The translations under genes were made by a program, and so were the position numbers. The notes beneath the pieces were generated by a model. The model searched no databases. It was not told where the DNA came from and worked only from the letters and a program-made list of their open reading frames with translations. Positions 1 through 64,000 of a stretch of 64,000 bases of DNA are shown here, piece by piece. The stretch's first letter is position 1, and each line of letters opens with the position of its first letter. This DNA comes from Pseudeuparius sepicola (taxonomy: Eukaryota > Arthropoda > Insecta > Coleoptera > Anthribidae), in contig OY987306.1 of NCBI GenBank assembly GCA_963920635.1, forward strand, positions 10,372,001 to 10,436,000, read 5' to 3'.

Positions 1-549
1 AAAGTTGTCTAGAATTAAAAGTTATGCCTAAATACCAAAACATGGCCTCGTAAGAAAAATAAATATATTTTTTTGGAAAAGGTTAATAATTTCCCGAAAA
101 AAAAAATGTTTTAATATTCACCCTAAACAATTTCGTAAATCAATCAAAATTATATCAATTTCCCATAACTTTGTTCAAATTCGAGCATATTTGTAAAATT
201 AACTTAGATTTTTAATTTTTTAGGGAATCACAAACTTCATGTTTGTTGCAACCTTATTAAACAAAACTTTAAAATTTCGCAAAAATTCTTCTGAACAAGG
301 TAAAACATTAGTAATGATAATGTGTATTTTAAAAAACTCTCATTTAAGGTGCAAAATTGTTATTTTAAATATTTATTAAGAAACTGGAAATTAATGGACG
401 AAAAAATTTTTTTCTTATGAGGCTATGTTTTGGTATTTAGGCATAGCTCTCAATTCTAAACAACTTTCCTTAGTAACCTTTTGCTGAATTTTTTAAAATA
501 AGGGTACTTTACTCTAGTGAAAATTTTATATTTTTTGACCTACCCTGTA
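1..549. mobile_element. Inverted-repeat element, left end outside window
   Basis: Positions 1-62 and 403-468 are imperfect reverse complements; both carry the motif ATGCCTAAATACCAAAACAT or its complement. The spacer is AT-rich with no gene. The sequence after the right arm runs to CCCTGTA near 549, an end motif shared with other elements here. No coding capacity seen. Confidence 0.6.
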
Positions 550-680
550 TGCTGTTTGACTTGCAACCATTCTAAGTACGCCTAATATGATTATTGAACA
601 TGCATCAACTTTCGGCAATGTCTGTATTTTGGTTGTGCAATTAATAAAAAAAATGTCCCATATGTTGCACACTTAATTGA

Positions 681-1506
681 CCACACTGTATACTGATGAG
701 GCTAGTTCTACCACCAGTGGCATTTTTAGTACACAATACACACTATTGGGCTTCCGAAAATTCCGAAAAGTTCTATCCAGTTCAAAGGCAGGGGCGAACG
801 TCAGTAAATGTATGGTGTGGCATAGTGCAAGAAACCATTGTCGGACCAGTATTTTTTGACCGTGCTTTAAATAGAACAAAACATTTGTACTTGTCACATG
901 GCGAGATGTTTCATTTAGTTCGTAATTTAAATGTTCCAAATATAATTTGGCAGCAAGATGGTGCTCCTGCACACAAATCCATTGTTGTCAAACATTTCTT
1001 GAATGATAATAATTATCCAGAATGGATTGGGCAAAACGGTACGATCTTATGGCCTGCGCGAAGTCCAGACCACTATACCGTACTTTCACCGTTTTGGTAG
1101 ACATAGGGGAATAGGCCGCGCGTCCAGCTAGGTTTGTCAGTCGTTGGCGGGGGGAGTACACAGTAGTCCCGCACCGCTTATCAGTCGGGTTTTGCGAGCA
1201 AAAAGCACGCCCCGCCCCTCGCCAACGACTGACGAACCCAGCCGAATACACGGCGGCGCGCCGCCCAGCCATGGCAATGTCTACTAAAACGGTGAAAGTA
1301 CGGTAGACTTCTTTTTATGGGGAACATTGAAGGAGCGACTATACCGAAAAAGAAACCACAATGTTGATAAACTTAAAGAAAACATATCCCGAGAAATACG
1401 TTTAATAAATGAAAGTGGTGAACTGAGAAACATTAAACGTAGCTTGTTGAAAAGTTACGCCTTGTGCGTTGAACAAAATGGGGGTATTATAGAGCATCTC
1501 TTATAA
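681..1506 (+). pseudogene. Tc1/mariner-type transposase relic, split by a MITE
   Basis: This is the C-terminal half of a DD(34)D/E-type cut-and-paste transposase. Visible motifs are YTDEASS near the 5' end, NVWCGIVQETIVGPVFFD, then WQQDGAPAHKS carrying the second catalytic Asp, and WPARSPD; after an insertion, DFFLWGTLKERLYRKR follows, reaching a TAA at 1504-1506. There is a frameshift near 735, where the reading moves from the frame of 677 to that of 696, and the region between SPD and DFFLWG is broken by a 226-bp insertion at 1078-1303. The N-terminal DNA-binding part is missing. The start at about 681 abuts a sequence ending CACACTGTA, so the relic may have been truncated by another insertion. 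It cannot encode an active enzyme. Confidence 0.75.
1078..1303. mobile_element. 226-bp TA-flanked MITE inside transposase relic
   Basis: Terminal inverted repeats of about 27 bp (CCGTACTTTCACCG... and its complement ending at 1303) differ at one position. TA dinucleotides flank both ends (1076-1077, 1304-1305), as for Tc1/mariner-type insertion. The interior is GC-rich and itself partly palindromic: one arm contains CAGTCGTTGGCG, the other CGCCAACGACTG. It interrupts the surrounding transposase reading between SPD and DFFLWG. Confidence 0.75.
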
Positions 1507-1701
1507 AAACGTAATGCTATGGTTAACATAATTTATAATAATTATTATTATTAAATTTTGTTCTCAGTGTGCAATTTGGATTTTTAGAGGATCGTAAAAT
1601 GCAAACAACTGATCTTATGCCGTTCATGGCAATCTTGATTTTAAACAAAAAATCGTAAATATGGCTGTAAACTGGCAAACGATGCGAGTGGACATAATAT
1701 A
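1507..1701. other. AT-rich spacer, nothing recognised
   Basis: No gene, RNA or repeat structure could be supported here. Confidence 0.4.
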
Positions 1702-2795
1702 CCGGGTGAGTCATTAATAATGGCACATAGTGCAACCGCATATATTTTGCGCCAAAATATTACGATTGAGGCCAATATGCCTTATAAAAATGTTGTTTGT
1801 TTAAGAAAGAGATCCAGGGCGTTGAAATTCATTTTTTGAAACAGAATTTTGGCTGCATCTCCCGAAATAATCAAGCTGCTGAACTGAAATTTGGCACTGC
1901 TATGTTTTTGGGGATGTAGAATAAGCTGAAAATGTTAATTTCTACGTATCTCACAGAGGGCGCCACTTGCGCTGTTTTTGGATCGTGTTTTTACTCGTAA
2001 CTTTTTTGACGTTATCTTTTTGGTGTTGCAGCTTCATCATTATAGTGCATCTCTTTATTCTGCAACAAAGATGTACTCTGGTTTTATAACGATAAAATCA
2101 ACCGTTTGCGTTGAAATTACCAAAACTTGACCCAAAACACCTGTTGACTTCAATATTCGAAAAATAAAATTTTCACCTACTGCTTTCAAATGTTACAGAT
2201 CAACTGTACATTGAAAATGAAGAAAAAAATGCCAAATGAACATTGGTCGAAACATATTCGTCTTCTTAAAATAGGGTGTCCAAATTTTGTCGAGTTTCAA
2301 TCCGTTCCATTTTGAAAGTGAACATTTTTTGGGACATTGTTCATATTATGGAGTTTTTATGGTACAGTCGTTGTGCAATATTTGAAAGCAGTAGGTGAAA
2401 ATTTTATTTTTCGAATATTGAAGTCAACGGGTGTTTTGGGGCCCGTTTTGGCAATTTCAACGCAAACGGTTGATTTCATAATTATGAAACAAGAGTAGGT
2501 ATATCTTTGTTGCAGAATAAAAAGATGCACTAAAATGATGGACCTGCAACACCAAAAAGATAACCTCAAAAAAAGTTACGAGTAAAAGCACGATCCAAAA
2601 ACAGCGTGTGAAAACATAGCAGTGCCAAATTTCAGTTCATTATTTCGGGAGTTGTAGCCATATTTCAATTTCAAAAAATGAACTTTAACGCCCTGTATCT
2701 CCTAAATAAACAACATTTCTATAAGGCCTCAATCGTAATATTTTGGCCCAAAATATACGTGGTTGCACTATGTGACATTACTAATGATCACCTGT
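1702..2795. mobile_element. Fold-back element with arms of about 500 bp
   Basis: The left arm (1702 to about 2220) is the imperfect reverse complement of the right arm (about 2370 to 2795). Matching landmarks are GCCAAAATATTACGATTGAG on the left against its complement near 2730, and the paired segments around GGATCGTGTTTTTACTCG and CGAGTAAAAGCACGATCC. The centre lies near 2300. No transposase is encoded. A related arm sequence lies at 12800-12962 and 15433-15660, so this is a family with more than one copy in the window. Confidence 0.7.
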
Positions 2796-2802
2796 CTGTC
2801 AT

Positions 2803-4033
2803 TGAGCTCGCAATTTCTAGTAGGTTTCAAATATCCAATAATATGCAGGGTGATCCATTCAAAAAACATATGTTTTGTCTATATCTGAAAAATGCGACTT
2901 TCAATTGTTTTTCTTATAAATGCAAGAAAATTTCCTACAACTTTCGTGTTTATCTTTTTTTTAAGTCCAAAATTTAAAAAATTAAGGGGTGGGCAATCTT
3001 TAAATAATACCCCTCTTCATTATTACATTCAGAATTATAGGTATTAAAAAATGTACCTACATTATGTTATGGAAATCGGTAATTATTGTTTTATATCGTT
3101 TCAGTGCTGGTAGATAGAACAGTGAGCAATTTGTTCAAAACCAATTGATTAACTCCATAGTTGTAAACCCCTAATGGGAATGTTTCATCGGGTGAATTTT
3201 AGTATAATACCGTGTTTGTGGATTATCGTGAATCGTATTTGCCGGAGTGCGAATACGAATATACATACAAATAATACAGAACGAGTATAATATGGACAAT
3301 AATATAGCACATAGTAATAACTGCATAATAAATATTTTGTATATGATGCAGTGTTTTTCGTTCTAGAGCTGTAAAGTTTTGTCATAGTAACCAGTGTTTC
3401 TAACAATAAAACTATGATATTGTTTGGGATGTGGTTGTTTGTCTTTTTCGTGTAAACGACCCTGTGCCATAATTAACAATTTAAAATTTTCACTTGTTTC
3501 CTTATAATTTTGTGAAATTGAATTAAGAATAGAACAAAAAAATAAGGGAGAAACAACGACCTATGAATAATGGGGGTACAAATTTTTCTACAAGTTTCCA
3601 CGGGTCGATCACAGGGACCATAAAACACCAGAGGTCATATAACGAAAGTGGACTAACGACTAACGGGGAAAAGTAATAAAAAGTTATTTGGGGTCTTAAG
3701 AAATGCACTAGATACGTCTACGAAACCCGCTGACTCAACAGCAACCAGAAGCCGTCGCTGCATCAGCTCCTAAAAGTTATAAATCTTAATCATAATTTCT
3801 GAGTGATTATTCTCTGTAACTTTGCCAAATAAAGTCGTTGTTCTGTTGTCAAACCAAAAAAATACTTTTTTAATAAATTTGTTGACACGCTCCCGTAAGT
3901 TAACTCACTAAAACGACTTGTCCTAAGAGAATTCGACAAAAAAATCGAAATGCCATAAAGATGCGATGCTAGAAGGATAGAGAAACATGGATAGATGGAG
4001 AATTGGTGATAAAAACTTGATAGGAAGGAAAGC
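2803..4033. other. Unannotated AT-rich DNA
   Basis: I see no gene or clear repeat. Short open frames (for example 3185-3406 minus) have no recognisable motif. A slightly GC-richer patch lies at 3715-3775. Confidence 0.4.
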
Positions 4034-4087
4034 GCCAGATCACAGACCTATATAGCTTAGCGAAGCTATATAGGTCTGTGGCCAGAT
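4034..4087. repeat. 40-bp perfect palindrome between 7-bp direct repeats
   Basis: Positions 4041-4058 and 4063-4080 form a perfect 18-bp stem (CACAGACCTATATAGCTT and its complement) around the loop AGCG. The palindrome is flanked by the direct repeat GCCAGAT at 4034-4040 and 4081-4087. This is the arrangement expected of a very small insertion with a target duplication, or of a template-switch event. Confidence 0.8.
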
Positions 4088-4732
4088 GCTATGCATTTCA
4101 ATTACTTTATTCATTACGAGGCTTTAAAGTTCACTTTATGACTAAGTTTTGCGGGCATTAAGAGACACTTTAACGCCCGCTAAATTGACACTCGCTTCCC
4201 CTAAATTGATACCTTTACCACAGCTTACCCTAACATTTAGTCCGTTTCAACTAAGAAAAATAATAATTGAGGCATTCAGTTTTATTAATAAAAGGTAAAG
4301 AACAACAAAAATTTACAGGTCTACATACATTTTTATATTAACGTAATCTTTACAACTAACATGAAAACTGATTGTTGATTCGCTTGCTAAGCCAGCCGTC
4401 GAGGCAAAGCCGCCTCATTCTTACTTGATTTTTGACAGGCAAATTGTCCGATTTTATTTAGTTCTTTATATGCGCAAATAGACTTGCTTGCTTTATATCC
4501 TGGCAATAAAATTTTGTATGAATTTCGGGCGAAGTAACCCGTGTAAATTCCCAAGGCATTTTTTGGATTTTGGCTTGGGAATATTACATTCGGGATTTTA
4601 TCATAATTTTTTTTTTAAATAATACCCCAGGCGAAGCTTAATTGATTCTTGAGAAAAGAACACCAAAATATACCCGGTTGTTTATACCTACACGGTACTT
4701 CCGATATATATTTTTTTTACATTTCGCCCCCA
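4088..4732. other. Unannotated AT-rich DNA
   Basis: No gene or repeat supported. A short GC-rich palindromic patch, GGCAAAGCCGCC, occurs near 4401. Confidence 0.35.
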
Positions 4733-5575
4733 TAACTTAGAGTATTGAAGTTACCTATTTTGACAACAAACATCTTGCAAGAACCTAGTCAGAATTACTT
4801 TCAATTACAAAACTTACTTCGGTCATATACAGTGTCCTCAAACAAAATAAAAACAAATAGAAACAAAATAAAAACAAATAGAAGCAATTATTTTTATTTG
4901 ACAGTTATCAAACTGTCAAACTAGCAATTGTTTTTATTTGACAGTTATCAAACTGTCAAATAATAACAATTGCTTCTATTTGTTTTTATTTTGTTTGAGG
5001 ACACTGTATATGACCGAAGTAAGTTTTGTAATTTAAAGTAATAACTTAGAGTATTGAAGTTACCTATTTTGACAACAAACATCTTGCAAGAACCTAGTCA
5101 AAATTACTTTCAATTACAAAACTTACTTCGGTCATATACAGTGTCCTCAAACAAAATAAAAACAAATAGAAACAAAATAAAAACAAATAGAAGCAATTAT
5201 TTTTATTTGACAGTTATCAAACTGTCAAACTAGTAATTGTTTTTATTTGACAGTTATCAAACTGTCAAATAAAAACAATTGCTTCTATTTGTTTTTATTT
5301 TGTTTCTATTTGTTTTTATTTTGTCTGAGGACACTGTATATGACCGAAGTAAGTTTTGTAATTTAAAGTAATAACTTAGAGTATTGAAGTTACCTATTTT
5401 GACAACAAACATCTTGCAAGAACCTAGTCAGAATTACTTTCAATTACAAAACTTACTTCGGTCATATACAGTGTCCTCAAACAAAATAAAAACAAATAGA
5501 AACAAAATAAAAACAAATAGAAGCAATTGTTTTTATTTGACAGTTATCAAACTGTCAAATAAAAACAATTGATTT
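4733..5575. repeat. Tandem array of palindromic units, 2.6 copies
   Basis: Units begin at 4733, 5042 and 5372 (periods about 309 and 330; the last copy is truncated near 5575). Each starts TAACTTAGAGTATTGAAG. Each complete unit contains an inverted repeat whose halves start TACAGTGTCCTCAAAC and end GTTTGAGGACACTGTA (in copy 1, 4828 to 5008), preceded and followed by inverted copies of AACTTACTTCGGTCATA. The centre holds the palindrome TTTGACAGTTATCAAACTGT, present twice in copies 1 and 2. The open frame at 5384-5572 is simply the repeat read through. Confidence 0.8.
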
Positions 5576-7500
5576 TATTCTCTCCATGGCCTACTCATCA
5601 ATATCGATTAATGTGAAATTAAACTCAAAGGTAATAATTATTTGTTCCATAAAAGTCAAGAATTTTGCTTAGATACATAAAATAGTTTGATGATATTTTA
5701 ATTTATTATTATTTTGGCATCAATTTAGAACTGGGAGAAGTAATGTAACTAAATTTATACCCCGAATTCTAGACGGTACATCAACTTGGCAACAAAGATA
5801 AGAGAATTTTAAAGCGTAAATATCATTTTATTTTGAAAAATACCTATTCTTATCGGTAATTAGTAATAAAAAATTAATAGAATGATAAAGCTAGTGATAT
5901 AAAATAGTTTTTACGAGAGTTTTAGAGTTTTTAAAATTGTCAGTAATTTCATAAAAATATTAAAAATTGGCAAAAACTAAATATTTTATTTAGTAGAGCG
6001 TTCAAGTTTGGTACACTTACGTAAAATTGAAAAAGAAACAACTTTTTCAAGTAAAACTTTTTGATATTTTAATAAATAAACCCATTTTTGGCGATATATT
6101 TTTTTAAATGTAATTTTTGACAGATAACGGACGTCACATGACCACGTTTGAGTGGGTCATTTTTCATCTTTTTAAAGCAAAAGGTGTCCCCAAAATTATA
6201 TTTCAAATTAAAACGTTTATTAAAAATTTCCCCATATGGTGCGAACTTTTTGGAGGACACTGTATAGTGCGTCCCCGGATAGATGAAAGTATTGTTGTAA
6301 AATAGAAAAAAATTAGAGTTGAAATTTGAGCTTTTGGGGATTAGCCCTGCTTGGTTTGAAAGTAATTTGTGACATAATTTTAGTTTCGAAAAATCAAATA
6401 TACCTTGGATATTACACTAGTAATGTGCCTTTCCTAAAGTCGAAATTTCAAAATCCTCTGATCCCCAGACTTAGGATGCCCCGTGAAACCACATTTAGTC
6501 AAGAAGTGTTTTTTCGTCGCGTGTTTCAGCAAATTTTTTTGGCAAGGTACGGAATTTGGGCTCAGTACTTCTAAGCACTATGGAGCCTTCATGAAAGAGT
6601 CTTCAAGATGGTCCCTAGCCCCAAGTTCTCCCTTCATTAATAACTCATAATACTCTACTATTTCTACAACATATAAACTTTTGCAGTCTTATCCCACGAA
6701 TTTCGGTAGACGTGAACATCGGATTGTTAAATCCATGAAAGCATCGAATTTCTGCAAATTATCGAATTGCCCTTCCACGTAACCGTTGTTCATCATAATG
6801 TACCTACCCTACACAATTAACAACACGATAACTAGACAAACATTATAATAATAAATTACTTCCCCATGAATATTTATCGTACATGTTCCATACAAACATA
6901 CTTTAAACAAAGTATCACGTCACAGCGATGAAGGATACAGTTTCCAGTGTGTGCAGCATAAATAGACACCATTTTAATACAGAGGAGTCCATAGACGAAA
7001 CACATTCGTAATAAAAAGTATTTATGTCACAACATTCTTGTGTGCAATTGCATTAGTTAAAGTTCAAAGGTTCACGGAAAAAATTGATTTATTAGAATTT
7101 GTTTTAAAAAGTAAGTAATATAGCACATATTATAAATTTTATTAATTTTATTAACACAACCTTGTATCAATTATTATTTCTTTATACTAAAAGAAATATA
7201 TATGGACAATACTTTAACCCGTAAAGAAAATTCTAATAAACAAAAAGCCAGTATAAAAAAAGTAATATTTAATAACATAAAATAATAGTGTACGGGCACT
7301 AAATAATATAATTTTATTGTACCTTTTAAAATACGTTTGCTTTTAAAAACCATTTTAAAATACGCACTTTATATGTGCTATTATATCTGGCTAATAAAAT
7401 ATGCATTTTTACGAAGTCTGGTGTTTAACTTAATTATCTTTGGTGTTACTTCTTACAACCTGAAATAATATCAAATACGGCGCTGCCTTGACCCCTCCGC
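5576..7500. other. AT-rich DNA, possible element remnant at 5990-6270
   Basis: No gene supported. A stretch ending GGAGGACACTGTA near 6265 resembles the ends of the neighbouring tandem units and may be the end of a degraded TA-type element. The remainder (6300-7500) is low-complexity AT-rich sequence with unremarkable short open frames. Confidence 0.35.
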
Positions 7501-7540
7501 GAAGACGGAATACAATACAGTTTATCGGTGGATTTCATAG

Positions 7541-7824
7541 CGACAGTTTCGCGAGGTGACGCGCATCATTTTGGTGTATTTATATGCAATTTTTTTTATT
7601 AGTTGCATTGATCGTGATAAGAAAAACTTATGGCAATTGACATTGGGCTTTACTACAGGAAGTTTTGTATTTCTATGTATGGCGTGCAATACAGGGCGGG
7701 CGTATGTAACAATATTGTGTTTTGTTTCTTGTTCCCTGCTTACGAAATAATGCAAAAATGCGACACAAAATTCAGAAAAAAATGTGCAATCCACGTAAAT
7801 GAGGTAAGAAAAGTATAAGGAAGA
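7541..7824 (+). other. Possible membrane-protein exon (unproven)
   Basis: A frame with no stop from about 7548 to 7750 encodes two hydrophobic stretches (around ILVYLYAIFFISCI and GSFVFLCMACN) separated by a basic loop, DRDKKN. It is preceded by CATAGCGACAG, usable as a weak splice acceptor, and GAGGTAAGAAA at 7800 is a good splice donor, though it lies downstream of the stop in this frame. The spacing of hydrophobic segments vaguely recalls the N-terminus of membrane-bound O-acyltransferases, but I cannot support that call. It may equally be chance. Confidence 0.15.
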
Positions 7825-7829
7825 TACTT

Positions 7830-8950
7830 TTGCAAGATATATTTACCTTCTTACTTAAAATGTTCAAGCACTTAAGTTTTTTGTGCGATGCTGAATAGGT
7901 CTAATAGGAAGTATAAGTTTGGTTTCCTTTGGTAACTAATACGAAAAATCTGGGAAATCACTCGCCTGACAATAAATTAGCCACAACAATCTGAATTAAA
8001 ATTAAAGGTATATTGAAGGAGTTCAAAAATATGTTTTCTTATGTGGCAATATGCCCCCTAATAATTCATTTCAGATAGCGAACCTTTGAACACATATTAA
8101 TATGAACCATTTTTTCTTAAAAATGACCCACGTTGATCACCTTTAATATATTACATTAATTATTTTTATTATCATATGTAGCACCAAATAAAATATCTAC
8201 ATCTATTTCAAAATTTTAACTAACTTTGTAGACTGATAATGAATTATATTTCCTATTAAACCGGCTAATAGAGACTACTCGAAAATGTAATAAAAGTTAC
8301 GGGAGATTATAATAAAGTATATTAAAAGAAATAATATCATATATATCCCTCTTTTATTATTATTTATTTTAAACCTTAATGACATTCTTAGTAAGCAGTA
8401 TTAAATAGTATAATAACTGTTTACTATATTACGTTAGTAAATAGGAATGCTTTAATATATAAAAGAAAAGATAATATATTTTATTAAAAATGGTAAAGCA
8501 AAATTATTGTAACTACCAGATGTTGGTCCTATAGAGTATTAAAATTTACATTAATTAATATTATTTTTTTAATAACTTTTATTGTCAATTTTTTCCGTGT
8601 TGTAATGTATTAAATAATACATATTCATAGGCAAGCTGGAGACATTTGGATAGAAAAGTACAAATTGCCTTTGTTCCACGAATAATTGCAAAGGGACACG
8701 GGCAACCTTGAAATGCTGTTTCTCCTGACAGGCACATTTAAATATGCTGCCATCAGGCAGCATAGACCATCAGATGCATGGTTGAAACCGTTCGCAAAAA
8801 AAGCCCGGCACACCAACTTACAATTTTGGAACGAAAACAAACTAAACAGAAAAATAATTGCCAACAACGAACAACAACAATGAACAACGCAGTGTAGACC
8901 CGGTGGCTAGCACCGTTCACATGGTGACGATGGAGTCGATCTAAGTTGAA
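7830..8950. other. Unannotated AT-rich DNA
   Basis: Very AT-rich, with homopolymer and TAT-type low complexity (8150-8600). Slightly higher GC at 8640-8950. No gene, RNA or clear inverted repeat recognised. Confidence 0.35.
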
Positions 8951-8951
8951 G

Positions 8952-10180
8952 TATATACAGGGTGTCCAACTTAAAAACTGTACAAATCTGTGAAATCTTC
9001 ATTTTTGGAGATAATCGCCTAAACTTTTTTTTGCTTGAAAGGCCCTCAAAAACCGCTTCTTTTGACCTTCTTACCATTTTCAAAATGCAAATTCAGGGCC
9101 GGCTGCAATTTTTTTAATCCCGCTATTTTCACGAAAATCATTTAGCGATTTTTTAATTTATAATCTGACCCCACAGCGTCAAGCAGAACACCCCAAAACC
9201 CCTATATACCTAATTTGAATAAAAAATGTAAAGGGATTTCCATTCTGCAGGGTATAAAAGTTGAGCAAAATAGGAATTTTAAAGGCATCTGCCAAGTCAA
9301 GTGTGCCATGGAATCCCCTCAAAACAGTTGAATGGTCAACAGGACCACTTAAGGTGTTGGTAGTGTGCAAAGGGCAAATGTTCTTATCTGTGCCATCTCA
9401 AATTAGTGCAATTTTTGCAACTTTATACGGTCAAAAACCGAGTATATCAAAACCACTCCACACTCTATAAACGAACTAAATCTAAAAAATACAGAAGCCT
9501 GCCAGTCAGTAAGTCCATATCAGTTAAGGTGGCTGGTGTGCCACAACAGGAAACCCACAGAAAATGTATCATCTTATATGTGTTGAGAAAGGTCCAATAA
9601 TTTAAATTGTTTTTATTTGTTAGTTGGCATTTTGTAAAGAAATACATTACTTTTGTGTTGATCAATATTTTTTCAATGATTCCAGAACACTCTTGATCCG
9701 TATAAGTTTCATAAAATTTCAGAATTTTGAGATGGCCCAGAGAAAAATACCCCGTATATTTTTTGTAGTAAATCTTTTCACACCAACATTTTGAGTGGTC
9801 CTGTTGACCATTCAACTGTTTTGAAGGGATTCTATGGCACACTTGACTCGCCAGATATCTTGAAAATTCCTAATTTGCTCAATTTTGACACTCTACAGAA
9901 TGGAACTCCCTGTATATTTTTTGTTTGGTATATGGGGGTTTTTTGGGTGATCTGATTAACGCTGTGGGGTCAGATTTTAAATAAAAAAAATCGCTAAATG
10001 GTTTTAGTGAAAATAGGGGGTATAAAAAAAAATCGCAGCCGGCCCTGGATTTGCATTTTGAAAATGGCAGAAAGGTCAAAAGAAGCGGTTTTTGAAGGCC
10101 TTTCAAACAAAAAAAAATTAGGAGATTATCTGCAAAAATTAAGTTTTTACGGATTTGTACAGTTATAAAGTTGGAGTAGG
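8952..10180. mobile_element. Fold-back element, about 1.2 kb, arms near 390 bp
   Basis: The left end reads TACAGGGTGTCCAACTT. Left arm landmarks such as AAATGCAAATTCAGGGCCGG and CAACAGGACCACTTAA reappear inverted at about 10035-10055 and 9788-9805. The right arm ends near ACAGTTATAAAGTTGGAG and has lost the terminal CACCCTGTA. The middle (9350-9780) is single-copy and AT-rich. The 125-residue open frame at 9465-9842 minus lies across the loop and right arm and shows no recognisable domain. Confidence 0.75.
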
Positions 10181-10447
10181 TACTTCAATTTGATAATATC
10201 TACCCACTAGTATATAAAATTGTATGCAAAGTATTTTAGAGTGCCTCGCGGAAACTTCTACAATTATGATTGTCCTGAAAGTCTAGGTGTAGCTTTGTCT
10301 ATGCAGCCAGTTATTTATGTTCATTATTTTGCCATACTCTTCGCCAGATCCTTTGTCGCCACCAGTTATTGGACCAGATCCAGGCACGATTGGATTTGGG
10401 GAGAATATAATAGCATTGATTAAGGTATACGAATTTCTTATCCAATG
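10181..10447. other. Spacer, nothing recognised
   Basis: Short open frame at 10220-10423 has no recognisable motif. No repeat seen. Confidence 0.3.
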
Positions 10448-11556
10448 ATAATAGGCTTGTCGCGGGCTATGCTGAGAGCTCTCTTCAAGTCTGGTACAGC
10501 CGAGGGGTTATATTTTTATTTAACAAAAGTCCTCAACAACAATTTTCACAACCGAACGTGACAAAAAGTCGATGCTGAGCAGATTATAGCCCAAGATTCC
10601 CGTTAAACTACGGAAGATTTGAATATCGAGGGCAGGAGCTTAATGATGAATCTTAGAGCTTCTAGCGACAAATTTCAATCACCAGTTTGGCCTCACAAAC
10701 TTGGGCATCGGGCGTGTAATTCCCAATTTAGTATTTTTGTCGATAATATGTGGCCATTGCTAAATAAATATAATAAATATGGGCACCCCTCCAAATATAG
10801 GCACCTTCCTGTAAATGCTGCCGGATTGTGTTCTAAGTAAAAATGCTGTAAACAGGTTCCTTTACCTCCCCTCGCCCAGACACAAAATAATTTTCACTAT
10901 CGGGGATTACTTTTAAAAAAATATTTTTTCTTGAAATCGGCAGCGAAGAGTCTCAAAATCGTCATTAAAAGCTCAGACATCGGCACTGATGTAGCCCATT
11001 ATTGTACGATTTCTTTAATAAGTAGGCCTTAATTGACGAGATGTAAACATCAAACGTCAGACGCGGAGCCATCGCCCGTCAAAAGTGACAAAATATTCAA
11101 AACCCGGCCAATAAAGGCCCATTTAACCTTTCGCACACGTTGCTAAATTTCGTATTTGACCAATAAAGAAAAAGAACAATTCACACTTAAGAAGTTGAAG
11201 TTGGATTAGCATTGCCTACAATATTATCGACAACACCCCTAAATTGGAGACTATGGTCCCGAGGCTCTAGTTTAGCAAGTTATTAAAATTTGCCGTTAGA
11301 AACTCGACAAAGATTCATAATTAAGTTCCTGCACTCGATATTCAAATCTGGCGTAATTTAATTTTAATTTAACGGAAAATCTTTCTCTAAAATGTGCTTA
11401 GCATCGACTTTTTGTCACTTTCAGTTGGAAGAATTTTAGTTGAGGGCCTTTGTTCGATAAGATAAAGACCGGCGGCTGCACCAGACATGAGAGACTTCAT
11501 TGATGTCTTAACGGGAGCTTATAATAGCAAGCGACAGCAAGCGACAGGCTTATTAT
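10448..11556. mobile_element. Fold-back element, about 1.1 kb
   Basis: The ends are inverted: ATAATAGGCTTGTCGC at 10448 against GCGACAGGCTTATTAT ending 11556. Inside, GTGACAAAAAGTCGATGCTG near 10558 is matched by its complement near 11402-11424, and AGTCTGGTACAGCCG by CGGCTGCACCAGAC. The middle includes 10925-11130, a segment that occurs again inverted at about 27650-27850. No transposase reading found. Confidence 0.65.
10925..11130 (+). repeat. Dispersed repeat, second copy inverted at 27650
   Basis: The segment with GCGGAGCCATCGCCCGTCAA and AAAACCCGGCCAATAAA matches the reverse complement of 27650-27850, including the flanking part with GATTTTGAGACACTTC. It shows that unrelated parts of the window share a mobile or duplicated sequence. 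Confidence 0.7.
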
Positions 11557-11810
11557 TCGCTTAAAATTTAATTCTGTCGGGAAAATTACGCCTTATCGGA
11601 TCTAAGAAAACTAAGAGCGACATGGGATTTTTCTGGATACGTACAGAGGGTGACTCATCGGGAATATTAAATCTCGAAATCGCAGATACGGGGATCGAAA
11701 TATAACAATTGAGGACCAAAAAAATGTTGTTGGTTTAGGGCGTTGAAGGTCATATTATCTAACCGAGTGAGAGCAAAAGACAATCTAGTCTGAAGTCCAA
11801 GAAAAGCTCC
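11557..11810. other. Spacer, nothing recognised
   Basis: Contains GTACAGAGGGTGACTCATCG, which is weakly like the left terminus of the element at 1702. No gene supported. Confidence 0.3.
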
Positions 11811-11817
11811 ACTAGTT

Positions 11818-12306
11818 CTATACTTCAGTCTGGATAAAATAGAAAGTAGGTCAGTCATGCGCAGTATAGAATTCGCCGTTTGTCTCTGTGAAAGCCACCA
11901 TGGGCATCCCCATATTGCTTAAAATTCACTAGATTTACTAGATCCAGGTGTTTCCTGCATTTTTAACGTATAATACGGTGGCACAATCTACACAGCACTC
12001 GCGCCCTGCCGTAATGCAAAACCTCGGTCACTGTCACACCACATGTAACGGTTTTCAGTATGTGCGGGAGAAGGTATTCGCGACGTGATGCGCCCATGAC
12101 TCTAAAAATAGATACCTACTTGGCGCGCTCGGAGTTTAAGCCAATCAGAGGCGCTAGAGCCGACAGAAGGAGAAGTTGGATTTCGAGGTTGCCATATCAA
12201 TGAGGCAAGTGATCAGAAATCGCGGATTATGAATTTTATTTCCATGTAGAAAGAAAGCTCTATATACCACGTTTGGCAACTCTGTTTATTCAGACTGGAG
12301 TATAGT
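11818..12306. mobile_element. MITE-like element with 21-bp inverted ends
   Basis: CTATACTTCAGTCTGGATAAA (11818-11838) is the inverse of 12286-12306 with two mismatches. The interior, 450 bp, is comparatively GC-rich (11960-12190) and has no open frame of note. A target duplication could not be identified. Confidence 0.55.
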
Positions 12307-12309
12307 ACC

Positions 12310-12799
12310 TGTGAAAATTGCCACTTCATGGATAAGAGCAGTCAACTTCTCCTAAACTGCATTCCCATCTTCTTCCAAACTATAGGGGTACTTAGGATAA
12401 CATATACTTTCACCACTTTTTCCATCTGCAGGGCAAAAGCAAGACGATGACACATTTCCTGCACATTTCCTGTACCGATTCCTCGAAGAGTAAGCATATA
12501 GATAAGCTTATCCTGTGTAAGTCTGTTGATATAGTAATCTTCCTGGTAGTCATCTTGAAATTTGCCAATAACACCACACTGAAATATTGTATAGTTTATA
12601 ACCCAACACTAATTAAAATACAATCTATATACGAAAAGAAATGCACCGTCAATAGATTACACACCTTAATCAAGTTTTATCGCACTTAAACTAACAAGAA
12701 CAAAAAATACCTAAATACAGACCATAACTCTACAACAAACTTTGACAAGGCCGCACCAGAAAATGGACCCCTTTTTCAGGCCAAGCCCCACACGTTGGG
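12310..12799. other. Unannotated DNA
   Basis: Nothing beyond short open frames without motifs (12447-12689). Confidence 0.3.
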
Positions 12800-13649
12800 C
12801 GCAATAAAATTGAATTATGGCTATGTCTAACGAAATAATCAAACTGCTGAACTGAAATTTTGCACTGCTGTGTTTTTTGGGATGAAAAGTAAGCTCAAGG
12901 TGTCAATTTCTAATATGTAACTCACAGAGGGCGCCACTTATGCTGCTTCTGGATCGTGCTTATACACTATGTCCCGGATAAGAATGAACACTGAACAGCA
13001 TGGGGATATTGCAAACGGTGAGAGATAGAGCAACGGTTAAATGGGGAAAATGTTGCGCAATTTTGAGGTCAATAAAATAGCATAAACAGATTTCTAATAT
13101 TTGTGTCTGTTTTTAAGTTATTTTGAAAATAGTAAAATTTTGCGTTTTCGATTTCATTTTTTTCTGAAGTTGTTATCACAGATAGGAAAAAAAGAAGAAC
13201 ACTTTCTTTGGCACTTTCTAACGGGCTTTAAGATGGCGTTTTTAGATTTGTTCTACAATGTTTCGTTTTTGAGAAACCATCTTCAACTTTATTTTTTTAA
13301 ATACGGTCTTCAATTTTTTTTGCAGATTTTGAAAGCACTTTTCACGAAATATTTGTAAAATGTTTTGAGACAATTATACTGAAAATTCCTTTTTTGATTC
13401 TTTTTTTCTAATGCGGCCTTGTATTTAATAATAAGAAGTCTAAATATTAATCAGTATTGTCAACAATTTAACTTACAACTTATCTTTCAATTGGAGAACT
13501 AAAAAAAAGGACGGCAAAGACTAATAACAGGCAAATACGATAATAAAAAAATAATAAATATCCTCCACCTAGAAGGCTTTGAAACAACGAAACCAACCCC
13601 TTGTCATTTGTCATAACTCCCACTGTATCATTTAGTTAACAATTTGATC

Positions 13650-14280
13650 ATTAGAAATGGAGGGTGCTTTTTCAAATGACGACAAATTTAACATGTCAGC
13701 ATGTTATACTATCTTGTGTCACAGAAATAGTGTAGAGGCCGAACGAATGTACTGTTGCAATTAATAAATGGCAAAAGTTATTGGTTTCGTTGACAGGCGG
13801 CTAGCGCCCCGCATTCCGCTTTGGCTTTCACATTGTGCGCATGCCCATATTTATTCAATTGCACCTAACCAAACAAATTTGTTTTTGTTTTGATTGCGGT
13901 AAATTTCGAAGTAGTATATTCAGTGAAAAATACGAGTATCTATATTATTTCAGCGATTAGTATTATTCTTCGGTAATAAATGAGGAGCCGGCGCGGTGAG
14001 CCGAGCGTGCGCCACCTTTTACGGCGATGGGCGCTGCCGTATGAAAAAAGAAGGGGGCATACGCCCCTTATGGTGGCAGTCGGCAGCGATGATTTAACGT
14101 GTGCGCACAATGTGAAAGCCAAAGTGGAATGCGGGGCGCTAGCCGCTTATGTTTCGTTGGCTTAAAGCTTTCTTCTCAATTGGAAAAAGCGAAGAATTTA
14201 CTCCAAAACACAATGCGACACTGTTTGCTGTAAAACATCAGAGGAAAACACTTACCAGGCAGAGTCGTATTTAAAAATAT
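13650..14280 (+). repeat. Copy of a ~250-bp repeat, carrying a MITE
   Basis: Apart from an insertion at 13792-14150, this matches 55437-55690: both contain TTTTTCAAATGACGACAAAT, AATAGTGTAGAGGCCGAA, TTACTCCAAAACACAATGCG and end near TATTTAAAAATATT. The copy at 55437 is the uninterrupted form. Confidence 0.7.
13792..14150. mobile_element. 359-bp hAT-type MITE with 8-bp TSD
   Basis: The direct repeat GTTTCGTT flanks it at 13784-13791 and 14151-14158. Long inverted ends, about 45 bp, include GCGGCTAGCGCCCCGCATTC on the left and its complement on the right. An 8-bp target duplication fits hAT-superfamily mobilisation. The related repeat at 55557-55564 keeps a single GTTTCGTT, which is the empty site. 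The open frames at 13940-14165 lie within it and are not genes. Confidence 0.8.
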
Positions 14281-15025
14281 TGTCACACAAGTTTACGTGG
14301 GAGACGCGTGGTGCAGCTTGAAGACTGCGCGCCTCCACCACGTGTCACAACTGAGTGCCTTCACACGGAGCCTTTACCATGTGACCCACTACTTGTGTGT
14401 GCCGGAGGGTTGGATTAACCCTCACAGCTTGCCGGGATCACTGGGTGCGGGAGTCGCGAAGCGCAGAAGGAAGACAGCAGGTACAAACTAGGTTGATGTT
14501 TATTCTTGCACTCACAGATATGCCTCTAACAGTATCTGGACCATGGCGGAGGTAGCGCGGACTGTGGACCGACGCGACCGATAGTACGTGGAAGTTACCG
14601 GGACGCGAGCTGCGCCCTTGACCCGACGCGACGGCGGGGTGTCGCTACTGACCCACTGACGTCTTCAACAGTGCCCAGGGGCGCTGTCGTCTGCCCCTCG
14701 GAGCCCGACCTGAACAAGGAGGCTATTTAAGCGGGATCCATTGCCAGGTCAGACCACCGAGGGTGGTCAGTGATCGAGTAGCTGCTAATAAGCGGGGCTT
14801 ACTCATTCCCAGCCTGTGGCTGGTGCTGGATTTATACTCGCAGATTTTGCAGACTCGGCGATTGGACTTTGATTTATCTAATGTTTACCTTATTGAGTAA
14901 TCCTCGTATATTTTGTTATTGATTGTCCCCTGTATTTTGTATAATGTTTTCTTTATTTGTTATGATTCAGTAGAAGTAAGTTTGAATAGTTTGGTCATCG
15001 GTCCACAGATGTCACTTTGTTGACA
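14281..15025. mobile_element. Probable solo LTR, 745 bp
   Basis: The sequence starts TGTCACAC and ends TTGACA (TGTCA/TGACA inverted tips) and is flanked by ATAT at 14277-14280 and 15026-15029. The related repeat near 55678 reads straight through this point (TTTAAAAATATTAAG), which gives the empty site. A TATA-like CTATTTAAG lies near 14722. It is more GC-rich than its surroundings and encodes nothing clear. The parent element is not in the window and shares no evident similarity with the LTRs at 30076 and 38342. Orientation is uncertain. Confidence 0.6.
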
Positions 15026-15660
15026 ATATTAAGTTTTCGAAGTCAAAATAAACTGTAAGTTAAATTGTTGTCAATACTGATTAATATTTATACTTCTTAT
15101 TATTAAATACAGGGCCGCATTAGAAAAAAAAAATAAATAGAAAAAAGGGAATTTTCAGTATAATTGTCTCAAAACATTTTAAAAATATTTCGTGTCATAC
15201 ATCATGGCATTTGCAATGAAAAGTGCTTTCAAAATCTGCAAAAAAAAAATCCAGGTCCGTATTTAAAAAAATAAAGTTGAAGGTGGTTTCTCAAAAACGA
15301 AACGTTGCAGAACAAATCTAAAAACTCCATCTTAAAGCCCGTTAAAAAGTGCCATAAGAAAGTGTTTTTTGCCGTATCTCTCACCATTTGCAATATCCCC
15401 ATGCTGTTCATTCTTATCCGGGACACAGTGTATACTCGTCACTTTTGGGGTTACCTTTCTAGTCCTGCCCACTTATAATTTTTAGTGCACCTTTTCACTC
15501 TGCGACAAAAGGGCATACTCCTGTTTTATAATGATAAAATCAATCGTTTGCGTTGAAATCGGCAAAAACTGCCCACAACACCTGATAACTTCAAAATTAA
15601 AATAAAATTAATGCATACCTCTTTGAAATTTTGCAGATTAATCGTACTATTTAAAGAAAC

Positions 15661-16502
15661 AATGTTCCAAAAATTGTTTCGCTTTCAAAATGGAACGATT
15701 GAATTCGTCATAAATTGGAAACCATATGAAAATTAAAATTAATGATGTTTTGCCTAATGCCCAGTTGGCCTTTTTTCTTCATTTAGAACAGGGTGTACCC
15801 CCCCTGTAACATATTTATTTATAGGCCGATTCTCAAAAAAAGTTGTTAAATAGATTTTCCAAAAAGGTATCGCACGCACTAGATATTTTCAAAATATTAA
15901 TCAAAACCAGGAGTTAGAGGCCACAAGTCGTCAAGTAATAAAACGAATTCTTTTATTCGGCACGGTTTCAAGCCTAACTGTACATTTTTTTGCAATAATT
16001 AGAATACAAGGTATTCAAATTCAAATAAATTAAAGAATAGAAGAGCCACACGTAAGGCTATTCTGTGCTAATAGTATTAACGACTTTTCGACTCAAACTC
16101 CGGTTCGAGGTATAGGCCTTAATTAAGATTTTAAAAAGATCTAATTTGTGCCTCCGATACCTTCCATAAGATCCATTTAACAAAAAAAAGAGTTTGAAAA
16201 TGTGGCTTCCCATATTCAAAATTTCTTACACAAAACAAATTCAAAGACAAAAGTTTGGCAGTTTTAATAATTATGATCCCGAACTACTTGACACTAGATA
16301 TGATAATAATGAATTGACAAAAAAAACTTGCCTCAACCTGGATTTATTTCGTACATACTTACTTCAAATTCTGTACTTATTATTTTAGTTTCTTTCACTT
16401 TGTATCAAGAACGCATAAAAGGAAACTGACTGCTGCTGAAAGTGCCCTTCACTCGAGCTCCGAAAAGATCTTGGCCGGTGTACAAAAGAAATATGACTAA
16501 CC
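15661..16502. other. Unannotated AT-rich DNA
   Basis: No gene supported; the frame 16194-16388 has no known motif. Nothing else seen. Confidence 0.3.
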
Positions 16503-16509
16503 CTTTTAG

Positions 16510-16693
16510 CGTTGACTGATATATTATTAAAGACTGCTCACGGCTGTCACGTCTGACACATTTTTGGCTCACCATGCGCTTTCCGGAGATAAAATACAAT
16601 GCAGAATACATTGTTAGCCATCATCAGAGCCATCTGTTTTCCAGGACATAAAACTACAGCCGTGAGAAGTCTTTATAAATACGTCAGTCAACG
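16510..16693. mobile_element. 184-bp MITE with 7-bp TSD (copy 1)
   Basis: Inverted ends of about 38 bp begin CGTTGACTGATATATTATTA and end in CAGTCAACG. The direct repeat CTTTTAG flanks it at 16503-16509 and 16694-16700. A near-identical copy lies at 28481-28661 and a right-end fragment near 46023-46076. No coding capacity. Confidence 0.8.
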
Positions 16694-16700
16694 CTTTTAG

Positions 16701-16886
16701 GCTCCTGCGTGCCCCACATCGTGTGAAAGAAACAACGTCAACACCTAATACAGTGTTAAAGCCTATCCGACCTAAAACACTCCTAACGATAAGGGAAAGA
16801 AAGGGCTATTATGTTTGGGTGCCCCATACAGGAGTTAGGGAGCTTTTATCTATTATATAGGGAAAGAAAAGAAGGAGAAAATGTCA
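16701..16886. other. Short spacer
   Basis: No feature recognised. Confidence 0.3.
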
Positions 16887-17083
16887 ATACCTTCCACTGG
16901 CGTAGTCAGGATTTAGTTTTGGGGTGGGTTTAGTTTGAGAAGTAAATAAAACAACAAAAATATACTTACATTAAATTTAATATCTATATATTCATCCGAA
17001 AAACTACGACATATTTATAAAGTTCTTAACTTTAAATGAAACGGATAAATTAATTTCGTTCCTCTGCGCTAAATCTAAAGCCA

Positions 17084-17383
17084 TTAAAGAAGAAATCTTC
17101 GGCTTTTTCTTTTAAATATATCCACTACTTCATCTGCATGAATTTCTGTTCCATAGTGAATGTTCATTAGAGCCAAACCATTAAGTCTGTTTTCACTTGT
17201 AGTGTTTCGTAAATAGTTTTTCAGTCTCCTTAGGCTCGAGAAAGACCTTTCTGGGGTAGCAGTGGATACAGGAATGGTAGCCAAGATTTGTAGTAATGTG
17301 TAAATATTAGGATAAAGGTTTTTATCGCACATATCTAGGCATTCCAAACTAGATTTCGGGGTAGGCAGTCTTCTTATCAGCAT
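17084..17383 (-). pseudogene. hAT transposase, C-terminal dimerisation domain
   Basis: The 99-residue reading contains the hallmark of the hAT C-terminal dimerisation region: ILATIPVSTATPERSFSSLR, then RLKNYLRNT and RLNGLALMNIH. This is the best-conserved part of hAT transposases of the ZMYM1-like group. It overlaps the N-terminal fragment at 17349-17383 in a different frame, marking the internal deletion junction. The conserved motif shows no stop, so the copy is not very old. Confidence 0.75.
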
Positions 17384-17591
17384 GCAAGGTAGCTGAAGCT
17401 TTGATAGCTAAATCCAAATTTGTTTCTTTATTAGAAACCCCTTGACCTTGACTACACCACTTTTTCCAGTAGTCCATACCTTTAAGTTTATCACTCTTCC
17501 TTTTTTTCCCCTCCATTTTTCGACAGTAATAATGATTCACGTATCTATCCTTAACAAGGTCATCGAATAACAGCGCACTAAAATTACTCAC
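17349..17591 (-). pseudogene. hAT transposase, N-terminal fragment
   Basis: An 80-residue reading begins at an ATG (17591) close to the element's promoter-side end and runs into basic sequence (KMEGKKRKSDKLKG) followed by a Trp-rich segment (MDYWKKWCSQG). That layout resembles the start of ZMYM1-like hAT transposases of animals, before their TTF-type zinc finger. It then switches abruptly to the C-terminal part of the gene, out of frame, so the zinc finger and most of the RNase H-like catalytic domain are gone. It is a deletion derivative and cannot make an active enzyme. Confidence 0.5.
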
Positions 17592-18032
17592 TTACACGGT
17601 ACACTTAATTCTCTTCACTATTCGTTCACCACTTTTCACTTTTATTCGCTTCGAGTTCGCATGGAACAATACTGCCGTAAGCGCGGTCACGCGCCGCGGC
17701 GCCGCTTATATAGCAGCCCAGTAGCCGTCCAGAAACTTCCACGAACTTCCACAAAGTTCCGCTCATTTCGACCGAGGGGCGTGGCGAATAATCGAGAAAC
17801 AACGCAAAGTGTCCCTACAATACAAAATAGTTCGGCTGCAGCTGCGTCTGCCTCTCGTCAAAAGATGGGGCTAGGCGCTACTATTACTACATATATTCAA
17901 ACGTAATAATAATTTAACTCTTCACTCCTCGTATTTTTTCGGTATAATATTAGGTAATATTTTGCTTATTTCGGGGGGGGGGGGGTTTGAAGCCCCGAAA
18001 CCCCCCCCCTTGGCTACGCCCGTGATACCTTC

Positions 18033-18450
18033 TGAATTTTACCAGAAAGGGGGCGCAGAGAACGGTAAATATTTACGTTTGTGTATTTAAATACAATATC
18101 CGGGGTGGTGCCTGTGCATAAAAATTTAATATCTATGTTAATGCATCACCCCCGCATATAGTACTATCTGTGGTTCACAAAATAGCCAAACTTCAGCTAT
18201 TAAGTATTACAAACCGGCACATGCGACTGCTTAAAATAAAACGGTAGTTATCACAAATTATTAGATTACTTACGTCGCGTCGGTAAGAAAAAGGTAAACA
18301 TGTGTTTTTAAGCGTAACAAAATATCACATTTATAACCTCGACGGTTAGTTTACGGGTAGCAACAAATAGGTTTAAACAAAATGGATCGAACTTGCGAAA
18401 TATCCAGCGCTGGACTGCCAGTTATATGTAACTCTCGGAGAAACTCTTAG
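18033..18450. other. Unannotated DNA
   Basis: No gene or repeat recognised. Confidence 0.3.
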
Positions 18451-19047
18451 TGCACGGCCACACAATAATAAGGCGGACGGAGGACCAGAGAGCAGAGCGG
18501 AAAGCGGAGAGTAGTGCGGGTAGTGTTCACACATTCAGCGGATTGTGACAGCTTTGAAAGGAGCATTGCGCAGAGAGGTTGGAAGTAAAGTGGGAACATT
18601 GAAAAGTCGAACTTCATAGAAACAGCGATAAAAATGTCGATTTCTACATTATTTTTATGTGAGAATTCACAACTCAAATTTCGGATTTTGCAAAATAAAC
18701 GTTCAGTGTGGATAAACAAAATAAACCGGGAAACACTTGGTGAATTCCATAATTTTGGAAATCTCGACCCAAAGATTGTCTAATACACCTCGGTCGTGGT
18801 GTTGTGCATGAGTTAGGTCCCGCATAGGGGTTTGCGGCTAAAAACTTTACTAATTAGCATTTTGCGATCCATATTGTTTATTATTAAGTAGGTATATAAG
18901 AACACAACGCTCTATTTTCGAGGTTAAATACGCGCCAATACGCCGGAAAATGTCAAACTGACTTGAACACTCCAGCAAGCAAACACGCTTTACTCTTCGC
19001 TCCTCTCTACGGTCCGCCGTCCGCCTTATGCGTGTGGCCGTGCATTT
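18451..19047. mobile_element. Fold-back or MITE, about 600 bp
   Basis: The left end TGCACGGCCACACAATAATA continues to GGCGGACGGAGGACC and is inverted at the right end (GGTCCGCCGTCCGCCTTAT followed by GTGTGGCCGTGCA, ending 19046). The terminal match is about 35 bp. TTAG or TTTAG flanks both sides, a possible short target duplication. The 90-residue frame at 18447-18719 minus starts in the arm and has no known motif. Confidence 0.6.
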
Positions 19048-19070
19048 AGGGTGAGATAATAATGGGCTAG

Positions 19071-19757
19071 ATGGAATCTCAACGTTTACGAGAATGGCGT
19101 CATCAATATCTAACAGCTATTACACAATATAGCGCAGAAAATCGCCCAATTATCTACATTGACGAAACATGGTTTGATACCCATGACACTGCAAAAAAGG
19201 ATGGGTTGATTTTTCACAAAACTGTCAAACCAGGGCCCCTTCAAATAAAGGCAAAAGAATTACGATAATTCATGCAGGTTCAGAAAATGGGTTTGTCCCG
19301 AACTGTCTTTTGCTTTCAGCTAAAAACATAGCAGCCTCTTCCTTAGATTACCACCAAGTCACTGGCGCAAAACTGTTTGAAGATTGGTTTGAACATCGTC
19401 TTTTGAAAAATATACCAAAAAATAGCGTTATTGTAATAGACAATGCGCGTTATCATAGCAGGCACCTAAAAACAATACCCAATTGTAGCAGTACTAAAGC
19501 GGAGATTCAACATTTCATGATAGAAAATAATATTTATTTTGAAGAACTACTATAACCACTGTATTTTGAACCCCATTGAGTTAATATGGCACCAATTAAA
19601 ATCAAATATTAGAAGAAATAATATTTCTCACACAATTACAACATGTAATTAAGTGGAAAATTCTTATATGTGTATGCGTACAAATGTTCAACCACTGATA
19701 ATAAGTTTAGGTTTAGATGAGGATAATAGTGATAGTGACACAGAACTAATGGAGTAA
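19071..19757 (+). pseudogene. IS630/Tc1-type transposase relic
   Basis: Visible in order: a short lead, then IIYIDETWFDTHDT with the first catalytic Asp, ITIIHAGSENGF, LLSAKNIAASSLDYHQ, KNSVIVIDNARYHS with the second catalytic Asp, and, after a further frame change at 19555, NPIELIWHQLKSN, which carries the third acidic residue. It ends DSDTELME and a TAA at 19755-19757. There are at least two frame breaks (near 19265 and 19553) and parts between the second and third motifs are missing. The arrangement matches a Tc1/IS630-type family common in insects. The N-terminal helix-turn-helix region is absent. Not functional. Confidence 0.75.
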
Positions 19758-20043
19758 GGAACAATTGGGTTTCCAAATTTAATTGTATCTTCATACCGAC
19801 TAGTCAATTTGTAAAACTCCTACATTGTGATGTGTTTTAATTTAAGTATGTAAATTTAAGTATGTATTTTATTAAATTCTATATCGTACCTGTATAATTT
19901 AATATATTTAATAAAATATTATTATTCATTGTTTTGTATTTTCATTTAGTTTAGAATGTCTACTTATTTTAAAATAAAAATAAATAAAGAATATCTCAAT
20001 AATTTTTAAGCCGACCCTGCACCCCAGTAATATATTATACCTA
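19758..20043. other. AT-rich flank of the transposase relic
   Basis: Probably the 3' untranslated part of the same element; no terminus identified. Confidence 0.3.
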
Positions 20044-20045
20044 TA

Positions 20046-21608
20046 TACAGGGTGGCCCACCACGAACTGCATCGATCTATATATAGAAAACTAAAAGTAG
20101 GAAAACTCTGAAAATTTGGCACCTCACCAATGCCGATGGGCGCTGCTCAACTAAAATATTCTGGTGAATCTGGCACTTCCGGTTATACCGGAAGTCGATA
20201 TCAACTTTCTTATCTCAAATGGAACACCCTGTATATTATTGCATTTTTGGATTCTGGGCATCATTTTGGAACAAAAACATGAAACATGTCCTATGTCTAA
20301 ATCCAACCGTTTTTGAGATATTTGCATTTTTCCGAAAAAAATTACAGGTGCAGACCTAAAGTCAATTAGCAGTTTATACGAGGAAACCGGGAAATTTCAA
20401 AATGAATTTTTGGCATCGTGTAACAGAAGCCCTGACCTAGTGATCCCTGCTGAGAAATAAATCCGTTCTTATACAGGGTGTTCACAAAATATGAATAAAA
20501 ATTACATTCAAAATGTGCTTAAATCTCGAAATTTTCAAATGGAAACCCACATTTTTTTAATTCGATGTTATTCACCACTAAAAATGTTGACAACTTTGTG
20601 TAACGTTTCCTATACCTAAATGCAGTAATTTTTCATTAATTTACGAAAAACCCACTTTTCGCCCATAAAATGCAGGGTTTGCTTAACGCTTGGAAAATCA
20701 TATTAGACGTGGACGTTGAAAAGACAATCGCGGCTGAGGAAATGTCACTTGGTTTATACATTATTGTCAAAAATAATGCCGGCGCGCTTAAATTAAACGA
20801 AGATTATGAATCATACGTTCTTGATACATATTTCTTTGTTGCATTCTCCGTAGATAATAAACAAATTTAAATAATCTTCGTTTGTGTAATTTAAGCGCGC
20901 CAGCATTATTGTTGACAATAATTTATAAACCAAGTGACATTTCCTCAGCCGCGATTGTCTTTTCAACGTCCACGGCCAATATGACTTTCCAAGCGTTAAG
21001 CAAACCCCGCATTTTATGGGCGAAAAGTGGGATTTTCGTATAGGTATAGGAAACCTTACATCAAGCTCTCATCGTTTTTAGTGGTGAATAAGATCGCATT
21101 AAAAAAAATGGGGGTTTCCATTTGAAAATTTCGAGATTTAAGCACATTTTGAATGTAATTTTTATTCATATTTTGTGAGCACCCTGTGTAAGAACGGATT
21201 TATTTCTCAGCAGAGATCACTAGGTCAGGGCTTCTGTTACACGATGCCAAAAATTAATTTTGAAATTTCGCGGTTTCCTCGGATAAATTGCAAATTAGGT
21301 CTGCACCTGTAATTTTTTTCGGAAAAATGCAAATATCTCAAAAACGGTTGAATTTAGACATAGGACATGTTGCATGTTTTTGTTCCAAAATGATGCCTAT
21401 AATCCAAAAATGCAATCATATACAGGGTGTTCTACTTGAGATAAGAAAGTTGATATCGACTTGCGGTATAACCGGAAGTGCCAGATTCACCAGAATATTT
21501 TAGTTGAGCAGCGCTCACCGGCATTGGTGAGGTACCAAATTTTCAGAATTTTCCTACTTTTGGTTTTCCATATATAGATCGATGCAGTTCGTGGTGGGCC
21601 ACCCTGTA
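20046..21608. mobile_element. 1.56-kb fold-back element, arms about 750 bp
   Basis: Left end TACAGGGTGGCCCACCACGA and right end TCGTGGTGGGCCACCCTGTA are exact inverses, flanked by TA on both sides (20044-20045, 21609-21610). The arms stay highly similar all the way to the centre; the loop is about 60 bp (20809-20869). Landmarks: GACAATCGCGGCTGAGGAAA at 20724 against its inverse near 20943. The frames at 20670-20870 and 21288-21503 are parts of the arms. Transcription through it would give a long near-perfect hairpin RNA. Confidence 0.85.
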
Positions 21609-21609
21609 T

Positions 21610-22040
21610 AATCGGGTATTATCAGGTAGTTGATTTATTTCAGAAAGGTCAACGGTATAAATCTGTACACACTATACCTACTTTTCAAAGTTCGAGGATA
21701 GTGGTTATTAACTTGAGCTGAATGATTGCTTGTTTTTACCATTTAGTCTGCACTTGCATTTCCTATTAGCTTACTGACATCGAGAAACGTGACATAAATA
21801 TGAAAGAAAGCGATACCCTATAATTGTGCCTACACTTAGACTTTCTTTCCAGTTGAAGGTAATATGTTTGTGAGAAGATTGGATAAAATTAATAGGAAAC
21901 AATATCGTAGCACGAAATAAAATAAATAAATAACCGAGTTCAAACCACAGACGGATCCCCTAATACATTTTATTCTCAGTCGATTTGCAAAACTATATTT
22001 TATCTTTTTCCTATCGGATAAAAGCGGGCAAGGAAAATTC
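21610..22040. other. Unannotated DNA
   Basis: No gene or repeat recognised; the 75-residue minus-strand frame at 21836-22063 shows no motif. Confidence 0.3.
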
Positions 22041-22060
22041 TTTTGTATTTCGAGCAGCTT

Positions 22061-22262
22061 CAACGTGGCCTACCGATTGATATTCGTCTTTTACAATTCA
22101 CTAGCGTTCTCTATTGGCGTCTGTTCAATTTGCATGTTCTGGATTTCCGATCTACATCCTTTGTTACTGCCGAACGAAGCCAGCATAAATTTCCAAGCAA
22201 AATATCGCGCACTCAGAAGTTTAAAGTTCGTTGCCCTCATCCCTATTACACAGTTCGGTTAG
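22061..22262 (+). other. Possible host exon encoding a membrane segment
   Basis: Just upstream is TTCTTTTGTATTTCGAGCAG, a good pyrimidine-rich splice acceptor. The frame that follows (second base after the AG) is open to 22262 and reads FNVAYRLIFVFYNSLAFSIG, then more hydrophobic residues, DLHPLLLPNEASINFQ and RALRSLKFVALIPITQF. Base composition is richer in G and C at third positions than the surroundings, unlike repeat junk. A weak donor, TTCG/GTTAGT, lies at the end. I do not recognise the family. A competing frame (22043-22318, 91 residues) is less protein-like. Confidence 0.25.
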
Positions 22263-23043
22263 TACAAAAACTTTGCGGAATTTATATGAGCGGCGCAACA
22301 CCGGAGTTGTGTACCTGATTCGATTATTTTGATGGAAATTAATGGGCTGAATTGTAACACGCCGTGTAGTATATTCAATGAAATTGCTACAATGGAGGCA
22401 ATAATAATAGTAATTAATTTAGCGGTTATATAAATCGCCTAAATTTTGGGGTATATATAGAGAGCGCAAATTCATTCTAAGTAGTAAAAAGTCAGTTGAC
22501 CAGAGTATTCCAAACATTATCTTTTATATCTATGCCACTGTCTGACAGAGATTTCTTAGTTTAATAGTTTCTAAGAATAACATGATTATAAAAAACCCAA
22601 GTACGACTTATTATGTAATCCAAACAGTGCGAGTTAGGACAAAATTTTGATTTTACTCAAGTTTCATTTAGGTTCCCAAACTTAAACAAAATAAATTCTG
22701 GATTGAAAAAAATTATTTAATGGCGTAAGCAGAAAATAGTTTTTTAGTAGCTTCTGTGAATTTTTTACTAAGATAACACCAAAAAGTGTTTTATTAAGCT
22801 TTTATTAATTATTTGATTTGTTTGTATGCATAATAATATTATGCATAATAATATTATACTTCTAATTGTCGTATCGATCTGAAATTTTGCAAACTTATTC
22901 AATTTCGGTGATTTGATAATAGAATATTATGATATGATACTATCGAGCTTATGATGATGGAGAAAGAAGGGAGGTGGAGGAAAATGAAAATTTATTGACT
23001 AGTGGATGTCCAGTACCAGATAAGCATCAGTAATAATACCGGA
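22263..23043. other. Unannotated AT-rich DNA
   Basis: Contains a short TGCATAATAATATTA duplication near 22826-22858 and a segment, CTGAAATTTTGCAAACTTAT, that recurs at about 25815 in the same orientation. No gene seen. Confidence 0.35.
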
Positions 23044-23567
23044 AAATATTTTTTATTATACTTCTTTGAAAACACCTTATTTTCATATGTTTTAGCAATA
23101 ATGAAAGATGGGGTTTTTCGGGCTAGCGCACGGAAACAGCGCATGGAAAAACTTTCCGTGCGCTGAATAAAAGTACCGAATATATGGCTTTAAAATAGAA
23201 ATATTCAGCAAAGTAAACTAAATTTAAGAAACTCTATATGCTCTCTGATATTTAACATGTACTTATTTTGTATTTCAATTCGTAAGTGTTTCAATATTTA
23301 GATACATTTCTGTAATATTTTTGACGTTTTATTCACCTTATCTGACAATAACTAATTTACAACAAAGCACCTTTGAAATAATTTGAGAGTAACCATGGAA
23401 ACGCATCATACATACCAAACACTATATTGTCTGCATTGTTTATTTTTTGTCAATTAAATTTATTATATAATATGCCCATAGACTTATAAGCAAGGTCATA
23501 AGTCTATAAATATGCCGATAAAATGTTTTAAGTTTCCGTTTTCAAAGAAGTATAATAAAAAATATCG
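23044..23567. mobile_element. Small fold-back with 29-bp ends
   Basis: AATATTTTTTATTATACTTC followed by TTTGAAAAC at 23044-23072 is inverted at 23538-23567. Between them lies a GC-richer segment with GCGCACGGAAA at 23127 and TTTCCGTGCGC at 23153, forming a local hairpin. No coding. Confidence 0.5.
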
Positions 23568-23674
23568 TTCATTACACGTCCAGAAATAGATTTTTCCGTG
23601 CTTGCATGACTTCCCGTCACGCGCGCACGGAAAAATCTTTATTTCCAGACTCGTAATGAAATATACTATTATTG

Positions 23675-25736
23675 TACAGGCACAGGGTGGTCCACATATC
23701 ATGTCATATTTCCCTATCTCGAGAATTTCTGGAGCTACGGAAAAAGTCAGTAATCAAGGGAAATTACTCTTTTTTTATGTTTTGGAATATACAAGATGTT
23801 ACGAAATTAGCGAAAAACACAAAATTTACGTTTTTTAAATTTTTATACACTATGTTATTCACCTTTAAGAGGGAATTTGATTGATTTTTTGTTTTTGATG
23901 ATCGGTTACGGCGTTTCCAACTTGGCAAATAAATATTTCCTATAATTGATGACATTTGGCAAATCAGTGATATCCAAATTTCTGCGACCTACTTTCCGAA
24001 ATTGAGTTATATGTGTATAACTAGTAGTGCTTCTTATAGTATGGTGCAGCCAAAAACGCGGGTGAGTTGGCAATATCTCCTATCTGCAATTTTTAGCGAA
24101 AATTACTTTTTTATGAAGATAGAATCTTTAATGCCTTGCGCATGTTCTGTAAAAACCTTCTAACTGTAAAGAATCCCAAGTATTTCAAAATGCGAGTTGA
24201 AATATCTCCCACTTAAATGGCCGTGATAAAATCCAGGTAATATATCCTATCTCGTTCACTCCAAACCTCTTTGCCTTTTACTGTTTAAATGAACAGATTT
24301 TTGGTAAGTTTTTGACATATCTATATATTTAGCTTAATTATAATAATAATGGTATAAACCGAAGAATACGAAGTTTAAATTGCCTAAGTGTTGTTCTTTC
24401 TCAGAAAGTAGGTTTTGCATTTACGACTGTGGGCTTTTAAACTCAGCTAGGAGAAAATGATGTCGATTTGTTTTTTGCGTCTCCTATAAACTTTAGGTGG
24501 CATAACTTAAGAGATATTGCCAGTTCCCTTGCGCAAAGTAGGATTTAGCTGTACGCTGTACAGAGTGTTCAAATATGATCATTATTTTATTATTTGGAAA
24601 AGGCCATAACTTTTTTTCAAATGGAACGATCAAATTTTGATTATGCGAGACGATTTTACCTACAATTTAATATATCAGCATTATATTGAAATTTTTATAG
24701 TTTTTAAGCGATTTGCAAGTATTTGTTATTTCATCGATTTATAGGCGGTTTGTCGGTTCCCAAATATAGTCTCATATTTTCCCTTATTTTGCATATTTGT
24801 GTTGTGCTGTAATTTTTTAAAATTTTGTTTAATAATTATTTTTGGTGGCGCCGTGATTGTTAAGATCACAAAATGTGAATTTTTCTATTGACAATTCTTC
24901 GAGTTTGAGTTTTCGGTGATTCTCAGGAAACAACATAGAAGCCTTAATTGATTTTTTTCATCTGCAATCAAATTTAGCTAATTTTTGTAAAGGTATAACG
25001 TAGAATTGAGAGAATTGAGAACATTCTATCACTTTTAACGAATTTTTACTTATGGTGCTACTGTTGCTATTTATTAAAACAATAGGACCCCATATCTAGT
25101 TTTCCATGGCGAGAGCAATTGTGTGAGTTTTGTTTTTACATATTTTTTACAATTTTAAAGTTAGAGCACAACATAAAGATGTAAATCATTCAAAAACTAT
25201 AAAAAAATTTAATATAATGCTGATAGAGCAAATTATAGGTAGTAAACAGTAGAATTGTCTAGCGCATAATCAAAATGTTGTCTTTTTATTTGAAAACAAA
25301 AGTTATGGCTTCTTCCAAATAACAAAAATTGGCGACCATAATTGAATATCCTGTATAGCTAAATTAAACTTTCACTGCACCATGCTAATATAGGGGGCAC
25401 TAATATTTATACCCATATTATTCAACTTCGAAAAGTATGTAGCAGAAACGGGAACATCACTGATTTTGCAAATGTCTGCAATTATAGGAAATATCTAATG
25501 TCATGGCAACGATCTTCGAAAACAAAAATCAATCGAATTCTCTCTTAAAGTTGACTAATATAGTGTATAAAAAGAGGGCCATTCCATTTAAAAAAACGTA
25601 ACTTTGGTGTTTTTCACTAATTTCTCAACACCCTGTTGTATATACCAAAACTTAACAATATGAATTTCCCTTGATTACAAACAAACACAAATTCTCGAAA
25701 TAAGGAGATAGGACATGCTATGTGGGCCACCCTGTA
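23675..25736. mobile_element. 2.06-kb fold-back with a second inverted repeat inside
   Basis: Left end TACAGGCACAGGGTGGTCCA and right end TGTGGGCCACCCTGTA are inverted; arms extend about 250 bp (landmarks TTAGCGAAAAACAC and GTGTTTTTCACTAA). Nested inside, 24553 to about 25366 forms its own inverted repeat (ATTTGGAAAAGGCCATAACT against AGTTATGGCTTCTTCCAAAT, and GATTATGCGAGAC against its near inverse at 25261). The short frames here are parts of arms. Confidence 0.65.
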
Positions 25737-28473
25737 CATTGGATTGAAAGTACGTGTGTGACTTTTTGAACAAATCTAGCAAATCGATTTTCACTCGCTT
25801 CTAATAATTATTGTCGATCTGGAATTTTGCAAACTTATTCAATTCCGGTGACAATTCCATACTTGATTTTTTGAAATGCGAATGTTATTATTAAAAATAA
25901 AGGATATTTCAATGGCATATCAGTTAAAGGATAGCTGATGAACAAATAGGAAGTTCACATAACCAACAATCATTTTCTCTAGAGGGTATGTTTGTTGCGG
26001 TTTGTTTGTTGTAGGACTGTATAAAAAAGGCTACTAAAAATTAAGAATGGCACAAGAGAAGTCACATTATCGGTGGTTAATGGATTGACCTACTTTCTTG
26101 TAACACCTTCTATTTTTTAAAACGTAACGTAACTCCTATGGTTAGCATATTTACCTAATTAAAATTATTCAACGACCTTTTCTTAAAGGCACAGTCTAAA
26201 TTGCTTTCTTATAAGTAAGCGTATAATAGCAACAAAGCGTCCTTAATAATATAACTTGGGACAATTTTACGGTTGGCGAAATTTCGGAGAAGGGAACTTT
26301 GTCGTTGCCCCACTTACTCACATTTTCTTCAATTTATGCTAACTGCAAACACTTATTCGATCGCAGACAAGAGACAAGACGCATTTCTCGAGAAATGGCA
26401 TTCGTGCTGCTTTATAAGTATACCGTTTCTTACAGAAAATCCGGGGCCGCACTTTGCATAGAAAAAAATAAATTTCTCTAAATAAAATGACCGCAACTGT
26501 GATACACGAAAAATAATAAACACTATTTTCGCAACAATTCGCCTATATTTTATGTGTTCCCACAATAGGCATCGTAAAACTGCTGATGGTAGCGGCTGTC
26601 TTATAGCCGCGCCAAATCTTTGATTAAATATTGGAAAATCCAGTAGGTGTACTGGATTGCGTTTGAGCGATGGCCTATTATCTTCAACCCTCTGAGTTTA
26701 AGCTAGTTTCAAGTTTCATAACAATTAATGAACGTGTAAACAACACCCATTTTCATCGCTGCTAAATAAAAGTCATATATCTGAAAAGTTATGGTGACAA
26801 AGTTAATTTATTAAAGTCCGAAACAATTTTACGTCTTACGAGATTCGCTGCAACACTAATCTTCTCCCTGTCAAGTTCCGGCAAGAGATTTATTTTAGAC
26901 TTAAAAATAGAAACAGAAAACCCGACGCGGGAAGGTCTTAAAACGATCCAGTTATATTACAGGTAATATTCCTTTTTCTTTTGTGGTGTATTTTATAAGC
27001 GAGTTTTCGCTTGAGCTGACACGGCGTTTGAAGTGGAAGTTAAATTAAGAATCTTTGTTATGGAAATATCATTTGCATAGCAAATAAAGCGCTTCCAATT
27101 TGGGTTAAATTTTATTGACTACTTGGGAAGCTGAATCTATTTTTGTTGGCATTTTTGAAGATCTTGCTTTATAACGCCTGGAAGACAATATGGGGTCTAA
27201 CAAATTTAGATTTAATTTATGCTAAAATGCCTATTTTTTGGGGAACAAATCTATTTTGTAAACTTCGACTTAGATTGATTTATTGTTACCACTGTTGGAT
27301 CTGGCTCTCTAGGATATCCCGTGTACCTAATAGTTATTTATGTACCAAGGCACTGAAGTTCAACTTTTTATGACTCTTTAGTTGCTGAGGCCTATGACGC
27401 AAATAAACCACATAAGCCATAAAAAGAACTTCGGAAAAAAATGTTTTATTAGACAAAAAAATAATCATAACGGATCACCTGTCCATGAACAAACTGCGCG
27501 GCGTTGCTCGACTTTGACGATGGCTCTACCTAGGTCAAGTATGACGAGGCACGGCGCTTCCCAACAGAAATTCCAAACTGCTGCCTGTTGTGCAGCCTCC
27601 ATGAAAAATAGATTGATATTCAAAGCTAGGTAACAATTTCGCAGTGCGTACGAAAAGTTTATTGGCCGGGTTTTCAATATTTAGTCACTTTTGACGGGCG
27701 ATGGCTCCGCGTCTGACGTTTGATGTTTACATCTCACCAAGGCCTACTTATTGAAAAAATCGTACAATAATGGGTTACTTGAGTGCCGATTTCTGAGCTT
27801 TTAATAACGATTTTGAGACACTTCACTGCCGATTTCAAGAAGAAAATGATATTTTTCTCATTACATATTTTACAAGAAGTGTACTTACGGCTCAATTGAG
27901 TGGATGGAGTTTGAAGTCAAACTTAAGTTAGAAGGAGCCTTCGTTACGGAAATATCATTTGCATACCAAATAAGTTCTACCTTCAGTTTTTATTGATTAC
28001 ATAGAAATTTTAGAAATAGAGGATTACGCTAGGTAGGGGCATAAACCCACTTTTATGAAAGCACAAAAGACGCTGCTTTTCTGGTAATGGCTTTTGTTCT
28101 TTTAGGGCTTACGAGTATTGCCAACAAATAGTTTCTGAAAATTTTAAGTACATAATATGCAAGATTCAGGTAACGTTATGCTGTTGTTATCAATATATAA
28201 TATGTGAGCGTAATAAATCATTTACGTATAATAATTATTGAAATTATGATGTAACACAACGCGTGCTGAATTATAATTGGATTATCGACATACAGTATAT
28301 CAAACTGGTGGTATTTTGAAAAAATATAGGTTCACCAATAATATATAAATAAACAAATACCAAAGCTTTGTTGTCGGACCTTTGCCTTATATTTAACACG
28401 AATTCAAGTAAAACACATGTTTAAACAATATATACCTACGATAATTGAAGCTCTACAGCAGGCCCTTTTCAGC
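25737..28473. other. Unannotated DNA with two dispersed repeats
   Basis: No gene supported; frames at 26273-26565, 27143-27373 and 27382-27677 have no known motif. Two repeats are visible: 27650-27850 is the inverse of 10925-11130, and a direct pair, 27020-27080 and 27905-27975, shares GGAAATATCATTTGCATA with flanking similarity. Confidence 0.4.
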
Positions 28474-28480
28474 CTTTAAC

Positions 28481-28661
28481 CGTTGACTGATATATTATTA
28501 AACACTGCTCACGGCTGTCACGTCTGACACATTTTTGGCTCACCATGCGCTTTCCGGAGATAAAATACAATGCAGAATACATTGTTAGCCAACAGAGCCA
28601 TCTGTTTTCCAGGACATAAAGCTATAGCCGTGAGAAGTCTTTATAAATACGTCAGTTTACG
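28481..28661. mobile_element. 181-bp MITE with 7-bp TSD (copy 2)
   Basis: Nearly identical to 16510-16693. It is flanked by CTTTAAC at 28474-28480 and 28662-28668. One terminal base change and a small deletion (near 28591) separate the copies. Confidence 0.8.
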
Positions 28662-28679
28662 CTTTAACCTTCTCTTCTA

Positions 28680-29637
28680 TACAGGGTGTCCCGAAATTAT
28701 CCTGCCATAATTTACCAGCGTGTTCTACGACCTAAAAAAATGAAAAAAGTTCCTATAAACATGGCCTTAAAAATTCCCCCTAATGGGGCTATAGCCCCGA
28801 AAAGGGGTAATTTCACAAACGGTTTTTCCAAATTTTTCCAGAACAAACAAAGATAACATTCTGAAATTTGGTATGTGATGTACCTGTGAGATTTGACATT
28901 TGCCGGGGTAGCGATAGTTAGACATTCTTAATCATAGGCCTAAATAGGGGGTTAAGGGATTAAAAATACCCTAAATATTTTGTGTGTGCTTTTTCCCCAA
29001 ATTTATTGCGAAATTATAAAAATTCATTATTATTCTAAGACAAAATGGTGCTCTTGCTGGACTTTGATAGCGTGCACCGTTTTCGAGTAAAATCGTATTG
29101 AAATTTTATTGCAGAGGGCCATGAAAATGCCTATTAGAAATTAGCCTGCCATATTTTACCAGCGTGTTCTGCGACCCAAAAAAATGAAAAAGTTCCTATA
29201 AACATCGCCTCAAAAGTGCCCCCTAAAAGGGCTATAGCTCTCGAAATGGACACTTTGGCATACGGTTTTTCTAAATATTTCCAGAACGAGCAAAGATAAA
29301 ATTCTGAAATTTGGTATGTGACATACCTCGGAGAATAAACCATGAAAAAAGCACAGAAAAAATTTTGGGATATTTTTAACCCCTTGACCCACCTCATTTG
29401 GGACACCTATGACGAAGAATGTCATACTCTCTCAGGCTAATAATTTCTAATAGGCATTTTCATAGCACTCTGCAAAAAAATCTCACAGGAGCATCACATA
29501 CCAAATTTCAGAATTTTATCTTTGTTCGTAGAAACCCGTTTGTGAAACTGCCCCTTTCGGGGGCTATAGCCCCATTAAGGGGCATTTTTGAGGCCATGTT
29601 TATAAATTATGGCAGGCTAATTTTGGGACACCCTGTA
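28680..29637. mobile_element. 958-bp fold-back element, TA-flanked
   Basis: Starts TACAGGGTGTCCCGAAATTA and ends TTTTGGGACACCCTGTA; TA lies at 28678-28679 and 29638-29639. Arms of about 230 bp include GGGGCTATAGCCCC in both orientations. A third, partly degraded copy of the arm lies inside (29130-29340, same orientation as the left arm), so an internal duplication took place. Frames at 29134-29425 minus and 29419-29688 plus are arm-derived. Confidence 0.8.
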
Positions 29638-29639
29638 TA

Positions 29640-30071
29640 CTCAATTAAGATTAAAACCTTGCATATAGCCACAGAGAAAAGTCTATAAATTATGTAAATC
29701 CAAAATTTTAAATTCTACCGGGTTTCGAGACCTACTTTGCCCTAACTTTCTTTCCATCTTGATAAAATAAACAAAATTTAACAAAACTCTCCTGAGGTCC
29801 AAGTGCGGGAGCCCTACAAATCCCCATGAGATTTTTACTACTTTAACGATAAAGTCATCTGTGTAGTTTTCAGGCGGATACCGACCAACTGCACCTGGTC
29901 TCGAAATTATTCATTAATTTCAGCAGAAAAGCTTTTCGCGAGACTAAACGAGACCGGAGTAAGGCATCTGGCTTGTCTCGTGGCATAACAAGCCTGCAGG
30001 CATACATTGTGTCCACGAATAGACTATATTATGTTGCATATGAAAAAATAATTAAGAAACGGAATTTGTAA
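29640..30071. other. Spacer before the LTR element
   Basis: No gene or repeat recognised. The last four bases, TGGA at 30072-30075, are the left target duplication of the LTR element. Confidence 0.35.
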
Positions 30072-30075
30072 TGGA

Positions 30076-30489
30076 TGTTATATCCGACCTCAAGCATCAC
30101 CTTGATCATAACCTTGTTTTTACCGTTGATTCTGTTTACTGTTGGATATTATGTTCTCATTCTCTATTGTTCAAGATGCTTACTACAAAGATATCATTTT
30201 CCATTGTATATTGTTCTAGAATGATTACTAGAACATATCATATTCCTTTTGAGTATTGTTAAAACTTGCTTACTGCAAGAATTGCAGAATTTGATCTTCC
30301 CTTTGTCTTTATACTCCTTTCCCATGAGAACCACAACACCTCAGCATAACAGATCTGTATAAATAGGACCTAGTAAAGTAAGAGTGTTAATTCTAGTCTT
30401 GTCTGTAGTCTAAGCCGAAACTCTGTAACTCGCGTTACTCAAATAAAAGTTTTTTTTAAAAAGTCTTCGTCTTCACGTCGCCCGTAACA
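30076..30489 (+). repeat. 5' LTR, 414 bp
   Basis: TG...CA ends. A TATA box, TATAAATA, at 30358-30365 should place the transcription start near 30390, and AATAAA at 30442-30447 gives the polyadenylation signal, so R would be about 60-90 bp. It differs from the 3' copy at two bases (in the TACCGTTG and TATACTCC segments) and in the length of one T run. Confidence 0.9.
30358..30365 (+). promoter_or_regulatory. TATA box of the LTR promoter
   Basis: TATAAATA, 84 bases upstream of the AATAAA signal. Same motif in the 3' LTR. Confidence 0.7.
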
Positions 30490-30492
30490 ATT

Positions 30493-30510
30493 TGGTGTCA
30501 GAAGTGGGAT
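30493..30510 (+). other. Primer-binding site, tRNA-Leu
   Basis: TGGTGTCAGAAGTGGGAT, three bases after the LTR, is the complement of the 3' end of an insect tRNA-Leu including CCA, as far as I know that tRNA. It primes minus-strand synthesis. Confidence 0.75.
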
Positions 30511-30517
30511 CCTCGAT

Positions 30518-30656
30518 AAAAGGGTCTTCAACGAGGGAGATCCGGAGGCACTTAGAAGGACAGTCTCCTCGGGGGTCACCACACCACTACGATTGGAGCC
30601 AGCTGAAAAGGGTCTTCGACAGGAAGATCCGGAGGCACTAAGAAGGACAGTCTCCT
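30518..30656 (+). repeat. 50-bp direct repeat in the 5' leader
   Basis: 30518-30569 and 30607-30656 are nearly identical (AAAGGGTCTTC, GATCCGGAGGCACT, GAAGGACAGTCTCCT). Lying between primer site and gag, it is where packaging or dimerisation signals sit in retroviral RNAs; that role is inferred only from position. Confidence 0.7.
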
Positions 30657-30704
30657 GAGGCCAGCATCCAGCAACAACAGCAGCATCAACGACATCCAGC
30701 GAGC

Positions 30705-30721
30705 ATGAAGTTACTTCTATT
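30705..30721 (+). promoter_or_regulatory. Env leader exon and splice donor
   Basis: An ATG at 30705 followed by four codons and two bases runs to a near-perfect donor, TT/GTAAGTG, with GT at 30722-30723. Joined to the acceptor at 36419-36420 (TTCGTTACAG), the phase is exact and leads into env. In unspliced RNA the same ATG reads only six codons to a TAA at 30723-30725, making a tiny upstream frame before gag. Errantiviral env is known to be expressed from spliced RNA. Confidence 0.7.
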
Positions 30722-30829
30722 GTAAGTGAAAAACTTGAAGTGAATTTTATTTGTGATTTTTTTTTGAACTTTCTACGTTGCTATTATTGAACTTTCTACG
30801 TTATAACGATATTACCTTTTCATTTCAAC

Positions 30830-32026
30830 ATGCCGAATAACGAAGCTATAAACTCTAATGTAAACAATGAAGCAAACGCTTCAAATAACGACGAAGTACC
30901 ATTTAAATTAAGCGAAATATTTTCTATCATCCCTGAATACGATGGGGATCAAATCAATTTAAATACTTTTATCATTGCATGTGATAGGGCCATGCAAATG
31001 ACTGTTGGCGACCAAGCCATTTTACTTGTTATAAAAATTAAAAATCAATTAAAGGGACGTGCAGCCCAACTCATTAATTCAAGAGACTTGAGTACCTGGA
31101 GGGAAATCAAACAATTACTTAACGTTCATTTCGGAGATCCTCGCGATCTAACTTCATTAATTCAAGATTTACAAAGAATGTGTCAATCCCAAAATGAAAA
31201 TGCTTTGACTTTTGTAGGCAGAGTTCAAACTCACTGCTCGAAAATGTATGCCGCAATAGGAAAACAAAGCCTTCTCACTAGGGAACAAAAAGAATCGCAA
31301 GCTACATTAATCGATAGCATGTGCCTAAATACAGTTTTGACAGGTTTAGAACCAAGAATAGGGCAACTAATTCGTGCTAGCAATCCACCAAACATGATGG
31401 ATGCTATAGCTTTAATTAAGAGAGAATTGCAACTTTCTTATTTTGAAAATCAAAAATTTCAGAGGCAAAATCGTGTACCAGTCTTCAATAATAATATCAA
31501 AAGAACCAGTAATAATTTTCCAAAATTTTGTAATTATTGCAAAAGAAATGGACATACTATCAATGAATGTCGAACTAAAAATCAAAATAATTATTACAGA
31601 AATGGTCCAAATCCTTCTAGCTACTCTAACAATTTCCAAAATAACTCCCAAAGAAATAATTTCTCCCAAAATAGGTTCCATCAAAGACCATCTTTTCCTC
31701 AGCAAAATAATTTTCAAACTCCTCCTTTCCAACCTAGGAATCACCCTCAAAACTTCCAACCAAGAAATCAACCTCCTAGAAATTTTTCTAATAATATTCC
31801 TAGAAACAATTTCCCAAGAACTTTTAATAATAATTCAAGTTTCCAGCCTTCTAATCAAAATTTTACTCCTAGATTCCCAAATTCAAATCCAAATAACCAA
31901 AATAGAACTCCCCAACAACATTATCTGGGCCAAAGCGAAAATTTTCAATTAACAGCCTCGGACCAGAATCCTATTCCCAACTTCAAGAATCTTGGTATGA
32001 CCAATACGGACCAAACGTTTGCATAA
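30830..32026 (+). CDS. gag: Gag polyprotein
   Basis: Structural protein of 398 residues. Residues about 30-210 form a Gypsy-type capsid region (FSIIPEYDGDQINLNTFI, later LTGLEPRIGQLIRASNP). A single CCHC zinc knuckle, CNYCKRNGHTINEC, has its ligands at C234, C237, H242 and C247 and should bind genomic RNA. The remaining 150 residues are very rich in Asn, Gln, Pro and Phe (repeats such as NNFQ and PRNQ) and presumably disordered. The start, ATG at 30830, is the first after the leader uORF and has AACATGC context. The frame ends TAA at 32024-32026; 80 bases earlier lies the heptamer A AAT TTT, a likely site of -1 frameshifting into pol. The other frames across this region (31412-31771 minus, 31443-31952 plus) are shadows of the repetitive tail. 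Confidence 0.92.
   Translation: MPNNEAINSNVNNEANASNNDEVPFKLSEIFSIIPEYDGDQINLNTFIIACDRAMQMTVGDQAILLVIKIKNQLKGRAAQLINSRDLSTWREIKQLLNVHFGDPRDLTSLIQDLQRMCQSQNENALTFVGRVQTHCSKMYAAIGKQSLLTREQKESQATLIDSMCLNTVLTGLEPRIGQLIRASNPPNMMDAIALIKRELQLSYFENQKFQRQNRVPVFNNNIKRTSNNFPKFCNYCKRNGHTINECRTKNQNNYYRNGPNPSSYSNNFQNNSQRNNFSQNRFHQRPSFPQQNNFQTPPFQPRNHPQNFQPRNQPPRNFSNNIPRNNFPRTFNNNSSFQPSNQNFTPRFPNSNPNNQNRTPQQHYLGQSENFQLTASDQNPIPNFKNLGMTNTDQTFA
31939..31945 (+). promoter_or_regulatory. Candidate -1 frameshift site, gag to pol
   Basis: A AAT TTT in the gag frame fits X XXY YYZ. A shift of -1 here enters the frame that carries the protease motif LIDTGAG at 32086-32106 without an intervening stop. Confidence 0.7.
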
Positions 32027-32166
32027 ATACCGTTGACAATAGCAATCTATATTATATTAAAGATAATACCGATAAGTACAAAATTTTAATTGACACAGGA
32101 GCTGGTATTTCAATTTTCAAACCAGAGACGGTTCAGCAATTTTTAAATCGATGTCCAGAAAATTTT
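31946..32166 (+). CDS. pol: Pol N-terminus: start of protease, -1 frame
   Basis: Read in the frame one base behind gag, this stretch is open through the retroviral aspartic protease active site, ILIDTGAGISIF (Asp codon at 32092). It has no ATG of its own and needs frameshifting from gag. At about 32160 the protein similarity passes to the frame that holds the rest of pol, with the flap region (GISGQSIPITEA) and the second protease motif (ILGADFLERYG) in that next frame. Staying in the first frame gives non-conserved residues and soon a stop. The transition coincides with a second A AAT TTT heptamer. Either a single base was lost from the A4T4 run in this copy, or there is a second programmed shift. 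Confidence 0.7.
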
Positions 32167-35100
32167 CAAATAAAGGTATTTCTGGCCAATCAATTCCTAT
32201 TACTGAAGCGGTATTTGTTTCTTTTACGGGTCCTCTTTCTCCCCATAAAGTTTATATTTGCGATCTAGATATAGGATTCGACGGAATTTTAGGCGCTGAC
32301 TTTCTAGAAAGGTACGGTGCAATAGTAGATTTTAGGAATAAACAATTAATTACGTACTATAAGGTACACGAATTATTTAAAGACGGAGATGAATTAAACG
32401 AGTTAACGAATAATAATGATAATAATAATCGAGTTGTTTATAAAAGACAAGTTAATGTTGACGAAAGATACGATAGCCTTCATATAAACGCTTATGAACG
32501 AAATAATAATAATAATAACGATTACACGGAAAATATAAATAATTTTGAAAGCGAAAATACGAGTTATAATATAAATCAGGTTACGATAGAACCGCGTTGC
32601 GAAAAAATATGCAAGTTTCATACGAATAAATATACGAATAAAGAAATGATTTTATGCGCACAACGAGTAGAAAAGGTATACGTGCCAAATGCTATAGTAA
32701 AAATAAACGAAGACGGTAATTTTTATACGACAATATTAAACGCTAATGCCATAACAAAGGATATTTGTTTCGAAGAATTTGAATTTGAGCCTTACATTAA
32801 AGAAACGAACGCTAGTGCTAATATTATTTGTAATTTTAATAAAACGAAAAGCAGAGTAGAAGAAATAAAAGAATCATTAAGGCTAGAACATTTAAACGAA
32901 GAAGAAAAGGAATTAATTACTAATTTATGTTTGAATTTTGAAGATATATTTTACTTTGACGGAGATTTTTTAAGTTTTACTAATGAAATAAAACATACTA
33001 TCGATACAGGCGACGCTAAGCCAATTTTTACTAAATCTTATCGATATCCACAAGTTCACAAGGAAGAAGTAAAAACACAAATTAATAAAATGCTTTCTCA
33101 AGGAATAATTAGACCTTCTGTTTCACCATGGTCGTCCCCAGTATGGGTCGTTCCAAAAAAATTAGACGCTTCAGGCAAACAAAAATGGAGAATCGTAATT
33201 GATTATCGGAAATTAAATGAATTAACAGTTAATGACAGGTATCCACTGCCTAATATTTCAGATATATTAGATCAGTTGGGTAATTGCCATTATTTTACTA
33301 CTTTAGATTTGGCTTCTGGTTTTCAACAAATTGAAATGAATCCAGAAGACATTTCGAAAACTGCTCTTTCCGTTGAAAATGGACATTTCGAATATTTACG
33401 TATGCCCTTTGGCCTTCGTAATGCGCCCTCAACCTTTCAGAGGGTTATGGATAATATACTAATGGGGATACAAAACGAAAAGTGCTTAGTTTACATGGAC
33501 GACATTATTATTTATTCTTCCACAATTAATGAACATATCTCTCGTATTACTGAAGTTTTTCAAAGATTAAGAAATTCAAATCTAAAAATACAGCCAGATA
33601 AGTGTGAATTCTTACGAAAAGAAGTAATTTATTTAGGACATGTTATTACACCTGAAGGGGTCAAACCAAATCCACAAAAAGTACAAGCTGTTATCGATTT
33701 TCCTCAACCTGCCAATACTAAACAAATTAAACAATTTTTGGGTCTTACTGGTTACTACAGGAAGTTTATTCCAAACTTCGCAAAAATGACAAAGCCTTTA
33801 ACTCGACTTTTAAGAAAAGACGTACCATTTATTTTTGATAAAGATTGTCGTGAATCTTTCGAACAACTTAAAAATGCATTAATAACTTCACCAATTCTAA
33901 TATATCCTAATTTTGAAAAGGAATTTGTTTTAACTACAGATGCAAGCGCTTTTGCTGTAGGCGCGGTACTTTCGCAAGGACCTGTTGGAAATGATCTTCC
34001 CATAGCATACTTTTCAAGAACCTTAAGTCCAGCAGAAATAAAATATAGCGTTATAGAGAAAGAACTATTGGCAATAATTGCTGCCGTAAAAAACTATAGA
34101 CCTTATCTTTTCGGACGAAAATTCTTATTGGTTACAGATCATAGACCTTTAACCTGGCTTTTCTCAATAAAAGATCCCGGTAGTCGTTTAGCACGTTGGC
34201 GACTTAAATTAGAAGAATATAATTATCAAATAATTTATAAACCTGGAAAAATTAATCGAAATGCCGACGCTTTATCTCGAATCACAATCAATCATATAAA
34301 AGAAGCTGTTTCCTTTCATACTTCCCTAGACGAACCATCTACTTCTCATGATAATCTTCAAGACATTGACCCGCCTATTGACAATAATGAGACTGACGAA
34401 ATTGCTATAATCTGTAATGAATTTGACAGATTTTTTGATCTATACAAGACGACTTCAATGATCGATTATTCTAAAATCCAATATACAAATAATCAACTTT
34501 TAGACAAAACACACAAGGACATTGTACTAATTTTTCAACAAGACAAATTAACAGACCTTCACGAAAAAGTTATTGATGATTTACTTGAGCTAAATCCTGA
34601 TTTTAACTATAATAAAGCAAATGTTCTTTCCAGTCAAACCGTAGCTAAAAGAAAATATTATATAATTCCTGTTCCTTTTAATTTTGAAACCGCAATACAA
34701 GTACTCTTCATATCTCTTTATTACAGTAAAGATATATTCGAAGAAAATAAAACTTATTACATTGAAAACAATCCAGATTTTCCAATTTTAGAAATGTTTA
34801 ATTTTTTGTTCTCAGATAAAAATTTCCAACTAACAATTTGTCAGAACATTGTGACTATACCAGACGAAGACCAAATACCTATAATAATAGATCAATTTCA
34901 TTCAGGCAAGACAAACTTACATCGAGGAATAAACGAAACAATTAGACGTATTAAACAAAAATATAATTGGACAGGACTAACTAAAGACGTTGAAACCTTT
35001 ATTCGACAGTGCGAAATCTGCCAAAAGACAAAAATTTGTAGACAAAACTTGGACAGTCCCTTAGTTATTACCGAAACTCCTAAAACTCCTTTCGAAAGAA

Positions 35101-36401
35101 TAAATATCGACATCCTAGAAATCCCAGTAAAAAATAATATCCTTACCATAAGAGACGAACTAACAAAATTTACCCAAGCTTATGCACTTCCTAATAAAAC
35201 AGCGAGATCTGTAGTAGACGCTCTTTTACTCTATTTTCAACATTTTGGAACTCCTTTAAGAATCCATTGCGATGTAGGTAAAGAATTTAATAATCAATTA
35301 ATGAAAGATCTTTGTAAATTATACAATATAAAATTAACTTTCTCTAGTGTTAGTCATCCGCAATCAAATGGCTCCTTAGAAAGATTTCATGCCACCTTAA
35401 CTGAAATGATACGCGCATGTAGTACAGAAAATCCTAACGAACACCCATTTCAAATGCTCCCTTACGCTTGTATAGCATATAACAATTCTATAAATAAAAC
35501 ACACGGCTTTACTCCTTACGAATTGCTATTCGGTCACACCTCGTCTCGACCTCCAGAAGTTTTGTATAATCAGCAAGAATTAATCTCTAAGTACGTTCGC
35601 GATTTAAACAATAAAATAAAGCATTATTATGAAGTGGCAAGAAAGCGTACGGATATGCGCAAACAAAAGGCGAAACAGCGATTTGATACACACGTTTCGG
35701 AGCAGCGACAATTTCGCGTAGGAGAAAAGGTTTATGTCAAGGAGTCCCAAATAAAAAATAAACTAGCTAACAAATTTAATGGACCCTATAAAATTAAAGA
35801 AATTTATACGAATTCAGCTTTGCTACATAACCCAATTACTAACCAAACTACAAAAATGAATTTTGATATGCTAAAGAAATGTCACGAATTACAGGAAGAA
35901 GAACTAACGGTTAAAGAATTCTTTTATACTCTAGATCGAAAAATCCCTATTGAAAATAATAACGTTTCCATTGAACTGGGCAACTTATTTGATGCCCCTG
36001 AAAATATTTCATTAGCTCACTGTGTATCTAAAGATTTAGAAATGAATGCAGGAATTGCAAAAGAATTTAAGAATAAATTTGGACACGTAGATGAACTAAA
36101 AAATCAAAATAAGTCAATTGGTGAAATAGCAGTACTTCAACTTCCGACAAGAAATATTTATTATTTAATAACTAAAGAATTTTTCTATTATAAACCAACT
36201 TATGCTAATTTATTTAATTGCTTAAAGGAATTACGAACAAATTGTCTCGAGAGCACTGATGAAAAAGATAAAATTATAGCTATACCCAAGTTAGCTTGTG
36301 GATTAGACAAATTAGATTGGGACACAGTTCTCCCTATGATCAAATATATTTTCAAAAATACTGATATTAAAATAATTTGTTATATCGAACCAAGTTCCTA
36401 A
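32151..36401 (+). CDS. pol: Pol: protease C-term, RT, RNase H, integrase, macro domain
   Basis: The open frame of 1416 codons counted from 32151 carries, in order: end of the aspartic protease (ILGADF near residue 40); reverse transcriptase with YMDD at 448-451; RNase H with TTDASAF (Asp 597); integrase with the zinc-binding residues H917, H924, C954, C957 and the catalytic triad D987, D1041, E1077 (D-35-E); and a GPY motif at 1211-1213. After this, where Gypsy Pol proteins usually end, the frame continues for about 140 residues (1265-1410) as a macro domain. The ATG at 32151 is not a true start; it lies inside the protease, and Pol is made by frameshift from gag. No stop or obvious lesion from RT to the end. 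Its last 25 bases overlap a long frame that contains env. Confidence 0.93.
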   Translation: MSRKFSNKGISGQSIPITEAVFVSFTGPLSPHKVYICDLDIGFDGILGADFLERYGAIVDFRNKQLITYYKVHELFKDGDELNELTNNNDNNNRVVYKRQVNVDERYDSLHINAYERNNNNNNDYTENINNFESENTSYNINQVTIEPRCEKICKFHTNKYTNKEMILCAQRVEKVYVPNAIVKINEDGNFYTTILNANAITKDICFEEFEFEPYIKETNASANIICNFNKTKSRVEEIKESLRLEHLNEEEKELITNLCLNFEDIFYFDGDFLSFTNEIKHTIDTGDAKPIFTKSYRYPQVHKEEVKTQINKMLSQGIIRPSVSPWSSPVWVVPKKLDASGKQKWRIVIDYRKLNELTVNDRYPLPNISDILDQLGNCHYFTTLDLASGFQQIEMNPEDISKTALSVENGHFEYLRMPFGLRNAPSTFQRVMDNILMGIQNEKCLVYMDDIIIYSSTINEHISRITEVFQRLRNSNLKIQPDKCEFLRKEVIYLGHVITPEGVKPNPQKVQAVIDFPQPANTKQIKQFLGLTGYYRKFIPNFAKMTKPLTRLLRKDVPFIFDKDCRESFEQLKNALITSPILIYPNFEKEFVLTTDASAFAVGAVLSQGPVGNDLPIAYFSRTLSPAEIKYSVIEKELLAIIAAVKNYRPYLFGRKFLLVTDHRPLTWLFSIKDPGSRLARWRLKLEEYNYQIIYKPGKINRNADALSRITINHIKEAVSFHTSLDEPSTSHDNLQDIDPPIDNNETDEIAIICNEFDRFFDLYKTTSMIDYSKIQYTNNQLLDKTHKDIVLIFQQDKLTDLHEKVIDDLLELNPDFNYNKANVLSSQTVAKRKYYIIPVPFNFETAIQVLFISLYYSKDIFEENKTYYIENNPDFPILEMFNFLFSDKNFQLTICQNIVTIPDEDQIPIIIDQFHSGKTNLHRGINETIRRIKQKYNWTGLTKDVETFIRQCEICQKTKICRQNLDSPLVITETPKTPFERINIDILEIPVKNNILTIRDELTKFTQAYALPNKTARSVVDALLLYFQHFGTPLRIHCDVGKEFNNQLMKDLCKLYNIKLTFSSVSHPQSNGSLERFHATLTEMIRACSTENPNEHPFQMLPYACIAYNNSINKTHGFTPYELLFGHTSSRPPEVLYNQQELISKYVRDLNNKIKHYYEVARKRTDMRKQKAKQRFDTHVSEQRQFRVGEKVYVKESQIKNKLANKFNGPYKIKEIYTNSALLHNPITNQTTKMNFDMLKKCHELQEEELTVKEFFYTLDRKIPIENNNVSIELGNLFDAPENISLAHCVSKDLEMNAGIAKEFKNKFGHVDELKNQNKSIGEIAVLQLPTRNIYYLITKEFFYYKPTYANLFNCLKELRTNCLESTDEKDKIIAIPKLACGLDKLDWDTVLPMIKYIFKNTDIKIICYIEPSS
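32160..32166 (+). promoter_or_regulatory. Second in-phase A AAT TTT heptamer, within protease
   Basis: The 12 bases GAAAATTTTCAA are the same as at the gag-pol site, and the heptamer is in phase to shift -1 from the protease-start frame to the main pol frame. Whether it works or is the scar of a 1-base deletion cannot be decided from one copy. Confidence 0.5.
35955..36401 (+). other. Macro domain of OARD1/TARG1 type fused to Pol
   Basis: Pol residues about 1268-1416. Seen: an opening strand with GNLFD, then LAHCVS (A1289-C1291), NAGIAKEFKNKFG (N1299 onward, the GAGIA phosphate-binding loop with Gly to Asn), GEIAVLQ, IYYLITKEFFYYKPTY with K1342, and IPKLACGLDKLDW with D1386. In the TARG1 family the equivalent Lys and Asp are the catalytic pair that removes ADP-ribose from acidic residues. 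Both are kept, which suggests an active ADP-ribosyl hydrolase or at least an ADP-ribose binder. Role in the element is inference: countering host ADP-ribosylation, or acting on chromatin near the integration complex. It has the same AT-rich codon usage as the rest of pol, so the fusion is not brand new. Confidence 0.85.
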
Positions 36402-38293
36402 TTCTGAAACTTCGTTACAGATTTTCTTTGTTCGCTACCGCTATGGCACAATATACACTGCGACCAATTAATAACACCATAGGCGTGTTCTATCAAGAGC
36501 AATCCGGACTCAAAATTTCTAATGACAAGTGGAGTTTATTGGTATATAAAGACATTTCATCTCTAAAAACAACATTCGAAAATAATAATAAAATTTTAGA
36601 AAATATGCAATTTATAATTCAACCAAAAGACGTACGAATGGCCGCCTTTCTAAGCGAAGTTAAGTCACATCTCACTTTACTAAATCAACTTTCCGAAAAC
36701 ATTGCGCTCAAATTTGAAGAATTAGCTATTGATGTAAGAAGATATAAAAGAGGTTTAATTAATGGTTTAGGGTCAGTTTGGAAATTTATTACCGGAAATT
36801 TAGACGCTTCAGACGGACAGTATTATAACGATTGTATCGACAAAATTAACAGAGACGAACACGAATTAGAAAAATTAATGAAAAAACAAATTTTAGTAAC
36901 TACTTCAGTTATCAAAAACTTTAACGACTCTATCAACAAATTACAAATTGATGAAATTACTTTTAATAATGACATAAAACAAATCGAAAATTACATTTAT
37001 AACATTTCTGATAATTTTAATTATTACACTGCAAAATTACAAGTTTTAGAGATGGCCGAAAGACTCCTAGAATCCTATACCTTTATCGAAAGCAATTTAA
37101 ATGACATTCTAAACTCTATTACTTTTGCAAAACTACATATCATTCACACGTCAGTTATAACTCCTGAAGACCTGGTTCATCATTTGCAAATAATCGCTCA
37201 AACTTTAAACAAAAATAATTTGCCCTTAACTCCTCAACTTCTAAATGTTGCAACTTATCTTGATTTTATAGAACTAAAGGTTTTTCAAACAGAAAATAGA
37301 CTTGTTTTTATATTAGACATTCCTTTAGTAGAACCTCAATGGTATACTCTTTATAGAATTTATCCTATTCCAATTTTCGACAATAAAACTGGATTTTATC
37401 ACATGGTATCCACTGATACTAAATTTGTAGCAAAAAGCGATGACCCAACTCTCTATGTAATTCTCTATGATATAAAAAATTGTAAAGAACTAGCATTTGA
37501 TTTAATAATGTGCAAAGATTTATATCCTACTCCTATTGACTCACATTCAAGATGTGAAGCTCAATTATTAGAGGTAAAAACCCATTTACCTAATACTTGT
37601 GACATAGTCACAATTTCAATTGAAAGTTACAATGTACAATTGATTCAAGAGAATCAATGGTTAATAATTTTAAGTGAAATATTTCCTATAACTATTAAGT
37701 GCAAAAATCAAAATCCTTTGACTATAATGCTAGACAAAACTTCAATTTTAACGTTAAAATCTGAATGCATTGCTTATATTGGAAGTACTAAAATTCAAAC
37801 GAAAAATTTAAATAAATCTAATCAAACCTATAAATTTCACCCAATTAATATACCATTTGAATGTTGCAAAGAAACTCCAAATAAACTAAAATATCCTGAC
37901 TTAAAACCTTTACAACTAAATAAATTTAATTATGACGATTTAAATGTCGCAAAGCATAAATTAGACGAATATGCAAAGGATCTTGATAATATTATTAACG
38001 AACCAACTGTAAATAAGTATACGCCAATATTGACATATCTATCCATTACTTTAATCATACTTTTAATTATTGTGTACTTTTATTTTAAATGTAAAAAGTC
38101 TAGGAACATTAAAATAGGCATTATTACTACTAACAACGGAGACGATCCTCCACAACCTCCTAGAACTCGAAATCACGTTTTTCAAAATTTAAGAAAATTT
38201 GTTACTGTCAAAAGAAGACCTTCGTATAGATTGGACGAACCTCGCGAAGAAGAAGAAATTGAACTAAATTCTAATACTAAAACATATGCCTAA
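36377..38293 (+). CDS. env: Envelope glycoprotein, errantivirus F-like
   Basis: A 638-codon frame, but the first ATG (36377) overlaps pol and is probably not used; splicing from 30721 to 36421 is in phase and provides a hydrophobic signal peptide. After the signal comes an ectodomain with a furin-type site, RYKR, at residues 122-125, directly followed by a Gly-rich fusion-peptide-like stretch (GLINGLGSVWKF), the conserved signature shared with insect errantiviral Env and baculovirus F proteins. Asn-rich helical segments and scattered Cys follow, then one transmembrane segment at about 548-570 (LSITLIILLIIVYFYF) and a basic, then acidic, cytoplasmic tail of about 68 residues. No internal stop. 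It would mediate membrane fusion if expressed. Confidence in family is high; activity unknown. Confidence 0.9.
   Translation: MLYRTKFLILKLRYRFSLFATAMAQYTLRPINNTIGVFYQEQSGLKISNDKWSLLVYKDISSLKTTFENNNKILENMQFIIQPKDVRMAAFLSEVKSHLTLLNQLSENIALKFEELAIDVRRYKRGLINGLGSVWKFITGNLDASDGQYYNDCIDKINRDEHELEKLMKKQILVTTSVIKNFNDSINKLQIDEITFNNDIKQIENYIYNISDNFNYYTAKLQVLEMAERLLESYTFIESNLNDILNSITFAKLHIIHTSVITPEDLVHHLQIIAQTLNKNNLPLTPQLLNVATYLDFIELKVFQTENRLVFILDIPLVEPQWYTLYRIYPIPIFDNKTGFYHMVSTDTKFVAKSDDPTLYVILYDIKNCKELAFDLIMCKDLYPTPIDSHSRCEAQLLEVKTHLPNTCDIVTISIESYNVQLIQENQWLIILSEIFPITIKCKNQNPLTIMLDKTSILTLKSECIAYIGSTKIQTKNLNKSNQTYKFHPINIPFECCKETPNKLKYPDLKPLQLNKFNYDDLNVAKHKLDEYAKDLDNIINEPTVNKYTPILTYLSITLIILLIIVYFYFKCKKSRNIKIGIITTNNGDDPPQPPRTRNHVFQNLRKFVTVKRRPSYRLDEPREEEEIELNSNTKTYA
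36411..36420 (+). promoter_or_regulatory. Splice acceptor for env
   Basis: TTCGTTACAG, ten bases after the pol stop. The first exon base is 36421; combined with the two leftover bases of the leader exon the codon phase is exact for env. Confidence 0.65.
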
Positions 38294-38330
38294 TTTAATG
38301 TCAAAATTTGTTAACACAAATTTTTAATAT

Positions 38331-38341
38331 AAGGGGGAAGG
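38331..38341 (+). other. Polypurine tract
   Basis: AAGGGGGAAGG directly before the 3' LTR; primes plus-strand synthesis. Confidence 0.85.
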
Positions 38342-38754
38342 TGTTATATCCGACCTCAAGCATCACCTTGATCATAACCTTGTTTTTACCCTTGATTCTG
38401 TTTACTGTTGGATATTATGTTCTCATTCTCTATTGTTCAAGATGCTTACTACAAAGATATCATTTTCCATTGTATATTGTTCTAGAATGATTACTAGAAC
38501 ATATCATATTCCTTTTGAGTATTGTTAAAACTTGCTTACTGCAAGAATTGCAGAATTTGATCTTCCCTTTGTCTTTATATTCCTTTCCCATGAGAACCAC
38601 AACACCTCAGCATAACAGATCTGTATAAATAGGACCTAGTAAAGTAAGAGTGTTAATTCTAGTCTTGTCTGTAGTCTAAGCCGAAACTCTGTAACTCGCG
38701 TTACTCAAATAAAAGTTTTTTTAAAAAGTCTTCGTCTTCACGTCGCCCGTAACA
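38342..38754 (+). repeat. 3' LTR, 413 bp
   Basis: Nearly identical to the 5' LTR; ends GTAACA, followed by the TGGA target duplication. The short frame at 38308-38490 is non-genic. Confidence 0.9.
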
Positions 38755-38758
38755 TGGA

Positions 38759-39072
38759 TATCACGAATCTTCATCCATACGTCACAATGGCCAACAATGC
38801 AATTTCCATTGTCGACCATTGTGACGTAGGGATTAAGCTCTTTTCTGTAAAAGATATCGAGAAATTTCATAAAGTTATTTATAATAATAGGCATAAAATT
38901 ATGCCCTCTTTCAAATTCTAAAATAATTGGCTTAAGTACTTTGATTTTTGTGATTTTTCAAGCGTTAGTTCAGCCTTTTCAAAAAAGGATTGTCTGTTAT
39001 GTCCCTATATCAGATTTCAAAACAAAACCGATCAATTTCATTTTTTGGTTTTGTTCTAATAAAAGGAAAATT
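38759..39072. other. Spacer with a short inverted repeat
   Basis: TACGTCACAATGG at 38780 and CCATTGTGACGTA at 38816 form a hairpin of 13 bp with a 23-base loop. No gene. Confidence 0.5.
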
Positions 39073-39074
39073 TA

Positions 39075-40096
39075 TACAGGGTGAGTTTTTTTCCATGCCC
39101 CCTATGGGAATCTGGGAAACTAACAGAGCTAGAACAAAGGTTAAATGGGGAAATAATTGCAGTTTTGTATGTTCAATCTAATGCCCCTTTTGGATTTTTA
39201 ATGGCTCACTAGATATTTTGAAAAGAGTGATTTTTTGCTATTTCATCAGATCTCTGTAGCTCCATTATTTCTGATTATACTGAAAAACTGTAGAAACAAA
39301 AATTGTAGATAATTTTGGGCTTAATAAGATAATCTTATCCAATTTTTTATGTTGTTTGTGATTTTTGAGGTATGACATAAACTTGTGTTTTTTTAAATGT
39401 AAATCATAGTTGGCTGTGGCCTCATAAAATCGGAAATTTTTTGAGCTTTCCAAATATATAATACTCGGCATAGTTATTATAAAAAATAAAAGAGGTATGG
39501 CTAATTTTCTGATTTTTTTTTAATTTTCATATAGTCAGCCGTGGAATATTTTCATAATTACGTTCTATTTTATAATTAGACATACTTCCAACTTTCTAAT
39601 ATTTTGTTTTTAGCTGGTAACAAAATGTAACTAAATAAAACAAAAATTAAAAAACTCAAATTCAAATTATTATTTTAAAAAGTCATCTGTTAAAATAAAA
39701 AAGGTGCTCAAACAATCCACCATTATTATTTATGCAAATATTGCATCTTTTTAAAACTGAATTTGTCGCCTTTCCTAGAGAGCGCCTGTCAATACTGGCA
39801 ATTGCTGCTCTTAATTCAACAATTGTCTTATACTTTATTTTGTACTGGTCCCCACAAAAAGAAATCCAAAACAGACAAATCGGGGGATCGGGGCTGCCAC
39901 GAAATAGGTCTATTTCTCACTATCCGACTATTTGGATAGAGCTGATCTAGGTAATTTCTTACGGGCAAATAATTATGTGGTGGTGCTCCATCATGATAAT
40001 TTTTCAAAACTGCAATTCTTTCCCCATTTAACCTTTGTTCTAGCTCCGCTAGTTTCCGAGATCCCCATAGTGGGCATCGAAAAAAACTCACCCTGT
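39075..40096. mobile_element. 1.02-kb TA-flanked element carrying a transposase piece
   Basis: Ends TACAGGGTGAGTTTTTTTCC and GAAAAAAACTCACCCTGTA, with TA at 39073-39074 and 40097-40098. Arms of about 100 bp pair (AACAAAGGTTAAATGGGG and its inverse). A transposase fragment lies inside on the minus strand, which links this family of ends to a Tc1/mariner-type enzyme. Confidence 0.8.
39690..40091 (-). pseudogene. Tc1/mariner-type transposase, C-terminal fragment
   Basis: The reading contains YHDGAPPHNYLPVRNYL with the second catalytic Asp, then WQPRSPDLSVLDFFLWGPV, the third-acidic region of the same enzyme type as at 681-1506. After FFLWGPVQNKV a short deletion shifts the frame, and the C-terminal part continues as KTIVELRAAIAS, then about 30 residues with RCNICINNNGGLFEHLF. 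The N-terminal two thirds are missing. It sits within a TACAGGGTG-ended element and indicates that such elements are internally deleted relatives of an autonomous mariner-like transposon. Confidence 0.7.
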
Positions 40097-40099
40097 ATA

Positions 40100-41085
40100 A
40101 TTATTATTGTAGGTACCTAGAAAGTTATGAAAGAATAAATTAGGAAATAAATAAATCCACAAAACTTATAGCCTCATAACGACAATATGCAATGATGTGT
40201 ATAACACATCATTGCACATTGCATGTATTTTTTAATTAAGAATTATTTAAAAAAGTTGCAAAACAATAGGCTATAGACATTGTCAGAAATTTCTTTGTGG
40301 CGCAAACAGATCCATTTAAGTTTTAGTTGGGTTTTTTCGCCACAGAAATCTGAACCAAATTGATTAGAAGACAACTTTTTTAATTTGTCAGGAAAATTCA
40401 TAAATGCCTAACATTAAAAGAACGTGACTTATATTATCATCACATTTGAGGCCACTGATAGCCAAGAGCGCTGGACAAATTGTGGATTTACGGTATTGCT
40501 CCTTAATACCATTATCAGTGTGATTTACTAATTGTCCTACACTCACTGGGGTTACTACGGTTTTCCGTAGTACTTGAGCGAATGCTATCTTAGTTCTATC
40601 GGGAAAAAGTCGGCCCTAGCCGCAAATGGCATAACGAAGACAAAATAATAGTAATTGCCCCCCTCCCCCGCAAAAGCATGTGGTTGCTTCTGGGGTACTC
40701 CTATAGTTTGGAGTATTGTCAGGGTGAGAATTATTATAATATATGTAAAAAATAGAAACCTGATATTGGGACCACTGTCAAGAGAATTAACAATCTTAAT
40801 TTTTCAACAAAACCACAGTATGGTGAAGTGTTATTAAAATTTTTATCTTAAAAAATACATACGCTCATTTTAATGGGTAGTTTTATGTTTTTCAATATAC
40901 ACCTCGCTTCAAAAGTACTCGATTTTCACAAGGAGTTATCAGATAAATTAATTATTCTTTCCATTTCGTAACATTAAAACTTGTACTCAAGATTTACCTT
41001 CCTAGCGCTATGTCTACTTTCCTCTTTCTACCTTAAGGAGAGTTTCACATTGTTTTCGCGTTATTTGTTGTTAGGTACCTTCCGA
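40100..41085. other. Unannotated DNA with one small hairpin
   Basis: TGCAATGATGTG (40188-40199) and CACATCATTGCA (40205-40216) make a perfect 12-bp stem with a 5-base loop. A segment at 40672-40740 (GTTGCTTCTGGGGTACTCCT) recurs inverted at 59735-59785. No gene seen. Confidence 0.5.
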
Positions 41086-41330
41086 GCATGAATTCTCTCT
41101 ACAGCTGTCGGTCCTCTAAGTGCCCGTGCATCTCCTATAATAAAGTTATATTGCAACCAGGAAAACTTTTTAACTTAATTTTCCGGTAGGGCTGTTCGGG
41201 ACGCCTTCGGGTTACCCCAGAGGAATAACGACCACGAAAATGGGCCATAGGAAATAATTTTACGAAAAGTGTATCCACATTTCACAATATCCGCCAAGAG
41301 CAGGCCAGTGTTGCGCAAAGCAATTATTAT
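41086..41330 (+). repeat. Dispersed degenerate repeat, copy 1 of 4
   Basis: Shares AATAAAGTTATA.TTGCAA, AACTTTTTAACTT and CGCTGTTCGGGACGC-like segments with 51600-51850, and weaker matches with 43180-43300 and 44780-44960. All are on the same strand. Family unknown, no coding. Confidence 0.55.
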
Positions 41331-41520
41331 TAAGGGGAAGTTGTATCGAGGGATTTTCTCTGATTTTGGATTCCATAAGACATGAGAAGAAAGTATAAAG
41401 TGTGTTATACCTCTAAAATTGCCTCACTGGTTTTAGGAAATCCCTGATAGTGTTGTTTTTGATTTTGAATGACTTTCCGAAGACGTTCTCAATTATCTTT
41501 TCAGACCAAAAATAATCCCA

Positions 41521-42912
41521 GAGACAAAAAATAATGAGTAATAAATTAACAAATTTTTTGAGTAAACAAAATTTACTTTTTGATGGTCAATATGGTTTCC
41601 GCAAATGTAGGGATACAGAAATAGCTGCAATTGATTTAATTACCAACATACAACTAAATATTGACCAGAATAAGAAGTGCTGTTTATTATCTCTAGATTT
41701 GCAAAAGGCTTTTGACACAGTAAATCATAACATACTAATGAAAATTCTTTATAATTTTGGTATTCCAGGGAATATATATAATTGGTTTAAAAATTATTTA
41801 ACTGGCAGAAAACAATTTGTAAGCATTGGAAACCATGTAAGTTCGCAAGCTGACATTGTTTGTGGAGTTCCACAAGGTTCAATTCTTGGACCAACATTAT
41901 TTCTGAAGTATATCAATTCAATTTCTAAATTACAGATTAATGGAAATCTAAAATTGTATGCAGATGACACAACAATTTGAAAATGACAATAAATTATTTT
42001 GGTGATGACTTTAATATTATAAAATCTAATGTTCAAGAAAATATTAAATTGATTTCTATTTGGTTACAATCTTATAAGCTTTCATTAAATGCAGAAAAAT
42101 CTTCATTTATGTTTATTTCAAAGCAGCAATTGAATTATTCAGCACAATCAATAACTTTTAACAATAAAATTATCAAGTACTCATAGTCAATAAAATTTTT
42201 AGGACTGTATATAGATGAAAAATTAAATTGGAAAATTCATGTGGAACACATAAGAAAATCGGTTTCTCTGCTCGTAGGTATACTCTTTAAAATTCGTTAC
42301 TATGTACCAACAACAATTTAAAAAATTATATATTACGCACTAATTTATTCAAAATTACAGTATTTAATTTCTGTTTGGGGTTCTGTCACCATTTCAGTTC
42401 TAAGTCCTTTAAAGAAACTACAAAATAAAACCAATAAATGTATCCATAGTTACCATTTTTAGAACCAACAATAAATTTATATAAACCTGAACGATATCTT
42501 AATATAGAAAATATTTATAAATAAAAAATTTGCATACTATTACATTCCATAAATATCGGAACTAAGGCCTCAACTATAATATTTCAAAAAGTTAGTAAAA
42601 AACATAAACACGATACTAGACAAACTGATCTCCTACAAACAATAGCATTTAAAAGCAATATTGGCAGAGGGTGTTTATTATATAAGGGTATTTTAATATA
42701 AATAATGCTTTGCCAAACTATTTAAAAAAATAAATATCATTTATAAATTTAAAAAGGTCTGCAAAGACTTAATTTGAAATTATGAAATAGCTGAATTTTG
42801 ACTTTTTTTTTTGTTATTTCGGTTTCTTTTACTTGAATTTGTAAATAGTTTTAAGATTCCCTGTAATCTATTTTTAAGTTGGCTGTGGAATAAACAATGA
42901 ATACAATACAAT
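41521..42912 (+). pseudogene. Jockey/CR1-type LINE, 5'-truncated
   Basis: A non-LTR reverse transcriptase remnant. The first open stretch (41534-41980) shows the fingers-palm order: DGQYGFRKCRDTE, CCLLSLDLQKAFDTVNHNIL, GVPQGSILGPTLF, and the catalytic LYADDTTI. A stop follows at once, and the thumb region continues through other frames (SLNAEKSSFMFISK, then FLGLYIDEKLNW, HIRKSVSLLVG, YYALIYSKLQYLISVWGS) to about 42460. The 3' part is AT-rich and ends in AATAAACAATGAATACAATAC, a short tail typical of this LINE group. The endonuclease and ORF1 are absent. Several stops show it is dead. Confidence 0.8.
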
Positions 42913-43369
42913 CCTCAAAAGTCAAAAATAAAAAAAGTTGACCTTCTTGTTAACTCAATCTAAAGATAGGTATACTGTTTCAAGATTGCGATCTGACGGC
43001 CAGGCTTTCACGTTGTCGGCAAGAATCGAACCTTTACTCGGTATACCGAGTAATGTGCCAACGTATGTATAGCCAGCTCTCAGGCTATATTTATATTGAA
43101 GCCTCATATTATATTATTTTTGGTCTGCGAAAAAATTTATTTGTCCCTAACTCTATTATTCAGCTATTGGTCGGAACGTATCTTTGGATCTCCGATAATA
43201 AAGTTACATTTCAACGGGAGAAACAAACTTTTTATTCCGATAACTCTGTTGAATGCCTTTTAGAGGACTAGCAACTTCAATTTACCTCGTACGCAGAGTT
43301 AGGTGGTAACTTTCTACATAATATTCTTTTCGAATCTAGAAAGTCTGTATCCCTATCACTTACATTCAG
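42913..43369. repeat. Dispersed repeat copies, direct pair with 44380
   Basis: 42940-43080 resembles 44380-44500 in the same orientation (TTGTTAACTCAATC.AAG, TTTCACG, TTGTCGGCAAG, AGCCAGCTCT). 43180-43300 is a degenerate copy of the repeat at 41086. No gene. Confidence 0.45.
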
Positions 43370-43680
43370 TTCAATGCCTTCATCCAGGAGATAGTGAGGT
43401 GCGATTGCAAATTTGTAAATTAATATCAGATGTTTCTGAAATGAATGAAAATTTCTTGGATGAAATTTTGTGGAGCGAGGAAGCTCATTTTAATCAAGGC
43501 AGTGTTTTCAATCAACACAAATAACACGGCTGGAATTGTAAGAACCATTTTAAAATTCGCGAAAAACGCCGTTCAAACACCTGGCAAGGAAGAGAATGCT
43601 ATTGTTCGTATTTATGGCGAAATTACAAATGAAACTTTTGCGGCTTAGTTCAAATAATTTTGTTCGACGTTTGCAACATT
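43370..43680 (+). pseudogene. Tc1/mariner-type transposase, internal fragment
   Basis: Readable residues LHPGDSEVRLQICKLIS, NENFLDEILWSEEAHFNQGS and VFNQHK correspond to the first catalytic region of the same transposase type as at 681 and 39690; the usual SDEA appears here as SEEA, so the first catalytic Asp is replaced by Glu. Later parts (VRTILKFAKNAVQT, NAIVRIYGEI) are frame-shifted remnants. No intact reading beyond 50 codons of the family. Confidence 0.6.
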
Positions 43681-44370
43681 TCTAAATTTTTGCTAATTTT
43701 TTAAATAATAAATTTATTATGAAGCGTTATTTGACATTTTTTGATAGGTGATTTTCAATTTATTTTTGGCCACTGAGTACCTATATTTCCGGCTGCAGAC
43801 GAATGCGTTTTGGGATACCCTGTATATTTTTAATGGGAAATCCCAATTAAAATATTATAACTAAAATGACCATGATGATAGGGCAAAAGTGCCAGATATT
43901 TATTGCGCCTATAGGTATAAAATGTTCAATTACATGCCTGATTAAATCCGGGAATAGAGGAACATATTTTATGTTCCATAATACAGCAAAACATGGTTAG
44001 TTCAGTCTCCTAAACATCAAATTCATCCATCTATTGAATAAAAACAATACTAAATGAATTAGTAGGTTTTATTTTGCTTTTTAATACGTGTTAGTTAATA
44101 GTGTTTCTAACTCTTGAGCTCACAGAACAAGGTTTAACCTTTGGTGTCTGTCTTCTCTATCTTTATTTGATTTTCTGTAATAATCTATTGTCATTGTTAT
44201 TTATATATTTTTCAAATAAACGTTATTATTATATTAAAATTGCAAATTACGATTATTTCCATTTTCAAACATTTGCATTTCCTGGACACCCTGTGAATCT
44301 GAGAGGAAACAACTATATGCCAACCTTGTTTATTTTGCTAGAAAAAGTTTTTATGAATAGTATTTTTTTG
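43681..44370. other. AT-rich DNA with solitary element ends
   Basis: GGGATACCCTGTATA near 43813 and GGACACCCTGTGAA near 44284 look like isolated ends of TACAGGGT-type elements. The 113-residue frame at 44101-44442 has no recognisable domain. Confidence 0.35.
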
Positions 44371-45010
44371 CAAAAAGACAAAAAAGTTGCTTTTCTTGTC
44401 AACTCAATCCAAGGACATACTGTAGGTAGGTACAGGTGTTAGAGACCGCGTTTTCACGACCAGGTTTTCAGTTTGTCGGCAAGTGTAGCCAGCTCTTAGT
44501 CTATAAGGAGATGTAGATAAATTAGGTTGGGTTTAGAAATGCCTAGAAGTCCGAAACCAAAAAACTGGCGAGCTCAGACACATGAGAAGTGGACGCACCT
44601 GCCTCTAGGGCCAACATGTCGTTGACTCCTGGTCCAGAGTCGAAGGTCGTTAAGGATCTAATCAGGTCACTCCATTTGAAGCTGTTTATGTCCACTGCCT
44701 ATAGATTCTCCTTGCTTGCCCCCAACTACCGAACGTGAATAAATTGTCCTGGACTATTCACGACCACAGGGCAGGTGCACAGGCAAGTGCAACGAGGGAA
44801 ACAAACTTTTTAACTCGATCTTCCAACGGTGTTATATGGAATACGCTCGGCCAACACTACAGGAATAACGACTTCAACATGCGGGTCGTCCCGAGAGCAG
44901 GCTCCCACGAAATCCTTTTAGGGAAAGCGGATCTATATCTCACAATATCTAGCTTACGTCCAGACTCCGTTGTGGCGAAACTGTAGATCGATATAGAGAG
45001 CTTCAACGGA
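44371..45010. repeat. Dispersed degenerate repeat, copy 3 and flank
   Basis: 44380-44500 pairs with 42940-43080. 44780-44960 shares AACAAACTTTTTAACTCGAT, CAGGAATAACGACTTCAA and CTCACAATATCT-like segments with 41086-41330 and 51600-51850. Frames at 44735-45129 have no known motif. Confidence 0.45.
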
Positions 45011-45459
45011 AATAACTGGTTTTGCGGAAAGGAAAGTATTGGAACTGGTAGAGATAATTCTCCACTATATAGTTGTTTGCGTATTCCTAAATCAAACTGC
45101 AATATTGAAAACGCCTGATAAAAGCACAAGTCTCAGAATGTTCCATAATGTGAATGTGAATAAGCTCCCGAATTGCAAAAAAAATGTAGAATATACAAGA
45201 TGCAAAAAAATAGGTCGATCCTTGCATCATATATATTCTTTGAATCAAAATAATATTAATTGTGTTATGTCATTTTTCATTTCACAGGGTGGTGAATTGT
45301 AAAAAAAAACGAATTTTATTGGTTGATTTTTCTTATAAAAGTAGATAATTTTTTGTGGATTTTTAGTTAAAAGTTACAAAATAGAAACGGAACAAAGTAC
45401 CATATGATCACGTATTTTTTTTATACCGCTTATTTGAGGTTACAAAAAAAGTTTCAGTT
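45011..45459. other. Unannotated AT-rich DNA
   Basis: TTCACAGGGTGGTGAATTGT at 45281 may be an element end. No gene. Confidence 0.3.
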
Positions 45460-46580
45460 AAAAGTTTTAGAAGTCAAATCTGCTCATTGTCACAATTTCA
45501 AGTGTTTGGAAAATAGTCGACCTTGAAACTTACAATTTTGTAATTTTGATGTAAAATTTAAAATATATATACCTTCGCGGGTATAACTATTGTTGCATTT
45601 CCCCGTAGTCCAAATTTGTATACAACCTGTTGATTCAGTAAACAAATTACATTAAACCTAATACAATGTAAAGTTCATTCATATTGTAAGGGCGAATACT
45701 CATTATCGTTTATGAAAGTTTTTCCTTTATAGGGTATACCCGCAAAAGTTTCTCTGGGGTAATTCCGGCCGTAGATTTTCTTTCCAGTGCGTATACTCGC
45801 ATTGTTGGCCTCCGCTACACCCAACGCCATCTCGTGTTATTGAAACTAAGCTTCAGTTTGAGTTAGACACAGCTTAGATTGAACGTGTTGCGATATTAAA
45901 GGCATATTTTTGAAAACTCAGGCTTTCTTGTAAGAAGTTAGTTAATTTGAAGATAATACCGAGACTAGATTAATGGATTCAGTAGAGCAAAATACATTGT
46001 TGAACATAGGCGCCATCTTCTTTAAGGGACATGAAGCTATAGCCGTGAGAAGTCTTATTAATACGTCAGTCAACGATAAAAAGTTTCGCGGACTTCAGAA
46101 AGTTTACAAGCAGCCATGGATGCTACAAGAGGGGGGTCGCACTTTAAAAGAAATGTCGAGAAGTTTCAACATACCAAGGTCGTCTTTGCAAGAGATACGC
46201 AGAAATGGTAACTTTTGAAAAACTCATTTAGGAAGACAACAAACATCATGTGACTTTTGTGAGTAATAAATAATTATTATAATATTCTTGTCGTTTTTTT
46301 TTGTTTTGAGATAATGACGGCCTGCGGTCGGTATTACCCCATGAGTGTGGGTGATACCGGCCAACACTACATTTTTTATATAACGGTATATAGTGTTTGA
46401 TTTGTAGTTTTTATCTAGAATAAAAATTTATTTTGATTCTACATTGATTTTAATTGACACCCCACCATTACTTTACAGTTGAAAATGTGCCGATGGCTTT
46501 CAAAATGGCTTAGGAAGCCGCCATTCCCCACTCTCCCCTACATCATTGAATTTGTGACAATGAGCAGATTTAAAATACTA
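45460..46580. mobile_element. Region bounded by 26-bp inverted repeat
   Basis: AAATCTGCTCATTGTCACAA near 45477 is inverted near 46556-46575 (TTGTGACAATGAGCAGATTT). The 1.1 kb between includes a right-end fragment of the 184-bp MITE (46023-46076), a short frame with a helix-turn-helix-like segment, and a hairpin at 46319-46363 (GCGGTCGGTATTACCCC against GGGTGATACCGGC). May be a degraded element. Confidence 0.4.
45973..46218 (+). pseudogene. Possible pipsqueak-type HTH remnant
   Basis: An 81-residue frame whose end, GGRTLKEMSRSFNIPRSSLQ, resembles the pipsqueak helix-turn-helix found at the start of pogo/Tigger-type transposases and some host factors. The middle of the frame is contributed by an inserted MITE end (46023-46076), so as it stands this is not an intact protein. 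Weak call. Confidence 0.3.
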
Positions 46581-46841
46581 AAAATATACAGGGTGTTCCA
46601 TTTAAAAGAACATAAATTTGGTTTGGCTCCTCTTTTCTGAAGTATAAAACTAAATAAACTTTGAAAAAAGCTTGCTTTGGCTTCTACAAACTTTTAAATT
46701 AAATTTTTTTCCTAACCTCAAAATTAAAGAAAATAAGGGAGGTGAACAAATAATTGTATTACGTGATAACATAACGCTTTGTCCTTTCTAACTTTTTCTA
46801 CGAGCGCCTTTGTTTTAAGCTCATCATTCCTTATAGTTCAA
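46581..46841. other. Spacer with TACAGGGTGT element end
   Basis: TACAGGGTGTTCCATTTAAA at 46588 is a left-type element end without an identified partner. Confidence 0.35.
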
Positions 46842-48288
46842 GAGCCGGCCGCATGATTTGAACTCTCATAATATTATAGAATAAGATGTTATGTAAATGT
46901 ATAGATAATTTCTTTTCTTGAAGCGAGTAGGTTGCCTCAGATAATATGGGCCCGATCATTGTTATTTAAAGAAGTTGTGGTTAATTTTTAATTTTGTACA
47001 CAAACATATTTAGGTACTACCTTTTCGCAAAAGTCTTTTGATAAATTAGAAAAGTGCCGTTCTAAAAATCGAAGGAGATGGTAAATTTCTTAATTGGGTC
47101 TTGTACCGAAAGGAACCTCGAAAATCAGATATCCCGATTTTCAAGTTTCGAGAAACGGGACGGCTGGACATTTTGCGAAATTGACGGGAAATCCTGAGGA
47201 ACCGCTCTTAGAAATTGCGTGTTTTTTTCTCATTTTTTGATTTTTCGGGTGCACCGGAAGCATCCGCACCTCACCTGAAGACTTAATTTTCATATAATTG
47301 TTATTTAATTTATTGTTTTTATTATTCTTAACGGTGATGCCTTAAACTATGGAGGAAGGCAAACCCTTATAACATTGGCAATTATTTCTCGTGCTTGAGA
47401 ATGCAACGTTCTTCCCTGTTTACTCATATTGCACACATTAACTCCCGAACATACGACACGCCACTGAGCTCTCTGAGCCGGCGGAAAAAACTTGCCAGCG
47501 GCCTAAAAAATGAGGTCTGTGTGGTAGACCAAATACGCAGTTAACTTTACGTACTATAGAAACAGGCACAAAGCGCGTTGGCTAACTGCTTTTGTCAGCC
47601 GACTGCTTGGTATAAGTGCTGTGTTGCCGTATTTCAAAGGCGATGGTAGACGCGACGATGTTGAAAAAAATAGAATAGGTGTTTTATCACACCGCGTTAA
47701 AAATAAATGATAAACAATAATGGGTAAGTGGTCCCGTGATGCCAGCTTTATTTTTTCGGTATAACAGAGTTCAGAAATTCGGCTTCAATATGATAAAACT
47801 TGTATTCGGCAATAAATAACGACTACTCGTATAGGAAATCTCGCAACGCTGCCCGCATTCTTTAGAAACGTTTTCTTTCGTGCTTTGGACTATATAATAT
47901 GGCATAGCTGCATAGCGGGAATTCGCACACAACTCGCGTCCCCGAGGTCCAGGCGTGCGAAAGACGGGTTGCCCCCGTCTTTCGCGCCGTATTTAACAGC
48001 GGAGGAATTCGGGGTTCCGAAAATACGCCTATCGGATTTCTAAGAGACCAAGGGACCCTTTTTTATTGTTGCTCCATGGGCCTTCTTTCCTATTTTGTTC
48101 TATAATCATATTGGGAGTAGATTTGCCTAAAAATTAACCACAACTTCTTTAAATAACAATGATCGGGCCCATATTAATTGAGGCAACCTACTCGCTTCAA
48201 GTAAAGCAATATACCTACTGTCTACATTTTATTGTATTTATTTATTGTTCTATTTGTTCTACCTATATAAATCATGCAGCCGGCTCTC
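46842..48288. mobile_element. 1.45-kb fold-back element
   Basis: GAGCCGGCCGCATGATTT at 46842 and AAATCATGCAGCCGGCTCTC near 48269 are inverted. Further inward, GAAGCGAGTAGGTTGCCTCA with ATATGGGCCCGATCATTGTT pair with their inverses at 48138-48200. The interior has GC-richer parts and a perfect 12-bp hairpin (GCGAAAGACGGG, 47957-47968, against 47974-47985). No coding frame recognised. Confidence 0.7.
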
Positions 48289-49289
48289 ATATTAGAATCA
48301 GGGTAAATTTTCCGTAATTTCTATACGCTTGTTAGATTTCATAAAAAAATGGTTTACCTCCGAAGTATTGCTAATTATTTCGAATTTTTTTTATTTTAGG
48401 ATTTATCTCTTAAAAAATATGGGATTTAAAATATCGAGTCAAATTTGGTATGAGTTTTCTATAATCACAGTTTCGTAATGTACACAACTAAAATGAGAAA
48501 TTAATAGATTTGAGGGGTTTTGGACATATTATGTCCCGCCCCCAGCTTCCTACTACGTACGCCTATGAGTTTAAAAACTGCGAATTTCTTAAATTAGGTT
48601 CGCAGTTAACGTATTAAGAGAAGGTTCGTATCAAATTTGAGCTCTATATTTAAAAAACACTAAATTTTTTAGAGGTGCCAAGCATAAAATAAGCAAAAAA
48701 TCCCAATAGGCAAATTTGTTACAATACCTATATTATTGTAATCTAAAATTAAAATGTATCTACTTTTTTTTGTAACACCCTGTGTAACAACTGTCTTTAC
48801 TGTGTACTTATTTCCAACATGAAATTAGTGTAAACATTTAAGCAAGACTCATCCTGACCCCACTCTATAGTATCGCAATCCTTGTTTATGGAGTCCCTAG
48901 TTAGCCAATGTTTGAGAGAGTCATAAGGATACGAGAGCAATATTGGATACAAGCAACAAATGGCGCCAAAAATTAAAGTGGCCCAGTCATTGCCCACTAA
49001 TTTTATACTATTAAAATCTACCAAAAAACAGCTGGACAACTTTATATTTTTGCAAAATCTGTCCTCCGCATCTACTGTATTTCTGCTATGTCCTTATGTC
49101 AGTGTCAAACTAGAGTATTCACAAACAAGGATCCCAATAGTTGAATAGAGCTTTGTCTCAGCCCTTTGAATAGAGAATCCCAGGAAGGAGTTATAAAGCT
49201 CTATGTGTATAATAAAATACGTAAGACGGAAATGGCCATGAGTAGTAACGAAGTTTTGATACAATATTTTGATATCTGACACGGTGATA
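48289..49289. other. Unannotated DNA
   Basis: TGTAACACCCTGTGTAACA at 48771 is a solitary element-end-like motif. Frames at 48797-49039 minus and 49094-49309 minus show no recognised domain. Confidence 0.3.
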
Positions 49290-50972
49290 GGTGCCATCCC
49301 AAGTAACATTTAAAGTTGCATAAAAAACGTGAAGACATTGTTGCGACCAATAATACAACTTGTCTATAGACGTATCGTCCTTTTTACAACTCCTTTATGA
49401 CTGAATATGGACGGTTGGAAACAGGTTTTCATAACTTTTCATACAACTTTTATCTGACTTGATTGGATATGTCTTTTATAAGTCCATTAGGTCGTGTAAA
49501 TTCAAAGATACCTTAACGTCATAAAGAAGTAGCTCTAAAGTTGTGAAGATCTCAATTAATACCTTCATATTTCCAATTAGTCGTAAATATGGAACGTAGT
49601 TTTATATTGTGCAGTGTTTGATTGTAATATGAAGACATTTCATTCTGTCTCGGCCGTAAGTGGTAAAAACGAAATTAGTTGGTGATATTATGCAATAAAG
49701 CATCTCGGTTTTTGACGATTGTACTCAACGGAATCTATTGCGAATTTTTATTTACTGTGAAAATTATAAATATAGCTCGAAAATTTACAACGCGCCTTCA
49801 AAATAATGGAAATTAAAGGAAATGAAAGAAAAAATTTAAAATATGAACGTGCTTTAAATTAAAATTTAAAGTGTTACAGTTGAACAGGATCGTTCGATAT
49901 GTCTAAAATACATGTTTTCCACTCAAATTTCTATGATTTGTGCCCACAAATTAAATTCGAAGATTTGCCACTTTCGTAAGACAAACATGGTTGTCCTATT
50001 TAACTGAATTTCTGATGGCAAACATGGCAGACTTGCTAGTTGTAAAACTTCAGTCAAACTACTAAGAGGTCATAAATAGTTCTAAAATCAGAATTACAAA
50101 ATAAGTATTTATTTGCGCATGCGCGTGGAGGGCTGTCTTTAGAAATTTCTGCGGTCCGGGGTAGGTGCCTCGTCAAGTTCGTAGTAGTGCTAGTAGTAGT
50201 AGTAGTCGTAGTGTAAAAAAAATAAAGATTTGTATGACAAAACTGATTTAATTCCAAATTTTTGTAACTGCTCGTCTATAACTTCCTGAGCATTTGTATT
50301 TGGCCAGTATTTTGTAGAAATCATAATAATTTTTAACAGATGCTGATATGCTTATACTGTCTTATTACTGCTTTACATTTACTGTATGATATATATTATG
50401 GCACATCATAATATGATACATATTATGATACAATAAATTACGTCTCACTTTTACTAATGACCCTACGAACGTCGTATAAAAGTATTTTATTAAAATTACC
50501 ACTTACTGGGGTCATATTGAGGTTGAAATTAACGCGCATGTACACTACTTTCTTACCGTCATGTTATCATTTCTATGTCGTATTAAGATCTTGCTTAAAA
50601 CTGTTCTACAACATCTATGACTTCCACTTACTGATGTTTTAATGTGGTCAAATTATTTTCTTTACAACCGTCGTACAACTATATGTCTAAAGTCGTAAAA
50701 GTTGTTGTATTCTCAACGACGGAGACCTCTTTACAACCTTATAATAACCAAAAGACTATATAATGTTGACGTTAAAGTAACCATGTTATGCCTGTTATAA
50801 GACTTTTATAGAACAATTACTTTCACGATTCGAGTAAATAACATTCTAACAACTACTATAAGACCTATAGTTATTTTGTCTACCTTAAGCGACAATTTTA
50901 TAACCCTAATACAACTATTTGGACTTAAGATAAGTAATTATAACTTAAAATGTTACTTGGGATTATGTGGTA
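49290..50972. mobile_element. Degenerate 1.7-kb fold-back
   Basis: CCATCCCAAGTAACATTTAA at 49294 is matched inverted by TTAAAATGTTACTTGGGAT at 50945-50963, with patchy inverse similarity inward (ACAACTTTT/TATAAGAC-type words recur on both sides). A TAG microsatellite lies at 50188-50206. No gene. Confidence 0.45.
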
Positions 50973-51599
50973 TTTAAATACTTTTTCGAGTTATTATGCT
51001 TAGCTGTGTGGCTTGTGGTACTTCCCTAACCGCCAAGACTATAACGTTTAAGGATAATAATCCATTGGTAAGTAATTTTGTAATTTAAATTAACTTTTGA
51101 GGCCATGCACCAAAGTGGCATAGGCGTTTGTGTAGGTACCTACTTCTTCATATTTGGAAATTTAAAATTAGAATTGCTGTATTATCAAGGATTCCTAAAT
51201 TTAAAGGCATAAACATGCATTATATTTTTTTGCCTGTATTGTATGTCCTGATTTCGCGAAAAATGAGGATTTATTCCTCGATTAGTCTGTCGAAACAACT
51301 CAAAGGTGCCCGCCACTGTAAAAACGGAAACAGCATCCCGCCATATGCAGAGACTGTCACGGTCTAGTGCTAAGCCCAAATTTGCTCCTTCCTGGGGTTC
51401 TTTATTCAAAGTTCCAGCCAGACGGCTTGTAAATAATGCGGGAGATATATCATAGTATGCCGGGAGATTTGTTTATATTTATTTCAAGTCGGAAGTAAAT
51501 AAATAGCTAATTTTTCATTTTTTGCCTTCATAAATGTGTTCCTTCTGTTTACAGATCTTCGTGGTTTTGTTTATTCTTAACTTCCAAACGTGAATTTTA
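50973..51599. other. Unannotated DNA
   Basis: No gene or repeat supported; frames at 51128-51367 and 51185-51409 overlap on opposite strands without motif. Confidence 0.3.
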
Positions 51600-51850
51600 T
51601 TCTCCATCTGTAGCCCATCAGGCACCGCGCATCTCGGTTAATAAAGTTATAATTGCAATGAGGAAAGCTTCCACGAAAACTTTTTAACTTTATTTTCCAG
51701 TAACGCTGTTCGGGACGCTTTCAGGGCACCCCAGAGGAATAACAACTTCAATTTACGGGCCAACCTCAGAAGGGGCCATACGAGCTCGTTTTAGAGAAAC
51801 TGGATCCGTATTTTCTAATATCTGCTAAGGGTGGCACTATGTCGATTTGA
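51600..51850 (+). repeat. Dispersed degenerate repeat, copy 4
   Basis: Best match to 41086-41330 (AATAAAGTTATA, TTTTTAACTTTATTTTCC, CTGTTCGGGACGC, ACCCCAGAGGAATAAC). Confidence 0.6.
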
Positions 51851-52075
51851 AATAGAAACCTTTGAACGCTCCTTATATAGTTATGTGGAAATAAAAATAT
51901 GTGTAGGAATATAATATATGACTCACGGTACAACAAATGACACTGTTTTGTTTTGCTTCTGCATTAGCGGATATGGGGGGGAAGAAGACAAGGTAATTTG
52001 TTTACATTGGCATTTCTTAAATTCAGTCTTTCCTATTTTGTAATGCGTAATAGTTTTTGATAGACTTGTTTGTTG
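51851..52075. other. Spacer
   Basis: Nothing recognised. Confidence 0.3.
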
Positions 52076-52077
52076 TA

Positions 52078-52825
52078 TACAGTGTGTCCCAATTTGATAC
52101 TGGACATCTCAGAATTATATGAAGGGCAAGGAAAACAAATGGTCTCTATTTTTTTATTGGTGGTCCCAATAGAGAGTATCTCATAGGCGGTGGTATTTGG
52201 ATGGGGTATTATTTCATGGCCTGCTATGATCTTTCAAAATAGCTAATTTTCAAGAAACCCTATTAGGGATTTTTTTACGACAAAATGTTATTAAGAAAAC
52301 TTGTTCAGAATTAAAAACTGAGTGGAATTGCAAAATTTTAAAAGTCTAGGCCTACTTTGATTTTTAGCCTTTTCGCCTTTTTCTCCCACTTTTTTCTTAG
52401 AAATGTGTCCTTTCTGGAGCTTTCACGTCAAAATATTATTAAGGAAAGTTGATCATCGTGAAAAAATAAAATTTTGACGTGAAAGCTCCAGAAAGGACAC
52501 TTTTCTAAGAAAAAAGTGGGAGATAAATCTAAAAATCAAAGTAGGCCTAGCATTTCAAAATTTTGCGAATCTACTCAGTTTTTCATTCTGAACAAGTTTT
52601 CTTAATAACATTTTGTCGTAAAAAAATCCCTAATGGGGTTTCTTGAAAATTTGCTATTTTGAAAAATCATAATAGCAGGCCATGAAATAATTACCCCATT
52701 CAAATTCCACCAGCTATGAGATACTCTCTCTTCGTACTACCAATAAAAAAATAGAGACCATTATTTGTTTTCTTTGACCTTCATATATTTCTGAGGTGTC
52801 CAGTATCAAATTGGGACACACTGTA
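52078..52825. mobile_element. 748-bp TA-flanked fold-back
   Basis: Ends TACAGTGTGTCCCAATTTGA and TCAAATTGGGACACACTGTA; TA at 52076-52077 and 52826-52827. Arms of about 355 bp are highly similar to the centre (GTGTCCTTTCTGGAGCTTTC against its inverse near 52480), loop about 40 bp. Confidence 0.85.
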
Positions 52826-52964
52826 TATGCTCTGAGATACTTATATTTACAAAATAACCTAAATCGTATCAAAAAACTGGAAACCTTGATTGTGCCAACA
52901 ATAACATCTTTTTAAAATCATGAAACAAAACGTATGCCTTTGGTAATGTAGGTAACTATTCCTA

Positions 52965-53913
52965 TACAGTGTGGATAGAAATTGTGGAATATTGCTTATA
53001 TTTCTTAAAATATTCCTCATATCAAAAACATGTTTTAATAAAAGTGTTAGGGGAAATTATTTCCTGTTTAGTGATATCAAGCAATCTTTCGTAGCACACA
53101 AAATGTGGTTGCCATGGTAACCGACTTAATTTTTTTAAATGGCACCATATACGTTTTTTGGTGAAAATTTAGACATTGGAACTTTCTGAATACGATACAA
53201 TACAATTTTAATGGGGTCGCATAAGAAAAAAAATACAAAAAAAAAGTTTTCTATTATGCTATTGACAATATTTATCAAAATAATTATTAACATCAAGTTA
53301 GCCATGCCAAAATCAGAGCAATGCGGAACTGTCACTAGCTGTCAGTTGCTTGCAATTGTGTGCATGTACATTTTTACTCAATTTTCTGTGTACTTAAGTA
53401 CTTAGTAAGTTATAATGGCGCTTGAATTAAGTGAAACGAAAAGAATACAGGTTAACATACTCTACTTAATTACACAGAAAATTGAGTAAAAAAAGTATGT
53501 TTACTGTAACAATGCACACAATTACAAGCAACTGACACCTAGTGACAGTTCCGCATTGTTCTGATTTTGGCATGGGTAACTTGATGTTAATAATTATTTT
53601 GATAAACATTGTCAATAGCATAATAGAAAACTTAATTTTGTTGTATTTTTTTCTTATGCAACCCCATTAAAATTGTATTGTATCATATTCAGAAAGTTCC
53701 AATGTATTAATTTTCACCAAAAAACGTATATAGTGCCATTTAAAAAAATTAAGTCGGTTACCATGGCAACCACATTTTGTGTGCTACGAAAGATTGCTTG
53801 ATATCACTAAACAGGAAATAATTTCCAGTAACACTTTTATTAAAACATGTTTTTGATATGAGGAATATTTTAAGAAATATAAGCAATATTCCACAATTTC
53901 TATCCACACTGTA
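52965..53913. mobile_element. 949-bp TA-flanked fold-back
   Basis: Ends TACAGTGTGGATAGAAATTG and its inverse ending 53913; TA at 52963-52964 and 53914-53915. Arms about 430 bp with few mismatches (CATGGTAACCGACTTAATTT and inverse), loop near 53400-53460. Frames within are arm-derived. Confidence 0.85.
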
Positions 53914-53915
53914 TA

Positions 53916-55284
53916 TCGTTGATTCAAAGGTAGCTTGATTTTCAACATTCCTTGGGGGAAAATAAAAAATTCCTATAAACAAATGCCCAGAATTACTTCA
54001 TTTCCAAAATACAAGATTTTAAACTTGTGTAAAAAAAACAGTTTTTTTAATTACAAACTAAGATTTGTTTTGAACAAAGCAACTAAAAAACAACTCAAGG
54101 GACAAAATAGTAACTATATTGTCCCTTGGTTTTTTCGCATGGCGCTTAGTTTTCGAGAAAAAAATAATAAAATTCAAAACTTCAGAGACACGCAATAGTT
54201 ATATGTTTTTGTTTTCTCGAAAACGATGCCACATGCGAAAAAATTGAAGGACAAGAAAGTTGTACTTTTAGTTGCTCTACACTAGGACGTTATATGAAAG
54301 TTCCAAAAATCTGCAGAAGTTATTAAAATCGATATTTTTGATTCTGCACTGCCAGTGTTGCATCAAGTGGTATAAAGCTTGATTAATAGATTTAATGGGA
54401 AATTGAAGAAAAGAAAAATAGGAATAATACGGTATCGAACAAACTGGATCAGTTCTGAACAGTATTTGAAGGCAGCTATCGATAATTTGTGACCCAGGAT
54501 TATTCGAACGTCAGAGCTATTCCAAGTGTGAGTAATAAAAATAAACGAGACTTTAGACACGTGCCAAAATAAAAAGAGCAGAAAAACTTCGATAAAGAAA
54601 TCGGTCTGTGTTGGAGACGGCGAAACATACCTGAATTAAACGAAAAGTTTATCAAATGTGAAACTTGAACCTATGTATAAAGAAACTTGCAGAAAATATT
54701 CGTAATCGTTTGAATTAAGAAATTAATATTTTAAATAATTGATCAAATTGTTGCTTGCTATTAAGTTGTAATGGAAATGACAAAATGTCCGTTACAAAGG
54801 GTAGTGCAAAATACACGGGAACACTCTGTACAAATTTATGACTGACCCTGTATGTTTTAGCAAAGTATATAATGAAGTGTTATATTTCTTTCAATGGCAA
54901 GCAGTAATAAATCAATTTTCTTATCTATATTGGAAACGGCCTGTTCAGCCGGGTCAATTAAGAAAATCTACAGAAACTTCCGATCAACATCGATACTTTC
55001 CCTTTCCCGGAGGTCAACAATTTCCTTTCAAGCCTCCCCCAACTTCCTCGATTCTCCGTAGGTCCAACATAACGATCCTTGATCCTTTAGAAATATTGTG
55101 AAATATTTCCCTTTCGATAAAACGATTTTGTAAGGCGCCGCAGTTTGTAGGGTCCGTTACGGACGAATTCCGGGAGAAGGCTTCTTGGCCTTTCATTCCA
55201 TCGCAACAGAATTTTAATAGAAAATGGTAATTCAACATTTCTTGACATCAACGAAATACTTTTGTTGTTTCCACATGACCTGTG
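53916..55284. other. Unannotated DNA with a local hairpin
   Basis: 54098-54130 contains CAAGGGACAA...TTGTCCCTTG, and 54135-54245 pairs loosely (TTTTTTCGCATG against CATGCGAAAAAA). ACTGACCCTGTATG near 54840 is element-end-like. Frames at 54838-55101 and 55014-55238 minus lack known motifs. Confidence 0.35.
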
Positions 55285-55436
55285 ATATTAGATATAATGG
55301 GGGACTTGCACAAAAATTAAATTTGAAAAATACTACTTCCAAACTTAATTTATTGCCATATTAAATGCACCACAGTCCACAAAAAAACTCATTTTTTATT
55401 TTTATGTAAAAAATATAATCAATTAAAAACTGCATA

Positions 55437-55692
55437 TAGAGGGCGCTTTTTCAAATGACGACAAATTAACATGTTAGCATGTTACCTTGTGTCATAGAAA
55501 TAGTGTAGAGGCCGAATGAATGTATTGTTGCAATTAATAAATGGCAAAAGTTGTTAGTTTCGTTGGCTTAAAGTTTTCTTTTCACAATTAGAAAAATTAA
55601 AGAATTTACTCCAAAACACAATGCGACATTGTTTGCTGTACAACAACAGAGGAAAACACTTGCCAGACAGGGCCGTATTTAAAAATATTAAG
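55437..55692 (+). mobile_element. Inserted ~255-bp repeat in unit 1
   Basis: Absent from the other seven units. Matches 13650-14280 without its two inserts, and so is the empty-site reference for both. Its own ends and target duplication are not clear. Confidence 0.65.
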
Positions 55693-58600
55693 TTCTTCTT
55701 GTAACGCGCCCCCCTTGGTTGTGACGTCAAGTAGCTCGTTGGTGGTGGCGCCTCTGGTGGGCGGCGGCACCATGTATAAACTAATATGGGCGGCACCTGT
55801 ATGTATAGAAACTACAGCACCACGCAAGCTTTGTTTAGAAAGATCAACGAGAACGTCCTATCCTTGTCTATCCGTCTTAATTATAGTCTATATTTTTCCT
55901 GCAACCGACAATTTCATATTAGTAGGTAGGTACTTTGAATTTAAATACACTATGGAGTAGATTGTGAGTGATGGGGAACTTGCACAAAAATTAAATTTGA
56001 AAAATATTACTTTCAAACGTAATTTATTGCCATTAAATGAACCACAGTTCACAAAAAACTCACTTTTTATTTTTATGTAATAAATGTAAGCTATTCAAAA
56101 CTGCATAATTCAAATCATTCTTGTAACGCGCCTTCCTTGGTTGTGACGTCAAGTAGCTCGTTGGTGGTGGCGCCTCTGGTGGGCGGCGGCACCATGTATA
56201 AACTAATATGGGCGGCACATGTATAAAAACTACAGCACCACGCAAGCTTTGTTTAGAAAGATCGACGAGAACGTCCTATCCTTGTCTATCCGTCTTAATT
56301 ATAGTCTATATTTTTCCTGCAACCGACAATTTCATATTAGTAGGTAGGTACTTTGAATTTAAATACACTATGGAGTAGATTGTGAGTGATGGGGAACTTG
56401 CACAAAAATTAAATTTGAAAAATGTTACTCACAAACATAATTTATTGCCATTAAATGAACCACAGTTTACAAAAAACTCATTTTTTATTTTTATGTAATA
56501 AATGTGAGCAATTCAAAACTGCATAATTCAAATCATTCTTGTAACGCGCCCTCCTTGGTTGTGACGTCAAGTAGCTCGTTGGTGGTGGCGCCTCTGGTGG
56601 GCGGCGGCACCATGTATAAACTAATATGGGCGGCACATGTATGTATAGAAACTACAGCACCACGCAAGCTTTGTTTAGAAAGATCAACGAGAACGTCCTA
56701 TCCTTGTCTATCCGTCTTAATTATAGTCTATATTTTTCCTGCAACCGACAATTTCATATTAGTAGGTAGGTACTTTGAATTTAAATACACTATGGAGTAG
56801 ATTGTGAGTGATGGGGAACTTGCACAAAAATTAAATTTGAAAAATGTTACTCACAAACATAATTTATTGCCATTAAATGAACCACAGTTTACAAAAAACT
56901 CATTTTTTATTTTTATGTAATAAATGTGAGCAATTCAAAACTGCATAATTCAAATCATTCTTGTAACGCGCCCCCCTTGGTTGTGACGTCAAGTAGCTCG
57001 TTGGTGGTGGCGCCTCTGGTGGGCGGCGGCACCATGTATAAACTAATATGGGCGGCACCTGTATGTATAGAAACTACAGCACCACGCAAGCTTTGTTTAG
57101 AAAGATCAACGAGAACGTCCTATCCTTGTCTATCCGTCTTAATTATAGTCTATATTTTTCCTGCAACCGACAATTTCATATTAGTAGGTAGGTACTTTGA
57201 ATTTAAATACACTATGGAGTAGATTGTGAGTGATGGGGAACTTGCACAAAAATTAAATTTGAAAAATGTTACTCACAAACATAATTTATTGCCATTAAAT
57301 GAACCACAGTTCACAAAAAAACTCACTTTTTATTTTTATGTAATAAATGTAAGCTATTCAAAACTGCATAATTCAAATCATTCTTGTAACGCGCCCTCCT
57401 TATGGTTGTGACGTCAAGTAGCTCGTTGGTGGTGGCGCCTCTGGTGGGCGGCGGCACCATGTATAAACTAATATGGGCGGCACATGTATGTATAGAAACT
57501 ACAGCACCACGCAAGCTTTGTTTAGAAAGATCAACGAGAACGTCCTATCCTTGTCTATCCGTCTTAATTATAGTCTATATTTTTCCTGCAACCGACAATT
57601 TCATATTAGTAGGTAGGTACTTTGAATTTAAATACACTATGGAGTAGATTGTGAGTGATGGGGAACTTGCACAAAAATTAAATTTGAAAAATATTACTTT
57701 CAAACGTAATTTATTGCCAACAGTTAACAAAAAAACTCATTTTTAATTTTTATGTAATAAATATAAGCAATTAAAAACTGAATAATTCAAATCATTCTTG
57801 TAACGCGCCCTCCTTGGTTGTGACGTCAAGTAGCTCGTTGGTGGTGGCGCCTCTGGTGGGCGGCGGCACCATGTATAAACTAATATGGGCGGCACATGTA
57901 TGTATAGAAACTACAGCACCACGCAAGCTTTGTTTAGAAAGATCAACGAGAACGTCCTATCCTTGTCTATCCGTCTTAATTATAGTCTATATTTTTCCTG
58001 CAACCGACAATTTCATATTAGTAGGTAGGTACTTTGAATTTAAATACACTATGGAGTAGATTGTGAGTGATGGGGAACTTGCACAAAAATTAAATTTGAA
58101 AAATGTTACTCACAAACATAATTTATTGCCATTAAATGAACCACAGTTTACAAAAAACTCATTTTTTATTTTTATGTAATAAATGTGAGCAATTCAAAAC
58201 TGCATAATTCAAATCATTCTTGTAACGCGCCCTCCTTGGTTGTGACGTCAAGTAGCTCGTTGGTGGTGGCGCCTCTGGTGGGCGGCGGCACCATGTATAA
58301 ACTAATATGGGCGGCACATGTATGTATAGAAACTACAGCACCACGCAAGCTTTGTTTAGAAAGATCAACGAGAACGTCCTATCCTTGTCTATCCGTCTTA
58401 ATTATAGTCTATATTTTTCCTGCAACCGACAATTTCATATTAGTAGGTAGGTACTTTGAATTTAAATACACTATGGAGTAGATTGTGAGTGATGGGGAAC
58501 TTGCACAAAAATTAAATTTGAAAAATATTACTTTCAAACGTAATTTATTGCCAACAGTTAACAAAAAAACTCATTTTTAATTTTTATGTAATAAATATAA

Positions 58601-58819
58601 GCAATTAAAAACTGAATAATTCAAATCATTCTTGTAACGCGCCCTCCTTGGTTATGACGTCAAGTAGCTCGTTGGTGGTGGCGCCTCTGGTGGGCGGCGG
58701 CACCATGTATAAACTAATATGGGCGGCACATGTATAAAAACTACAGCACCACGCAAGCTTTGCTTAGAAAGATCGACGAGAACGTCCCATCCTTGTATAT
58801 CCGTCTTATTATAGTCTAT

Positions 58820-59005
58820 CTCAGTCTTGATATTGTTGATAATGTTTGAAAAGAATGTGCTGTATTAAATAGTTATTTACATTGCGAGATGCGTAAGCGC
58901 ACTTTTTTGGCCGAGGGGGTTGTTTAACACCCGTGTTGCCTCGGGTCTTAAGACTCTCTCCGAGGCCAAAAAGAGCTTAAGCATCGAGCGATGTATTGTA
59001 TTACA
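58820..59005. mobile_element. 186-bp insertion in unit 8
   Basis: Interrupts the unit between TATAGTCTAT and TTTTTCCTGC. It contains imperfect inverted halves: CATTGCGAGATGCGTAAGCG with TTTTTTGGCCGAGG, and CCGAGGCCAAAAAGAGCTTA with GCATCGAGCGATG. Looks like a small palindromic element. Confidence 0.6.
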
Positions 59006-59092
59006 TTTTTCCTGCTACCGACAATTTCATATTATGTAGGTATAAGTACTTCGAATTTATATACACTATGGAGTAGATTGTGAGTAATAATC

Positions 59093-60172
59093 TTCATAAT
59101 AACCATTGTCCAATTATTAGTAAAAATGATAATCAGTGATAAATATAAGAGGTATAATGCAGTGATAATTAAAAAAAAAACTTCTTGTGCGATTGAACCC
59201 GGGACCTACGAATTACAAGTCCCGTAGCCTCACCATTCAGTTAAAGAAATGTTTGTTAAATTTAAACTTTTAGGCGGTTCGTCATTTTTGACCTATACAC
59301 CAGATCCCTCTGGAAATGGGTCGCCGAAGTGTTTATTTTAACGTTCAATTTTCATTCTCCCTTCTCTAATTCTGTGTAGCTGTCACTCCTGTCACTGCCT
59401 TCCGATCGATCGAGCGGTGTGACGTCACAACCATTCCCGCGCTTTTCGTGTCGTTTCAAATGAATAGCTTGCGGTCACAACCTTAATTATTTATTGCACA
59501 TTAAATATAGCGATTTGAGGGCTGATATTTGGTATGTAGGAACTCCTTCTATAGATATAATAATAATATATGAAATAAAATAATAGCAAATATATTAAAG
59601 AAATAAAAAAAGAGCCTAAATTTGGTTCTCCCGCCCACCACTGGTATTCTTAAACCTTCGGAAAGCGAAACGAAAATTCTGTCTAATTTCCGTTACAACG
59701 TTTAGATGAACTGTTTCATTCCAATAAAAATAATAATAATTATCACCCTCTCCAAAATAGGAGTATCCCAGAAGCAACTACCAGGCGTTTTAAGAATATT
59801 GCCCTACTACCTGCAACTCCATATACAAGCTGATGTATAACACATTGCCTACTCGATGTAGAGCTTGTTATTTCAAAACCAAATATAGAACAGTATTCAA
59901 ATAGGCATGTGCTTATTACAAAAGTGTTTTACTTTCACTTATCAATTGAAGATATGTATTATCGGAACAACTACATTGTTGTTAAACTCTCTGACGTGAA
60001 TCACACACAATATTTGCCCTATTCTTACACTTATTCATGTGTATTCAGTCTTTATTTTTGACAGTGTCTTTTCTAGTCTAAGCTATCCACGGTGACAATT
60101 TGGCAAAATTTAATTCGGTACCCCACCTGTTCTTTGTTTTTCAGTAAGATTTGTACTTCAAGTTTTTTATAT
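59093..60172. other. Unannotated DNA apart from a tRNA-like remnant
   Basis: 59390-59465 is GC-richer with GTGTGACGTCACAACC. 59735-59785 is the inverse of 40672-40740. No gene. Confidence 0.35.
59180..59250 (-). other. tRNA-like remnant, possibly a SINE head
   Basis: On the minus strand, TGAATGGTGAGGCTACGGGA, CTTGTAATTCGTAGG and TCCCGGGTTCAATCGC recall D arm, anticodon arm (loop CTTGTAA, TGT) and B-box. The anticodon stem needs a bulge and the T stem does not pair, so this is not a working tRNA. A T-run follows on that strand. Confidence 0.35.
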
Positions 60173-60174
60173 AC

Positions 60175-60750
60175 AGGGTGAGTTTTTTATGATCAGTATG
60201 GGAATCTCGGAATCTAGCGGAGATAGAAGGAAGGTGAAATGGGGAAAGAATTGCAGTTTTGTGGGCCGAATTTAACGCGCCTTGTGGATTTTTGAAGAAA
60301 GTCATGGCTTACTAGATATTAAAAAAGAAATTTTGGCGATTTATTCTAATCAATCTAGCTTCGTTGTTTCTGATTTTAGATAAAAAGTGTAGACACTAAA
60401 GTGTCCTAATTTCCGCTACAGCTCCATTTTCGAGATATGACACAAACTTTTGTTTTTTTAAATGGAAACCATAGTTATTTCCGTTATTTTTCTGAACAAC
60501 GATATCGAGCAATATATCGTTGGAAGGCTCTAAATATGCCTGAATTTTTGAGACCATGGCCAACTATGGTTTCCATTAAAAAAAGTTTGTGTCATATCTC
60601 GAAAATGGCAGCTGCCACGGAAACCAGGACATGATAACCGCATTGGGGACACAATTCCCTCGAACTTTGGTATTTACACTTTTTATCTAAAATCAGAAAC
60701 AATGAAGATAGATGGGTTAGGATAAATCGCCACAATTTCGTTTTTTTAGG
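60175..60750. mobile_element. Half of a TACAGGGTGAG element with inner hairpin
   Basis: The left end TACAGGGTGAGTTTTTTATG and the next 200 bp resemble 39075-39300. From 60325, an inverted repeat centres near 60510 (AAATGGAAACCATAGTT against AACTATGGTTTCCATT; TTTCTGATTTTAGATAAAAA and inverse). The right terminus is missing. Confidence 0.6.
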
Positions 60751-61253
60751 TATATATATATTAGGCTGGGCCGAAAAAACTTTTTTTATGTAATTTTGGA
60801 GGGGTAGTCAAAAAAAGTGGTCTTACGGGCATGAAAAACTACCAAAAAAAGCTGGGCTCCATAAAATAAAATTTAGCCGCCCCCCTCCTCCCGTGAAGGG
60901 TTGATTTTTTAAAAATAAAAAATTTAGATTGGGGTAGTTACCAAAACATTGCATTCGCTCTACAGAATAGAGAAAAAAAAATTGAACGTCAAATTTTGAA
61001 TTTTAGCCGCGCCCCTGTGCTCTTAAAGATTCTTGCAACCCCAAAAAACCTACTTATTTTTTATTTAGGACAGTTATACGATAACGAAATAGAAAAACTA
61101 TGTTTAAAAAGTTGTTCTAACAGTTACGTAGAGACAATGATTCATGTTACAGATCAGACAGAACTAGTTACAATATTTTAGCTTCAAAGCTTAAATATAT
61201 AGTAGATAACATTGAGTAAAGGAGTAATAGGGGTCTTTTACTCGATAATAGAG
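60751..61253. other. Unannotated DNA, possible element end
   Basis: Begins TATATTAGGCTGGGCCGAAA and has internal near-duplications (TTTAGCCGC.CCCCT at 60871 and 61003). No gene; the frame at 60996-61181 has no motif. Confidence 0.35.
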
Positions 61254-64000
61254 TAATATAAAATGCAAACTGTCTTCGCACTCAGCGTTTATCGGCACTT
61301 TCACGTGAAAGGGGTCCATTCTTCTTAGGGATATAACTCCTCCCTGCTTAAGAGAAAAATAGTAACCTGGAGGGTTGATTTTCCATTTTCTTCTCCACCA
61401 TTTCTATCTTGACTTGTCCTCTTCTTATCTTGAACTTCCTTTGGTAGATTCTCTATGCGACGTATCCAATTAATAATCGAATACTAATAATAACAATGTT
61501 TGTAAAAATCCATAACTTAAGGTGTGTATCTTTTCTACTCGTATATGGGGAACTTATAGAAGTGTAGATTTTTCTTGAAGTTTGTGAATATTTTGTTTGT
61601 AATATAAAATGCAAACTGTCCGCGCACTCAGCGTTTATCGGCACTTTCACGTGAAAGGGGTCCATTCTTCTTAGGGATATAACTCCTCTCTGCTTAAGAG
61701 AAAAATAGTAACCTGGAGGGTTGATTTTCCATTTTCTTCTCCACCATTTCTATCTTGACTTGTCCTCTTCTTATCTTGAACTTCCTTTGATAGATTCTCT
61801 ATGCGACGTATCCAATTAATAATCGAATACTAATAATAACAATGTTTGTAGCAAATCCATAACTTAAGGTGTGTATCTTTTCTACTCGTATATGGGGAAC
61901 TTATAGAAGTGTAGATTTTTCTTGAAGTTTGTGAATATTTTGTTTGTAATATAAAATGCAAACTGTCCGCGCACTCAGCGTTTATCGGCACTTTCACGTG
62001 AAAGGGGTCCATTCTTCTTAGAGATATAACTCCTCTCTGCTTAAGGGAAAAATAGTAACCTGGAGGGTTGATTTTCCATTTTCTTCTCCACCATTTCTAT
62101 CTTGACTTGTCCTCTTCTTATCTTGAACTTCCTTTGGTAGATTCTCTATGCGACGTATCCAATTAATAATCGAATACTAATAATAACAATGTTTGTAAAA
62201 ATCCATAACTTAAGGTGTGTATCTTTTCTACTCGTATATGGGGAACTTATAGAAGTGTAGATTTTTCTTGAAGTTTGTGAATATTTTGTTTGTAATATAA
62301 AATGCAAACTGTCCGCGCACTCAGCGTTTATCGGCACTTTCACGTGAAAGGGGTCCATTCTTCTTAGGGATATAACTCCTCCCTGCTTAAGAGAAAAATA
62401 GTAACCTGGAGGGTTGACTTTCCATTTTCTTCTCCACCATTTCTATCTTGACTTGTCCTCTTCTTATCTTGAACTTCCTTTGGTAGATTCTCTATGCGAC
62501 GTATCCAATTAATAATCGAATACTAATAATAACAATGTTTGTAAAAATCCATAACTTAAGGTGTGTATCTTTTCTACTCGTATATGGGGAACTTATAGAA
62601 GTGTAGATTTTTCTTGAAGTTTGTGAATATTTTGTTTGTAATATAAAATGCAAACTGTCCGCGCACTCAGCGTTTATCGGCACTTTCACGTGAAAGGGGT
62701 CCATTCTTCTTAGGGATATAACTCCTCTCTGCTTAAGGGAAAAATAGTAACCTGGAGGGTTGATTTTCCATTTTCTTCTCCACCATTTCTATCTTGACTT
62801 GTCCTCTTCTTATCTTGAACTTCCTTTGGTAGATTCTCTATGCGACGTATCCAATTAATAATCGAATACTAATAATAACAATGTTTGTAAAAATCCATAA
62901 CTTAAGGTGTGTATCTTTTCTACTCGTATATGGGGAACTTATAGAAGTGTAGATTTTTCTTGAAGTTTGTGAATATTTTGTTTGTAATATAAAATGCAAA
63001 CTGTCCGCGCACTCAGCGTTTATCGGCTCTTTCACGTGAAAGGGGTCCATTCTTCTTAGAGATATAACTCCTCTCTGCTTAAGGGAAAAATAGTAACCTG
63101 GAGGGTTGATTTTCCATTTTCTTCTCCACCATTTCCATCTCTTTCTATCTCTTGTCCTCTTCTTATCTTGAACTTCCTTTGGTAGATTCTCTATGCGACG
63201 TATCCAATTAATAATCGAATACTAATAATAACAATGTTTGTAAAAATCCATAACTTAAGGTGTGTATCTTTTCTACTCGTATATGGGGAACTTATAGAAG
63301 TGTAGATTTTTCTTGAAGTTTGTGAATATTTTGTTTGTAATATAAAATGCAAACTGTCCGCGCACTCAGCGTTTATCGGCACTTTCACGTGAAAGGGGTC
63401 CATTCTTCTTAGGGATATAACTCCTCCCTGCTTAAGAGAAAAATAGTAACCTGGAGGGTTGATTTTCCATTTTCTTCTCCACCATTTCTATCTTGACTTG
63501 TCCTCTTCTTATCTTGAACTTCCTTTGGTAGATTCTCTATGCGACGTATCCAATTAATAATCGAATACTAATAATAACAATGTTTGTAAAAATCCATAAC
63601 TTAAGGTGTGTATCTTTTCTACTCGTATATGGGGAACTTATAGAAGTGTAGATTTTTCTTGAAGTTTGTGAATATTTTGTTTGTAATATAAAATGCAAAC
63701 TGTCCGCGCACTCAGCGTTTATCGGCACTTTCACGTGAAAGGGGTCCATTCTTCTTAGGGATATAACACTCTCTGCTTAAGGGAAAAATAGTAACCTGGA
63801 GGGTTGATTTTCCATTTTCTTCTCCACCATTTCTATCTTGACTTGTCCTCTTCTTATCTTGAACTTCCTTTGGTAGATTCTCTATGCGACGTATCCAATT
63901 AATAATCGAATACTAATAATAACAATGTTTGTAAAAATCCATAACTTAAGGTGTGTATCTTTTCTACTCGTATATGGGGAACTTATAGAAGTGTAGATTT
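61254..64000. repeat. Satellite-like tandem array, ~346-bp units, to window end
   Basis: About 7.9 copies, each starting GTAATATAAAATGCAAACTG; spacing is 346-347 except one of 353 caused by a 7-bp expansion near 63137. Units are almost identical. Diagnostic variants repeat every third unit: units 1, 4, 7 read CCTCCCTGCTTAAGAG; units 2, 5, 8 AGGGATATAAC with CTCTCTGCTTAAG; units 3, 6 AGAGATATAACTCC with CTCTCTGCTTAAGGG. A 60- to 70-residue minus-strand frame recurs in every unit, with no known domain; it is retained because the units are recent copies. Confidence 0.9.

What the first reader, a model, noticed from the sequence alone, without database searches (positions are those of the whole stretch)
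35955..36401. Retroviral Pol that ends in a TARG1-like ADP-ribosyl hydrolase domain
The pol frame runs without a stop from integrase (D-D-35-E, GPY motif) into about 140 residues that follow the OARD1/TARG1 macro-domain pattern: LAHC, an AGIA phosphate loop, ITK with the catalytic Lys (1342) and GLD with the catalytic Asp (1386). Conservation of both residues in a young element argues for selection. A mobile element carrying an eraser of ADP-ribosylation could resist a host PARP response or act on chromatin at integration. I do not recall a described errantivirus with this layout, but cannot exclude one.
Basis: partly seen in the sequence, partly recalled or inferred. Interest (0 to 1): 0.92.

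Follow-up and report, generated by a model that had tools for sequence, protein, structure and literature searches.

The report
Insect retrovirus carrying ADP-ribose eraser domain
An abundant virus-like element in an insect genome has, fused to the end of its replication polyprotein, a relative of the cellular enzyme that removes ADP-ribose tags, and related elements carry the same kind of module at other places in the same protein, which hints at an unrecognised contest between such elements and ADP-ribose tagging.

The parts
30072..30075 (.). target-site duplication TGGA, 5' copy
   Evidence: sequence
30076..30489 (+). 5' LTR, 414 bp, TGTTA...TAACA
   Evidence: blastn of the two LTRs: 414 columns, 99.3%, 2 mismatches and 1 gap
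30830..32026 (+). gag ORF, 398 aa
   Evidence: weak Retrotrans_gag match, E 0.004, below cut-off
32151..36401 (+). pol ORF, 1416 aa, open to the end of the macrodomain
33153..33647 (+). reverse transcriptase (RVT_1)
33909..34220 (+). RNase H (RT_RNaseH)
34464..34856 (+). degenerate (pseudo) TARG1-like macrodomain between RNase H and integrase, Pol 772-902; catalytic Lys and GLD motif missing
34866..35033 (+). integrase zinc-binding domain (H2C2)
35085..35360 (+). integrase core (rve)
35781..35789 (+). GPY motif of the integrase C-terminal domain
35952..36383 (+). C-terminal TARG1-type macrodomain, Pol 1268-1411
36174..36176 (+). catalytic lysine codon, K1342 (human Lys84)
36306..36308 (+). catalytic aspartate codon, D1386 (human Asp125)
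36377..38293 (+). env ORF (mechanical start TTG), Baculovirus F-like
   Evidence: Baculo_F 2.4e-39
38342..38754 (+). 3' LTR
38755..38758 (.). target-site duplication TGGA, 3' copy

Best explanation
The element is an env-bearing Ty3/gypsy retrovirus of insects (errantivirus type) whose Pol polyprotein ends in a TARG1-type ADP-ribosyl-hydrolase domain. Supported by results here: the domain, its intact active-site residues, its standing place in a high-copy family, purifying selection on it, and repeated acquisition of such modules by related Pols at different sites. Inferred: translated as part of Pol, the domain goes into the particle with integrase (either still fused to it or cut off by proteolysis) and removes ADP-ribose from the element's own proteins on Asp/Glu, or from phosphorylated ends of its RNA and cDNA, before and during integration, so undoing ADP-ribosylation by host PARP-like enzymes. 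The degenerate macrodomain between RNase H and integrase would be an older capture kept as a structural or binding domain after its catalytic residues were lost.
For: Domain and catalytic residues. In 93 of 100 copies chosen by the RNase H-integrase interval the macrodomain stands at the same place (2 more keep it but lack the integrase piece; 5 do not have it in place); Lys in 92 of 92 and Asp in 91 of 92 copies with sequence there; shared variants N 8, S 14, stop 1 against a neutral N share of 0.76 (P 8.8e-5), singletons N 48, S 23, stop 3; integrase control, shared N 3, S 14. 0 of the 150 listed genome matches (of 915 candidates) have a stop. Recurrent gain: 16 of 121 intervals with Gly, Lys and Asp all kept, and modules at three Pol positions in one genome. 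TARG1 acts on Asp/Glu-ADP-ribose and on phosphate ends of nucleic acids (passages of PMC7050489, and PMC6582358) and on thymidine-linked DNA ADP-ribosylation (abstract of PMC8501950).
Against: No activity, processing, packaging or host target was tested; no protease domain was identified in Pol (no Pfam match, no DTG/DSG-type motif in Pol 1-400). Of the 40 nearest listed relatives (P0012-P0051) none has a macrodomain after integrase, so it is dispensable for close kin. The sampled copies were the best matches to the interval, shared variants can share descent, and counts are small; 1 of 23 shared macro variants is a stop, and the shared N/S is weaker in the macrodomain (0.18) than in integrase (0.08). 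The interval domain shows that the macro fold can be kept without catalysis.
Confidence: 0.5

Rival explanations
1. One reading: the domain mainly binds ADP-ribose or poly(ADP-ribose) and steers integrase to PARP-active or damaged chromatin; hydrolysis is secondary.
For: It follows the integrase C-terminal domain directly, the end at which chromodomains sit in other Ty3/gypsy elements (recalled). [quoted passage not shown]
Against: Lys and Asp needed for hydrolysis are kept in 92 of 92 and 91 of 92 copies, which binding alone would not need. In related Pols the module sits upstream of RT or before integrase, away from the integrase C-terminus.
Confidence: 0.2
2. Structural or regulatory appendage: the fold is kept as a spacer or to tune integrase assembly and Pol processing, not for ADP-ribose chemistry.
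For: The interval domain of the same Pol has a macrodomain fold without the catalytic Lys, and 31 of 47 profile-linked interval domains lack the full Gly/Lys/Asp set.
Against: The C-terminal domain keeps all active-site residues, and catalytic versions are found again and again in related Pols.
Confidence: 0.2
3. Neutral passenger: a chance read-through fusion amplified by hitch-hiking in a young burst.
For: Most copies are 98-100% identical in DNA, so identity by itself says little.
Against: Purifying selection on shared variants, and separate gains of the same enzyme in related Pols.
Confidence: 0.05

Closest known systems
TARG1/OARD1 (C6orf130), ALC1-like class macrodomain hydrolase
   Same: Best PDB match over the whole domain, catalytic Lys/Asp pair, phosphate loop.
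   Different: A stand-alone cellular protein; here the C-terminal domain of a retroelement Pol.
Macrodomain ORFs in fish epsilon-like endogenous retroviruses (Basta et al. 2009, known to me only as cited in one passage of PMC4977317)
   Same: A retroviral element carrying a macrodomain gene.
   Different: There described as additional ORFs in ray-finned fish Epsilon-like elements; here inside Pol of insect Ty3/gypsy errantivirus-type elements, at several Pol positions. Macrodomain class of the fish genes not compared.
Viral macrodomains of alphaviruses and coronaviruses
   Same: Virus-encoded ADP-ribosyl-hydrolases (PMC6582358 abstract passage, for VEEV and SARS).
   Different: None was among the 6 PDB sequences that matched the C-terminal domain at E up to 1 (five TARG1, one other macro protein, 7omu).
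dUTPase captured into retroviral Pol at different positions (recalled)
   Same: A host enzyme taken up more than once by retroviruses at different Pol positions.
   Different: A different enzyme; the comparison is from memory.
TARG1-like genes of IMG/VR viral contigs
   Same: 89 TARG1-like stretches found with the macro alignment.
   Different: 0 of the 80 loci kept show RT or integrase; many contigs are over 100 kb, phage-like by size only.

Membership tests
TARG1/OARD1 macrodomain hydrolases | significant sequence match to TARG1 over the whole domain | tested here: met
   E 3.2e-37, residues 10-153 of 158
TARG1/OARD1 macrodomain hydrolases | catalytic Lys84/Asp125 pair and AGIA phosphate loop | tested here: met
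TARG1/OARD1 macrodomain hydrolases | hydrolysis of ADP-ribose from Asp/Glu or nucleic-acid ends | not testable with these tools
   needs protein
TARG1/OARD1 fold, interval domain Pol 772-902 | macrodomain fold nearest TARG1 | tested here: met
TARG1/OARD1 hydrolases, interval domain Pol 772-902 | catalytic Lys and GLD motif | tested here: not met
   Lys position holds Val and the GLD stretch falls in a gap in the hhalign alignment
Errantivirus (Metaviridae, insect endogenous retroviruses) | LTRs, 4-bp target duplication, gag-pol-env order | tested here: met
Errantivirus (Metaviridae, insect endogenous retroviruses) | baculovirus F-like envelope | tested here: met
   Baculo_F 2.4e-39
Errantivirus (Metaviridae, insect endogenous retroviruses) | RT phylogenetic position beside named errantiviruses | tested here: inconclusive
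   nearest named Pols are insect proteins; no named errantivirus reference was in the trees
MacroD-type viral macrodomains (alphavirus nsP3, coronavirus Mac1) | sequence match of the C-terminal domain to the class | tested here: inconclusive
   none among the 6 PDB sequences at E up to 1 in a single-sequence search; not compared by profile or fold
Fish Epsilon-like ERVs with macrodomain ORFs | same element lineage and homologous macrodomain gene | not tested
   sequence not on hand; passage only

The most novel reading that the evidence does not exclude
TARG1 is a recurrent weapon of insect retroviruses: an ADP-ribose-erasing module that errantivirus-type Pols capture, swap between families and re-site (before RT, between RNase H and integrase, after integrase), that often decays into a structural pseudo-macrodomain, and that is then gained again. 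This would mean that ADP-ribosylation of proteins or nucleic acids is a general barrier against reverse-transcribing elements in insects.
Probability: 0.45. Interest if true: 0.92.

Novelty: new variant of a known kind. Interest (0 to 1): 0.86.

Why it matters
Macrodomains are known as countermeasures of RNA viruses against PARPs. An eraser built into the Pol of endogenous retroviruses, kept by selection and gained at several positions, would point to ADP-ribosylation as a defence against reverse transcription or integration in insects, and gives a natural set of active and decayed versions with which to test it. The pseudo-macrodomain would also put a name to the interval between RNase H and integrase in at least part of this group.

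Tried and rejected
Leader-helix idea: I thought that a helix before the macrodomain (seen by eye) tied the window's domain to interval macrodomains. Two PSSM tests gave no support (with a misplaced anchor: 4460 of 20000 shuffles as good, corrected, on 15 leaders after dropping P0059, P0101 and P0116: 7663 of 20000), so it is dropped; one search was a failed script for the same test.

Origin of the window's C-terminal module: not resolved. With 27 rows, neither one clade of all element macrodomains (p 0.38), nor window with tandem M1 (p 0.26), nor window with stand-alone TARG1s (p 0.11) is rejected. With 29 rows it falls among element macrodomains at weak support (84/90); window plus sister family A is rejected (p 0.0018) and window plus A plus B gives p 0.018.

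Reach of the interval pseudo-macrodomain: a second lineage (P0119 with 27 relatives) was folded; its interval is ordered (pLDDT about 81-90) but the VIA-align rows shown were integrases, and hhalign gave 0.4% against 0.8% for its reversed control. So the claim is limited to the window's clade and the 47 of 121 profile-linked intervals.

Single-step profile searches did not link the window's interval to macrodomains (hmmsearch E 0.22; hhalign 6.7%; iterated hmmsearch no hit); the link rests.

Host TARG1 gene: not identified. Of the 150 listed of 838 candidates, 24 loci were examined; 23 show RT, RNase H or integrase of elements of known layout beside the macrodomain and 1 (L203) is unclear. Relatives in viral contigs: none with the window domain alone, then loci without RT or integrase.

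Full report
What is in the window. A provirus lies at 30076-38754: two LTRs of 414 columns, 99.3% identical (2 mismatches, 1 gap), flanked by TGGA duplications, with open gag (30830-32026), pol (32151-36401) and env (36377-38293) frames. Pfam names RT, RNase H, integrase zinc-binding and core domains in pol and a baculovirus-F-like env; gag matches only weakly. No protease was identified: no Pfam match and no DTG/DSG-type motif in Pol 1-400. The layout is that of insect errantiviruses. The window lies in a 769-Mb genome of 16 contigs. The closest named Pol relatives come from beetles (Anoplophora, Anthonomus, Diabrotica, Harmonia), so a beetle host is likely but not shown.

The last ~145 residues of Pol match the Pfam Macro model above its cut-off and human TARG1 at E 3e-37, 47% identical over 146 columns. 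The integrase D-35-E pair (Pol 1041) and GPY (Pol 1211) are there.

It belongs to the element and is under selection. The genome search with the domain lists 150 of 915 candidates, all at 99-100% identity and 0 of 150 with a stop inside (the list keeps the best matches, so it cannot show decayed copies); the 8 loci given all have the integrase directly upstream. To avoid choosing copies by the domain itself I took copies listed by the RNase H-integrase interval (150 of 2362 candidates listed) and fetched 100 of those 150 (60 on the + strand, 40 on the - strand). In 93 of 100 the macrodomain stands in place; L069 and L079 have it but lack the integrase piece; in L039, L042, L101, L103 and L106 it is not in place, and for L039, L042 and L106 one search lists a macrodomain further along the same strand. 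In 78 of the 93 the domain is full length without stop or deletion. Variants seen in two or more of the 93 copies and the window, which should mostly have passed through transposition, are N 8, S 14, stop 1 where neutrality predicts an N share of 0.76 (P 8.8e-5; ratio 0.18). Singletons are N 48, S 23, stop 3 (ratio 0.66, P 0.07). The integrase control gives 0.08 for shared and 0.92 for singletons. Limits: copies were the best matches to the interval, shared variants can share descent, the 7 copies above and codons with more than one change (7 in the macrodomain, 3 in integrase) were set aside.

The nearest kin lack it. The first 40 proteins of the Pol search (P0012-P0051, 45-68% identical) all align in the integrase C-terminal part, and in none of the 40 does a macrodomain follow; at most 22 residues do, and a few of these proteins are fragments. 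P0042 has one, but before integrase.

Repeated gain at different sites. In the same genome a search with a stand-alone TARG1-like protein (P0008) lists 150 of 838 candidates. Of 24 loci examined (the 8 best and 16 that I picked for variety of frame and identity), 11 have the macrodomain upstream of RT (family A), 8 right after RNase H, 5 of these with the integrase further on in the stretch (family B), 4 after integrase (window family), and 1 (L203) is unclear. In family A, 3 of 7 loci translated (L192, L194, L196) read in one frame through the macrodomain into RT; in L208 a deletion joins the two, and in L190, L191 and L207 the frame closes before RT. The part upstream of the macrodomain in L196 matches window Pol 8-253 at 32%, the part downstream Pol 235-400 at 72%. 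The family A RT is 78% identical to the window's, yet its macrodomain is only 48% identical to the window's; holding them together in the macro tree is rejected (p 0.0018). Families A and B, by contrast, share leader, macrodomain and tail over 279 columns at 46% although they sit at different places in Pol: the simplest reading is that the module was moved as a block. The same is seen in Harmonia: macrodomains of P0002 and P0003 are sisters while their RTs are not (AU p 0.0012 on RT; on the macro side the RT grouping of P0003 with P0101 and P0116 is rejected at p 0.0038; both RTs have long branches). On the quick RT tree of 109 rows (12 Pols too short or without a match left out) the catalytic state needs 10 changes.

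How it most likely works. TARG1 removes ADP-ribose from Asp/Glu and from phosphate ends of nucleic acids (passages seen: PMC7050489; PMC6582358), and thymidine-linked ADP-ribose from DNA (abstract of PMC8501950). As part of Pol the domain would be packaged with RT and integrase, that is, where the genome RNA ends, the cDNA ends and the integrase itself are exposed. I infer that it cleans these of host-added ADP-ribose, or clears ADP-ribosylated chromatin at the target. Rival readings are a binding tether for integrase and a structural role; a neutral passenger is disfavoured.

What is known. Searches of the open paper library (capped listings, not opened except as named) and look-ups in PMC13172572 and PMC12992720 (0 occurrences of 'macro' and 'ADP-rib' in each) gave no report of a macrodomain in an errantivirus or insect LTR element. 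One passage in PMC4977317 says that fish Epsilon-like retroviral sequences occasionally carry macro domain ORFs (Basta et al. 2009, not seen). Hence a new variant of a known kind: macrodomain-bearing retroviruses are on record, but the place in Pol, the insect lineage, the TARG1 class with intact active site, the selection, the several sites and the decayed inner copy are, as far as these searches reach, new.

Noticed in passing
G000:C9:4192731-4326864: 21 of the 150 listed hits of the RNase H-integrase interval lie here on one strand, mostly 6013 bases apart: a tandem array, its unit shorter than the provirus.
   Followed up: no
P0004 (535 aa, contig of 2019 bases): PHD-finger-like stretch, TARG1-type macrodomain and GDSL esterase in one protein; looks like an ORF1 protein of a CR1-type LINE (recalled), i.e. 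TARG1 in a non-LTR element too.
   Followed up: partly
P0002 residues 619-732 (Harmonia axyridis): A second, degenerate macrodomain in tandem behind an intact one, both between RNase H and integrase.
   Followed up: partly
P0007 (Molorchus minor, 238 aa): TARG1-type pieces interrupted by other sequence; possibly a broken element copy annotated as a gene.
   Followed up: no
L109-L188 (IMG/VR contigs): TARG1-like macrodomains are common in viral contigs: 89 stretches matched, none of the 80 kept loci with RT or integrase.
   Followed up: partly
window 32151-33350 (+): No protease domain or DTG/DSG motif found in the first 400 residues of Pol; where the element's protease lies is open.
   Followed up: no
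window 28735-28891 and 29178-29334: A 157-bp direct repeat, 82% identical, just upstream of the provirus.
   Followed up: no
window 41534-41980 (+): A 148-aa open frame outside the provirus, not examined.
   Followed up: no
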